44,524 bases of DNA, from the NCBI GenBank assembly GCA_009379795.1, contig WHTC01000004.1, positions 1-44,524 of the forward strand, in the 5' to 3' direction. Below the pieces are notes generated by a model. It was not told where the DNA came from. It searched no databases and saw only the letters and a program-made list of their open reading frames with translations. Position numbers and translations under genes: made by a program. Each line of letters starts with the position of its first letter. The stretch's first letter is position 1. Shown here piece by piece: positions 1 to 44,524 of this stretch. Source of the DNA: Nitriliruptorales bacterium (GTDB taxonomy: Bacteria; Actinomycetota; Nitriliruptoria; Euzebyales; Egibacteraceae).

Positions 1-108
1 GCCGCTGCTCACTGAACGAGGCGGGCAGGTGTAGACACGACGTGAGGGCCGGGGCGGGGGCTATGGCTATGGTCGAGCTACGACGCCAGCGCCCTGCGAG
101 AGGGGGAC

Positions 109-978
109 TCAGGCCGCCGCGAGTCGACGATACTCAGCCGAAATCCGAGTCAGATGCTCACGGGCGTCATCGCCGTACGCAGCGATCTCCTCTAATGCGG
201 TGAAGAGCTCGAGGTAAGTCGCGATGTCCGCTGCACCCGTCATCGTCGCTGTCGCTGTCTCAGTCCCGACCATGACCGCGTCTTGGTCGTAGATCTGGAA
301 CCCGTGGCGAGGGAAGAGCAGGACAGGCTGTGTCCATGGGATGATGCCCAGGTTGACATTGCCCCTCACCAGAGCGTGGGCGATCGCGTCGACCTGAGCT
401 GCCATGAGCACCGCGGAGCCCGCCTGCCAACGCAGGGCACCCTCGGTCATGATCAATCTGATGTCCTTGGACTCGTCGCTGACGATGGGCTGTCGCCCGG
501 TCCGTTCTTCAACCGCCTCGTCGATCTGGTCATCGTCAAGTCGTTGCGAGTCCGGCTGGCCGAACACACATCGTGAGTAGGCGTCGGTTTGGAACAATCC
601 GAGAACCATTACCGGCTGGAAGGCGCGGATTGTCATGGCGGACGCCTCGAGCTGACGGACGCGACGCTGTAGCTCGCCGACTCGGCGAGCAAGGATGACC
701 TTGGCCGATTGTTCCTCCCGTAAGCCAACGGCGAGCCGGGCTAGAGCATCGCGCTCCCCGCTTGGCAGCGCGTACACCCGGGAGAGAGCCTCGACATCAG
801 CGGCAGAAGGAAGCAAGACCATCCGCTCGATCTTGGAAAGCTTGGACTGACCGAAGCCGGCTGCACGAGCAGCCTCAACACCGGTAAGGCCAGCCGCTTG
901 TCTAGCCTGCTTCAGCGCAACAGCGAGCCGGTCCCGGTCGCCCGGCCCCCGCCCTGCCGGCTGCTGGTTGACGGTCAT
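109..978 (-). CDS. XRE-family helix-turn-helix regulator with DUF5753 domain
   Basis: Predicted DNA-binding regulator of the large actinobacterial XRE/DUF5753 class. An N-terminal HTH is visible (ALKQARQAAGLTGVEAA, then GFGQSKLSKIE). The remainder is the DUF5753-type domain, with IRAFQPVMVLGLFQTDAYSR, a VEERTGRQ segment and a TEGALRW segment typical of the family. An upstream in-frame start at 1014 exists, but I chose ATG 978 because it forms an ATGA overlap with the stop of the DUF6879 gene, the usual coupling in this family. It is the last gene of a three-gene minus-strand set. Members of this class are usually paired with a small or DUF-type partner, and some regulate development or secondary metabolism in streptomycetes. 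The target here is unknown. Confidence 0.88.
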   Translation of the reverse strand: MTVNQQPAGRGPGDRDRLAVALKQARQAAGLTGVEAARAAGFGQSKLSKIERMVLLPSAADVEALSRVYALPSGERDALARLAVGLREEQSAKVILARRVGELQRRVRQLEASAMTIRAFQPVMVLGLFQTDAYSRCVFGQPDSQRLDDDQIDEAVEERTGRQPIVSDESKDIRLIMTEGALRWQAGSAVLMAAQVDAIAHALVRGNVNLGIIPWTQPVLLFPRHGFQIYDQDAVMVGTETATATMTGAADIATYLELFTALEEIAAYGDDAREHLTRISAEYRRLAAA

Positions 979-1520
979 GCTGCTTGGTGCCACTCCTCGG
1001 GATGACACTGCCACCAGACGCCAAAAGGTTCGGCGGCGGCGATGGCAATGTCCCGGGACTGCCGGTGAGCGTGGAGCATCTGCGGAGCAGGCTCGGCGCC
1101 CAAGAACCTGCCGATAGAGTCGTAGAACATGCGGATAGCGTGCTCGTCGTCGATCAGCCAGAAGTCGTGATCGACCAGACCGGCCGGTCGCTCACGATTC
1201 GTCAAATCAAGAACCCTGATGTCCTCGCCCGCGATCGAGTTAGGCAGGTGCCCCCATTCGCATTCATACCGCAAATAGTCGCTGAGGGGGCGAGTCAGGA
1301 CGTGCACCCGATGGTTCAGGATCCCCGCGGCGGCCTCTCGACGGAGGCGGTCGAGCCATGGTTGCTTGCGCTCCGGGTTCGGCGCTTCCTCACCAGCCAT
1401 GAACCGCTCGAAATCGCCTCCATCGGACTCAACGTCATACCAGTCGAGCTGCTCCAGCCTGAACGCTGAGCTGGTCAACCGGCGGTCGATGTAGACGCCT
1501 AGCTCAGCCGCGTCCAGCAC
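975..1520 (-). CDS. DUF6879 family protein
   Basis: About 181 residues, soluble, function unknown. The pattern RLEQLDWYDVESDGGDFERF near the N-terminus, then HRVHVLTRPLSDYLRYECEW and DFWLIDDEHAIRMFYDS, is that of the DUF6879 family, which in actinobacteria sits next to XRE/DUF5753 regulators. The start is GTG at 1520, overlapping the upstream small gene by 17 bases; the stop overlaps the regulator's ATG. The three genes are therefore very probably one translationally coupled operon. The family has been discussed as a partner of the regulator, possibly a toxin-like or signalling component, but nothing in the sequence proves an activity. Confidence 0.85.
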   Translation of the reverse strand: MLDAAELGVYIDRRLTSSAFRLEQLDWYDVESDGGDFERFMAGEEAPNPERKQPWLDRLRREAAAGILNHRVHVLTRPLSDYLRYECEWGHLPNSIAGEDIRVLDLTNRERPAGLVDHDFWLIDDEHAIRMFYDSIGRFLGAEPAPQMLHAHRQSRDIAIAAAEPFGVWWQCHPEEWHQAA

Positions 1521-1719
1521 TCCGCATCACCTCCACCAGCGAGGCTGGGATCTTGACCGCCGACTCGCCAGCCGGCAGCTGCAGCTCTGCCAGGATCTCC
1601 GGATCTGTCAACTCCCAGCCTTGTACGATGTACGCGTCCCCGTCGTCGACCACGAAAACTGCGGGGCAGGTCCGGCCATCCTGGCAACCGCCTCCGAGCT
1701 TTGTAAGCTTCGCCATCAT
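1504..1719 (-). CDS. Small conserved-type protein of the DUF6879 operon
   Basis: 71 residues. The pattern is a short N-terminus with two cysteines (GGGCQDGRTCPAVF), then DDGDAYIVQGWELTDPEIL and LPAGESAVKIPASLVEVM. I recognise this layout (CxDxxxCP, a VVQG-like strand, LPxGExAVxIP) as the small protein that commonly precedes DUF6879 genes in actinobacteria; no function is established. It is preceded by a purine-rich GAGGAAAGGG stretch; either of two adjacent ATG codons (1719 or 1716) could be used. It is the first gene of the minus-strand triplet. Confidence 0.7.
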   Translation of the reverse strand: MMAKLTKLGGGCQDGRTCPAVFVVDDGDAYIVQGWELTDPEILAELQLPAGESAVKIPASLVEVMRSAGRG

Positions 1720-1744
1720 CCATCCCTTTCCTCACTGCACCAGA

Positions 1745-1765
1745 AAGTCCATGATAACGGGACTT
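1745..1765 (-). promoter_or_regulatory. Inverted repeat over a possible -10 box of the DUF6879 operon
   Basis: AAGTCC (1745-1750) and GGACTT (1760-1765) are perfect 6-base inverted arms with a 9-base spacer. On the minus strand the spacer holds TATCAT (1751-1756), a possible -10 element about 30 bases upstream of the first gene. No good -35 is visible. This would suit autoregulation by the XRE/DUF5753 protein, which is inference. Confidence 0.3.
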
Positions 1766-1788
1766 CTTCAAGGGAACAGCTGGCACGC

Positions 1789-1801
1789 GGGCCGGAGGCC
1801 C
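1789..1801 (-). terminator. Weak GC hairpin downstream of the methyltransferase gene
   Basis: GGGCC-GGA-GGCCC, a 5-base-pair stem with a 3-base loop, starts 8 bases past the stop codon of the minus-strand methyltransferase gene. There is no U-run, so it is only a candidate terminator. Confidence 0.3.
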
Positions 1802-1809
1802 TTGGCGCG

Positions 1810-3132
1810 CTAGGAAAGACTCGCCTCCTTGGAGCCGGGCTCTTCCTCCAGGACCGGCTGCATCCAGGCCCGGCCAAACGGTAGCGCGGGCTCGGGGCGG
1901 CCCTTGACGCCCAGGAGTTGCACCACGCCGAGCCGGCCCTCCTCGAAGCCGGCCGCCGAACCCGCCATGAACGCGCGCCAGACGCGATAGGAGGGCTCAC
2001 CCGCGGCCGCGACGGCCGCGTCGTGGTTGGCCTCCAGCCGCCGGACCCACTCGCGCAGGGTGAGCGCGTAGTGCGGGCGCAACTGCTCGACGTCGAGCAG
2101 CTCGAAGCGCGCCGACTCCAGTTCACGTACCCCGCGCCAGGCCGGGAACAGCGCTCCATCGGGGAACACGTACGTGTTGGTGAAGTCCCGCCCGTGACCC
2201 GAACGCGTCCGCCGCGGGTCGTTGACGACGATGCCGTGCACCAGACAGCGCCCTCCGTCCACGGTCAACCCGTAGACCGTGCCGAAGTAGCTGCCCAGAT
2301 TCTCAGGCCCGACGTGCTCCACCATGCCGACCGAGGCGACCGCGTCGAACTGCTCGTGCAGTTCGCGGTAGTCGGCGAGACGGATCTCGACCCGGCCGGC
2401 CATGCCCGCCCGCTTGATCCGCTGCCGGCCCGCCTCGGCCTGCGTGCGCGACAGGGTCGCCCCCACACCCCGCACGCCGTAGCGCTTGGCGGCGTGCAGC
2501 AGCAGGGATCCCCACCCGCAGCCGATGTCCAGCAGGCGCTCCCCGGGCCGCAGGCCCAGCTTGCGGCAGACCAGGTCGAGCTTGCGCTCCTGCGCCCGTT
2601 CCAGGGACTCGTCCGGATCGGCGAAGTACGCGCACGAATAGACGAGGCCGTTGTCCAGGAACTGCTCATAGAAGGCCTGCGGCAGGTCGTAGTGATAGGC
2701 GATTGCGGCACGGTCGCGCGCGGGGCTGTGCCGCCGTCCGGGCAGCCGGGCCCGCGCCAGCGCCCGGCGCTCCGGCGACGCCGGGAGATCGATCAACTGA
2801 CGGGCCAGGCGCAGCCGGGTCCTGATCGGCAGCGCGTTCGTCACCCGGCTCGCGACTGTCAGGGCTGCGATGACGTCCCCCTCGACATCGATGTGGCCGC
2901 GTACGTACGCCTCGCCCGCGGCACGACCCGTCGGCGGGAGCAGCATGGCGCGCAGCGCGCCGGGATGATTGAGCACGAGTTCGAAGCCCAGCCCGGGATC
3001 CCCGAGCCGACCGCCGTCCCACAGCCGAAGCGGAAACGACACGCCGCTGCGCCTCAGCAACTCGAGGTGGATCGAGCGGACGGTCCCGAGCGCCCGTTCG
3101 GAGTCTGTGGCGGTACGGGTGGGAACACGCAT
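1810..3132 (-). CDS. Cyclopropane-fatty-acyl-phospholipid synthase family methyltransferase
   Basis: SAM-dependent methyltransferase of the CFA synthase/mycolic-acid-cyclopropane-synthase superfamily, expected to modify unsaturated acyl chains of membrane phospholipids. The C-terminal two-thirds carries the SAM site LLDIGCGWGSLLLHAA, then GVGATLSRTQ, the active-site region VGMVEHVGPENLGSYF and VFPDGALFP. The N-terminal 130 or so residues match the accessory domain of the long (about 420-450 residue) CFA form. An ATG exists at 3162, but I chose ATG 3132 because GGAGGTG stands 8 bases before it. It is divergent from the substrate-binding protein gene. It could equally be a tuberculostearic-acid-type methyltransferase; substrate and product are not decidable here. 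Confidence 0.88.
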   Translation of the reverse strand: MRVPTRTATDSERALGTVRSIHLELLRRSGVSFPLRLWDGGRLGDPGLGFELVLNHPGALRAMLLPPTGRAAGEAYVRGHIDVEGDVIAALTVASRVTNALPIRTRLRLARQLIDLPASPERRALARARLPGRRHSPARDRAAIAYHYDLPQAFYEQFLDNGLVYSCAYFADPDESLERAQERKLDLVCRKLGLRPGERLLDIGCGWGSLLLHAAKRYGVRGVGATLSRTQAEAGRQRIKRAGMAGRVEIRLADYRELHEQFDAVASVGMVEHVGPENLGSYFGTVYGLTVDGGRCLVHGIVVNDPRRTRSGHGRDFTNTYVFPDGALFPAWRGVRELESARFELLDVEQLRPHYALTLREWVRRLEANHDAAVAAAGEPSYRVWRAFMAGSAAGFEEGRLGVVQLLGVKGRPEPALPFGRAWMQPVLEEEPGSKEASLS

Positions 3133-3270
3133 GGTAGTCACCTCCGGATTGATGGTGTCCATCTTGATCCTTCAGCAGTCAAGGGGAAACGGAACAGACG
3201 CCTCCAGCGTCAGTTGACAGAGCCCTTTTCCACAGAGTGCCTGCTGGCCGACGGCAAGAGGTCGGTGTCG

Positions 3271-4548
3271 TTGCGCAACCGGAGTGATCGCAGTCGTCGT
3301 GACTTCCTGCGCCGCGCAGGGCTGTTCGGTGCTGCCGCTGCGGCGCCAGGACTGTTCGCGGGCTGCGGGAACCTGGTCGTCTCCGGCGACCAATCCGCCC
3401 GTGACCGGCCGAGGCTTCCCACAGCTCGCGAGCTTCGCGAGACCGGCCGTCATCAGGACGGAGACGCCCTGCGGGTCGGCGTGCTGGCACCCATGACCGG
3501 GGCGTACTCGCCACTGGGCAACGCGATCCGCCAGGGCTTCAGGCTCTACCTGGACGAGCACGGCGGCGGCCTGGGGGGCCGGTCGGTGGAAGTCGTCCAG
3601 GCCGACGAGGGCGAGCAGGCCGAGACCGGGGTCCGCGCCGCACGCGACCTGCTCACGCGGGGCGGAGTCGACGTGGTCGTCGGCATGGCCAGTTCGGCGG
3701 TCGCGCTCGCGGCCCGAGACCTGTTCGACGAGCGGCGGGTCCCGCTCGTGATCGCCAACGCAGGCAGTGCCGCGCTCACGGGAAAGTCCTGGTCCCCGTA
3801 CATCTTCCGGACCTCATTCTCGAACCGCCAGCCGGACTATGCGCTGGGCCAGCACGTGTTCGAGGAGGTGGCCCCCGACGGCGTGTTCCTGATCGCCCCG
3901 GACTACATGGCAGGCAAGGAGCATCTGGAGGGGTTCCGCGAGGCCTACGAAGCGGCCGGCGGCGAAGTGGTCGGCGAGACGCTCCCACCCTTCGCCAGCA
4001 CGCGGGACTACACGCCGTTCCTGAGCCGCATCCGCAGCTCAGGCGCCCAAGCGGTCATCGCCTTCTTCAACGGTGGCGAAGCGGTGAGTTTCGTCCGGCA
4101 GTACCACCAGGCCGGGCTGCACGAAGTACTGCCGCTGCTGGGCTCGGGCCATCTCACCGACGAGACGATCCTGCTGGCCCAGGGCGACGCGGCGAGCGGG
4201 ATCCGCACGAGCCTGCACTACGCCCTGGACTTGGCCAACGAGCGCAACGAGGCATTCGTGCGTGCCTACGAGGCGACCTACGCCGAAGCGGCGACCGTCC
4301 ACGCGGTGCAGGCGCATGACGCCGCGCAACTGTTGGACCGCGCCGTCAGCCAGCTGGACGGCGACACCGGCGACGCCGACCTGATGGTGGAAGCCATGGA
4401 GGGCGTCGGCAAGATCGACAGCCCACGCGGCGTCTTCGCCCTGGACCGCAACCACAACCCGGTGCAGCGCTTCTACCTGCGCGAGGTGGTGGAGGGGACC
4501 AACGCCTACGTGCGGGATCTCGTCACCGTCGCCGACCCGGAGCGCTAG
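3271..4548 (+). CDS. Tat-exported lipoprotein, type I periplasmic substrate-binding protein (branched-chain amino acid type)
   Basis: About 425 residues. The N-terminus has a twin-arginine motif (SRRDFLRRAGLFG) followed by a lipobox LFAGC, so it is probably folded before export and then lipid-anchored. The mature part is a Peripla_BP_6/LivJ-type receptor: LRVGVLAPMTGAYSPLGNAIRQGF, then GGRSVEVVQADEG, DVVVGMASSAVALAARDLF and DYTPFLSRIRSSGAQAVIAFF. Such receptors bind amino acids, amides or urea and deliver them to an ABC importer. No permease or ATPase genes lie nearby, so it is an orphan receptor here. Start is uncertain: TTG 3271 has AAGAGG 9 bases upstream; GTG 3265 is also in frame. The reading frame is open far upstream, but that part is antisense to the methyltransferase gene. 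Confidence 0.88.
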   Translation: MRNRSDRSRRDFLRRAGLFGAAAAAPGLFAGCGNLVVSGDQSARDRPRLPTARELRETGRHQDGDALRVGVLAPMTGAYSPLGNAIRQGFRLYLDEHGGGLGGRSVEVVQADEGEQAETGVRAARDLLTRGGVDVVVGMASSAVALAARDLFDERRVPLVIANAGSAALTGKSWSPYIFRTSFSNRQPDYALGQHVFEEVAPDGVFLIAPDYMAGKEHLEGFREAYEAAGGEVVGETLPPFASTRDYTPFLSRIRSSGAQAVIAFFNGGEAVSFVRQYHQAGLHEVLPLLGSGHLTDETILLAQGDAASGIRTSLHYALDLANERNEAFVRAYEATYAEAATVHAVQAHDAAQLLDRAVSQLDGDTGDADLMVEAMEGVGKIDSPRGVFALDRNHNPVQRFYLREVVEGTNAYVRDLVTVADPER

Positions 4549-5105
4549 CCGCTCGTACCCTGTCCGCCAGTTGACGACACACGGTCCAGCGTCCAGCGCA
4601 ACTGTGCCTCGTGGCCGGCCTTGTGCCCGAGGATGTAGCGATCGACGTAGTCCGTGAGGGGCTCGGTGCCGTACTTACGGTTGTTCATGGATGCGTTGAG
4701 GTGGTCGTCCTCCAGACGACTGAGAACGGCCGTCAACTCCTGGAAGGAGGCGTCGACGCCCGCCAGCAACTGGTCGAGTTGCGCGGGCGGGTCGCTAACC
4801 GCGGCCAGGCGGACCGGATGCTCGTGGGTCCGCCCCACAGGCAACTCGTCCCGCCCCGCTCCCGCGTCGAGCCAGCCGCTCAGGTCCTGGGCGAAGAAGT
4901 GAGTGAACTCGCCCAGGTGCGCGAGCAACTGGGCGAGGGTCCATTCGTTGTCACCGGGGTCACGGGTGAGCGCCTCGGCCGAGATCTGTGCGGCCAGGTC
5001 GCGGAGGTTGCGGTCGAGCGCGGCATTGCGGTCCCGCACCTCGGCGGCGCTGGAGGGCCGTTCCCCTGCACCGGTCACTGGTGCACCCTCCCCGTCACGC
5101 CCCAT
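4545..5105 (-). CDS. DinB/YfiT-like four-helix protein
   Basis: 186 residues of the DinB superfamily (four-helix bundle, metal-binding, often thiol-dependent transferases using mycothiol or bacillithiol). Visible family marks are the helix NEWTLAQLLAHLGEFTHFF with its histidine, and the C-terminal YILGHKAGHEAQLRW with two further candidate metal histidines. The 3' end overlaps the convergent receptor gene by 4 bases and the 5' end overlaps the FAH-family gene by 11 bases, so it is probably co-transcribed with the latter. A mycothiol-dependent detoxification role is plausible for an actinobacterium but is inference. Confidence 0.8.
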   Translation of the reverse strand: MGRDGEGAPVTGAGERPSSAAEVRDRNAALDRNLRDLAAQISAEALTRDPGDNEWTLAQLLAHLGEFTHFFAQDLSGWLDAGAGRDELPVGRTHEHPVRLAAVSDPPAQLDQLLAGVDASFQELTAVLSRLEDDHLNASMNNRKYGTEPLTDYVDRYILGHKAGHEAQLRWTLDRVSSTGGQGTSG

Positions 5106-5979
5106 CCTCCTTGACCACGGGATTGGCGCACTCGCCGAGCCCCTCGATCACGGTGCGCAGCACCTGGCCCGGCGCCAGGAACTCTGGCGGGGTCCGCCCG
5201 GCGCCCACCCCCGAGGGCGTCCCGGTGGCGATCAGATCCCCGGGCTCCAGGGTCATGATCTGGGAGGCGTAGGACACCAGCGTGGCCGGCGAGAACAGCA
5301 GGTCCGACGTGCGCGACTGCTGCATGACTCGGCCATCCACCTCACAGCGGACCTCCAGGTCACGCGCCCAGTCGACCTCATCAGGCGTCACGAGCGCCGG
5401 TCCGACCGGCGTCGTCGCATCGAAGGTCTTCCCCGCCAGCCACTGCTTCGTCCGCCGCTGCCAGTCACGGGCGCTGACGTCGTTGCACACCGTGAACCCG
5501 GCGATCGCCTCCCTGGCCTCGTCCGCCTCGGCGTAGCGCACCGGGCGGCCGACGATGACCGCGAGTTCCACCTCCCAGTCGAGCGCTTCGGTGACCCGCG
5601 GGAGGACGATGTCGTCCCGCGCCCCGATCAGCGAACTGGCGAACTTGGCGAACAGGGTGGGATGCTCGGGCATATCGGCGCCCATCTCGGCGATATGCGC
5701 CTGATAGTTGTGCCCGACGCAGATGATCTTGCCCGGGCGAGGGACAACCGGGGCAAGACGGACCTCCTCCAGGTGGCGGGGCGGTTCGCTCGCGCCGATC
5801 GCGCGTGCCTGCCAGTCCTGATTGGATCCCCGCCCGCCGGAGGGCGCTCTGCGCCCACCCTCACCCTGGCTCTCCGCGAGCAGCGTCCCGACGTCCGGGG
5901 CATCCAGCGGCGTGATCTCCTCGCCCTCCAGCCGCCCGGCCCGGGTGCCGAACTCCGTGCGGAACGTGACAAGCCTCAT
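5095..5979 (-). CDS. Fumarylacetoacetate hydrolase (FAH) family protein
   Basis: 294 residues. The C-terminal catalytic domain is clear: PGKIICVGHNYQAHIAEM, the metal-site segment DWEVELAVIVGR, GFTVCNDVSARDWQ, GKTFDATTPVGPALV and LEPGDLIATGTPSGVG. Family members are Mg/Mn-dependent C-C bond hydrolases, decarboxylases or isomerases acting on acylpyruvates or catechol ring-cleavage products. The N-terminal 75 residues match the usual FAH N-domain, with a Gly/Arg-rich insert around residues 40-55. The exact substrate cannot be assigned. Its ATG overlaps the stop of a small upstream frame (5976-6050). It is divergent from the MerR gene. Confidence 0.87.
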   Translation of the reverse strand: MRLVTFRTEFGTRAGRLEGEEITPLDAPDVGTLLAESQGEGGRRAPSGGRGSNQDWQARAIGASEPPRHLEEVRLAPVVPRPGKIICVGHNYQAHIAEMGADMPEHPTLFAKFASSLIGARDDIVLPRVTEALDWEVELAVIVGRPVRYAEADEAREAIAGFTVCNDVSARDWQRRTKQWLAGKTFDATTPVGPALVTPDEVDWARDLEVRCEVDGRVMQQSRTSDLLFSPATLVSYASQIMTLEPGDLIATGTPSGVGAGRTPPEFLAPGQVLRTVIEGLGECANPVVKEDGA

Positions 5980-6050
5980 GATCGCTGCCCGCGGTCGACA
6001 CGACCCACGACCCTCTTGCGGGGACCGTGCGGTACTCCGATGGCCGTCAT
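5976..6050 (-). CDS. Possible 24-codon leader frame of the FAH gene
   Basis: ATG at 6050 opens a 24-residue frame, basic in its second half (GPRKRVVGRVDRGQRS), whose TGA overlaps the ATG of the FAH gene in an ATGA junction. A purine-rich AGAAGGAGA lies about 12 bases upstream of its ATG, while no comparable site is seen just upstream of the FAH start. It may serve translational coupling. It is too short to assign and could be chance. Confidence 0.3.
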   Translation of the reverse strand: MTAIGVPHGPRKRVVGRVDRGQRS

Positions 6051-6182
6051 TGGTGGCTCATTCTCCTTCTCCACAGTGGTCGATCGGTTCGCGGCCGGGA
6101 CCGGGGCCGGGCGCACCTGAACACCCCGAACAGGGTCCGGTGCCGACCGGGAGCTTATGCGCAGGACCGGCATCGACGCTAG

Positions 6183-6203
6183 GAGCGTTCGCTCGTACAG
6201 TAC
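6183..6203 (+). promoter_or_regulatory. Palindromic elements upstream of the merR-menF operon
   Basis: GAGCG-TT-CGCTC (6183-6194) is directly followed by GTAC-A-GTAC (6195-6203), about 35-50 bases before the MerR gene start. MerR-family regulators bind short palindromes in their own promoters, so this is a candidate autoregulatory operator. No convincing -35/-10 pair could be defined. The rest of the 256-base divergent gap shows nothing else that I can name. Confidence 0.35.
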
Positions 6204-6235
6204 CTGCCACGAGACGCTGGCGAAGTCAGCGTGGG

Positions 6236-7009
6236 ATGGGGATCGATCCCGTGCGCTACCGAGTTGAGGAACTGGCCGACCGCTGCGGTGTCACCGTGGA
6301 TACGGTGCGCTTTTACCAGTCCCGCGGGTTGCTTCCCCGCCCTCAGCGTGAAGGGCGTGTGGGTTGGTACTCCAGGACGCATGTGGAGCGGCTCGAGCGG
6401 ATCCGCGACCTGAAGAACCGCGGCTTCTCGCTCGGTCTGATCGCGCGGATCGTCTCGGGCGAACTGGACCCCTCGGAGGAGGCGCTCGCGCTCGCGCTGG
6501 CCGGCCCCCTCCCGGGCGAGGGCGTGGTGGGCGGCGCCCAGGAGACGATGACGCTGGACGCGCTCGCGGTCCGGACCGGCGCTTCCCGCACCCTGCTGGA
6601 GGCCCTCAAGCGCGAGGGACTACTGATCCCGCGGGGCGACGAGGAGGACCCCTACACGGCCGAGGACGCGCGGGCGGTGGAGGCTGGCCTCACGCTGCTG
6701 GAGGCGGGAGTGCCGCTGAGCGAACTGCTCGCGCTGGCCAGGGATCACGACGAGGCCATGCGCGGCGTCGCCGAGCACGCGGTGGAACTGTTCGCCCGCT
6801 ACATCCGGGACCCGCTGCAACAGTCCGAGGACCCCGAGGCCCCCCAGCGCATGGTTGCCGCGCTGGAGGCGATGCTGCCCGCGGCCGACGCGATCGTGCG
6901 CCACCACTTCCGGCGGCGGCTGATCGCCGCTGCCAGCGCCCGCCTGGCGGACGGGGCCCCGGCCCGCGCGCTGGACGCGGACGACGCGGAGGGGCGGCGG
7001 GCCGGATGA
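6236..7009 (+). CDS. MerR-family transcriptional regulator
   Basis: 257 residues. The N-terminal winged HTH is typical: RYRVEELADRCGVTVDTVRFY, then SRGLLPRPQREGRVGWYSR and HVERLERIRDLKNRGFSL. A second, MerR-like segment follows at about residues 100-150 (LDALAVRTGASRTLLEALKR then GLLIPRG and DARAVEAGLTLLEAGVPLSEL), then an all-helical C-terminus without cysteines, so not a metal sensor of the classic kind. ATG 6236 is used here; GTG 6251 is an alternative, and neither has a good ribosome site. The stop overlaps menF in an ATGA junction, so regulator and isochorismate synthase are co-transcribed. That makes control of menaquinone entry a reasonable inference, though its effector is unknown. 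Confidence 0.85.
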   Translation: MGIDPVRYRVEELADRCGVTVDTVRFYQSRGLLPRPQREGRVGWYSRTHVERLERIRDLKNRGFSLGLIARIVSGELDPSEEALALALAGPLPGEGVVGGAQETMTLDALAVRTGASRTLLEALKREGLLIPRGDEEDPYTAEDARAVEAGLTLLEAGVPLSELLALARDHDEAMRGVAEHAVELFARYIRDPLQQSEDPEAPQRMVAALEAMLPAADAIVRHHFRRRLIAAASARLADGAPARALDADDAEGRRAG

Positions 7010-8319
7010 GCGCCGAACACGTGCAGGCGCTGGGTATTGACATGAGCACTGGCACGCGGCTGGGCCGGCGCGGAGTGGCGACCCGGACCGAGGAGGTCGA
7101 GGACCCACGGGACCTGCTCGCCTACCTGCCGGAGCGGGACGGCTCGGCGTGGGTCCGGCGTGGTGAGGGCCTGCTGGGCCGCGGCGTGGCCGCCCGGATC
7201 GAGGTGGGCGCCGGGGAGGACCGCTTCGCGCGCGCCGCAGCCCGGCTGGCCGAGTACTTCGCCGCGCTCACCGTCGAAGACCCCTTTCAGGAGCCCGGGA
7301 GCGGCCCTGTCGCCTTCGCCAGCTTCACCTTCGACCCGAGTTCGCGCGCGTCCTCGCTGATCATCCCCGCGGCGGTGCTCGGCCGGCGCGCGGGGCGCGC
7401 CTGGCGGACCTCACTGGATCCCGGTCCCGCGGGCGGCGAACAGCGCTGGAGCGCCAGCGCCCGCGTGCGGATGCTGGCGCCCGCGCGGATCACCTACGCG
7501 GGCTCCTCCATACCCGAGGTGCGCTGGTTGGAGGCGGTCGCGACCGCGGCCGCCGAGATCCGCGAGGGCGACGCGAACGGCGCTGGCGCGCCGGCGCTGC
7601 GCAAGGTCGTCCTGGCCCGCGATCTGCTCGTTTCCGCCGGGGAGCCGCTTGACATCCGGCTGCTGGTGTCCCGGCTCGCCGAGCGTTTTCCCGACTGCTA
7701 CACGTTCTGCTGCGACGGCATGCTCGGCGCCACGCCGGAGCTGCTACTGCGGCGCACCGGGCGCCAGGTGACCTCGCTCGTGCTGGCCGGCTCGGCACCC
7801 CGGGGCGGCACGCCGACCGAGGATGAGCGGCTCGGGGCCGCGCTGCTGCGCTCGGCCAAGGACGCCATCGAGCACCGCCTGTCCGTCGAGTCGGTACGAG
7901 ACGGGCTGGCGCCGCTGTGCGACCGCCTGGAGGTGCAGGCCGAGCCGTCGCTGCTGCGGCTGGACAACGTGCAGCACCTGGCCACCCGCGTTGACGGGCG
8001 GCTCAGCGACCCCCTGACGGCGCTGGACGTGACCGGCCGGCTGCACCCCACCGCGGCGATCTGTGGCACGCCCACCGCCCTGGCCCGGGAACGCATCGGC
8101 GCGCTGGAGGGCATGGACCGGGGGCGGTACAGCGGCCCGGTCGGCTGGGTCGACTCCCGCGGGGATGGCGAGTTCGGGATCGCGCTGCGCTGCGCCGAGC
8201 TGACCGAGCGAGGCGCCCGGCTGTTCGCCGGCGCCGGGGTGGTCGGCGGTTCCCTGCCGGAGGCGGAACTGGAGGAGACCCGACTGAAGTTGCGGGCCAT
8301 GCGGTCCGCGCTGGAGTAG
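7006..8319 (+). CDS. menF: Isochorismate synthase
   Basis: Chorismate-binding enzyme, 437 residues, converting chorismate to isochorismate, the first committed step of the classical menaquinone pathway in the cytosol. The C-terminal half has the family signatures: LRKVVLARDLLV, FPDCYTFCCDGMLGATPELLL, TSLVLAGSAPRGGTP, LLRSAKDAIEHRLSVESVR, LHPTAAICGTPTALA and RYSGPVGWVDSRGDGEFGIALRCAEL. The men gene context favours MenF over EntC or salicylate synthase. It starts within the ATGA overlap with the MerR gene. It converges with menD, with 21 bases between the stops. Confidence 0.92.
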   Translation: MSAEHVQALGIDMSTGTRLGRRGVATRTEEVEDPRDLLAYLPERDGSAWVRRGEGLLGRGVAARIEVGAGEDRFARAAARLAEYFAALTVEDPFQEPGSGPVAFASFTFDPSSRASSLIIPAAVLGRRAGRAWRTSLDPGPAGGEQRWSASARVRMLAPARITYAGSSIPEVRWLEAVATAAAEIREGDANGAGAPALRKVVLARDLLVSAGEPLDIRLLVSRLAERFPDCYTFCCDGMLGATPELLLRRTGRQVTSLVLAGSAPRGGTPTEDERLGAALLRSAKDAIEHRLSVESVRDGLAPLCDRLEVQAEPSLLRLDNVQHLATRVDGRLSDPLTALDVTGRLHPTAAICGTPTALARERIGALEGMDRGRYSGPVGWVDSRGDGEFGIALRCAELTERGARLFAGAGVVGGSLPEAELEETRLKLRAMRSALE

Positions 8320-8340
8320 ACGATCGCGCGCAGGCCCGGC

Positions 8341-10092
8341 TCAGCGCCCGGCGAGGGCGGTGGAGACCGCGGTGCCCATGCGCTCGTGGAGCGCGGCGTT
8401 GACCGCCCGATCGGTGCGGACCTCGACCAGTTGGATACCGCCGTCGCGGCGGGCGGCCTGGATCCCGGCGGGCAGGTCCGGCGCGCAGCGCACCCGGCGA
8501 TGACCGCACGCGGCGGTCGCAGCCACCGCGGCAAGGTCCACGCCGTGCGGGGTCCCGAACAGCCGCTCGAAGTGCGCGGGCAGGCGGGCCTGTGGCAGCA
8601 GTGAGAAGATCCCGCCACCGTCGTTGTTCACCACCAGCAGGACCAGATCGACGAGATCGCCGCAGACCAGCAGGCCGTTCTGGTCATGCAGCAGCGACAG
8701 GTCGCCCAGGAGTGCGAATGCGGGGCCGGGGTGGGCCAGCGCCGCGCCGACCGCAGTCGACACCAGCCCGTCGATCCCGCTGGCACCCCGGTTGCCGATG
8801 ATACGGACGCCACTGCGAGGCCGCATCGCCAGGTCCAGGTCGCGGACCGGCATGCTCGATCCCGCCAGCAGCAGCGAGCCGTCCGGGATCGTGGCGGCCA
8901 GATCGCGAGCCGTGCGCGGCTCGCTGGGCTCCTCCCCGGCGTCCAACAGGCTGTCAAGCGCGGCCCTGGCCACCCGCTCCGCCTCCTGCCAGGACGCAAG
9001 CCAGGTGGACGCACCGCGCGGGGACAGACGCGCGGCCACCGCCGCCGCCAGCCGGCCTGGCTCTCCGACCAGCAGCCGGCCGGTGGAGCGCACCGGGTCA
9101 AGCCACCCCCCGTAGGCGTCGATGCGGACCTGCGGCACCCCGGAGGCCAGCAGACCGAGCACGGACCGTGACAGGCCGACCTTGCCGGCGACCACGGCCA
9201 GGTCGGGCGTGTGCGCGGCGCGGAAGCCGCCGTCGCGCAGAAGCAGCGCAGCGGTGGAGATCGCCGCGCCGCCGCGGCGCGCGCCGCTCTGCGGCTCGGC
9301 GAGCAGCGGCCAGCCGGCGACCTCGGCCAGTTCCACCAGCGGCCCGGGCGCGGTGATCCCGTCACCCACGATCACCAGGCCACGCTCGGTGCGGGCGACC
9401 GCTGCGGCCAGGCGCTCGACCTCCCCGAGCGGTGGGTCGCCGGCCGGAGCCTTCACCCGCGTCCAGGGCATGCCGTCCGGCCTGCCCTCTACGGAGGTGA
9501 TCTCTCCCTTGCGTCGAGCTCCTGGGGACGCGGTGAACGGCGGCTCGTCGGTAGGCACGAGCGGCTCGCGGAGCGCCACGTTGAGGTGCACCGGGCCGGG
9601 CGGACCGCCCAGGAGCCCGGCCGCCTCAGCCCAGGCACGGGCGGCGACCGAGCGCCACCCGGCGGCCGCTCCCGGATGCGCATCCGGCGCCCCGACCTCG
9701 CAGAACCAGCGCACGGCGGAGCCATAGAGCTTCAACTGGTCGATGGTTTGGTTGGCGCCGGTGTCGCGCAGTTCGGGCGGCCGGTCGGCCGTGAGCACGA
9801 TCAGCGGCACCCGCGACTGGTGCGCCTCGATGACCGCAGGGTGCAGGTTGGCCGCGGCGGTCCCCGACGTGCTGGTCACCGCCGCGGGCCGGCCGCTGAC
9901 TTTGGCCATCCCCAGCGCCAGGAATGACGCCGAGCGCTCGTCCAGCCGCACCCGCAGGCTGATTCTCCGCTCGCCGGCGAGCGCGAGCGCCAGCGGTGCC
10001 GACCTGGATCCAGGCGCCAGGCAGGCGTCGGTCAACCCGCAGCGCGCGAACTCGTCCACCAGCGTGCGGGCCAGCGCGGTTGAAGGGTTCAC
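8341..10092 (-). CDS. menD: SEPHCHC synthase (2-succinyl-5-enolpyruvyl-6-hydroxy-3-cyclohexene-1-carboxylate synthase)
   Basis: Thiamine-diphosphate enzyme, 583 residues, that adds the succinyl unit from 2-oxoglutarate to isochorismate. It begins NPSTALARTLVDEFARCGL, followed by the MenD hallmark LAPGSRSAPLALAL, VTSTSGTAAANLHPAVIEA and LTADRPPELRDTGANQTIDQ. The ThDP/Mg site is near the C-terminus: GNRGASGIDGLVST, FALLGDLSLLHDQNGLL and VVNNDGGGIFSLLPQA. The frame is open further upstream, but homology begins at GTG 10092, with AGGACGGGG just before it. It forms a minus-strand operon with menB and menA. Confidence 0.94.
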   Translation of the reverse strand: MNPSTALARTLVDEFARCGLTDACLAPGSRSAPLALALAGERRISLRVRLDERSASFLALGMAKVSGRPAAVTSTSGTAAANLHPAVIEAHQSRVPLIVLTADRPPELRDTGANQTIDQLKLYGSAVRWFCEVGAPDAHPGAAAGWRSVAARAWAEAAGLLGGPPGPVHLNVALREPLVPTDEPPFTASPGARRKGEITSVEGRPDGMPWTRVKAPAGDPPLGEVERLAAAVARTERGLVIVGDGITAPGPLVELAEVAGWPLLAEPQSGARRGGAAISTAALLLRDGGFRAAHTPDLAVVAGKVGLSRSVLGLLASGVPQVRIDAYGGWLDPVRSTGRLLVGEPGRLAAAVAARLSPRGASTWLASWQEAERVARAALDSLLDAGEEPSEPRTARDLAATIPDGSLLLAGSSMPVRDLDLAMRPRSGVRIIGNRGASGIDGLVSTAVGAALAHPGPAFALLGDLSLLHDQNGLLVCGDLVDLVLLVVNNDGGGIFSLLPQARLPAHFERLFGTPHGVDLAAVAATAACGHRRVRCAPDLPAGIQAARRDGGIQLVEVRTDRAVNAALHERMGTAVSTALAGR

Positions 10093-10132
10093 GACGCCCC
10101 GTCCTGCCAGTTGCAGCCCGCGGTGGCGGCCT

Positions 10133-11014
10133 TCATGCCAGCGCCAGACTCGCGGCCAGGGTGAGCCCAAACAGCAGATGCGTCCGTGAGGTCCCCACGA
10201 GCACGGGGATGAGGTCCCGACCGGACGCCCCCCACAAGGTGGCCCGCATCGGCGGGAGGGCCGGCAACAGGCTGACCAGAGCAAGCAATGGCCACGCGCT
10301 GACCCCCTCCGGCATCACGGCCGCAATCACCGGGAGGAACAGAAAGGCGCTGAGCACGCAGGCGGCATACAGCAGCCGGGTGGGGCGATCGCCCATGCGC
10401 ACCGCCAGGGTGCGCTTGCCGCCGGCCGCGTCGCTGGCGAGATCACGCAGGTTGTTGGCGACCAGGATCGCCACCGCCAGCATCCCGACCGGTATCGCGG
10501 CGACCACCGCCACGAGCGTGAGGCGCTCGACGAGGACGTAGGCGGTCCCGGCGGTCGCGACCAGTCCGAAGAAGACGAACACGAACACCTCTCCCAGCCC
10601 TGCGGAGGCGTAAGGCCGGGGGCCGCCCGAGTAGGCGGCCGCGGCGGCAAAGCAGGCGAGACCCACCGCGAGCAACTCCCATCCCACCGCCGCGGCCAGA
10701 GCCAGTCCGGCCACGCCGGCCACGCCGAAGGCCGCAAGCATGGCCGCCCGCATCCGCTCGGCTGGCACCAGACCCGCGGCGACGGCCCGGCGGGGACCTA
10801 CCCGGGCCTGGCTGTCGACTCCGCGTACTCCGTCGAAGTAGTCGTTGGCGTAATTGACCGCCACCTGCACGGCCAGCGCGACGACGAGCGCCGCCAGCAC
10901 CCGCCAGAGGATGACCGCCCCGGTCGCGGTCACCGCCGCACCCGTGCCGACGGCGACCGGCGCCACGGCGGCCGACAGGGTCTTGGGCCGGGCGGCCTCG
11001 ATCCAGACGGTCAC
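10133..11014 (-). CDS. menA: 1,4-dihydroxy-2-naphthoate polyprenyltransferase
   Basis: Integral membrane UbiA-family prenyltransferase joining the isoprenoid tail to DHNA. The sequence opens VWIEAARPKTLSAAVAPV, a MenA hallmark, followed by the first Asp-rich motif NYANDYFDGVRGVD (about residues 54-67) and the second one DLASDAAGGKRTLAVRMGD. Seven to nine hydrophobic segments follow. In-frame starts exist back to 11125, overlapping menB; GTG 11014 is chosen because homology begins immediately after it, although no clear ribosome site precedes it. It lies between menB and menD in the same operon. The later steps MenG/UbiE and the o-succinylbenzoate synthase MenC are not in the window. Confidence 0.92.
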   Translation of the reverse strand: MTVWIEAARPKTLSAAVAPVAVGTGAAVTATGAVILWRVLAALVVALAVQVAVNYANDYFDGVRGVDSQARVGPRRAVAAGLVPAERMRAAMLAAFGVAGVAGLALAAAVGWELLAVGLACFAAAAAYSGGPRPYASAGLGEVFVFVFFGLVATAGTAYVLVERLTLVAVVAAIPVGMLAVAILVANNLRDLASDAAGGKRTLAVRMGDRPTRLLYAACVLSAFLFLPVIAAVMPEGVSAWPLLALVSLLPALPPMRATLWGASGRDLIPVLVGTSRTHLLFGLTLAASLALA

Positions 11015-11066
11015 CGGGTGCGCGGTCGGCGGTGATGGGTTGGGGATCTGCGGCGGCGCGGCACCG

Positions 11067-11888
11067 TCACGGCCGCCGTGGAAAGCGCCCGAAGTCGGCG
11101 GGGCGCTTCTCTTTGAACGCGTCACGGCCCTCCTGGGCCTCCTCGGTCATGTAGTACAGCAGTGTGGCATCGCCGGCCAGTTGCTGGACGCCCGCCAAGC
11201 CGTCGGTGTCGGCGTTGAACGACGCCTTGAGCAGGCGCAGCGCCAGGGGGCTCCTGGCGAGCATCTTGCGCGCCCAGGCCACAGTCTCGACCTCCAACTC
11301 CGCCAGCGGCACGACCTTGTTGACCAGGCCCATCTGGAGGGCTTCCTCCGCCGAGTACTGCTCGCAGAGATACCAGATCTCCCGTGCCCGCTTGTGACCG
11401 ACCATGCGCGCCAGCAGGCCGGCGCCGTACCCGCCGTCGAAAGAGCCGACCCTGGGGCCGGTCTGGCCGAACACCGCGTTGTCCGCGGCGATTGTCAGAT
11501 CGCAGACGACGTGCAGGACATGACCGCCGCCGATCGCGTACCCGGCGACCATGGCGATCACCGGCTTGGGCGTGCGGCGGATCTGCACCTGCAGGTCGAG
11601 GACGTTGAGACGCCCGACGCCCTGCGGGTCCCGGTACCCGTCGTCTCCGCGGATGCGCTGGTCGCCGCCGGAGCAGAACGCCTCCTGACCCGCGCCGGTC
11701 AGGATGATCACCCCGACCTCGGGGTCGTCCCGTGCGACGTTGAAGGCATGGGAGAGCTCGAACAGGGTGGTCGGCCGGAAGGCGTTGCGAACCTCGGGAC
11801 GGTTGATGGTGATCTTGGCGATGCCCTCGGTGGTCGCGTACACGATGTCGGTGTAGTCCCCCGAGGACTTCCAGTCGAGCACGGTCAC
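11067..11888 (-). CDS. menB: 1,4-dihydroxy-2-naphthoyl-CoA synthase
   Basis: Crotonase-fold enzyme, 273 residues, closing the naphthoate ring of o-succinylbenzoyl-CoA. Diagnostic segments: [54 protein letters not shown], the oxyanion-hole region [20 protein letters not shown], then [18 protein letters not shown], and the C-terminal [21 protein letters not shown], which distinguishes MenB from other enoyl-CoA hydratases. It starts with GTG 11888. Divergent from menE across 60 bases, it is the first gene of the menB-menA-menD unit. Confidence 0.95.
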
Positions 11889-11934
11889 TCCCCACGCATA
11901 CTTGGCTTTGAGCGATTACTCACAGAGTTGCCGG

Positions 11935-11940
11935 TACGGT
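11935..11940 (+). promoter_or_regulatory. Candidate -10 element of menE (leaderless type)
   Basis: TACGGT fits the TAnnnT form of actinobacterial -10 boxes and ends 8 bases before the menE ATG. No ribosome binding site separates them, so the transcript is probably leaderless. The 60-base divergent gap must hold the promoters of both menE and menB. Confidence 0.45.
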
Positions 11941-11948
11941 AGCACCCG

Positions 11949-13139
11949 ATGGATCAGGCGACATCCCGGCCCCTCGCGGCGGTCCAGCTTCCACCAGGGT
12001 CCAAGATGGTGGACGCGCTGCGGATGGCCTGGGATGACGGACCGGCGCTGCTGCCCCTCTCCCCGTCCCTGCCCGAGCGGGAACTGGCCCGGCTCCTGCA
12101 TGAGTTGCGGCCCGCCACGCTGATGCGGTCTGGCGCCACCACCGCCCTGGATGGGGCGCGCCCGGTTGATCCCGAGGTCGCCATCGTCATCGCGACCTCC
12201 GGCTCGACCGGAGCCCCCCGAGGAGTGGAGCTGACCCGGACGGCCCTGGAAGCCTCCGCGCGGGCCGGCCTCGCCCGCTTGGGGGAGGCGCCGGAGGACC
12301 GCTGGCTGTGCTGCCTGCCGGCCAGTTCCGTGGGCGGCTTGCAGGTACTGATCCGGTCACTGCTGAAGGACACGCCTCCCGTGCTGGTGCCGCGTTTCAC
12401 GCCGGCCGCGCTGGCGTCCGCCGAACCGGCGACACACGTCGCTCTGGTCCCCACGATGCTGTCGCGACTGCTGGACGCGGGCGTTGACCTCAGCCGGTTC
12501 CGCCGCATCCTGCTGGGTGGCGCCCCCGCTCCCACGCCGCTGCTGACACGCGCCCGCTCCGCCGGCGCTCGCATCACCGTGACGTATGGCATGACGGAGA
12601 CCGCAGGCGGGTGCGTGTACGACGGGCAACCCCTTGACGGCGTGGAGGTCGAGGTGGACGGCGAGGGAGAGGGTGCCGGTAGGATCCGCATCCGGGGACC
12701 GGTCCTGTGCCGGGGCTACCGGACACCGGATGGACGGGTCCGGCCGGAGATCCGCGAGGGCTGGCTGCACACCAGCGATCTGGGGCGCATCGGGGGGGAC
12801 GGCAGGCTCGAGGTACTCGGCAGGCGCGACGACGTGATCGTCACCGGAGGGGTGAACGTGGCCACGGCGAGGGTGGCAGCGCTGCTGACCGAGCATCCAG
12901 GTGTCGCCGAGGCCGAGGTGCTCGGCCGGCCCGACCCCGAGTGGGGAGAGCTGCTGGTCGCGGTGATCGTCCCGGCTCAGCGCAAAGCCGCGCCGGACCT
13001 TGCGGCCGTGCGCGGCTTCCTGGCCGACCGCGCGACCCCGCCGGAGCTCCCCCGGGAACTGGTCGTCCTCGACCGCCTGCCACTGCTGACCTCCGGAAAG
13101 GTGGACCGGTTGGCGCTGCGCGAGCGGGTGCGGCGGTGA
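11949..13139 (+). CDS. menE: o-succinylbenzoate-CoA ligase (AMP-forming)
   Basis: Adenylate-forming enzyme, 396 residues, activating o-succinylbenzoate with ATP and CoA to feed MenB. The AMP-binding P-loop is VAIVIATSGSTGAPRGVELT, followed by ILLGGAPAPTPLLTRA, TVTYGMTETAGGCVYDG, the hinge/ATP motif GWLHTSDLGRIGGDGRLEVLGRRDD and the C-terminal lysine motif LLTSGKVDRLALR. It is shorter than typical acyl-CoA ligases because the N-terminal domain is reduced, as in actinobacterial MenE. Divergent from menB. The assignment rests on both motifs and context. Confidence 0.92.
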   Translation: MDQATSRPLAAVQLPPGSKMVDALRMAWDDGPALLPLSPSLPERELARLLHELRPATLMRSGATTALDGARPVDPEVAIVIATSGSTGAPRGVELTRTALEASARAGLARLGEAPEDRWLCCLPASSVGGLQVLIRSLLKDTPPVLVPRFTPAALASAEPATHVALVPTMLSRLLDAGVDLSRFRRILLGGAPAPTPLLTRARSAGARITVTYGMTETAGGCVYDGQPLDGVEVEVDGEGEGAGRIRIRGPVLCRGYRTPDGRVRPEIREGWLHTSDLGRIGGDGRLEVLGRRDDVIVTGGVNVATARVAALLTEHPGVAEAEVLGRPDPEWGELLVAVIVPAQRKAAPDLAAVRGFLADRATPPELPRELVVLDRLPLLTSGKVDRLALRERVRR

Positions 13140-13195
13140 CCGGCCGAACCGACCGCGGCGAGACGGCTGCGTAGGCCCACTTCCCGAAGGGTACG

Positions 13196-13220
13196 GTTGG
13201 GCGCGCAGCCGGTGCCCAAC
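13196..13220 (+). terminator. Inverted repeat between menE and the PAS-GGDEF-EAL gene
   Basis: GTTGGGC (13196-13202) and GCCCAAC (13214-13220) are perfect 7-base arms around an 11-base loop, 57 bases past menE. There is no T-run, so this is a candidate factor-assisted terminator or a regulatory hairpin of the next gene. Confidence 0.35.
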
Positions 13221-13259
13221 GGTCATGGGCCAGTCGGAGCGCCGTGCAGTCGTGGGAAG

Positions 13260-14948
13260 ATGGGGGGTGGGAAACTGTTCCACGCGCTTGTGCAGCAGGC
13301 GCCCGAGGTCATCCTGGTCTGTGAGGTCGACGGCCGCATCCGGTATGCGAGCCCCACGCTCGCCCGGATGCTTGGCCACGACCCTGGCGCCATCGTCGGG
13401 CTCCCGGTGTCGGCTCTGGTGGATCACCAGGACCACGAAGCGCTCGCCGAGGCCCTGCGCGGCTGGGCCCGCCAGGCTGGGGTAGGCCCCCCGGTGGGCC
13501 TGCGCTGGCTGCACGCCCAGGGCCAGCACGTCAGAGGCGAGACGATCGGCACCAATCTCCTCGGTGACCCCTCGGTCCGGGGACTGGTGCTGGATACCCG
13601 CCAGGTTCCCGAGACCGGCGAGGACGAGGAGGAGAACGGTCACCCCTTCCACGACCCGCTCACCGGCCTGGCCAGCAAGCGACTGTTCGATCACCGTGTG
13701 AGCGCCGCGCAGGCGCAGCGCAGGCGAGACGGCAGCGAGTACGCAGTGGTGTCGCTCGACCTCGAAGGCGCTCAGGCACTGACCGAGTCGCTCGGGCCAG
13801 CGGCCGCTGAGGCGGTGCTGGCGCAGGCCGGTGCGCGCCTGCTCGCCGCGACGCGGGCCCACGAGTGCGCGGCCCGACTTGCCGACGACCGCTTCGGGGT
13901 GCTCGTCACCGGTGCGGATCCGCTGGCGGATGCCGCGGCCACGGCCGCCCGGATGGCTGCGGCCTTCCGCGATCCCTTCTCGGTGGACGGGCAGGATGTC
14001 GTCGTCGACGCTGCCGTGGGGATCGTCACGCCGTTGCGGGAGCGCGATGGCGGACGGTCGCACGGGGAGGCGCCAGCAGTCGCCTTCCCCGATGCGCCGC
14101 CGGAGTCGGCGCGTGCGGGAGCGGACCGCGGCATCACCACCCGCGCTCGCCTGCCCGAGGCCGCCATGCGGAGCCTGATGCTGGAGGCCGATCTGCGACT
14201 GGCCGTCGCGCGAGGTCAGTTGAGGGTTCATTATCAGCCGGTGATCCGCCTGAGCAGCGGGGGCATCATCGGATTCGAGGCGCTGGTGCGCTGGCGGCAT
14301 CCGCGGTTCGGGCTGGTCGAACCCGCCGAGTTCGTCCCGCAGTCCGAGCGCAGCGGTCTCATCGTGGAGATCGGCCGGTCCGTGCTCCGGACCGCCTGCG
14401 GAGACCTGCGGCGCTGGCGAAGCCTTCCGAACGCCGCGCACCTCCTGGTCGCCGTCAACCTGTCGGGGCGGCAACTGCAGGACCCCGGCTTGATCGCCAC
14501 CGTGACGGCCAGCCTGGAGGAGGCGGGTCTGGAGCCGGAGGCGCTGGTGCTCGAAGTGACGGAGACCGTCTTCGTCGCAGACGCCAGCGGGGGCAGCACC
14601 CGCCTGCGGGAGTTACGCCAGGTCGGCACAGGCCTCGCGCTGGACGACTTCGGAACCGGGTATTCCTCGCTGGCTTATCTGCGTCGTTTTGCGGTCGACA
14701 TCGTCAAGTTGGACCGCTCCTTCGTCGAAGGACTGGCCGAGGATCCACGCGCCGAGGCCCTGCTCCAGGGTGTCATCGCGCTCAGCCGCCGCTTGGGGCT
14801 CACGACCGTGGCCGAGGGCATCGAGCACCCCGAGGACCTGGAGCGGCTGCGGACCATAGGATGCGAATCGGGTCAGGGGAACGCACTGAGCGCCCCGATG
14901 CCCGCCGAAGAGATTCCGGGCTTTCTGTCCTCCTGGCCAGGCGGCTGA
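13260..14948 (+). CDS. PAS-GGDEF-EAL protein, likely active c-di-GMP phosphodiesterase
   Basis: About 562 residues: PAS domain (about 5-115), GGDEF domain (about 128-262), EAL domain (about 304-560); no membrane segments. The GGDEF catalytic loop reads ADDRF at 208-212, so cyclase activity should be lost. The EAL domain keeps all the expected metal and catalytic residues: E340 of EALVRW, N400 of VNLS, E432 and E435 of EVTET, D462-D463 of DDFGTG, K483 of KLD, E519 of AEGIE and Q539 of GQG. It should therefore hydrolyse c-di-GMP, with the PAS domain and the dead GGDEF as regulators. Start is uncertain: ATG 13260 has GGGAAG immediately adjacent, and TTG 13197 is also in frame. Confidence 0.87.
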   Translation: MGGGKLFHALVQQAPEVILVCEVDGRIRYASPTLARMLGHDPGAIVGLPVSALVDHQDHEALAEALRGWARQAGVGPPVGLRWLHAQGQHVRGETIGTNLLGDPSVRGLVLDTRQVPETGEDEEENGHPFHDPLTGLASKRLFDHRVSAAQAQRRRDGSEYAVVSLDLEGAQALTESLGPAAAEAVLAQAGARLLAATRAHECAARLADDRFGVLVTGADPLADAAATAARMAAAFRDPFSVDGQDVVVDAAVGIVTPLRERDGGRSHGEAPAVAFPDAPPESARAGADRGITTRARLPEAAMRSLMLEADLRLAVARGQLRVHYQPVIRLSSGGIIGFEALVRWRHPRFGLVEPAEFVPQSERSGLIVEIGRSVLRTACGDLRRWRSLPNAAHLLVAVNLSGRQLQDPGLIATVTASLEEAGLEPEALVLEVTETVFVADASGGSTRLRELRQVGTGLALDDFGTGYSSLAYLRRFAVDIVKLDRSFVEGLAEDPRAEALLQGVIALSRRLGLTTVAEGIEHPEDLERLRTIGCESGQGNALSAPMPAEEIPGFLSSWPGG

Positions 14949-14966
14949 ACGCCGGCGGGCGCGAGG

Positions 14967-16718
14967 TCAGGCCACCAGGTCTGCGTCCACCACGATCTCG
15001 GCGGCCATCTGGGTCGTGACCAGATCGGCGTAGCGACCGCCGAGGGCCAGCAGTTCGGCGTGGGTCCCGCTCTCCACGATCCGGCCGCCGTCGATCACCG
15101 CAATCAGATCCGCTCCCACGATTGTGGACAGGCGGTGGGCGATGATCACCGCCGTGCGATCTGCCAGCAGCGTGGCGAGGCCCCGCTGCATCCGAGCCTC
15201 GGTCTGCACGTCCACGCTGGCCGTGGCCTCGTCCAGGATCACGATGGCCGGTTCGGTCAGCAGCGCCCGGGTGAACGCCACCAGTTGGCGCTGCCCGGTG
15301 GACAACCCTCCGCCGCCCTCGTCCAGGCGGGTACCGTAGCCCTGCGGCAGCGCCGCGAAGATCTCGTCGGCGCCGACCGCGCGCGCGGCGGCCCGCACCT
15401 GCTGCTCGCTGGCGTCGAAGGCTCCGTAGCGCAGGTTGTCCAGAACGGTCCCGGCGAACAGGCCGACCTCCTGGGGCACCCAGGCGAGTTGGGCACGCAG
15501 GGACCCGAGCGTCACCTCCCGAACGTCGTAGCCGTCGACGGTGACCCGGCCCTTGTCCACGTCGTAGAAGCGTCCGAGTAGGCGCGCGATCGAGGTCTTC
15601 CCCGCGCCCGTCTCCCCGACCAGCGCGACGGTCGTGCCGGGCGAGATGCTCAGGTCGATGCCGTGCAGCACCGGGCGGCCGGGAGCGTAGCCGAACTCCA
15701 CGCCCTCGAGGCGCACCTGGCCGCGGGCGGGCGGCAACTCGACGGCCTCCGGGGCGTTGGCGATCGCTGCGGGAGTGTCCAGAATCTCGAAGATCCGGTT
15801 CCCGGCGGCGGCCGAGTCCTGCACGCTGTCCAGGCGCGTGGTCAGGTCGCGAATGGGGTCGAAGAACTGCTGCACGTACAGCAGGAAGGCGACCAGCGCG
15901 CCGGGCTCCAGATCGCCGCTGAGCACGCGCAGGCCCCCGAAGCCGAGCACGATGACCACGGCCACATCGCTCAGCACGTCGACGGCGGGGAAGAAGGCGG
16001 AGGCCACCCGGTCGGTGCCCAGATCCTTGGCCCGCTGGTCGAGGTTGGCCTGCTGGAAGCGGCCCTGCACGCTGCGCTCCTGGCCCAGCGCCTTGACGAC
16101 CCGGATGCCGGCCAGGGACTCCTCGGCGCGCGCCGCCACGTTGCCGACCGCCTCCCGTACCGCGGCGTAGCGGGAGCGGGTGGCGCGCAGCCAGCGCCAG
16201 GTCGCGAGCGCCATCAGGGGCAGCACGGCAAAGGTCGCGAACGCGAGTCGCGCGTCCTTGCCGATCAGGATCCAGACGATGCCGACCAACATCAGGATGT
16301 TCTGCAGCCCGGTGATGACCGTCCAGGTCACGAAGTCCGACAGGGTCTCGGCGTCCGACGTGACGCGGCTCATCAGGTCGCCAGGACGTCTGCGGTCGTG
16401 GAACGACGGCGACAGGCGGAGCAGGTGGTGGAACATGCGCGTGCGCAGATCGGTGATGACGCGTACACCCACCCTGATCAGGGTGTAGCGCTGCCAGCCG
16501 CCGGCGCCGTTCTCCACGATGGCGGCCAGGGCGAGCAGGACGACCGCGATCTGCAGGGTGCGCATCGATCCTGCGCGGATGCCCTGGTCGATCCCCCACT
16601 CGATCAACTGGGGCCGGACCAGCGTGGCGCCGGTGGTCACCAGCATCAGCACGGTCGCCCAGGCCAGGCGCGCGTGATGCGGCCTCAACATGGAGACGAC
16701 CCGGCGCAGCACGCTCAT
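14967..16718 (-). CDS. ABC exporter half-transporter A (membrane domain plus ATPase with intact catalytic Glu)
   Basis: 583 residues: six hydrophobic segments in the first 320 residues, then the nucleotide-binding domain. Walker A GETGAGKT is at 368-375, the signature is the altered LSTGQ (472-476), Walker B ends ILDEAT with catalytic E497, and the H-loop H528 is present. The ATG at 16718 lies in an ATGA overlap with the upstream half-transporter gene, implying 1:1 coupled synthesis. With its partner it forms a heterodimeric exporter of the TM287/288 or BmrCD type. Substrates could be drugs, lipids or peptides and are unknown. It converges with the PAS-GGDEF-EAL gene 18 bases away. Confidence 0.92.
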   Translation of the reverse strand: MSVLRRVVSMLRPHHARLAWATVLMLVTTGATLVRPQLIEWGIDQGIRAGSMRTLQIAVVLLALAAIVENGAGGWQRYTLIRVGVRVITDLRTRMFHHLLRLSPSFHDRRRPGDLMSRVTSDAETLSDFVTWTVITGLQNILMLVGIVWILIGKDARLAFATFAVLPLMALATWRWLRATRSRYAAVREAVGNVAARAEESLAGIRVVKALGQERSVQGRFQQANLDQRAKDLGTDRVASAFFPAVDVLSDVAVVIVLGFGGLRVLSGDLEPGALVAFLLYVQQFFDPIRDLTTRLDSVQDSAAAGNRIFEILDTPAAIANAPEAVELPPARGQVRLEGVEFGYAPGRPVLHGIDLSISPGTTVALVGETGAGKTSIARLLGRFYDVDKGRVTVDGYDVREVTLGSLRAQLAWVPQEVGLFAGTVLDNLRYGAFDASEQQVRAAARAVGADEIFAALPQGYGTRLDEGGGGLSTGQRQLVAFTRALLTEPAIVILDEATASVDVQTEARMQRGLATLLADRTAVIIAHRLSTIVGADLIAVIDGGRIVESGTHAELLALGGRYADLVTTQMAAEIVVDADLVA

Positions 16719-18571
16719 GGTCGACCTCCGCCGCTGGTGACCGCCAGGTCGGCTTCCCACGGGAGGTCGGTGTCATCCGGCGCAGCGCCGCGGGTCTTGG
16801 CGAACATCCTGGCATAGGGCCCATTCGCGGCGATCAGCTCGCCATGAGTGCCCTGCTCCACGACGCGGCCCGCCTCGAGCATCACGATGCGGTCGGCCGC
16901 CAGGATGGTCGACAGGCGCTGGGCCACACTGACGATGGTCGACTCCTGCGGCAGGGACTCACGGATCGTCGCCTCGGTTCCGGCGTCGACCGCGGACAGG
17001 GCATCGTCCAGCACCATCACCGGCGCATTGGTGACCAACGCCCGGGCCAAGGCCAGCCGCTGGCGCTGCCCGCCGGAAAGCGTCATGCCGCGCTCACCGA
17101 CCAGCGTTTCATAGCCCTCCGGAAGTGCGCTGACGAAATGGTGCGCCCCGGCCAGACGGCAGACCCCCTCGACCTCCGCCCGGGTTGCGCCGGGACGGGC
17201 GAAGGCGACGTTGTGGTACACGCTGGCGCTGAACAGGAAGGCCTCCTGCTCGACGAAGGCGATGCCACGGCGGATCGTGGCGCGGCTGAGCGTGCGCAGG
17301 TCGTGGCCGTCGAGCTCGACCGCGCCGACCGCCGGGTCGTACAGCCGCGCCAGCAACTGCACGAGTGCGGTCTTGCCGGATCCGCTGGTGCCGACGATGG
17401 CGACGTGCTCGCCCGGTCCGACCTCGAGCGAAACGTCGTGCAGCACCCGGCGAGGGACGCGCGAAGGGTCCGCTGCCTCCTGGTCGAAGGCGAAGTCGAC
17501 GTGTCGCCAGGCCACCCGGCCCTCGATGGTCTGGAGTTCGAGCGCATCGGGCGCGTCCACCAGCACCGGCTCGCGGTCCAGGAGCTCGTACAGCCGCCGC
17601 GCCGAGGTGTTGGCCCGCGCCGCGATGTTGAGGAAGAAGCCGAGGCGCCGCACCGGCTGGCCCAGCAGGAAGATGTAGGCGTTGAACAGGACAAGAGTGC
17701 CGATGGACAGCTCGCCGGCGAGGACCTGCCGCCCACCCACCAGCAGCACGGCGGCGCTGCCGATGCCAAGAATTCCGCTCATGGTCGGAAAGATCGACGT
17801 GAAGATTCGCGCGACGTCGAGCCGCCGGGTGAACAGCGCCTCGTTCTCGGTCTCATAGGCCGTTGCGGTGCGACGCTCCGCCGTGAACGCCTGGACGATG
17901 CGGATCTGGGTGAGTGACTCCTGTAACCGAGCGGTCAGACCACCGGTCGCCCGCTGCACGGCCAGGAAGCGCGGACCCAGGCGGCCCGCGCCGGTCACCG
18001 CCAGGACGGCGAGGATCGGGACCGGTGCCAGCGCAACGGCCGCCAACAGGGAGTCGATGCCGGTGAGGATCGCCACCGCGCCCGCCACCAGCACGGCGAT
18101 GGTGATGAGCTCGGCCACCGCGGTGGCTGCGAACTGGCGCACCTTCTCCGTGTCGTCGGTCACCCGGGTCATGAGCTGGCCGACGCTGGCCTTGTCGTGG
18201 AAGGCCGTATCGAGGCGCAGCAGACGGTCCGACACCGCGCGGCGCAGGTCGGCGGCGACCATGCGGCCGACCCACGCGGTGCCGTAGCGTTGCAGGAACG
18301 ACAGTCCACCGCGCGCTACCGCGATCACCAGCAGCAGCATCGCGCCGGCCAGCAATCGGCCGCGCCCCGCGGGGGGGCCGGGCAGCCAGGCCAGTCCCCC
18401 GGCACCCTGGTCGATGGCGGCGTCGATGATCTGGCCCAACACGCGCGGGATCGCCAGCGCCAGAAGGGTCGCGCCGATGGCCGCGCCATACGCGCCGGCC
18501 GCCGGCCAGATGATTGGACGGAGGTGGCCAAGCAGCCGGACCAGCGCCTGCGCCCGCAGTCGTCGAATCAG
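16715..18571 (-). CDS. ABC exporter half-transporter B (ATPase with degenerate catalytic site)
   Basis: About 618 residues: N-terminal six-helix domain (segments near 22-45, 75-95, 150-192, 268-305), then the ATPase. Walker A GTSGSGKT is at 394-401 and the canonical signature LSGGQ at 498-502, but Walker B ends VLDDAL with Asp523 in place of the catalytic Glu, and the H-loop His is Gln551 (VAQRLST). Together with LSTGQ in the partner these define one consensus and one degenerate ATP site. Start: the best ribosome site, GGAGGG (18579-18584 on this strand), precedes a CTG codon at 18571 by 7 bases; ATG 18700 is in frame, but its extension looks non-coding. A CTG start is therefore proposed, tentatively. 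Confidence 0.88.
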   Translation of the reverse strand: MIRRLRAQALVRLLGHLRPIIWPAAGAYGAAIGATLLALAIPRVLGQIIDAAIDQGAGGLAWLPGPPAGRGRLLAGAMLLLVIAVARGGLSFLQRYGTAWVGRMVAADLRRAVSDRLLRLDTAFHDKASVGQLMTRVTDDTEKVRQFAATAVAELITIAVLVAGAVAILTGIDSLLAAVALAPVPILAVLAVTGAGRLGPRFLAVQRATGGLTARLQESLTQIRIVQAFTAERRTATAYETENEALFTRRLDVARIFTSIFPTMSGILGIGSAAVLLVGGRQVLAGELSIGTLVLFNAYIFLLGQPVRRLGFFLNIAARANTSARRLYELLDREPVLVDAPDALELQTIEGRVAWRHVDFAFDQEAADPSRVPRRVLHDVSLEVGPGEHVAIVGTSGSGKTALVQLLARLYDPAVGAVELDGHDLRTLSRATIRRGIAFVEQEAFLFSASVYHNVAFARPGATRAEVEGVCRLAGAHHFVSALPEGYETLVGERGMTLSGGQRQRLALARALVTNAPVMVLDDALSAVDAGTEATIRESLPQESTIVSVAQRLSTILAADRIVMLEAGRVVEQGTHGELIAANGPYARMFAKTRGAAPDDTDLPWEADLAVTSGGGRP

Positions 18572-18687
18572 CGCTGAACCCTCCCTGGCTTCCGCATGGA
18601 AGGGGGAACGGTTGGCACGCTGTCTGCATTCCCGGCTCCTGTCCGTTGGATCGCCCCGCGTCCCACACCTTTCGGTTCGGCTGTGGT

Positions 18688-18710
18688 GAACTTCGGTCAT
18701 GCCGAAGTTC
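18688..18710 (+). promoter_or_regulatory. Perfect inverted repeat centred on the ATPase start codon
   Basis: GAACTTCGG (18688-18696) and CCGAAGTTC (18702-18710) are perfect 9-base arms; the 5-base spacer contains the ATG (18699-18701). As DNA it could be an operator in the divergent exporter/ATPase promoter region; as RNA it would hold the start codon in a hairpin loop. Confidence 0.55.
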
Positions 18711-20048
18711 GTCAATCGTGAACGAGAGTTGGCTGCGCTGGAGCGGGCTGTTGGAGCGCAGCCAGGGCTCGCGGTGCTCTCGGGGCGTCGGCGCGTGGGC
18801 AAGACCGCGCTGCTGGACCGCTTCGCGCACGACCGGCGGGCCGTGTTCCTGCCGGGGACACGAGCGCCGGTGGCCGAGGCGCTGCGCCGGTTGGAGGAGC
18901 GCGTGCGCCTGGCCGCGCCGCCGTTGCCCGGCGACCTGCTCGACCTCGGCCACCTGGAGAGCTGGGACGCCGCCCTCGGGTACCTGCTGGCCCGCGCCCG
19001 CGACGAACCCCTGCTCGTCGTGCTCGACGAGTTCCCCTACCTGTGCGAGACCGACCCGGCGCTCCCCTCGACCCTGCAGGCGCGCTGGGACCACCGCGGG
19101 GAGTCCAGACTGTCGCTGGTGCTGGCGGGCAGCCATGTGGGATTGATGGAGGAGTTGGTGACCGCGGACGCCCCGCTGTTCGGGCGCGCCGACGCGCACC
19201 TGCGCCTGGCGCCGTTCGGCTGGCGGGAGGCGGGGCTGCTCGTCGGCGGAGACGAACCGGCAGCATGGCTGGAGGCGTACGTGACCGTTGGCGGGATGCC
19301 CCGCTACCTGGCGCTGTGGGACCCGCGGATGGACGCCCGCACCAACCTCACCGACGCGCTCGACGGCCCCGGCGCCCCCCTGGGCGATGAGGGCACTGTC
19401 GTGCTGCAGGAACTGGCGCCGGGGTCAGCGGCCGCCCGGGTGCTGGAACTCGTGGCGCTGGGAGCGGACACCTTCACCGCCGTGCGCGAGCGCGCCGGTC
19501 TGGCGCCCGCGAGCACCAGCGAGGCGCTGGGGAGCCTGGAGTCCCTGGGGCTGATCGAGCGGCATACGCCGGTGAGCGAGGATCCCCGCCGCACCCGCCG
19601 CGTGCGCTACACCGTGCGCGACCCGTTCCTGCGGATCTGGCTCGGTGTAGTCCAGCCCCACCGGGAGGCCTTCGAGTTGGGCCGCGGCACCGGCGTGCTC
19701 GCCGCCGCCCGGGAGGAATTGGCCGTCAGCCAGGCGCTGACCCTGAAGGCCGTCGCCCGCGACTGGGTCGGTGAGCGCGAGCAGGCCACCTGCGGGCCCT
19801 GGTGGCCGGCGGGCGGCGGACAGAACGCTGTCGATGCACTGGTCCTGCGGGGTGGGGCGGCGGTCGCCGCCGCCAGCGCGGTCTGGGCGACCGGGGTGGA
19901 CGGCAACGCCCTGCGCCAGGCCCTGCGCGCCGCGCTTGCCACGTCACCGCACCACACCGCGGACACCCTTTACGTAGTGGCCCGTGACGGCGAGCAGGTC
20001 CTCACACCCGCCGACCTCTACCAGGAGGCTCCCGCGCCGGTCCCCTGA
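18699..20048 (+). CDS. Archaeal-type ATPase with C-terminal DUF234-like domain
   Basis: 449 residues. The N-terminal AAA+ (STAND-like archaeal ATPase) domain begins FVNRERELAALERAV, with Walker A SGRRRVGKT (about 28-36) and Walker B PLLVVLDEFPYL (D110, E111), then SLVLAGSHVGLMEEL. A winged-helix segment follows (FTAVRERAGLAPASTSEALGS and SLGLIERHTPV), then the DUF234-like region YTVRDPFLRIWLGVVQPHRE and a C-terminal stretch with VDALVLRGG and LYVVARDG, resembling a nuclease-like fold. Such proteins are widespread in archaea and sporadic in bacteria, of unproven function; some are thought to be defence- or mobile-element-linked. It is divergent from the ABC exporter, and its start codon lies in a perfect inverted repeat. 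Confidence 0.85.
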   Translation: MPKFVNRERELAALERAVGAQPGLAVLSGRRRVGKTALLDRFAHDRRAVFLPGTRAPVAEALRRLEERVRLAAPPLPGDLLDLGHLESWDAALGYLLARARDEPLLVVLDEFPYLCETDPALPSTLQARWDHRGESRLSLVLAGSHVGLMEELVTADAPLFGRADAHLRLAPFGWREAGLLVGGDEPAAWLEAYVTVGGMPRYLALWDPRMDARTNLTDALDGPGAPLGDEGTVVLQELAPGSAAARVLELVALGADTFTAVRERAGLAPASTSEALGSLESLGLIERHTPVSEDPRRTRRVRYTVRDPFLRIWLGVVQPHREAFELGRGTGVLAAAREELAVSQALTLKAVARDWVGEREQATCGPWWPAGGGQNAVDALVLRGGAAVAAASAVWATGVDGNALRQALRAALATSPHHTADTLYVVARDGEQVLTPADLYQEAPAPVP

Positions 20049-20090
20049 TCGTGGACGGCCCGGTCCGCTGATCGTGGACGGCCCGGTCCG
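20045..20090. repeat. Tandem 23-base duplication at the end of the ATPase gene
   Basis: Two perfect 23-base copies (20045-20067 and 20068-20090) sit head to tail; the first contains the TGA stop of the ATPase gene. A diverged partial copy (about 20036-20044) precedes them. Each copy holds CTGATCGTGG and CCCGGTCCG. It looks like a recent slippage duplication that may also reshape the 3' UTR. Confidence 0.85.
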
Positions 20091-20092
20091 CT

Positions 20093-21031
20093 TCACAAGG
20101 ATCGGCCTCCCCACGCAGAACGGCGCCGGGAGCGGGCTGTGGTGGCGAGCACGACGCCGGCGAGGATGACCCCGGCGCCGAGCAGTTGGGTCGCCGAGGG
20201 GCGCTCGCCGAGAAGGATGACGCCCAGAACCATCGACCCGACCGGCTGGAGGAGCAGCAGGACGGAGGTCATGGCCGCGGGCAGGCGTGGCAACGACACG
20301 GAGATCAGCAACCACCCGATCACCTGCGAGGTGAGGGCGAGCACGGCCAGCCAGCCGTGGCCTGGCCAGGACGGCACCAGGTCGACCCCTCCGGTCAGTG
20401 CCCCGAGCAGCGCCGCCGCCACGGCGCCCACGGCGGTGGCGTCGGCGAGCGGTCCAGCAGGCCGCCGGAGATCATCGTTGCCCTGGCGCAGGATGAGCAG
20501 GAACGCGCCATAGGCCAGCGCGGTGCCGATCCCGAAGACCGCCCCGAGGGCCGGGTTGGCGCCGTACGCGCCCTCGCCGACCACACCCGACAGCAGCACG
20601 ACGCCCAGCAGGACGGTCGGCACCGCGACCACCAGGCCCCGCCCGGGACGCTCTCCGAGCAGCAGCCAGGCGGCCAACCCGACGACCACAACCTGGAGGT
20701 TGCCGAGCACGGTCCCCAGCCCCGCCCCGACCGCATCGATCGCGTGGTGCCAGAGCACCAGGTCCACCGCGAAACAGATGCCTGCGATCATCGCCAACCG
20801 CCGTGCTCGCGCGGCGCGAGGGCCATAGCGTCGCCGCTCGCGGGCGGCGAGGAGGTACAGCACCGGCAGCGCATACGCGCACCGGAAGACGGCGGCCGTC
20901 GCGGGCTCGACGTCAGCGAGGCGCACGAGGACCGCGGAGAAGGCGATGCACAGCGCACCCGCGACACCGCTCAGGACCGGCCGCTGCCCGAAGATGCCCG
21001 GGCGTGCCGGCGGTGCCACCCCGACTGCCAT
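20093..21031 (-). CDS. EamA/DMT-superfamily membrane transporter
   Basis: 312 residues, about ten hydrophobic helices in two EamA repeats: the first around VLSGVAGALCIAFSAVLVRL to LLLGERPGRGLVVAVPTVLL, the second around ALGAVFGIGTALAYGAFLLI to VILLGERPSATQLLGAGVIL. Each repeat ends with the family LGERP signature. Members export amino acids, nucleosides or other metabolites, or scavenge them; the substrate is undetermined. ATG 21031 is supported by AGGAG 8 bases upstream. It follows the EAL-DICT gene on the same strand by 47 bases and converges with the ATPase gene. Confidence 0.87.
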   Translation of the reverse strand: MAVGVAPPARPGIFGQRPVLSGVAGALCIAFSAVLVRLADVEPATAAVFRCAYALPVLYLLAARERRRYGPRAARARRLAMIAGICFAVDLVLWHHAIDAVGAGLGTVLGNLQVVVVGLAAWLLLGERPGRGLVVAVPTVLLGVVLLSGVVGEGAYGANPALGAVFGIGTALAYGAFLLILRQGNDDLRRPAGPLADATAVGAVAAALLGALTGGVDLVPSWPGHGWLAVLALTSQVIGWLLISVSLPRLPAAMTSVLLLLQPVGSMVLGVILLGERPSATQLLGAGVILAGVVLATTARSRRRSAWGGRSL

Positions 21032-21078
21032 GTCCAGCGCTCCTGATGACCGCCACGGCGGCGGCCCAACGGGTGACC

Positions 21079-22506
21079 CTACCGTGCGGCCTTCTCCCCC
21101 GCGACACGGCGCAGCAGGCTGGCCCCGGCGGCGGCGACGAGTTCCCGGTCGTGGGTGAGCGCCACGTCGAAGCGTGGTCGTCCGTCAGGACCGAGCCCCG
21201 GCTGCTCGGCGGCGACCAGTGCAGCCGCGAAGCCGGGGGCGATCACCACCACGCTCCACTCCCCCGCCAGAGGGTCCTCCGGATCGATCGCGACCCCCGG
21301 CACGCCGGGCGCCGGTTGCGGCCTCATGCCCGGAGCGAACACCCCGACGACCAGGGTGTCTTCCGCCAGATGGGCCCAGCGTCGCTGCGCCTCGGAGGTG
21401 AACAGGTCAGGGCGTGGAAAGGAGCCGAGCACGATTCCGCCACCGACCAGGGAGATCGCCTGACTCTCTACGAGCCGCGCGAGCGACTGGACGAGATCCT
21501 GGTTGCCCGAACGCACACGGCGGACGGCGGATACCACCTCGAACGGGGTCTGGCCGCCCGGCATTCGGGCTCGGTTCCCCAGGTCGACCGGGACCTCCGG
21601 GCGGCCGAGCCGCATCGGCAGCCGGCCCGGCCGGCCGAAGAGATAGCCCTGTCCGAGCGTGGCGCCGAGCGCGCGGGCGGCGGTCAGGTGCGCCTCCGTC
21701 TCGATGCCCTCGGCCAACAGCGCACCACCCGTGCGCTCGCACTGCTCGTTGACTGCCGCCAGGAGCGCCGCGACCTCGGGCTCGGGCCGCTGCTCAAGCA
21801 CCCGCAGGTTCAGCTTGATGACGTCGGGGCGTACCAAGGGCAGCAGGGACAGCATGCGCGGGTCGCCCCCGACATCTCCCAGAGCGATGCCGAACCCGCG
21901 GTCACGCACGGAAGCCAGGACGCGCAGCAACGCCGCGGGTCGGCTCGCCAACGCGGCCTCGGTGAGTTCGGCCACCAGCGAGAGCTCGCTGGCCCCCCGC
22001 TGCATCAGGTCCACCAGGTCGTCGGGGACCGAGGCGTCCAGAGCCCTGGGATGGACGTTCACCAGCAGCAGGAGCGAAGGGTCGAGTCGGGCGGCCAGCG
22101 CGCCCTTCACCGCCGCGCCGCGGCACATCCAATCCAACTCCTCCAGGCACCCGGCCGCCTCCGCGGTCTTGAGCAGCGCGTCGGGCTGCTCGAGAATCGA
22201 GCGACGGGGCCCGCGCGCCAGCGCCTCGAACCCGACCGCCTCGCGGGTGTCGAGCGAAACGACCGATTGGTACGCGGCGTGAATGGCGCGGTTGGCCAGG
22301 ATCGCCCGCAGCAGGGAGCGCCGGATCTCGTTCACCACGGGACGGGGGGTGCCGACCCCGGCGAGCCCCAGCCTGGTGCCCCCATCCCGCCCGCTGGCCA
22401 CCGCGGCGATCGCCGCAGACCGCAGGCTGAGCGTGGAAGCATCCTCACGGCGCGCGCCGTTGTGCGGATGGCCGTTCGTGCTGACGGTCCGGTCGGGATC
22501 GACCAC
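21079..22506 (-). CDS. EAL-DICT protein with degenerate EAL site
   Basis: About 475 residues: EAL-like domain (about 64-305) followed by a DICT sensory domain (about 320-470; TPFEVVSAVRRVRSGNQDLV, SQAISLVGGGIVLGSFPRP, then WSVVVIAPGFAAALVAAE). EAL (94-96) and E269 of AEGIE are kept, but the metal-binding DDFGTG motif is GDVGGD (G210, D211) and KLD is KLN (N233), so catalysis is doubtful and the domain may only sense c-di-GMP. DICT domains have been linked to light or ligand sensing in actinobacteria and cyanobacteria. Start: GTG 22506, just after the stop of a 21-codon frame. It lies downstream of ccsB with a gap of about 165 bases. Confidence 0.82.
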   Translation of the reverse strand: MVDPDRTVSTNGHPHNGARREDASTLSLRSAAIAAVASGRDGGTRLGLAGVGTPRPVVNEIRRSLLRAILANRAIHAAYQSVVSLDTREAVGFEALARGPRRSILEQPDALLKTAEAAGCLEELDWMCRGAAVKGALAARLDPSLLLLVNVHPRALDASVPDDLVDLMQRGASELSLVAELTEAALASRPAALLRVLASVRDRGFGIALGDVGGDPRMLSLLPLVRPDVIKLNLRVLEQRPEPEVAALLAAVNEQCERTGGALLAEGIETEAHLTAARALGATLGQGYLFGRPGRLPMRLGRPEVPVDLGNRARMPGGQTPFEVVSAVRRVRSGNQDLVQSLARLVESQAISLVGGGIVLGSFPRPDLFTSEAQRRWAHLAEDTLVVGVFAPGMRPQPAPGVPGVAIDPEDPLAGEWSVVVIAPGFAAALVAAEQPGLGPDGRPRFDVALTHDRELVAAAGASLLRRVAGEKAAR

Positions 22507-22508
22507 CG

Positions 22509-22574
22509 TCAGTCCCGCTCCCCAGACGTACCGGTCGGTCCAACGCTCGCGGACCGCGCTCCCCGCTTGAGCAC
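22509..22574 (-). CDS. Possible 21-residue leader peptide of the EAL-DICT gene
   Basis: GTG 22574 has a strong ribosome site (GAGGAGGAGAGGGGAG) ending 7 bases before it and encodes 21 residues (MLKRGARSASVG then PTGTSGERD). Its TGA ends two bases before the GTG of the EAL-DICT gene. Either this is a coupling leader peptide or a one-base indel separates the true N-terminus from the main frame. Confidence 0.45.
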   Translation of the reverse strand: MLKRGARSASVGPTGTSGERD

Positions 22575-22592
22575 GGTGCGACTCCCCTCTCC

Positions 22593-22607
22593 TCCTCGTT
22601 TCGAGGA
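22593..22607 (-). promoter_or_regulatory. Short hairpin next to the leader-peptide ribosome site
   Basis: TCCTCG-TTT-CGAGGA, a perfect 6-base-pair stem with a 3-base loop. On the minus strand its right arm runs into the GAGGAG ribosome site of the leader peptide, so it could hinder initiation; it could also be a weak terminator after ccsB. Confidence 0.4.
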
Positions 22608-22670
22608 TCCCGCACAGCCAGCCTGTCGCGCTCTTGCCCGTTGCCTTCCGTGCTCTGCGGCCGCCCTGGA

Positions 22671-23825
22671 TCAGACGCCAGCGTAACTGTGCAAGCCGAC
22701 GATCCACAGATTGACCATGTAATAGGTGACCATAAGCGCGGCGAAGGCCGCCACGGCCGTCCAGGCAGCCCGCCTCCCGCGCCAACCGCGGGTGGAGCGA
22801 GCGTGCAGGTAGGCGGCGTAGAGCGTCCACGTGAAGAACGACCCGGTTTCTTTGGGATCCCAACCCCAGTACCGCCCCCAGGCCTCCTCCGCCCAGACGG
22901 CCCCGGCAAGGATGGCGAAGGTCCAGATCGGAAAGCCGAAGGCGATCGTGCGGTAGCCGAGGTTGTCCAGTTGCGCGGCCGGCGGCAGGTAGGGCACCGC
23001 GTACCAGGTCGCGATCCCCAGCAGCGCAGCGCCCGAAGCCGCCAGGAAGGCGCCGACCGGGACGCGCCACACCACGAGTACGAACAGACCCACCACCACG
23101 AAGGGCGCCACCGGGAACAGCACCGGCGAGAGCGCGTCGCGCTGCGCCTCGGGAGGCGCCGGCCGCAGGTCCGCGCCACGGTCGTCCACATAGCCCTCGG
23201 GACGTTCCCCGGTGGTCGGAGGCATCGCCGCCGCGCCGACGGTCGAGCCCGTGAAACGGTCACCGGGGGACCCGGCGACCCGCCGCTCCGCCGTGTCCTT
23301 CACCAGGAACAGCGCGGTCGCGGCGAACCCCACCATGAAGATGGACGAGGCGACCATCGCGGCGGAGGTGTGGATCCGGATCCAGTAGCTGTCCAGCGCG
23401 GGCACCACCGGGCCGGGGTCGACCGACAGCAGGACCGCTCCGGTCATCGTGAGCACGGCCAGGGCGAGCACGAACCCCATCAGGTGCCCGTAGCCGAACC
23501 GCCGCTGCACCACGATCAGCCCAGCCGCCACCGCGAACAGCGCCATCAACGAGGAGTACTCGTACATGTTGGCCCAGGGGACCCTGCCGGCGGCGAGGCC
23601 GCGGGTGGCTGCGCTGGCCACGTGGACCCCCAGACCGAAGATCGCCAGGCCGGTGGCGAGCAACCCCACCCGCCGGCCGGCGGCCGTGCTGGCCGTGACG
23701 CCCTCGGCGCTGACCTTGGTGTAGGCGAGGCGGAAGAAGTACGCCACCATCGCCACCAGATACGACGCGAAGGCGATGGTGAACAGGGTGTTCGAAGTCT
23801 GCGCGAGCTGCTCGTGGACGACCAT
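22671..23825 (-). CDS. ccsB: Cytochrome c biogenesis protein CcsB/CcsA (System II heme handler)
   Basis: 384 residues, polytopic membrane protein of System II, which presents heme for thioether attachment to apocytochromes outside the membrane. The tryptophan-rich WWD segment is clear near the C-terminus: GAVWAEEAWGRYWGWDPKET followed by FFTWTLYAAYLHAR. Conserved His residues flank it (LDSYWIRIHTSAAM; HSYAGV at the end). A less typical hydrophilic insert at about 190-245 (GSTVGAAAMPP onward) lengthens it beyond usual forms. Four bases separate it from resB upstream, so the two are co-transcribed and their products should form the CcsBA synthetase. Confidence 0.92.
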   Translation of the reverse strand: MVVHEQLAQTSNTLFTIAFASYLVAMVAYFFRLAYTKVSAEGVTASTAAGRRVGLLATGLAIFGLGVHVASAATRGLAAGRVPWANMYEYSSLMALFAVAAGLIVVQRRFGYGHLMGFVLALAVLTMTGAVLLSVDPGPVVPALDSYWIRIHTSAAMVASSIFMVGFAATALFLVKDTAERRVAGSPGDRFTGSTVGAAAMPPTTGERPEGYVDDRGADLRPAPPEAQRDALSPVLFPVAPFVVVGLFVLVVWRVPVGAFLAASGAALLGIATWYAVPYLPPAAQLDNLGYRTIAFGFPIWTFAILAGAVWAEEAWGRYWGWDPKETGSFFTWTLYAAYLHARSTRGWRGRRAAWTAVAAFAALMVTYYMVNLWIVGLHSYAGV

Positions 23826-23829
23826 GGAC

Positions 23830-25512
23830 CTAACGCTCCGTGCTTGTCGGCGGTTGTTCGGATGGGCCGGGAAGCGCCTTCCGCAGTTCTGCGGCCACGC
23901 CTTCGAACTCCTCCGTGAAGGTCGGGGCTCGCTGCAGGGCGGCCCCGGCGAGGACCACCTCGCTGCCCTGGTCGTTGGCGCGGGCCGTGACCCAGACCCG
24001 CCGCCGGTAGGCGTACAGCGAGGGCAGCAGCCCGACCAGGATCGACCCGGCGGCGAGGAGAAGGATCCAGCGTCCCGGTTGATGGCTGACCTGGAAGCCC
24101 GACCACATGTCCAAGCGGGAGAACTCCACGGTGATCGTGCCGCCCGCGACCTCGACGGCCTCCCCCTCGGTCAGCACCATCCGGTCGGCCAATTGCCGCG
24201 GCTCCCACTGCGCGCGCAGTTCGGAGACAGGCTGCGGCTGCTCCAGTCCAAGCTCACCCACATATAGGTCGGCGAGCACCCGCGGGTTGTCCGGGTCGGG
24301 TGACGCGCTGCCCCGCAGCGGGCCGTTCGGCCCCTCGATGACGGTGGCGTCGGGCAGGAACGCCATGTCCAGCGCGAGTTGCGGGATCTCCCGCCGCTGC
24401 CCGGTGGCCTGGTCCGTGAATTCCCCGCCCATGTGGACCTTGGTGGCCCCGCTCCAGGTGTTGCCGCCGGCGTCGGTCAGGGGCACCGACTGCTCGAAGA
24501 TGGTCCGCCCCGTCGTAGCGTCACGCACGACGAGGTGCGGCGCCATCCCGAAACGCTGCTGGTAGATGTTCATCCCCTCGAAGCGCACGGGGTGGTTGAC
24601 GCGCACCTGCTCGCTGCGGACGTCACCGTCAGCGCCGCGCAGGGTGATCGTGGATACGAAGTCGGCGGGTGCCTGGCTGGGGTGGTAGGAGACCTCGAAG
24701 TCTTCGAGCGTGAGGTTGAAGCCGCGGTGGTCGCCGACTCCCCAGAGGCGGCCCGGCGCGGCCGCGTCATAGGACAGGCGCGCGTCGGCGAACCCCTCAC
24801 CCTCCACCAGGTTGATCTGCCCGGTGAACCCGAAACCCTGACCGACAAGGATGCCGACCAGCAGCAGGTAGAAGGCAGTGTGGAAGATCAGGCTGCCGCC
24901 CTCCCGCCAGTGGCCGCGCTCGGCGGCGACCTGCGGCAGGGCTTGGCCGGTGGCGGGATCGACGGCGGGGCTCTCCTCGGCGCTCAACCGCCGACGGCGG
25001 AACCGCCGCTCGCCCAGCACGCGTTCGGCCGCGGCGAGCGCTTCGTCCGGCGGCAGGCTGGTGGCCAGGACCCTGCGGGACGACAGTCGGTCAAGCCGGC
25101 GACCGGCGGCGGGAGGGCGGCGCACCACCCCGCGGAAGGATCGGTAGCGGGGGATCAGGCAGCCGGTCAGGCTCACGAACAGCAGGACCGTCAGGGCGGC
25201 GAACCACCAGGAACCGAAGACATCGAAGAAGCCGAGGGCGTCGAACGCGGCGGACACCGCGCTGCCTGGCCCCGCCGTGCCGTCCCGCCACTGCCCGACC
25301 GTGGTGGGGATCAACGGCTCCTGCGGCACGAAGGTGGCGACGACGCTCGCTGCGGCCATCGCGAACAGCAGTACCAGCGCGGTGGACATGCGCCGCAGGG
25401 TCCGCCAGGCCAGCATCGCCGCGTCGAGCGGCCCGGGGATCTCGGGCAGCCGCGGGCCCCCCGGGACCGTGGGACCGCCGGCCGGGCGGGACGGTGCGAG
25501 CGTGTCGGTCAC
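23830..25512 (-). CDS. resB: Cytochrome c biogenesis protein ResB (Ccs1)
   Basis: 560 residues, the second System II synthetase subunit. The N-terminal membrane segments include RTLRRMSTALVLLFAMAAASVVATFVPQ (about 37-64) and SWWFAALTVLLFVSLTGCLIPR, with FHTAFYLLLVGILVGQGFGF in the middle. A large extracytoplasmic domain follows (INLVEGEGFADARLSYD, FEGMNIYQQRFG), then a last helix SGFQVSHQPGRWILLLAAGSILVGLLPSLYAYRRRVWV. The His-containing helices and the SHQPG turn before the last helix are family features. It lies between ccdA and ccsB. Confidence 0.92.
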   Translation of the reverse strand: MTDTLAPSRPAGGPTVPGGPRLPEIPGPLDAAMLAWRTLRRMSTALVLLFAMAAASVVATFVPQEPLIPTTVGQWRDGTAGPGSAVSAAFDALGFFDVFGSWWFAALTVLLFVSLTGCLIPRYRSFRGVVRRPPAAGRRLDRLSSRRVLATSLPPDEALAAAERVLGERRFRRRRLSAEESPAVDPATGQALPQVAAERGHWREGGSLIFHTAFYLLLVGILVGQGFGFTGQINLVEGEGFADARLSYDAAAPGRLWGVGDHRGFNLTLEDFEVSYHPSQAPADFVSTITLRGADGDVRSEQVRVNHPVRFEGMNIYQQRFGMAPHLVVRDATTGRTIFEQSVPLTDAGGNTWSGATKVHMGGEFTDQATGQRREIPQLALDMAFLPDATVIEGPNGPLRGSASPDPDNPRVLADLYVGELGLEQPQPVSELRAQWEPRQLADRMVLTEGEAVEVAGGTITVEFSRLDMWSGFQVSHQPGRWILLLAAGSILVGLLPSLYAYRRRVWVTARANDQGSEVVLAGAALQRAPTFTEEFEGVAAELRKALPGPSEQPPTSTER

Positions 25513-25519
25513 GGGCGGC

Positions 25520-26275
25520 TCACAGCGCGGTCTCGAATCCGCTGATGAGGGGCAGCAGGCGGGTGATGAGCGCCTGCCACACGCCGGTGGCGATCAAGAG
25601 CCCGACCATCGTGAGCATGACGCCGCCGCCGATCTGGAGCCCGCGGGCGTTGCGGCGCAGGAACCCCAGCGTCCCGCCGGCGGTATGGAACAGCAGGCCA
25701 ATGGCGATGAAGGGCAGGCCCAGCCCGAGCGAGTACACGAAGGCCAGCAGCCCGCCACGTGCCACCGAGCCTCCCGTGGCGGCCGCCGCCAGTGCGAAGA
25801 TGGCGGCCAGGGACGGTCCGATGCAAGGGGTCCAACCCACTCCGAAGACGAAGCCGAGCGGCAACGCCCCGAGCAGACCACGGTCGATTGCGGTGTCGCT
25901 GATGCGCCGCTCCCGCCGGAGGATGTCGAATGGCAGCAGTCCGGTGGCGGCCAGTCCGAAACCGGCCACGATCAGCCCCAGGACCACCTGCCAGCCGCGT
26001 CCCTGGAGCAGGAAGAGCAGCCGGGCGGCGGTCACCCCCAGCAGGGTGAAGGGGATCGCGAAGCCAAGGGTGAACAGGACGCCTCCGCCGGCCACGCGCA
26101 GGCGGCTCCCGCCGCCTTCCCGAAGCTCGACGCCGGACAGGCCACTCATGTAGGACAGGTAGCCGGGCACCAGTGGCACCACGCAAGGCGAAGCGAACGA
26201 GACGATGCCGGCCAGGAACGCGACGGCGGCCGCGAGCAGCACGTTCGCGTTCATGATGATGCTGCCCGGATCCAT
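25520..26275 (-). CDS. ccdA: Thiol-disulfide electron transporter CcdA
   Basis: About 251 residues with six hydrophobic segments. Two conserved transmembrane cysteines are present: GIVSFASPCVVPLVPGYLSY near residue 31 and FGVGWTPCIGPSLAAIFALA near residue 150. CcdA carries reductant from cytoplasmic thioredoxin across the membrane to the TlpA/ResA-like reductase that keeps apocytochrome CXXCH thiols reduced. ATG 26275 begins 5 bases after the tlpA stop; ATG 26254 (MNANVLL) is an alternative. The operon tlpA-ccdA-resB-ccsB is a complete System II set. Confidence 0.93.
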   Translation of the reverse strand: MDPGSIIMNANVLLAAAVAFLAGIVSFASPCVVPLVPGYLSYMSGLSGVELREGGGSRLRVAGGGVLFTLGFAIPFTLLGVTAARLLFLLQGRGWQVVLGLIVAGFGLAATGLLPFDILRRERRISDTAIDRGLLGALPLGFVFGVGWTPCIGPSLAAIFALAAAATGGSVARGGLLAFVYSLGLGLPFIAIGLLFHTAGGTLGFLRRNARGLQIGGGVMLTMVGLLIATGVWQALITRLLPLISGFETAL

Positions 26276-26280
26276 GTCCG

Positions 26281-26820
26281 CTACGCACCTTCCGCCAGCA
26301 ACTCGTCCAGCCGCGACCCCAGGGTCGCGCCGGTGATCGCCCCGTAGTAGCGCGCGGCGACGCGGTGCTGGGCATCCAGGACGATGGTGGTCGGCAGGCC
26401 GCGCGGTCCGCTCGCACCGAACTGTGCGGCGATCGCCTGCTCGGGGTCGTACCAGGACTCGAAGACCAGGCCGTTGTCCTGTGCGAAGGTCCGCGCGTTG
26501 ACCAGGTTGGGATCTTTGGTGTTGACTCCCAGCACGGACACGCCCCGGTCGGCGTAGGCGGTCTCGACCGCGTTGAGATGGGGGGCCTCGGTCCGGCATG
26601 GCCCGCACCACGACGCCCAGAAATTCAGGACCACCGGCCCGTCGAAGTCGGCGAGGGCAAGAGGCTCCCCCTTGATCGTCTCCCCGGCGATCTCCGGCGC
26701 ACCGACGCGCTCGTCGGGCGCGAAGACGACCACCGGCTCCTCACTCCCAGCCGCGGGCAGCAGACTGCACCCGGCGAGCAGAAGCGCCAGTAACGCAAAC
26801 CCCAGACGGCCTCTCCACAT
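26281..26820 (-). CDS. TlpA/ResA-like thioredoxin-fold lipoprotein
   Basis: 179 residues. Signal peptide and lipobox LLLAGC (Cys18) anchor it outside the membrane. The thioredoxin fold carries VVLNFWASWCGPCRTEAP (C72, C75) and the cis-proline region RGLPTTIVLD. This is the ResA/CcsX role: reduction of cysteines in apocytochromes before heme ligation, with electrons from the adjacent ccdA product. It is the first gene of the tlpA-ccdA-resB-ccsB unit and probably has its own leaderless promoter (TAGGCT, 8 bases upstream). Confidence 0.92.
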   Translation of the reverse strand: MWRGRLGFALLALLLAGCSLLPAAGSEEPVVVFAPDERVGAPEIAGETIKGEPLALADFDGPVVLNFWASWCGPCRTEAPHLNAVETAYADRGVSVLGVNTKDPNLVNARTFAQDNGLVFESWYDPEQAIAAQFGASGPRGLPTTIVLDAQHRVAARYYGAITGATLGSRLDELLAEGA

Positions 26821-26828
26821 CGCAAACC

Positions 26829-26834
26829 AGCCTA
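26829..26834 (-). promoter_or_regulatory. Candidate -10 element of the System II operon
   Basis: On the minus strand TAGGCT (TAnnnT type) ends 8 bases before ATG 26820; no ribosome site intervenes, suggesting a leaderless mRNA. Confidence 0.35.
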
Positions 26835-26875
26835 GTGAGCCCCCCGCGTTCCGCAGTCCTCCACGGGGCCGACGG

Positions 26876-26918
26876 GCGGGGAGCGCATACCGCCCCGCTC
26901 GCCGGGGTCTCAGACCCC
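26876..26918 (-). terminator. Double hairpin ending the cytochrome bc operon
   Basis: GGGGTCT-C-AGACCCC (26904-26918) is a perfect palindrome including the stop codon of the last operon gene; on the minus strand TGA sits in the 3-base loop. A second hairpin GCGGGG (26876-26881)/CCCCGC (26893-26898) follows. No U-run is visible. Confidence 0.6.
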
Positions 26919-27740
26919 TGCCGGGACGCGCCCGGGCTCCTCCACGAGCTCGGCTCCAGCCTCACGCTTCTCGCGCTGCTCGTCGCGGTAGAGCAGGACG
27001 GCGTGGAAAGCGAAGAGCACCGTAGAGACGCCCAGAAAGACCAGGCTGGGGAAGATCGGGTTACCCGCGTCGAAGAATGCGTACGCGGTGAAGGACTCCG
27101 CCCCCTGCTCACCCTCGGGGATGACCTCGTCGAGTTGTTCCTCGCTGATCCCCTCCGGCAGGTTGCCCTCATCATCCAGTTGATAGACCTCACCGAACGT
27201 CGCGCGCATGACCGGCTGACCGTTCGGCGCCACGGCGAACTGTGGAGACTCGGCCATTCCCCACTGCTCGCCCATCCTTCCGCCGCCGGACTCGGAGGAG
27301 AAGAAGTTCTGGATATCCCCGACACCGGCGTCGATCTGCTCGGAGCCAAGGCCCTGCGGCGGCTCCTCACCGAACGCGCCCTCGTCGCTGATCACGCTGA
27401 CATAGGGCTCGCGCTCGGCGATCAGGCTGTCCTCGGCGAAGGGCGTCCAGACCGGCTGGTACTCGTTGGGCACCTGCCCAGGCAGGTTGGTGGGCCCGGT
27501 GTTCGCCGGGGTTCCCGGCGCACCGAACGCCCAGAACAGGCTGAGGATGATCGTGAAGCCGAAGGTCGACGTGGCCATGACCAGATAACCGCGCCGCGTC
27601 CCGAGGTTGGAGCGCAGCAGCAGGTATGGCCCGCCGAGGAAGATCAGGATGCCGAGGGGCACCGCGAGACGAGCCATGGGGCTGTCGTAGGGGACACCCT
27701 CAGCGGCGATGACCACCAGGTCGGGGAGTAGGGCTTGCAT
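26910..27740 (-). CDS. Unassigned membrane protein of the cytochrome bc operon
   Basis: 276 residues, not recognised. Three predicted membrane helices: about 22-42 (MARLAVPLGILIFLGGPYLL), 51-73 (YLVMATSTFGFTIILSLFW) and 231-251 (SLVFLGVSTVLFAFHAVLLY). Between the second and third lies an acidic extracytoplasmic domain of roughly 155 residues, rich in Glu, Gly and Pro, without cysteines or CXXCH. Its place as last gene after the diheme cytochrome, only 21 bases away, suggests an accessory subunit or assembly factor of the menaquinol:cytochrome c reductase or of a supercomplex with the oxidase. That role is inferred from position only. Confidence 0.8.
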   Translation of the reverse strand: MQALLPDLVVIAAEGVPYDSPMARLAVPLGILIFLGGPYLLLRSNLGTRRGYLVMATSTFGFTIILSLFWAFGAPGTPANTGPTNLPGQVPNEYQPVWTPFAEDSLIAEREPYVSVISDEGAFGEEPPQGLGSEQIDAGVGDIQNFFSSESGGGRMGEQWGMAESPQFAVAPNGQPVMRATFGEVYQLDDEGNLPEGISEEQLDEVIPEGEQGAESFTAYAFFDAGNPIFPSLVFLGVSTVLFAFHAVLLYRDEQREKREAGAELVEEPGRVPAGV

Positions 27741-27761
27741 GGATGAAGGTCCTTCGTCCGC

Positions 27762-28781
27762 TCAGGCGCCGGCTCCGGCGCCACTCTCCGCCTCGTCAGC
27801 GGCTTCCCCATCGCCGCCCCCACCGCCGTCGGCGGCGGAGTCCAGGGCGGCCTGCTGCCCCTCACCGGGCGTCTGGTACTGGCCAGCGCTCTCCGGCAGT
27901 TGCGCCGGCTGGCGCTCCTGCAGATAGGTGACAAGCCGCCGCAGCGCATCCTCGGTGTACCGGGCGTCCTCGTACATGTAGTGCTGCTCACTGAACCCGG
28001 GCATCACGACGCCGGTGGGCATCAGGATCCCGCTGGTGAGGATGCCAAGGATGTCCTCGGGCGAGTGGCGCTCGGTGACGCCGATCAGCGACGGGCCGAC
28101 GACGCCCTCCAGGTCCTCGCCGTGACACTTGGCACAGTTGCCGACGTACAACTCCTCACCGCTGACGTTGGCGGCGGCCGTGGCCTCCGTCACCTCCTCC
28201 ACCTGGTTGGCCAGGATGTAGGCGGTGATGTCCTCGATCTGCTGGTCGGTCATCGGCCCGCCGTAGGCGCCCCCCCAGGTGGGCATCGGCGTGCCCGGCC
28301 GTCCCCGCTGCAGCGTCTGGATGATGAAGTCCTGGACATCCGTGACGTTGCGGTTCTCCGCGTACCGGGTGGCGATATTGTTCAGCGCCGGCACGGGCCA
28401 GGAACTGTCGCTGTACGGGGAGGGTGCGGCGCCGCCGCCCATGTCGGGCGCGTGGCACTCGGCACAGTTCGCCTGGTACTGCTCCTCGCCCCGGACCACC
28501 GCCTCCACGAAGAAGTCCTGGGTCTCGCTGTTGAGCCGCCGGGACTCGTTCAGCCAGTACAGCGGGAAGAACAGCGCCAGTCCCACCGTGAGGACCATGC
28601 CCCACTGCATGTAGCGCTCCAGGACACTGCGCTCCAACTCCTCGTCGGAGTAGGCCGGGCGCATGCCGGGGGGGACGTCTTCGAGCCGACGACGGCGCCG
28701 GTTGGCGTTCGTGGTGAGCAGGACGATGACCAGGATCCCCGCAAGAACGAGGATCCCGATCGCGATGGCGTTGGTGAACAA
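27762..28781 (-). CDS. Membrane-anchored diheme cytochrome c (QcrC-like)
   Basis: 339 residues. Two membrane helices lie at about 5-24 and 61-77, followed by two class-I cytochrome c domains: CAECH at 106-110 with likely axial Met166 (GTPMPTWGG), and CAKCH at 216-220 with likely Met260 (GVVMPGF). The C-terminal tail is low complexity, Gly/Ala/Glu-rich. It is the electron acceptor of the reductase, equivalent in role to actinobacterial QcrC, passing electrons from the Rieske protein to the terminal oxidase. Two N-terminal helices rather than one distinguish it from classical QcrC. It needs the System II genes next door for heme attachment. Confidence 0.9.
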   Translation of the reverse strand: MFTNAIAIGILVLAGILVIVLLTTNANRRRRRLEDVPPGMRPAYSDEELERSVLERYMQWGMVLTVGLALFFPLYWLNESRRLNSETQDFFVEAVVRGEEQYQANCAECHAPDMGGGAAPSPYSDSSWPVPALNNIATRYAENRNVTDVQDFIIQTLQRGRPGTPMPTWGGAYGGPMTDQQIEDITAYILANQVEEVTEATAAANVSGEELYVGNCAKCHGEDLEGVVGPSLIGVTERHSPEDILGILTSGILMPTGVVMPGFSEQHYMYEDARYTEDALRRLVTYLQERQPAQLPESAGQYQTPGEGQQAALDSAADGGGGGDGEAADEAESGAGAGA

Positions 28782-28817
28782 GGCGGCTCTACCTTCTCCG
28801 CAGGCGAACCTGAACGG

Positions 28818-29633
28818 TCAGATGCAACTCGGCCCCTCCTGTGGCTGCTGGAGCACGCCGCCTTCGCGGCTGGGGCCGGTGATCACCGTGCCGGTGTCGA
28901 CCAGAACCCGGCCGTTCTCCACTCGCAGGGAGAAGCGGTCCAGGCCGCGCGGCGCCGGGCCCAACTGCCACTCGCCCCAGCGGTTGTAGTTGGAGCCGTG
29001 GCAGGGGCACTGGAACCATTGGGCGGACAGGCACCACGGCACCTTGCATCCCAGGTGCACGCACACCTGGTAGATGGCCATGAGCGGTGCGCTGCCGCCA
29101 TCGGTGACCTCGGCGTACTCACCGTCGGGGTCGAGTGCGGCGTCGTAGTCGATCAGGTACATCCGGCCGGCCGGGTAGGGGAAGGGCTCCTGGTTGTCCC
29201 TGATGTAGTCGAGGACCGCCTGCTCGTCATCGACGTCGATCTCGGCCCCGAAGCCGCCGCGCAGGTTCGGCCACAGGAAGGCGAGGCTCGCGCCGCCGAA
29301 ACCCCCGAGCAGCCCGAGCATGGAGATCAACCACGAGTTGCGGAGGAAGGTCCGGCGCGTCGGCCCGGAACTGCTCTTGCGCTTGGGTGCTGGCGCACCG
29401 CCACCAGCGCCGGACGGTCTGGAGGGGGCCGCGGGCGGGGTGGCGGGCGTGCGGGTGTCCTGGGCCGCCATGAGCTGAGCGCCCAGGTCGCAGCCGGTCG
29501 GCAGCGGGCGGGGGTTGCGTGGCTGACGTCCCGCGGGGTACACGGCGAGGTTCTCCCGGCGGATCCACCAGAAGGCCGCCAGGAGCAGCGCGGCGACGAA
29601 CACCGCGAGGCTGAGGAACGCAACGGTTGGCAC
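28818..29633 (-). CDS. qcrA: Rieske [2Fe-2S] protein of the menaquinol:cytochrome c reductase
   Basis: 271 residues. Cluster ligands are in the two Rieske boxes: CVHLGC (C191, H193; C196 for the disulfide) and CPCHG (C209, H212; C211 for the disulfide). An N-terminal helix (about 3-22) precedes a Pro/Ala/Lys-rich linker, then a twin-arginine motif TRRTFLR (92-98) and a second hydrophobic segment SMLGLLGGFGGASLAFLW, the Tat-dependent anchor of the folded domain. The start is GTG 29633 with AGGGAA upstream. The extra N-terminal helix recalls the multi-helix actinobacterial QcrA, though there are fewer helices here. It moves electrons from menaquinol to the diheme cytochrome. Confidence 0.92.
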   Translation of the reverse strand: MPTVAFLSLAVFVAALLLAAFWWIRRENLAVYPAGRQPRNPRPLPTGCDLGAQLMAAQDTRTPATPPAAPSRPSGAGGGAPAPKRKSSSGPTRRTFLRNSWLISMLGLLGGFGGASLAFLWPNLRGGFGAEIDVDDEQAVLDYIRDNQEPFPYPAGRMYLIDYDAALDPDGEYAEVTDGGSAPLMAIYQVCVHLGCKVPWCLSAQWFQCPCHGSNYNRWGEWQLGPAPRGLDRFSLRVENGRVLVDTGTVITGPSREGGVLQQPQEGPSCI

Positions 29634-29647
29634 GACGTTTCCCTGCT

Positions 29648-30511
29648 CTAGAGCTCGAAGAAGAGGCCGTCTGTCCAGGGCCAGATGAAGTTGAAGCCGG
29701 GCCCGCGGAAGAACGAGCCGGTGATCACGAGGACACCCGCGAAGATCAGGAAGAACGTGAACGCGGTGACGGCGGTCTTGCGGCTCTCCGGCTTGATCGA
29801 CGGGTTCTTGTCCAGGAACGGGAAGGCCATCCCGAGGACGATCCCGATGGTCGGAATGGTCACCCCGGCGACCATCGGGTGGAAGTAGCGCAGCATCTCC
29901 TGGAGACCCAGGAAGTACCAGGGGGCCTTGGAGGGGTTGGGGGTGAGGTTCGGGTTGGCCAACTCACGCAGCGGCGCCTCCACCAATGCGGAGAAGATCG
30001 TGAGGCCCGCGGTCCAGACGAGGATGCAGATGAACTCCGAGGCGATCAGGTGGGGCCAGACGTAGACCTTGTCCTCCTGCTTGCCACGGATCTGCTGGAT
30101 GCCGTCCGGCGGCACCATCGCCAGCAGGCGGTGGGTGTGGTCCTGGCTGGCATAGCGGGTGCCGGCCTCGGCGGTCCGGGCGGCGGCGCCGTTGCCCTTC
30201 TGTGCGAGCGCGGCGGCAACGCGAGCCTGGCGCTCCTCGGGGGTGAGCATTCCCGGTGCTCCGCCTGCACCCGCCTGCGTGCCGACCGCGCCGGTGGCGG
30301 CCGCGCCCCCGCTCGCCGTCGCCGCCGCGGCCTCCTTCCTGGGTGCCGCGGTCGACTCACCGGCCTCCCGCGGGCCGGCCTTCTCCCCGGCAGCGGCCTT
30401 CCTCGCACGCATCGTGGCGGCCTTCGCCTTGGCACGAGCGATGCGCTCGCTCTTGCCCGCGGCGATCAACTCGTCGTAGACCTTCTGGTCCAGTTCGACT
30501 TCTTCAGCCAT
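29648..30511 (-). CDS. Cytochrome b C-terminal half (subunit-IV-like) with long N-terminal extension
   Basis: 287 residues. The last 140 residues are the three-helix C-terminal domain of cytochrome b: LIASEFICILVWTAGLTIFSAL, then the Qo-site motif KAPWYFLGLQEMLRYFHP (196-199 replacing PEWY), GVTIPTIGIVLGMAFPFLD and FTFFLIFAGVLVITGSFF. The first 145 residues are an unusual cytoplasmic extension: a helix VYDELIAAGKSERIARAKAK (about 11-30) and a long Ala/Gly/Lys/Glu-rich, probably disordered stretch. Like b6f subunit IV it must pair with the b6-like protein encoded 51 bases upstream. Confidence 0.9.
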   Translation of the reverse strand: MAEEVELDQKVYDELIAAGKSERIARAKAKAATMRARKAAAGEKAGPREAGESTAAPRKEAAAATASGGAAATGAVGTQAGAGGAPGMLTPEERQARVAAALAQKGNGAAARTAEAGTRYASQDHTHRLLAMVPPDGIQQIRGKQEDKVYVWPHLIASEFICILVWTAGLTIFSALVEAPLRELANPNLTPNPSKAPWYFLGLQEMLRYFHPMVAGVTIPTIGIVLGMAFPFLDKNPSIKPESRKTAVTAFTFFLIFAGVLVITGSFFRGPGFNFIWPWTDGLFFEL

Positions 30512-30562
30512 CTCGTCTCCCGAACTGTGCGGGCACTCGGGTCCTTACCGGTGGGTCGTGAT

Positions 30563-31330
30563 CTACAGCGGGCCGGAGATGCCGCCGTCCTTGCGGATGC
30601 GCCAGAAGTGCACCGCCAGGAAGATCGTCAGGATGAACGGCAGCGCGAGCACGTGCAGCACGTACCACCGCAGCAGGGTCGCAGGACCGATCTCCACGCC
30701 GCCCAGCAGCACGAACTGCACCTGCTGGCCGAAGATCGGCGTGAAACCGGCCATCTGGGTGCCGACCGCGACCGCCCACAGCGCGAGTTGATCCCACGGC
30801 AGCAGGTAGCCGGTGAAGGCCAGCAGCAGGGTCAGCACCAACAGGAGGACGCCGACCACCCAGTTGAACTCGCGGGGAGCCTTGTAGGCCCCGTGATAGA
30901 AGACCCGCGCCATGTGCAGGAAGGTGGTCAGCACCATCAGGTGTGCGGCCCAACGGTGCATGTTGCGGACCAGGTCGCCGAACGTCACCACCTGGCGGAG
31001 GTTCTGCATGTCGAGGTACGCGATCTCCTGCTCCGCTCCAGCCGCCGGGGTGTAGAAGAACATCAGGAAGATGCCGGTGATGGTGAGCAGGATGAACAGG
31101 AAGAAGCTGGTGCCGCCCAGGCAGTAGGTGTAGGTCAGCTTCAGGCCGTGCCGCTTCACCTTCACCGGGTGGAGGTGGTACAGCACGTTGTTCATCGCCG
31201 CGAGCGCGCGGTCACGGGAGGTGTCCCGGTAGCCCTTCCGGTAGATGGAACCGGGCCGGAAGATCGACTTCCAGACGACGTTGTCCTGGACCTTCTTCTT
31301 TGATTCCTCGAAGGTGGGGATACGCGACAT
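30563..31330 (-). CDS. Cytochrome b6-like subunit (N-terminal half of cytochrome b)
   Basis: 255 residues, four membrane helices. The two bis-His b hemes are ligated by H125 and H139 (NMHRWAAH; TFLHMARVF) and by H226 and H241 (RWYVLHVLALP; FLAVHFWRI). The C-terminus IRKDGGISGPL is almost that of b6. Cys70 in YTYCLGGTSFF lies exactly where b6 proteins carry the cysteine that binds the extra high-spin heme (ci/cn). This split b6/subunit-IV form, as in Bacillus-type menaquinol:cytochrome c reductases, contrasts with the fused QcrB of mycobacteria. It oxidises menaquinol. Confidence 0.93.
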   Translation of the reverse strand: MSRIPTFEESKKKVQDNVVWKSIFRPGSIYRKGYRDTSRDRALAAMNNVLYHLHPVKVKRHGLKLTYTYCLGGTSFFLFILLTITGIFLMFFYTPAAGAEQEIAYLDMQNLRQVVTFGDLVRNMHRWAAHLMVLTTFLHMARVFYHGAYKAPREFNWVVGVLLLVLTLLLAFTGYLLPWDQLALWAVAVGTQMAGFTPIFGQQVQFVLLGGVEIGPATLLRWYVLHVLALPFILTIFLAVHFWRIRKDGGISGPL

Positions 31331-31367
31331 TCGCGGCAGTCCTGTTCGATCGCGGCCGGGTCAGTTC

Positions 31368-31712
31368 CTAGTTCTGCACCCGGCCGAGCCAGAGGGCGTC
31401 AGAGGGGCAGCGCTCCACGCAGATCGCGCAGCGCGTGCACTCGTTGTCATCGATCACGAAGATCGCTGAGGCCGTGTTGGCCAAGGTCATGATCTCGGGG
31501 TTCTCCGCGTCCACGGCGATCGAGGGAGCGAGCATGAAGATGCACTCCCACGGGCAGACGTCCTCGCACGCGCGGCACAGGATGCACAACTCCGGCGTCA
31601 GCCCGATGTGTCGCTTGGGCTTGACGCGTTCCTGCAGCCATCCGGGGTCGACGGTCTCGATCCGGTAGTCGTCGAAGATCTCGGGGTGGAGTCCCTGGTC
31701 GGTCTTACCCAC
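31368..31712 (-). CDS. 2x[4Fe-4S] ferredoxin-like protein in the bc operon
   Basis: 114 residues with two full cluster motifs: CILCRACEDVCP (C43, C46, C49, C53) and CTRCAICVERCP (C92, C95, C98, C102). The 40-residue N-terminus (DDYRIETVDPGWLQERVKPKRH) and the spacing recall NuoI-like or dicluster electron-transfer subunits. No signal peptide, so it acts in the cytoplasm. Its gene is second in the bc operon, between a small membrane protein and cytochrome b6, suggesting a route from or to a cytoplasmic low-potential donor at the n-side of the complex. This is inferred only from position. Confidence 0.9.
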   Translation of the reverse strand: MGKTDQGLHPEIFDDYRIETVDPGWLQERVKPKRHIGLTPELCILCRACEDVCPWECIFMLAPSIAVDAENPEIMTLANTASAIFVIDDNECTRCAICVERCPSDALWLGRVQN

Positions 31713-31757
31713 GGCCAGTGTCCTTCCGCCTCGTGTCGGGCAGGGCTCCGGTCACGC

Positions 31758-32222
31758 TCACCGGTAGCCGCCGGACTGCGGTCGAGCCTCCTCGCCCTCA
31801 GCCAGCGACCGGGGATAGCGCTTCTGGATCCAGAATGCCGCAACGACGACGAGTCCGATGGCGATGCCGGTCTCAGTGGCCACCACCAGGTCACGGAACA
31901 GCTCGTAGAAATTGTCCATCAGCGGGAGTGATTCGGGGATGATCCGGCCGCCGAGCACCTCCTGCTGCCCGTCGGCGAAGTAGACCCAGGCGGAGGGCAG
32001 GATGCCGAACAGCCACCACATCACGATGGTGACGCTCATCATCCCGAAGATCGAGCCCAGCCAGCCGCTGCGGTGTCGCAACTGCAGGGCGATCAAGCCG
32101 AACACCACGGCGAGCGCTGCGCTGCCCAGCATCACCGCCAGGCCCCGGAAGCCGTCCGCGAAGTCCCACAGCGCGACCAGTGCCTCCGGCACCGCTCTGA
32201 AGAACTCGCCGATGAAGTCCAC
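31758..32222 (-). CDS. Unassigned three-helix membrane protein, first gene of the bc operon
   Basis: About 154 residues, no recognised family. Helices at about 28-47 (LAVMLGSAALAVVFGLIAL), 54-76 (GSIFGMMSVTIVMWWLFGIL) and 112-133 (VVATETGIAIGLVVVAAFWI). The N-terminus DFIGEFFRAVPEALVALWDF is amphipathic; the tail is charged. An upstream in-frame ATG at 32351 is rejected: GTG 32222 has AAAGGA about 10 bases before it, and the upstream part looks non-coding. It is followed by the ferredoxin gene after 45 bases. It could anchor the ferredoxin to the complex, a guess from order. Confidence 0.75.
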   Translation of the reverse strand: MDFIGEFFRAVPEALVALWDFADGFRGLAVMLGSAALAVVFGLIALQLRHRSGWLGSIFGMMSVTIVMWWLFGILPSAWVYFADGQQEVLGGRIIPESLPLMDNFYELFRDLVVATETGIAIGLVVVAAFWIQKRYPRSLAEGEEARPQSGGYR

Positions 32223-32347
32223 GTCTGCCGCATCCTTTGCGCTGAACGGTCGGCTCGAGGAAACCGCACCGATTGCCTGGGCGGGGCATATCCCACGTCC
32301 CGGGGGAAGGTTGCATGCGACACAGGCAAGCAGGCTGGTCGCACCTT

Positions 32348-32388
32348 GCATGACCTCGGGTCACACGACCCTCCCGTAAAGGTCATGC
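32348..32388. promoter_or_regulatory. Nested inverted repeats upstream of the bc operon
   Basis: Outer arms GCATGACCT (32348-32356) and AGGTCATGC (32380-32388) are perfect 9-base complements; inside them GGGTC (32358-32362) and GACCC (32367-32371) form a second perfect pair around ACAC. It lies 126 bases upstream of the first bc gene and may be an operator or a cruciform/RNA structure. A TGCGAC/GTCGCA pair (32316-32321, 32338-32343) lies nearby. Confidence 0.55.
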
Positions 32389-32393
32389 TAGCG

Positions 32394-32409
32394 GCGGGTT
32401 CCGACCCGC
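32394..32409 (-). terminator. Hairpin downstream of the second TlpA-like gene
   Basis: GCGGGT-TCCG-ACCCGC, a perfect 6-base-pair stem with a 4-base loop, 30 bases past the stop of the minus-strand TlpA-like gene. No U-run. Confidence 0.45.
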
Positions 32410-32439
32410 GCCAACGTCAACCATTGCCGTCGTAGCCGG

Positions 32440-33039
32440 TCACACGTCCACGCCGAGATGGGTGCTGAGCGCCGCCCGGAGGCCGTCGGCGTCCAGCGGA
32501 CCGGTCTGGCGGTACACGATCGTGCCCTCGGGAGAGACGAACAGCGTGGTCGGCATGCCGAAGGCCTGGACGGCCTCAAAGAACCGGCGATCGGGGTCGG
32601 CCGCAAGGTCGTAGGTGACCCCGACCTCCTCGGCGAAGCGCTGTGCTCGCCGCGCTCCGTCCGCCACGTTGACGCCCAGGAAGGCCACCCGCCCCTCGGA
32701 CTGCCCGGCCACCTCCTGCAAGTCCGGCATCTCCTCGACGCACGGCGCGCACCAGGTGGCCCAGAGGTTCACGACCAGCGGCTGCCCCCGGTAGGCGGCC
32801 AGATCGACGGCAGCCCCGCCGGCGAAGCCGTCGAGCGGTCCATCAGGCAGGGGCGCCTGCCGATCCGGCGGCAAGCGCTCCTCCAGCAATGACAGGCCGC
32901 CGTCCGCCGGAGGCTCAGCCGGCTGCCGCCCCTGGTCGAGTGCGACCACGGCCAGCGCCCCGCTCAGGAGCAGGACGACCAGCGCACCGGCGAGCAGCAC
33001 CGTCCTGCGGAGGCCACGCTGCCGGTCGGTCGTGTCCAT
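32440..33039 (-). CDS. Membrane-anchored TlpA-like thiol-disulfide protein
   Basis: 199 residues. An N-terminal uncleaved helix (about 13-33, VLLAGALVVLLLSGALAVVA) precedes a thioredoxin domain with LVVNLWATWCAPCVEEMP (C97, C100) and the cis-Pro region GMPTTLFVSPEG. ATG 33039 is chosen; an ATG at 33075 would add 12 residues before the helix with no added homology. It is the second TlpA-type protein in the window, set between hemL and the bc operon, and may reduce apocytochrome thiols or assist oxidase copper insertion. Which of these applies cannot be told. Confidence 0.88.
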   Translation of the reverse strand: MDTTDRQRGLRRTVLLAGALVVLLLSGALAVVALDQGRQPAEPPADGGLSLLEERLPPDRQAPLPDGPLDGFAGGAAVDLAAYRGQPLVVNLWATWCAPCVEEMPDLQEVAGQSEGRVAFLGVNVADGARRAQRFAEEVGVTYDLAADPDRRFFEAVQAFGMPTTLFVSPEGTIVYRQTGPLDADGLRAALSTHLGVDV

Positions 33040-33137
33040 CAGGTCACGGTAGCGCGCCGTCGCCTGCCGGCCCATCCGGATCCGTCACGAGCCCGCACTC
33101 CGCCGAACCGTCGTGCTGTAGATGCGGACAGCAGTCG

Positions 33138-34451
33138 TCATACGGGCCCCGTACCCACTTCCGCGGCGACCTCATGGGCGGCCGCGATGGTGGCGTCGAG
33201 GTCGTCGTCGGTGTGCGCCAGGCTGACGAACATCGCCTCGTAGCCTGACGGGGGCAGGTAGTGGCCGCGGGCGAGCATGCCGTTGAAGAACCGGGCATAG
33301 CGTTGGTGATCGCAGGCGCGCGCCTCGTCGAAGTCCCGGGGGGCGTCCTGCCCCCGCTCGCTGAAGAACACGCTGAACAGGCTCCGCACGCGGGGAATGG
33401 CCGCCGGCACGCCGTGCGCTGCGAAGGCCTCGGTAAGCCCGGCGATCAGCCGGTCGGCCCGAGCGTCCAGGCCCTTATAGGCCTCGTCGTCCAGCAGGCG
33501 CAGTTGAGCGAGTCCGGCGGCCACCGCCACCGGGTTGCCGCTCAGCGTGCCCGCCTGGTAGATCGGGCCCTCCGGAGCGAGTTGGCGCATGATCGCCGCC
33601 GGGCCGGCGAAAGCGGCCAGCGGGTACCCGCCGCCGACGACCTTGCCGAAGGCGGCCAGGTCGGGGGTCACGCCGCTCAGTTCCGCGACGCCGCCACGCG
33701 CCACGCGGAAACCGGTCAGCACCTCGTCAAACAGCAGCATGGCTCCGTGCCGGCTGGTGATCTCGCGCAGGAATTCCAGGTAACCGGGCTCGGGCGGGAT
33801 CACGCCCATGTTGGCCGGGACAGGCTCGCAGGCGACCAGGGCGACGTCGTCTGGCCACTCGGCGAACACGGTCTCCACGGCCGCCCGGTCGTTCCAGGGC
33901 GCGACGACCGTGTCGGCGGTTGCCCGAGCGGTCACGCCAGGCGAGTCGGGCAGCCCGAAGGTGGCGACCCCCGAACCGGCCTCGACCAGCAGCGCATCGG
34001 AGTGCCCGTGGTAGTGACCGGCGAACTTCACGATCTTAGTCCGGCCGGTGGCCCCGCGCGCCAGCCGGATGGCGCTCATCCCGGCCTCGGTGCCTGAGGA
34101 GACGCAGCGCACCATCTCCGCACCCGGGTATCGGTCCGCGATCCCTTCCGCCAACTCCACCTCGGCCTGGGTGGGCGCCCCATAGCTCGAGCCGCGGTCG
34201 ACGGCCGCCTTCGCGGCGGCCACCACCTGCGGGTGGGCATGCCCCAGGATCAGGGGTCCCCAGCTGCAAACGTAGTCCACGTAGCGGCGGCCGTCGACGT
34301 CGGTCAGGTGCGCGCCGGAGCCTGCGGCGATGAACCGCGGTGTTCCACCCACGCTGCGGAAGGCACGCACCGGCGAGTTGACGCCGCCGGGGATCACCGC
34401 CCGGGCACGGTCGAACAGCCGGTCCGAGGTGCCCGTAGCCGGGTCTGCCAC
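33138..34451 (-). CDS. hemL: Glutamate-1-semialdehyde 2,1-aminomutase
   Basis: PLP enzyme, 437 residues, making 5-aminolevulinate in the C5 pathway after HemA. Diagnostic stretches: FDRARAVIPGGVNSPVRAF, then CSWGPLILGHAHPQVV, RCVSSGTEAGMSAIRLARGA, KFAGHYHGHSDALLVEAGSG, AMLLFDEVLTGFRVARGG and the PLP-lysine segment LAAFGKVVGGGYPLAAF. It lies 4 bases downstream of the aldo/keto reductase gene, so it is likely in the same transcript. With hemA and hemB it gives the complete route from glutamyl-tRNA to porphobilinogen. Confidence 0.95.
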   Translation of the reverse strand: MADPATGTSDRLFDRARAVIPGGVNSPVRAFRSVGGTPRFIAAGSGAHLTDVDGRRYVDYVCSWGPLILGHAHPQVVAAAKAAVDRGSSYGAPTQAEVELAEGIADRYPGAEMVRCVSSGTEAGMSAIRLARGATGRTKIVKFAGHYHGHSDALLVEAGSGVATFGLPDSPGVTARATADTVVAPWNDRAAVETVFAEWPDDVALVACEPVPANMGVIPPEPGYLEFLREITSRHGAMLLFDEVLTGFRVARGGVAELSGVTPDLAAFGKVVGGGYPLAAFAGPAAIMRQLAPEGPIYQAGTLSGNPVAVAAGLAQLRLLDDEAYKGLDARADRLIAGLTEAFAAHGVPAAIPRVRSLFSVFFSERGQDAPRDFDEARACDHQRYARFFNGMLARGHYLPPSGYEAMFVSLAHTDDDLDATIAAAHEVAAEVGTGPV

Positions 34452-34455
34452 CGCG

Positions 34456-35433
34456 CTACACGCTCGCGGCGGTGACGCCGAAGTTGTCCCCGTACAACTC
34501 AGCCACGCGGGCCAACTCTTCGTCGGTCAGATCGGGCACGTCCGAGGCGCCCGCGAACTCCTTGATCTGGCCCGCCCCGTAGATATTGGGCAGCGTCGAA
34601 GCCACGTTGGGGTGGGCCAGGATCCAGCGCAGAGCCGCCTGTCCCAGGGTGCGCCGTTCGCTGAGAAAGTCCAGCGTCTTGATCTTCTGCACACCCTCCA
34701 GCAGCCAGCTGCGCGGCCGGTGGCGGCGGTGGTCGTCGGGCGGGAACACGGTATCGGCCGTGAGGTTGCCCTCGAGCATCCCGGAGGAGTGCGGCACCCG
34801 CACGATCATCCTGGTGCCGGTCTCGGCGGCCACCCGCAGCAACTCGCGCCCGGGATCCTGCTCGAGCAGGTTGTAGATCATCTGCACTGCGGTCAGGCGG
34901 CGGTGGCGCATCGCGTGCACGCCCTCCTCGAGCCAGCCGATCTTCGGCCCCAGCGCCACCCCGTAGGTGCGGATGGCGCCCGCGGCCTTCCGCTCGTCCA
35001 GGAAGCCGAACAGATCGTCGTCGTCGACGTGCGCCATCCGTGGGTTGTGCAGCATGTACACGTCGATGGTGTCGACGTTCAGCCGCCGGAGGCTGGCCTC
35101 AAGGTCGGCGCGTACCGACGCCAGGTCGGTGCGGTGCGGGCGCTCCTGCTGGCCACGGCGGGTGCCGGTGGCGTCCAGGTCGTAGCCGAACTTCGTGGAG
35201 ATCACGACCTGATCCCGGACGCCGGCCAGCGCCTTGCCGAGCACCTGCTCGGCGTAGCCCTCTGCGTAGGCATTGGAGGTGTCGAAGAAGGTGATGCCCG
35301 CGTCGTAGGCCGCGCGATGCGCCTCGACGGCCTCGTGCTCCGTATAGGCGCCCCACCAGCCCGTGGTCAACGTCCAGTTGCCGAAACCGATCTCTGAGAT
35401 CTCGATGCCGGGTGCCAGCTGCCGGTAGCGCAT
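34456..35433 (-). CDS. Aldo/keto reductase
   Basis: 325 residues, NAD(P)H-dependent (beta/alpha)8 oxidoreductase. The catalytic tetrad is visible: Asp and Tyr in TFFDTSNAYAEGYAE, Lys in VVISTKFGYDLD, His in DVYMLHNPRM. The C-terminal cofactor-binding part includes QAALRWILAHPNVASTLPNI. ATG 35433 has AGGAG 8 bases upstream. It sits between the SnoaL-like gene and hemL. A substrate cannot be assigned; the hem context may be coincidental. Confidence 0.9.
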   Translation of the reverse strand: MRYRQLAPGIEISEIGFGNWTLTTGWWGAYTEHEAVEAHRAAYDAGITFFDTSNAYAEGYAEQVLGKALAGVRDQVVISTKFGYDLDATGTRRGQQERPHRTDLASVRADLEASLRRLNVDTIDVYMLHNPRMAHVDDDDLFGFLDERKAAGAIRTYGVALGPKIGWLEEGVHAMRHRRLTAVQMIYNLLEQDPGRELLRVAAETGTRMIVRVPHSSGMLEGNLTADTVFPPDDHRRHRPRSWLLEGVQKIKTLDFLSERRTLGQAALRWILAHPNVASTLPNIYGAGQIKEFAGASDVPDLTDEELARVAELYGDNFGVTAASV

Positions 35434-35489
35434 TGCTCGAACTCCTGAACACGTATGGGGTCAGGGAAGATGCTAGCGAGGCCACGCGC

Positions 35490-35852
35490 TCACGCAGGAT
35501 GGTCGCGGTAGACGCGCACGCGGAGCAGCAGTCCATTGCGCACCGTGTAGAAGGCGGCGACCGGCAGTTCGTGCACGTCACCTTCGACTTCGAGATGCTC
35601 GACCAACTCGCACGCGGCGGTTTCGCCGTCGACGTAGGACCGGCGCAACTCCAGCGTCGCCGAGATGGGCGCGGCAAAGGCGTCGGCGAACAGCGTACGG
35701 ATCGCGCGGCGACCTACGACCAGTTGGTCCCCGGCGGCAAAGACCGCATCCTCAGCGAACCCTGCCGAGGTGCGCTCGGCGTCGCGGGCGTTGAAGGCGG
35801 CGAGGTGCCCGGCGACTGCGTCCAGGATGGCGCCACCGCCCGCGTCGCTCAC
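35490..35852 (-). CDS. NTF2/SnoaL-like protein
   Basis: 120 residues of the cone-fold NTF2/SnoaL superfamily: DAVAGHLAAFNARDAERTSA, then FAEDAVFAAGDQLVVGRRAI, LFADAFAAPISATLELRRSY, VEHLEVEGDVHELPVAAFYT and VRVYRD at the end. Members include isomerases, hydrolases and non-enzymatic ligand binders. GTG 35852 overlaps the hemB stop in a GTGA junction, so it is translated with hemB. Function unknown; a longer upstream frame was rejected because it is antisense-like hemB sequence. Confidence 0.8.
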   Translation of the reverse strand: MSDAGGGAILDAVAGHLAAFNARDAERTSAGFAEDAVFAAGDQLVVGRRAIRTLFADAFAAPISATLELRRSYVDGETAACELVEHLEVEGDVHELPVAAFYTVRNGLLLRVRVYRDHPA

Positions 35853-36844
35853 CGGTCGGCGAGGCGTCGCGCGGCCCAGCCCGCCGCGTAGGTGATCACC
35901 AGGTCGGCGCCGGCGCGACGGATGGACAGCAGGGTCTCGGCCATGACCCGGTCCCCGTCGATCCAGCCACGTTCGGCGGCGGCGTGAACCATCGCGTACT
36001 CGCCGGAGACGTGGTAGGCGGCCAGCGGCAACCCGGTGGCCGCCTTGACCCGCGCGACCACGTCCAGGTAGGGCACAGCGGGCTTGACCAGCAGGATGTC
36101 GGCACCCTCGGCGGCATCGGCCAGCGCCTCGCGCACGCCCTCCTCCCCGTTGCCGGGATCCATCTGGTAGCCGGAGCGATCGCCGAACTGCGGCGCGCAC
36201 TCGGCAGCCTCCCGGAAGGGACCGTAGAAGGCAGAGGCGTACTTGGAGCAGTACGCCATGACCCCGACGCCCTCGGCGTGGCCCGCCTCGTCCAGGGCGC
36301 TGCGGATCGCCGCGACCTGACCGTCCATCATCCCGGAGGGGGCGACCAGATCGGCGCCGGCGTCGGCCTGGCTGACCGCAGCCCGCGCATAGGCGGCCAG
36401 CGACGCGTCGTTGTCGACGGTGCCGTCGGCGCGCAGCGGGCCACAGTGCCCATGGTCGGTGTACTCGTCCAGACAGGTGTCGGCGATGAGGACCAACTCG
36501 TCGCCGTGATCGTCACGGAGTGCGCGCAGCGCCTGCTGCAGAATCCCGGCGTCGTTCCAGGCCTCGCTGCCGCCGGCGTCCTTGTGTGCGGGCACCCCGA
36601 ACAGCAGCAGGCTCGTCACGCCGGCCGCACGCAACTGCTTGGCCTCGAGGAGAAGGCTGTCGAGGGTGTGTTGCCTGACGCCGGGCATCGAGGCGACCTG
36701 CCGCGGCTCGGCGATCCCCTCTTTGATGAACACCGGCGCGACCAGCTGTGAGGGCGCCAGCAGCGTCTCGCGGACGGCCGCGCGCAGCGTGGGAGTGCGT
36801 CGCAAGCGGCGGGGCCTCGCGATGGGAAACGGTGGCGGTTTCAT
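35849..36844 (-). CDS. hemB: Porphobilinogen synthase (delta-aminolevulinic acid dehydratase)
   Basis: 331 residues, condensing two aminolevulinates to porphobilinogen. Schiff-base lysines are in VMAYCSKYASAFYGPF and DILLVKPAVPYLD. The metal region is DTCLDEYTDHGHCG: C124 and C134 are kept, but the middle zinc cysteine is Asp126, an intermediate between Zn and Mg types. Allosteric-type segments RSGYQMDPGNGEE and SGEYAMVHAAAERGW follow. ATG 36844 is preferred to 36892: TATCCT (-10 type) ends 6 bases upstream, implying a leaderless transcript. Confidence 0.94.
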   Translation of the reverse strand: MKPPPFPIARPRRLRRTPTLRAAVRETLLAPSQLVAPVFIKEGIAEPRQVASMPGVRQHTLDSLLLEAKQLRAAGVTSLLLFGVPAHKDAGGSEAWNDAGILQQALRALRDDHGDELVLIADTCLDEYTDHGHCGPLRADGTVDNDASLAAYARAAVSQADAGADLVAPSGMMDGQVAAIRSALDEAGHAEGVGVMAYCSKYASAFYGPFREAAECAPQFGDRSGYQMDPGNGEEGVREALADAAEGADILLVKPAVPYLDVVARVKAATGLPLAAYHVSGEYAMVHAAAERGWIDGDRVMAETLLSIRRAGADLVITYAAGWAARRLADR

Positions 36845-36850
36845 GCCCAA

Positions 36851-36875
36851 AGGATAGGTGCACCCACCCGGTGGG
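36851..36875 (-). promoter_or_regulatory. hemB promoter region with palindrome
   Basis: On the minus strand TATCCT (36851-36856) ends 6 bases before the hemB ATG. Just upstream CCCACC-C-GGTGGG (36863-36875) is a perfect palindrome that could be an operator. Confidence 0.45.
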
Positions 36876-36934
36876 AACGACGACGACCCCACATCCCGGC
36901 TGGTCGGCCGGGGATGCGGGGTCGTGTCGTCGTT
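36876..36934. terminator. Long hairpin terminator downstream of the small lipoprotein gene
   Basis: Arms of about 25-29 bases (36876-36900 and 36906-36934) pair almost fully around a 5-base loop; paired blocks include AACGACGAC with GTCGTCGTT, GACCCC with GGGGTC, and CATCCCGGC with GCCGGGGATG (one bulge). It begins 27 bases after the lipoprotein stop and could serve both directions. No T-run. Confidence 0.75.
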
Positions 36935-36960
36935 GCTCCGCGTTGTGCGGAACCGAGTGA

Positions 36961-37152
36961 CTAGGTCGCCTCCTCGGTAGCCTCCTCGGTCTCCTCGAGG
37001 CCGTCGGTCGCCTCCTCGGTCTCCTCGAGGCCGTCGGCCTCGGTGTCGTCGGTGGCGGGCTCCTCGGTGTCGGCCTCCTCACCGTTGCAGGCGACGCCCG
37101 CGAGCGCGAGCAGCGCGACCAGGCCAAGCGAGGCGAACTTGCGACGCAGCAT
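36961..37152 (-). CDS. Small acidic lipoprotein with repeated tail
   Basis: 63 residues. Basic start MLRRKF, a hydrophobic core and lipobox LAGVAC (Cys22), then an extremely acidic tail (GEEADTEEPATDDTEADG) with two copies of a DGLEETEEAT unit and a third partial. ATG 37152 is supported by AAAGGA 6 bases upstream; an in-frame ATG at 37206 is rejected. A similar lipoprotein can sit as a surface polyanion or metal/cation buffer, but no function is known. It stands alone between cobA-hemD and hemB with a strong terminator after it. Confidence 0.75.
   Translation of the reverse strand: MLRRKFASLGLVALLALAGVACNGEEADTEEPATDDTEADGLEETEEATDGLEETEEATEEAT
36981..37040. repeat. 30-base tandem repeat in the lipoprotein gene
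   Basis: Two nearly identical 30-base units (36981-37010, 37011-37040; they differ only in the last bases) encode the acidic DGLEETEEAT copies. A shorter related stretch precedes them. Copy number could vary by slippage. Confidence 0.8.
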
Positions 37153-37236
37153 GAATCGTCCTTTCAAGCGGATTGTCTGGGCGGGCGCCAAGTTAGTCCC
37201 TATCACGGTAGTAGCGCAAACGCCGAGTGTGGGCTA

Positions 37237-38841
37237 TCAGCCATTGTCCGCATGGGCCGCCGCGGCGATCACCGCGCTGATCAGCCCATCCAGATCGTGC
37301 GGCTCGCCCTCGGCGTCCACCCGCAACCCCAGATCGGCGCAGGTCTCAGAGGTCACCGGACCGATCGATGCCACCCGCATGCGCGAGTCCGGGGGCTTGC
37401 CGAGGAGGGCCACGAAGTTCCGGACAGTGGACGATGAGGCGAACGCCAGGACATCGATGTCACCGCGCTCGAGCCGGTGGCGGACCGAGGTGGGCAGGTC
37501 CTCGGCGGGGACGGTGCGGTAAGCCTCCACCTCGTCGGTCACCCACCCGGCCGCGTCCAGCACCGCCGTCAGCGCCGGCGTGGCGATGTCGGCGCGTGGA
37601 AGCAGCACCCGCAGCGGCTCACCGGGGTCATTCGCGGTCGCATGGTGTCCTCCACCAGTGGCGATCAACGCCTCGGCCAGCCCCCGGGTCGTCGAGCGCT
37701 CGGGGACCAGATCGGCGCGCAGTCCGCAGCGGCCCAGCGCTTCGGCGGTCCCGGGGCCGACCGCGGCCAGGCGTGCGGGCGCGAGCAGGCGCGCATCCCG
37801 GCGCAGGCCCTCGATGGCCTCCCACACCGCAGCGACCCCGTTGGAAGAGGTGAAGGCCACCCAGTCGTAGGCTCCCTCACCCACAGCAAGCAGGCGCTGC
37901 CGGAGGCGCTCCGGCTCGCGGGTGGGCTCGATGGCGATCGTGGGTGCCTCGACGGGTTCGGCGCCCAGCGCGCGCAGACGCGTCGACAGCTCGCCGGCCT
38001 GGTGGCGGGTGCGCGGGACCAGCACGGACACACCGGACAGGGGCCGGCGGTCGAACCAGGCGATCTCGTCGCGCAACGCCGCCACGTCGCCGACCACGGT
38101 CACGGCGGGTGAACCGATGCCGGCGCGCTCCACGGTGTCGGCCACGTCGGCGAGCGTCGCGCTCACCGTGCGCTGTCGCGGGGTCGTCCCCCAACCCACG
38201 AGCGCTACGGGCGTGGCGGGATCCTTGCCGGCCGCGACCAGCGCGGTGGCGATCTGGCGGATCCGGCCCACGGCCATGAGCAGCACCAGAGTGCCGGGGA
38301 ACGTCGCGAGGGCCTTCCAGTCGACCTGGAGCTCGTCCTTGGTGGGATCCTCGTGGCCAGTCACCACGGCAAAGGCCGGCGCAGTGCCGCGGTGGGTCAC
38401 CGGGATACCGGCATAGGCGGGGGCGGCGATCGCCGAGGTGACCGCCGGCACGACTTCGAAGGGCACCCCGGCGGTGACGCAGGCCTGCGCCTCCTCGGAG
38501 CCGCGCCCCAGGACGAAGGGGTCGCCGCCTTTCAGCCGCACGACCGCGTGGCCCTTCTGGGCTTTGTCCACCAGCAGCCGGTTGATCTCCGGCTGCGGCA
38601 GGGCGTGGCGGTCAGGGAGTTTTCCGACGTACACCCGCTCGCAGTCCCGCGGGCACAGCGGCAGCAACTCCGGCGGCACCAGCCGGTCGTAGGCGACGAA
38701 CGTGGCGGTCGACAGCAGCCGCAGCGCCCTCAGTCCCACCAACCCGGGATCTCCGGGACCACCCCCCACCAGCGCGACCGTGCCAGGCGAGGCCGCAGGT
38801 CCCCCGAGCTCTTCGAGCGGGGCCTGGGTAGCCCAGCTCAC
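37237..38841 (-). CDS. Fused uroporphyrinogen-III C-methyltransferase / uroporphyrinogen-III synthase
   Basis: 534 residues. The N-terminal half is a SUMT/CobA methylase: VALVGGGPGDPGLVGLRALR, FVAYDRLVPPELL, VVRLKGGDPFVLGRGSEEAQ, AYAGIPVTHRGTAPAFAVVTGHED. The C-terminal half (about 275 on) is HemD: VLVPRTRHQAGELSTRLRALG, VAFTSSNGVAAVWEAI, DVLAFASSSTVRNFVALLG, ASIGPVTSETCADLGLRVD. HemD closes the uroporphyrinogen-III ring; CobA then methylates it to precorrin-2 for siroheme or cobalamin. GTG 38841 overlaps the hemC stop. The fusion is common in actinobacteria. Confidence 0.93.
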   Translation of the reverse strand: MSWATQAPLEELGGPAASPGTVALVGGGPGDPGLVGLRALRLLSTATFVAYDRLVPPELLPLCPRDCERVYVGKLPDRHALPQPEINRLLVDKAQKGHAVVRLKGGDPFVLGRGSEEAQACVTAGVPFEVVPAVTSAIAAPAYAGIPVTHRGTAPAFAVVTGHEDPTKDELQVDWKALATFPGTLVLLMAVGRIRQIATALVAAGKDPATPVALVGWGTTPRQRTVSATLADVADTVERAGIGSPAVTVVGDVAALRDEIAWFDRRPLSGVSVLVPRTRHQAGELSTRLRALGAEPVEAPTIAIEPTREPERLRQRLLAVGEGAYDWVAFTSSNGVAAVWEAIEGLRRDARLLAPARLAAVGPGTAEALGRCGLRADLVPERSTTRGLAEALIATGGGHHATANDPGEPLRVLLPRADIATPALTAVLDAAGWVTDEVEAYRTVPAEDLPTSVRHRLERGDIDVLAFASSSTVRNFVALLGKPPDSRMRVASIGPVTSETCADLGLRVDAEGEPHDLDGLISAVIAAAAHADNG

Positions 38842-39764
38842 GCCATCTCCACCTTCATATCGTCCGCCAGCAGGACGCCCAGACCCTCGGGATCCGCAGC
38901 GGGGCCCCGGCGCGTCAGCCGGAACACCTGCCGCGAACCCGGATCCCCGATGACTCCCGCAAGCTCCAGTTCCCCGCCGGGCCGCAGGCGGCACAGCGCA
39001 CCGATGGCGGCCAGGCAACCCCCGCCCAGATGGGCCTGGAACGCCCGCTCGGCGCGCACCGCCCCACGCGTCGGAGGATCGTCGATGCTGCGGCAAGCGG
39101 CCAGGATGTCGTCATCGTCGGCACGACACTCCACGGCCAGGGCACCCTGCCCGGCCGCGGAGAGCATCTCGCCGGGCTCCAGCGGCGCGGCCGTCAGCGG
39201 CAGACCCAGCGCGCCCACGCCCCCGGCCTCCACCGGCACGTACAGGCGACGCAACCCGGCGAGGGCCACGACGATCGCATCGAACTCCCCCTCGGCGACC
39301 TTGCGCAGGCGGGTGTCGAGGTTGCCCCGCAGCGGCAGGACCTGCAGCCCCGGCTTGACGCGCAGCAACTGCAGCCTGCGACGGGCGCTGGACGTGCCGA
39401 CGGTCGCCAACGGCGGCAGGGTCGGGAAGGCGTGGCCCACGCGGCTGATGAGCGCGTCCCGCGGATCCTCACGCTCGGGTACCGCCCCAAGGGTCAGCCC
39501 TGGCACGACGTCGGTGGGAAGATCCTTGTAGGAGTGCACGGCCAGGTGGCAGTCGCCGGAGCGCACCGCCTGACGGATGGTGTCGACGAACATGCCCTTG
39601 ACATCGAAGCTGCCGACGGGCCTGCTCGGGGCCAGATCGCCCGCCGTGGCCATGGGGACCAGTGCGAAATCGCGTCCGGTCCGCGCTTGCAGCGCGCGTC
39701 CCGTCTGGAACGCCTGCGCCTGCGCAAGCGCGGAGCGCCTGGTGGCAATGCGGAGTGTGGCCAA
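38838..39764 (-). CDS. hemC: Porphobilinogen deaminase (hydroxymethylbilane synthase)
   Basis: 308 residues, polymerising four porphobilinogens. Hallmarks: LRIATRRSALAQAQAF, GDCHLAVHSYKDLPTDVVPG, GTSSARRRLQLL, LPLRGNLDTRLRKV, SAAGQGALAVECR and the dipyrromethane-cofactor cysteine in HLGGGCLAAIGA. The start is TTG 39764, with GAGGTGCAGGA just upstream. It lies 75 bases downstream of hemA and overlaps cobA-hemD by 4 bases. Confidence 0.95.
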   Translation of the reverse strand: MATLRIATRRSALAQAQAFQTGRALQARTGRDFALVPMATAGDLAPSRPVGSFDVKGMFVDTIRQAVRSGDCHLAVHSYKDLPTDVVPGLTLGAVPEREDPRDALISRVGHAFPTLPPLATVGTSSARRRLQLLRVKPGLQVLPLRGNLDTRLRKVAEGEFDAIVVALAGLRRLYVPVEAGGVGALGLPLTAAPLEPGEMLSAAGQGALAVECRADDDDILAACRSIDDPPTRGAVRAERAFQAHLGGGCLAAIGALCRLRPGGELELAGVIGDPGSRQVFRLTRRGPAADPEGLGVLLADDMKVEMA

Positions 39765-39839
39765 TGTCCTGCACCTCAGGCCGCTGAAAGTGGGCCGGGG
39801 TCAGGGGATGCCGTGCGGCAGCCGGGAGGCGGCCGGCGG

Positions 39840-41102
39840 TCACCCCTCGTCGGGGAGGTCGAATAACTCACGGAGCGTGGCAGCGTGCAGTTCCCCACCG
39901 CGCCCGTCGGCGATGGCCTTGAGCCGAACGGAGGGATCGTGCAACAGCGTGTTGACGATGCCCTTGGTCAGGGATTCGACGGCCTCGCGCTGGCGGTCGT
40001 CAAGACTGGCGAGTCGCGCGCTCAGCCGCTCCATCTCCGCCCCGCGGACAGCTTCCGCTCGCGCGCGCAACGCGGCGATCGTCGGCTCGACCCGGACGGT
40101 GCGGGTCCAGGCGGCAAAGCGCTGCGCCTCCTGATCGACCAGCAGGCGCGCCTTGACGGCCTCGGCGCCGGTCGCCCCCCCCTCGGTGAGGGCGTGGACG
40201 GCATCGACGTCCAGCACCGTCACGCCGGGCACGAACGAGCAGCCCGGATCCACGTCGCGGGGCACGGCGATGTCCAGCAGCACAAGGGGACGTTCCGGGC
40301 GCCTGACCATCGCCTCGGCCACCGCCTCGTGGCTGATGATGGGACTCGACGATCCGGTGGAGCACAGCACCAGGTCAGCGTCGCGAAGCCCGCTGGAAAG
40401 GTCGGCGAAGTCCAGCACGTCGCCGTCGACCCGCAGCGCGAGTCGCTCGCCCTTCTCGGCGCTGCGGTTGGCGACCACGATCCGCTCAGCGTTGCCGTGC
40501 ACCCGGCTGGCGGCCATCCCGCCCATCTTCCCGGCGCCGACCACCAGGACCGTGCGACCGTCCAGCGGCCCGAGCACCCGTGATGCCGCCTGCAGACCAA
40601 CATCGACCATCGAGTGGGCACCGGCGGAGATGCCCGTCTCCGCCCTGGTGCGCTTGCCCACCCGGAGTGCCTGGCGGAACAGCGAGGACAGGACCCTGCC
40701 GGTACTGCCCTCCGCCTGGGCGCGGATGAACGCCTGCTTGACCTGGAGGGCGATCTGGCGCTCGCCGACCACCATCGAGTCGAGCCCGGAGGCGACGGCG
40801 AACAGGTGCGCCGCAGCGCGGTCGTCGAAGTAGTCGTAGGTCAGGCTGGCCAGGTCCTCGGGCACCAGCCCGCCCCACTCCAGGAAGAAGTCCCGCAGGT
40901 CGGCCATGCCGCCGTGGTAGCGGTTGACGTTCGTGTACAACTCGACGCGGTTGCAGGTCGACAGCACCACGGCCTCGGTCACATGGGCGCGCTGGACGAG
41001 GCTGAGCAGCGCCTTCGGCACCTGCTCGGACGGGATTGCCACGCGCTCCAGAAGGCCGACCGGAGCGGTTCTGTAGTTCAGCCCGAGGACGAGGACAGAC
41101 AA
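39840..41102 (-). CDS. hemA: Glutamyl-tRNA reductase
   Basis: 420 residues, first enzyme of the C5 tetrapyrrole route; reduces glutamyl-tRNA to glutamate-1-semialdehyde with NADPH. Catalytic Cys50 is in VVLSTCNRVELYTNV; substrate pocket segments SGLDSMVVGERQIALQVKQA follow; the NADPH domain is TVLVVGAGKMGGMAASRV; the C-terminal dimerisation helix ends the protein. The start is TTG 41102, overlapping the upstream precorrin-2 dehydrogenase gene by 25 bases. As the committed step it is the expected control point for Rex. Confidence 0.95.
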   Translation of the reverse strand: MSVLVLGLNYRTAPVGLLERVAIPSEQVPKALLSLVQRAHVTEAVVLSTCNRVELYTNVNRYHGGMADLRDFFLEWGGLVPEDLASLTYDYFDDRAAAHLFAVASGLDSMVVGERQIALQVKQAFIRAQAEGSTGRVLSSLFRQALRVGKRTRAETGISAGAHSMVDVGLQAASRVLGPLDGRTVLVVGAGKMGGMAASRVHGNAERIVVANRSAEKGERLALRVDGDVLDFADLSSGLRDADLVLCSTGSSSPIISHEAVAEAMVRRPERPLVLLDIAVPRDVDPGCSFVPGVTVLDVDAVHALTEGGATGAEAVKARLLVDQEAQRFAAWTRTVRVEPTIAALRARAEAVRGAEMERLSARLASLDDRQREAVESLTKGIVNTLLHDPSVRLKAIADGRGGELHAATLRELFDLPDEG

Positions 41103-41758
41103 GCGGAAGCAACCCGTTTCGCGTCAGAATGACGGCCAGTGCGAATGAGTCTCAGGATATCCGGCACCGGAATGGCCCGCCAACGGGCGCGGCGCTGGAC
41201 GTCGGTGAGGCCGGCCAGGGCGTCGGCGATCTCGGGGTCGCTGCGCAGTTCGGCGTACAGCGCCACCAACTCGCCCCATTCCGGCCCGTAGGCGCCGTCC
41301 AACTCCGTGCGCAGGTGGCGAGCGAGGGCGGGCGCTTGGTCTGAGGTCGACACGGCGAGGGTCAACGCCCCCCGGCGCACGACGCCGGCGAGGGCGGCGG
41401 TGCCCTGACCGCCCCGGTCCACCCGCACGCAGAGCGTCGCCCGGTCAGCCGCCGCGCGCGCGACGGCGGCGTTGCGCTCCGGATCGGCGGTCGCGGCGAT
41501 GACCAGGACGGCCCCTTCGAGGTCGGCTTCCTGGAAGCCGCGGCGGTGCCAGGTGAGCCGGCCGGCAGCGGCAGCGCGCGCGATGTCGGGGGAGGCCGTG
41601 GGTGCCACAACCACCAGATCCGCACCGGCGTCCAGCAGCGGCAGGGCTTTGGAGGCGGCCACCGGCCCGGCGCCCACGCTGACCACACGGGCGCCGTCGA
41701 AGCGGACGAACAGCGGGACGGTGGCGCTGGAAGGGTTGTCCGCGGTACCGGAGGTCAC
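41078..41758 (-). CDS. Precorrin-2 dehydrogenase / sirohydrochlorin ferrochelatase-type protein (CysG N-domain, Met8-like)
   Basis: 226 residues. NAD-binding Rossmann start VPLFVRFDGARVVSVGAGPVAA with ALPLLDAGADLVVVAP, then LVIAATADPERNAAVARAA and AVSTSDQAPALARHLRTEL, as in Met8/SirC/CysG N-terminal domains. It oxidises precorrin-2 to sirohydrochlorin, possibly also inserting iron, giving siroheme with the CobA domain encoded downstream. GTG 41758 overlaps the rex stop. The C-terminal 60 residues are the family helical domain. Confidence 0.9.
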   Translation of the reverse strand: MTSGTADNPSSATVPLFVRFDGARVVSVGAGPVAASKALPLLDAGADLVVVAPTASPDIARAAAAGRLTWHRRGFQEADLEGAVLVIAATADPERNAAVARAAADRATLCVRVDRGGQGTAALAGVVRRGALTLAVSTSDQAPALARHLRTELDGAYGPEWGELVALYAELRSDPEIADALAGLTDVQRRARWRAIPVPDILRLIRTGRHSDAKRVASACLSSSSG

Positions 41759-42483
41759 AGCTGCTCGGGAGCGGGCACCGCTCCCGGCGACCCAGGCAGC
41801 AGGCCCCCCGCCTCGAGGCGGCGCCGCGCGGTGCCCCGGCGGACCGACTCCTCGGCCACCCGGCGCTGCTCGTAGAAGGACAGAATCTGCAACTCGATCG
41901 ACAGGTCGACCTTGCGCAGGCTCACCCCTGCGGGAACGGTGAGAACGCGGGGGGTGAAATTCAGAATCGAGGAGATCCCCGCGGCGCACAGCCGGTCGGC
42001 CGCCTCCTGGGCCACGGCGCCCGGCACCGCGAGGATCGCGATGGAGATCTCCTCTTCCTTCACGTAGCGCTCGACCTCGTCGAAGTGCCCGATCTCGACG
42101 TCACCGACGACCTGCCCGACCTTGGCCGGGTCCGCGTCCAGCAGGGCGGCGATGCGGAAGCCCCGCTCGGCGAAGCCGCTGTAGTTGGCCAGTGCCTGCC
42201 CGAGGTTGCCGATCCCCACGATGCACACCGCCCAGTCCTGGGTCAGCCCCAACTCGCGGGAGATCTGATGAATCAGGTACTCCACGTCGTAGCCGACGCC
42301 CCTGGTCCCGTACGAGCCGAGATAGGAGAGATCCTTGCGGATCTTCGCGGAGTTCACGCCCGCGGCCATGGCCAGCGCCTCGCTCGAGACCGTGTGAATT
42401 CCCTTCTCGGCCATGTCGACCAACGCCCGAAGATAGACGGGAAGCCTGGTGACACTGGCCTCGGGGATCTGGCGAGACGACAC
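41755..42483 (-). CDS. rex: Redox-sensing transcriptional repressor Rex
   Basis: 242 residues. Winged-helix N-terminus: SVTRLPVYLRALVDMAEKGI, SSEALAMAAGVNSAKIRKDL, SYLGSYGTRGVGYDVEYL. The NAD(H)-binding domain has VCIVGIGNLGQALANYSGF and LDADPAKVGQ, followed by FTPRVLTVPAGVSLRKVDLS and a C-terminal swapped helix. Rex releases operators when NADH/NAD+ rises, tuning respiration and heme supply. GTG 42483 is chosen because AAGGAGGGG precedes it; in-frame starts exist upstream. First gene of the rex-hem operon, with a good promoter carrying a Rex half-site. Confidence 0.95.
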   Translation of the reverse strand: MSSRQIPEASVTRLPVYLRALVDMAEKGIHTVSSEALAMAAGVNSAKIRKDLSYLGSYGTRGVGYDVEYLIHQISRELGLTQDWAVCIVGIGNLGQALANYSGFAERGFRIAALLDADPAKVGQVVGDVEIGHFDEVERYVKEEEISIAILAVPGAVAQEAADRLCAAGISSILNFTPRVLTVPAGVSLRKVDLSIELQILSFYEQRRVAEESVRRGTARRRLEAGGLLPGSPGAVPAPEQL

Positions 42484-42529
42484 CTGCGGCTGCCCCTCCT
42501 TCTCCTGTCGGAACCCGCCGGCCGGCGTT

Positions 42530-42564
42530 TTCACAAGGGTACGTGGCTGGCGGGGGCTCCTCAA
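42530..42564 (-). promoter_or_regulatory. rex-hem operon promoter with Rex half-operator
   Basis: On the minus strand TTGAGG (42559-42564) and TACCCT (42536-42541) are spaced by exactly 17 bases. TTGTGAA (42530-42536), the Rex half-site sequence, begins at the last base of the -10 box. The second half-site is not recognisable. Position fits autorepression. Confidence 0.55.
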
Positions 42565-42840
42565 CGCCGTTGATCAACCCGCGGAGTGTGCGGTCGCAGG
42601 CGACGACCACACGGTTGCCCCGGTCGAGGGCGCGGATGCTCGGGTCGTCGCTAACCGTGCGAGCGATGAGGTCGGCGATCGCCTCAGCGAAGCGCTGGGC
42701 TTCGGCCGCGATCTCGGCAATTAACGGTCGGCGTCGTCGCCGAGGAGAAACTCGACGGCGCGAATGTCTTCCCACAGCCAGAATTCGTCCGCGTCCAGCA
42801 TCCCCGCTTCCGCTCCGCCCTGGAGCTCCTGCCGGCTCAC
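42540..42840 (-). pseudogene. Gene remnant(s) between rex and the IS110 element
   Basis: A 39-codon frame (GTG 42840 to TAA 42721) reads SRQELQGGAEAGMLDADEFW then LWEDIRAVEFLLGDDADR. Immediately after it, in another frame and with no usual start, strongly GC-biased codons continue to about 42540 (AEIAAEAQRFAEAIADLIAR, then SIRALDRGNRVVVACDRTLR, GLINGVEEPPP). Either two overlapping small genes, or one gene broken by a frameshift. Not recognised. The rex promoter lies in its 3' part. Confidence 0.35.
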
Positions 42841-42889
42841 TGTGCACCATCCCGGGGTCAGCGGTCATGGGGCTGCTGATGCACCCTGT

Positions 42890-43050
42890 GTGCCTGCCGG
42901 GCCATCGCCAGCGTGGCTTGCCCTTGGAGGGCCGGCATGAGTGATGCGAGGTCCGGCGGCCCGGGACGTGCCAAGCGGCGACAGGGCTGAGCGCCACCGA
43001 GCGCCGATCAGTGAGCGACCGACGAGCACGTCCCAGCACCGCCGGGTGCC
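42890..43050 (+). ncRNA. Predicted IS110 bridge RNA
   Basis: Two consecutive stem-loops with internal loops. Target-binding loop: outer stem CCGGGCC (42897-42903)/GGCCCGG (42958-42964), apical hairpin GCCCT-TGG-AGGGC (42920-42932). Left guide GTGGCT (42913-42918) resembles the left target GGGGCT (42869-42874, 5 of 6). Right guide GCATGAGT (42935-42942) is the exact complement of right target ACTCATGC (44327-44334). Donor-binding loop: stem GGGACGTGC (42963-42971)/GCACGTCCC (43026-43034). Left guide ACAGGGCT (42981-42988) is identical to the right end plus core (44319-44326). Right guide ATCAGT (43007-43012) pairs with GCTGAT (42875-42880). The two outer stems share two bases (42963-42964), so they compete at their junction. 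RNA ends are approximate. Confidence 0.72.
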
Positions 43051-43081
43051 TGCCAGCTGCGCCAACAGCCAGGAGGCACAC

Positions 43082-44317
43082 ATGCAGCATGACACGACCG
43101 CGCTCATTGGAGGAGTCGACTGGGCGACCGACACCAACGAGCAGTGCATCGTCGACGCCACCGGCTCCATCGTGGCGCGGCGCAACACCACCCACGATGC
43201 CGCGGGCATCCGCCGGCTCGTCGAGGGCTTCGTCCGCCACGGCGTGCAGCAGGTCGCGATCGAGCGGCCCGACGGCCCGGTCGTGGACGCACTGCTGACC
43301 GTTGGCATCGAGGTGGTGGTGATCACTCCGCGGCAGGTCAAGCACCTGCGCGCGCGTTACAGCGCGGCGGGCAACAAGGACGACCGCTTCGACGCCTACG
43401 TGCTGGCCGATGTGCTGCGCACCGACGGCCACCGGCTCACCCCACTGACCCCCGACAGTCCACAAACCCTGGCGCTGCGCTCGGCGGTGCGCGCCCGCAC
43501 CGACTTGGTCGAGGCGCGGGTGGCGCTGTGCAACCAGCTGCGCGCGCACCTGCGTGTGGTCTTCCCCGCCGTGGTCGGGCTGTTCGCCGACCTCGACTCG
43601 CCGATCAGCCTGACGTTTCTTGCCCGCTTCCCCTCGGTCGACAAGGCCGCCTGGCTCGGCCAGCGACGCCTCGGCGCGTGGCTGGCCGCCAACGGCTACT
43701 GCGGTCGCCAACCCGCCCGCGTGCTGCTCGAACGACTCCAGACCGGCCCCGAGGGGCTGACCGGCGATGCGGCCGCCGCCGCGGCGCACACGACCCTGGC
43801 CTACGTGGCGACGCTCATCGCGGTCCGCGGTCAGATCGCTGCCCTCGAAGCCCAGATCCGCGAGCAGCTCGCCCTGCACCCCGACGCCCACGTGTTCACC
43901 TCGCTGCCGCGCAGCGGACAGGTCCGTGCCGCAAAGCTGCTGGCAGAGATCGGCGACGCCCGTGGCCGCTTCCCCACCGAGGCGTCCCTGGCCGCCCTCG
44001 CCGGCGCCGCACCCTCCACCCGCCAGTCCGGCCGCCACCACGTCGTGACGTTCCGCTGGGCGTGCGACAAGAAGCTGCGCGATGCGGTCATCGACTTCGC
44101 CGCCGACAGCCGCCGAGCCAGCCCCTGGGCCGCCGCCATCTACGACCGCCACCGCACCACCGGCAAAACCCACCAACACGCCACCCGCATCCTCGCCCGC
44201 GCCTGGCTGCGCGTCATCTGGCGCTGCTGGCAAGACGGCACCGGCTATGACTCCGCTCGCCACGGCGGAGCCCGACCCTTCCTCACCCCGAACGAAGCAA
44301 TCGACCAGGCGGCTTGA
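43082..44317 (+). CDS. IS110-family transposase (DEDD bridge-RNA-guided recombinase)
   Basis: 411 residues. RuvC-like N-terminal domain with DEDD residues D13 (GVDWATDTNEQ), E61 (VAIERPDGPVVDA), D101 and D104 (NKDDRFDAYVLAD); helical middle; C-terminal Tnp domain with the serine-containing stretch AGAAPSTRQSGRHH then VTFRWACDKKLRDAVIDFA, where the family nucleophile serine lies. Full length and uninterrupted, so potentially active. ATG 43082 has AGGAGG upstream; its 5' end directly follows the bridge RNA region. Confidence 0.93.
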   Translation: MQHDTTALIGGVDWATDTNEQCIVDATGSIVARRNTTHDAAGIRRLVEGFVRHGVQQVAIERPDGPVVDALLTVGIEVVVITPRQVKHLRARYSAAGNKDDRFDAYVLADVLRTDGHRLTPLTPDSPQTLALRSAVRARTDLVEARVALCNQLRAHLRVVFPAVVGLFADLDSPISLTFLARFPSVDKAAWLGQRRLGAWLAANGYCGRQPARVLLERLQTGPEGLTGDAAAAAAHTTLAYVATLIAVRGQIAALEAQIREQLALHPDAHVFTSLPRSGQVRAAKLLAEIGDARGRFPTEASLAALAGAAPSTRQSGRHHVVTFRWACDKKLRDAVIDFAADSRRASPWAAAIYDRHRTTGKTHQHATRILARAWLRVIWRCWQDGTGYDSARHGGARPFLTPNEAIDQAA

Positions 44318-44319
44318 CA
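44314..44319 (+). promoter_or_regulatory. Consensus -35 box at the right end of the IS110 element
   Basis: TTGACA, a perfect -35 sequence, overlaps the transposase stop codon and points outward. In IS110-type circles a right-end -35 joined to the left end drives the bridge RNA; here the left-end -10 is not clear. Confidence 0.45.
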
Positions 44320-44400
44320 CAGGGCTACTCATGCGGGCACGCCGCAGGAGTTCCTCACGTCGAGCGCGTAGGTCGTCACCGGTTCCTCGCCGCGTGCCGG

Positions 44401-44524
44401 TCAGTGGCGGCGGGCCTCGCGGATCGCGGCGCGGAGGGTGGCGGTGTCGACCTGGAACTCGGCGATCTCGCGGTCGTCGACGGCGACCACGGGAACGCGC
44501 ACGGTGTAGCGATCGATCAAGGCC
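44401..44524 (-). CDS. Glutaredoxin-like (DUF836) protein, 3' end only
   Basis: Runs off the window; the last 40 residues are visible (ALIDRYTVRVPVVAVDDREI then AEFQVDTATLRAAIREARRH). The cis-proline segment VRVPVVAVDD and the following E-x-x-x-F-x-V-D pattern match the C-terminus of the glutaredoxin-like DUF836 family, whose genes often precede rex-hemA in actinobacteria. The CXXC part is outside the window. The IS110 element stands between this gene and rex. Confidence 0.65.
   Translation of the reverse strand, partial: ALIDRYTVRVPVVAVDDREIAEFQVDTATLRAAIREARRH

What the first reader, a model, noticed from the sequence alone, without database searches (positions are those of the whole stretch)
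42873..44334. Complete bridge RNA with all four guides readable, matching the actual insertion site
The left non-coding end of the IS110 element has two tandem loop structures. Guide segments read from it match what bridge recombination requires: LDG ACAGGGCT equals the right end plus CT core (8/8), RDG ATCAGT pairs with the left end GCTGAT (5 pairs plus one G-U), RTG GCATGAGT is the exact complement of the flank after the right core (8/8; 9/10 when extended), and LTG GTGGCT matches the left flank at 5 of 6. All four converge on the same CT cores. Seen: the matches. Known: the IS110/IS621 bridge RNA mechanism. Inferred: that this copy inserted here using this very RNA.
Basis: partly seen in the sequence, partly recalled or inferred. 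Interest (0 to 1): 0.8.

Follow-up and report, generated by a model that had tools for sequence, protein, structure and literature searches.

The report
Bridge-RNA element aimed at start codons
A jumping gene whose built-in guide RNA aims it at the start codon of a host gene; in its relatives it lands so exactly that a hidden backwards reading frame fits between the host genes on both sides, a link not made in the papers searched.

Summary
The finding is right in kind, wrong at the ends. About 60 relatives and empty sites place the core CTs at 42836-42837 and 44328-44329, not 42873-4 and 44325-6. RTG GCATG-AG is correct. LDG matches 8/8 but stops short of the core. LTG is weak at the real flank (GG plus one G-U), not 5/6.

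Across relatives RTG and LTG covary with each copy's own flanks (0 of 20,000 permutations reach the observed match), the handshake base covaries too, and 33 of 42 RNA pairs show compensatory changes.

With the corrected ends, targets are gene boundaries (RTG-AG start codons, often RTGA stop/start overlaps). In 29 of 40 start-targeting elements an antisense frame begins at the host start codon, crosses transposase and bridge RNA without a stop (about 500 codons), and ends in a TGA made by left end plus core, overlapping a GTG start for the next host gene. This generalises IS900 'hed'. The window copy lost one base there, so its frame runs to 743 codons.

The parts
42836..42837 (+). left core CT (junction of left target and right donor)
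   Evidence: Left limit of homology in relatives at other sites; gap-free empty site.
42838..42842 (+). right-donor sequence CACTG (true left end); on the minus strand it supplies GTG in front of AG
   Evidence: 5/5 pairs with RDG plus core; 52 GTG and 3 ATG of 56 distinct left ends.
42842..42845 (+). site of a 1-base deletion in this copy (CACTG-TGCACC; relatives CACTGGTGCACC); it removes the TGA end of the antisense frame
   Evidence: Alignments; element length is 1 mod 3 here, 2 mod 3 in most relatives.
42857..42880 (+).
   Evidence: Helix 1, 9 of 9 pairs with changes on both sides.
42897..42959 (+). target-binding loop
   Evidence: Helices 2-3, 97.6% and 93.6% of cells paired.
42910..42918 (+). 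left target guide AGCGTGG-CT (core at 42917-42918)
   Evidence: Position by alignment A3; weak match to the window's own flank, significant own-flank matching across 44 relatives.
42935..42941 (+). right target guide GCATG-AG
   Evidence: Pairs 5/5 plus core with CT-CATGC at 44328-44334; +1..+5 own-flank pairing 89-100% against 34-89% with other loci.
42942..42942 (+). handshake-guide base T, pairs with the last left-donor base A (44327)
   Evidence: T-A 33, A-T 14, two exceptions in relatives.
42964..43033 (+). donor-binding loop
   Evidence: Helices 4-7, 96-99% of cells paired.
42981..42988 (+). left donor guide ACAGGGCT
   Evidence: 8/8 with 44319-44326; pairing stops one base before the core.
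43009..43015 (+). true right donor guide CAGTG-AG
   Evidence: Pairs with CT-CACTG at 42836-42842; CTGACTG left ends carry CAGTCAG, CTCATTG left ends carry CAATGAG.
43082..44317 (+). IS110-family recombinase, 411 aa, intact
   Evidence: Pfam and NCBIfam; aligns with IS621 structure 8wt6 with the NKxDxxDA motif and the C-terminal SG serine.
44314..44319 (+). TTGACA, -35-like half at the right end; joined to the left end in the circular form it would form a promoter
   Evidence: TTGACA in 45 of 48 RE-LE joins; promoter function inferred from IS621.
44319..44327 (+). left-donor sequence ACAGGGCTA (true right end)
44328..44329 (+). right core CT
44330..44334 (+). right target CATGC; its minus strand is the ATG start of the split 39-codon host gene
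   Evidence: Window MSRQELQ... / uninterrupted homologue MNREELQ....
42101..44332 (-). hed-like antisense frame from the host ATG through right end, transposase and bridge RNA; 743 codons here because of the 1-base deletion
   Evidence: sister element L002 has 498 codons ending exactly at the left core.

Best explanation
The window holds an IS110-group insertion sequence (CT cores at 42836-42837 and 44328-44329, about 1.49 kb) that moves by bridge-RNA-guided recombination: the left-end RNA binds the circular donor through LDG and RDG and the target through LTG and RTG, and the recombinase exchanges strands at CT. In this clade the RTG spells a start or stop/start context (NNRTG-AG), so copies land on gene starts and stop/start overlaps, reading opposite to the host genes. 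The right junction keeps the upstream gene's RTGA. The left end supplies a new GTG in frame for the downstream gene. Between them runs a stop-free antisense frame (hed type) that begins at the host's own start codon and normally ends in a TGA overlapping that GTG. Shown by sequence: boundaries, guides, covariation, target class, open frame and its exact end in relatives. Inferred: RNA expression, that this copy used this very RNA, translation of the antisense frame, and its purpose (most likely to keep ribosomes moving through the insert and hand them to the downstream gene, so that insertion in an operon does little harm).
For: Family and catalytic domains. Corrected ends from relatives and empty sites. 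RNA fold: 95.9% of cells paired against 84.1% in shuffles, 33 of 42 pairs with change on both sides. Own-flank covariation of RTG and LTG 0/20,000; handshake base. Targets: RTG-AG sites 23/34 at a start or TGA stop against 113/521 control sites (p 4.5e-8); CTG-AG sites 9/11 at stops against 22/215 (p 2.5e-7). Antisense frame: 29 of 40 start-targeting elements end in TGA at -2 from the left core, with 18 distinct element lengths, all 2 mod 3; none of the 17 others does. Left-end minus frames open in 35, 3 and 4 of 38 for the hed frame and the other two; codons TTA+CTA+TCA 15/15,020 against 44/4,722 in the CTG/stop group. Elements outside the 57 used to see the pattern agree: L092, L094, L100, L141 start-type and ending at -2; L097 CTG and closed.
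Against: No RNA or protein data. LTG matches this copy's own left flank poorly. LDG does not pair with the core. The window copy has lost the exact TGA end. Co-loss of start-targeting and open hed on independent branches is only 3-4 against 0 (sign test p 0.125-0.6), and 8 of 40 start-targeting elements have a closed frame. Aligned-antisense frames of GC-rich genes are open more often than others. Amino-acid constraint on Hed is not established; no Pfam domain.
Confidence: 0.85

Rival explanations
1. One reading: cores at 42873-42874 and 44325-44326, RDG ATCAGT, LTG 5/6, and ACTCATGC all host target.
For: LDG ACAGGGCT runs 8/8 into GGG-CT, so a donor core there would give a full-length LDG pairing.
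Against: 39 bp claimed as left flank are conserved in unrelated insertion sites; the empty site needs no extra ACT; RDG covariation follows CTCACTG/CTGACTG/CTCATTG.
Confidence: 0.02
2. The antisense open frame is a by-product of codon usage in GC-rich genes, with no selection.
For: It is the codon-aligned antisense frame, where only TTA, CTA and TCA close it, and these are rare at high GC; phylogenetic sign test not significant.
Against: It also stays open through the non-coding left end (35/38 against 3 and 4/38 in the other frames), ends at one exact base in elements of 18 lengths, and the stop/CTG-targeting sister group shows many closing codons at similar use of other A-ending codons (the set was chosen for open frames).
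Confidence: 0.15
3. Hed is a functional protein rather than a translated pass-through.
For: IS900 literature names hed as a gene; fourfold sites in hed-open pairs are slightly more conserved than expected at 50-70% identity (excess 0.08-0.10 against 0.01-0.03 in the CTG group).
Against: At 80-90% identity the excess is not larger than in the CTG group (0.15 against 0.19); no domain match; compatible with mere stop avoidance.
Confidence: 0.3
4. The left-end RNA is not used by this copy: an immobile remnant, with the RTG match a chance.
For: Single copy in the genome, weak LTG, 1-base deletion in the left end.
Against: Intact recombinase; RTG, RDG, LDG and handshake base all match; the deletion lies outside the folded RNA core.
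Confidence: 0.1

Closest known systems
IS621 and its bridge RNA (IS110 family; PMC11208160, PMC11208158)
   Same: Left-end RNA with 5' stem-loop, target and donor loops, four guides plus handshake bases, CT core, TTGACA at the right end rejoining the left end in the circle.
   Different: Recombinase 411 aa against about 326; only a remote sequence match; LDG stops before the core; RTG reads NNRTG-AG, aimed at gene starts instead of REP elements; antisense frame.
IS900 of Mycobacterium avium subsp. paratuberculosis (PMC8141618, citing Doran et al. 1997)
   Same: Targets a start codon plus ribosome-binding-site motif (CATGNNNNNNTCTCCTT); antisense ORF 'hed' spans the element and has no start of its own.
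   Different: Reported without guide RNA; the exact TGA/GTG overlap at the left junction and the split into start- and stop-targeting guide groups were not found in the papers searched. IS900 itself was not analysed here.
IS110/IS1111 seekRNA elements (PMC11187229)
   Same: Non-coding region upstream of tnp; transposase length in the 395-455 aa range of the IS110 subgroup; that paper also warns that element ends are often misplaced.
   Different: No start-codon target class or antisense frame found in a term search of that paper.

Membership tests
IS110 family, IS110 subgroup | DEDD RuvC-like domain plus Transposase_20 domain with catalytic serine | tested here: met
   PF01548 positions 2-155/155, PF02371 2-86/87; NF033542 above cutoff; serine and D-motif align with IS621.
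IS110 family, IS110 subgroup | Long non-coding left end upstream of tnp, short right end | tested here: met
   244 nt between the left core and tnp; right non-coding end about 10 nt.
Bridge RNA (IS621 type) | 5' stem-loop, target loop and donor loop supported by covariation | tested here: met
Bridge RNA (IS621 type) | LTG and RTG match each copy's own target | tested here: met
   RTG and LTG 0/20,000 permutations; for the window itself RTG met, LTG weak.
Bridge RNA (IS621 type) | LDG and RDG match the donor junction | tested here: met
   RDG 5/5 plus core; LDG 8/8. RDG too conserved for a permutation test.
Bridge RNA (IS621 type) | Core dinucleotide included in all four guide pairings | tested here: not met
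   LDG ends GGGCT-GAG against donor GGGCTA-CT; the other three include the core. A detail of IS621, taken as descriptive and not as the family criterion.
Bridge RNA (IS621 type) | Handshake bases after each AG | tested here: met
   Target loop T-A/A-T in 47 of 49; donor loop C-G 45, T-A 1, G-C 1 of 56.
Bridge RNA (IS621 type) | RNA expressed, binds recombinase, directs recombination | not testable with these tools
   Needs bench work.
hed-type antisense ORF (IS900) | ORF on the opposite strand spanning the element, without its own start codon, started by host signals | tested here: met
   44332 to 42101 minus; open from the host ATG through the element; exact end lost in this copy, present in sister L002.

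The most novel reading that the evidence does not exclude
A whole clade of actinobacterial IS110 elements uses its bridge RNA to find stop/start overlaps of operon genes and inserts there as a frame-exact antisense cistron, rebuilding a 4-base stop/start overlap at both junctions so that translation (and hence transcription) runs through the insert into the downstream gene.
Probability: 0.55. Interest if true: 0.78.

Novelty: new variant of a known kind. Interest (0 to 1): 0.64.

Why it matters
It ties two separate literatures together: the IS900 observation that the element seeks translation starts and carries an antisense ORF, and the bridge-RNA mechanism. If right, the start-codon preference is written in the guide RNA. 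The element's left end, core and length would then be tuned so that three overlapping layers (transposase, guide RNA, antisense frame) coexist and the host operon is spared. It also gives a practical rule for placing the ends of IS110 elements, which go wrong when read by eye, and natural examples of guide programming toward start and stop codons.

Tried and rejected
Model B, core GGG-CT with ACTCA as target (rejected by gap-free empty sites; the 3-base difference keeps frame, so coding alone could not decide). Rfam, gathering and permissive: no match. Contig C278, 100% identical to the window's last 141 bp, is an assembly overlap, not an empty allele. Start-targeting/hed correlation by independent pairs: too few pairs. 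Hed amino-acid constraint from fourfold sites: inconclusive. Pfam on Hed: nothing. Shine-Dalgarno motif before the host RTG: 16/43 against 8/43 control, weak. RDG permutation uninformative because RDG hardly varies. Folding of the window sequence alone is only modestly better than shuffles (z -1.84).

Full report
What was checked. The element region was read and searched. The recombinase frame 43082-44317 (411 aa) has both IS110 domains, is above NCBI's cutoff for 'IS110 family RNA-guided transposase', and aligns with IS621 (8wt6) through the NKxDxxDA motif and the C-terminal SG serine. The genome, a fragmented assembly of 511 contigs, holds one copy. The closest relatives found by name are MAGs labelled Nitriliruptorales and Egibacteraceae.

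Boundaries. One scan gave 80 relatives at other sites. BLAST of the window's left 'flank' against them, not expected to match anything, matched 40 bp ending at 42874 next to the relatives' own elements. Alignment shows homology beginning at CTCACTGG on the left and ending at GGGCTACTCA on the right. CT can be cut in two ways: core A-CT-CA (model A) or GGG-CT with ACTCA in the target (model B). A family genome (G010) carries the uninterrupted site: CTCCTCCCGG-TT-CATCCTGGCACGC, gap-free against the window's CTCCTGCCGG-CT-CATGCGGGCACGC. Four homologues of the HAD gene hit by L091 align gap-free at the same place. In L102 (the copy of L036) the joined flanks read through a conserved Transposase_20 motif, RHRLNRGGD, with no extra residue. 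Model A stands, with cores 42836-42837 and 44328-44329.

Guides. With those ends the guides are LTG AGCGTGG-CT (42910-42918), RTG GCATG-AG (42935-42941), LDG ACAGGGCT (42981-42988) and RDG CAGTG-AG (43009-43015). The base after each AG is the handshake guide of IS621 (PMC11208158). The table for 57 relatives is. Own-flank pairing for RTG +1..+6 is 5.03 against 3.04 with other loci; LTG -1..-7 is 4.00 against 2.88; neither was reached in 20,000 permutations. Examples: L053 GGGACG-AG with CT-CGTCCC; L057 AATAGG-AG with CT-CCTATC; L031 LTG CCGGCCCG and L043 LTG CGCGAGCG identical to their left flanks over 8 bases. Handshake base and last donor base: T-A 33, A-T 14, two exceptions. RDG follows the left end: CAGTGAG with CTCACTG, CAGTCAG with CTGACTG, CAATGAG with CTCATTG. 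For the window: RTG 5/5, RDG 5/5, LDG 8/8, handshake paired, LTG 2 of 7 plus one G-U. The LDG match ends one base before the core, unlike IS621.

RNA fold. RNAalifold on 57 left ends gives a 5' stem-loop and two loops with guides on either side. Counted against controls: 95.9% of cells paired (84.1% shuffled; 33-42% when partners are slid), 33 of 42 pairs with change on both sides, 304 compensatory cells against 78. The structure was derived from the same alignment, which favours it; the slid and shuffled controls still leave chance very unlikely.

Where the elements land. On the strand opposite to tnp most sites read NNRTG-AG. By open frame and codon-position GC pattern, RTG-AG insertion sites are at a gene start (17/34) or a TGA stop (19/34), either in 23/34, against 97, 26 and 113 of 521 ATGAG/GTGAG sites in the same flanks (p 4.5e-8). 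A second group with CTG-AG sites is at stops in 9/11 against 22/215 (p 2.5e-7). The window's own site fails that automatic test because the gene is only 39 codons, but the gene is conserved with the same start in G010: MSRQELQGGAEAGMLDADEFWLWEDIRAVEFLLGDDADR and MNREELQAGADAGMLDPDEFWLWKDIRAVEFLLGDDVER, 31 of 39 identical by eye.

The antisense frame. From the host RTG the minus strand is open through right end, transposase and bridge RNA in nearly all start-targeting elements. Among 40 distinct ones, 29 end in a TGA whose TG is the left end and whose A is the left core, overlapping the GTG that the left end places before AG...CACCAGTGAG|C. Their lengths (1373 to 1592 bp, 18 different values) are all 2 mod 3; three others read through (window, L003, L058); eight are closed. 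None of 17 elements with other targets has the exact end. In the left end, which codes for no known protein, the hed frame is open in 35/38 and the other two in 3 and 4. Closing codons TTA, CTA and TCA are 15 of 15,020 in start-targeting transposases and 44 of 4,722 in the CTG group. A codon-family control used a set picked for open frames and is only supportive. Elements not used to see the pattern agree: L092, L100, L094 and L141 open and ending at -2; L097 with CTG closed. Caution: on the tree, independent contrasts are few (3-4 for, 0 against; not significant), and protein-level constraint is inconclusive.

Reading of the mechanism. Shown: ends, guides, covariation, target class, frame and its end in relatives. 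From established knowledge: IS110 elements form circles, and a bridge RNA pairs donor and target (PMC11208160, PMC11208158). TTGACA at the right end (45 of 48 joins) fits promoter reconstitution. Inferred: at a stop/start overlap the upstream gene keeps its TGA, hed starts at the host RTG, hed stops in GTGA at the left end, and the downstream gene restarts at that GTG. An AGGA-like motif lies upstream of the GTG in 25/56 distinct left ends against 1/56 in a control stretch. The likeliest benefit is that ribosomes cross the insert and reach the next gene. In the window copy a missing G near 42842 abolishes the exact stop, so the frame runs on to 42101.

Comparison. IS900 is the clear precedent for target and antisense ORF (PMC8141618, which gives the motif CATGNNNNNNTCTCCTT and cites Doran et al. 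1997 by title). Term searches of the open library found no paper that links bridge RNA with start codons and no mention in the two main bridge/seekRNA papers. The library lacks most subscription journals, so novelty of the link is a reasonable guess, not a finding.

Noticed in passing
L102 / L036 and L096 / L024: Two relatives with CTGACTG left ends sit in, or next to sequence resembling, the RHRLNRGGD motif of another IS110-family transposase gene; for L102 the joined flanks match Transposase_20. A guide that targets other IS110 elements.
   Followed up: partly
L103 (= L032): Insertion inside a tandem repeat of about 30 bp whose units each contain GGCGG-CT-CACG, the element's own target; uninterrupted units lie beside the element.
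   Followed up: partly
L006, L033, L034 left ends: Left end carries a tandem duplication of about 50 bp (CTCACTGGTGCACCATC...GGTGCACCA) before the bridge RNA.
   Followed up: no
L069, L072, L074, L077, L080, L055, L061: A sister group aims at TGA stop codons (CTGA-G), with RTG GGCTG-AG and an LTG whose core position is not CT; its antisense frame is closed.
   Followed up: partly
L065: LDG ACAGGGCACT includes the core and matches its donor fully, unlike the rest of the clade.
   Followed up: no
window 44384-44524: Last 141 bp are identical to the end of contig C278 of the same genome (reverse), an assembly-graph overlap; the contig continues into a glutaredoxin-like gene.
   Followed up: yes
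L005, L032 (= L101, L103): Two of three copies in one genome have lengths 0 mod 3 and closed hed frames, probably decay or assembly indels.
   Followed up: no
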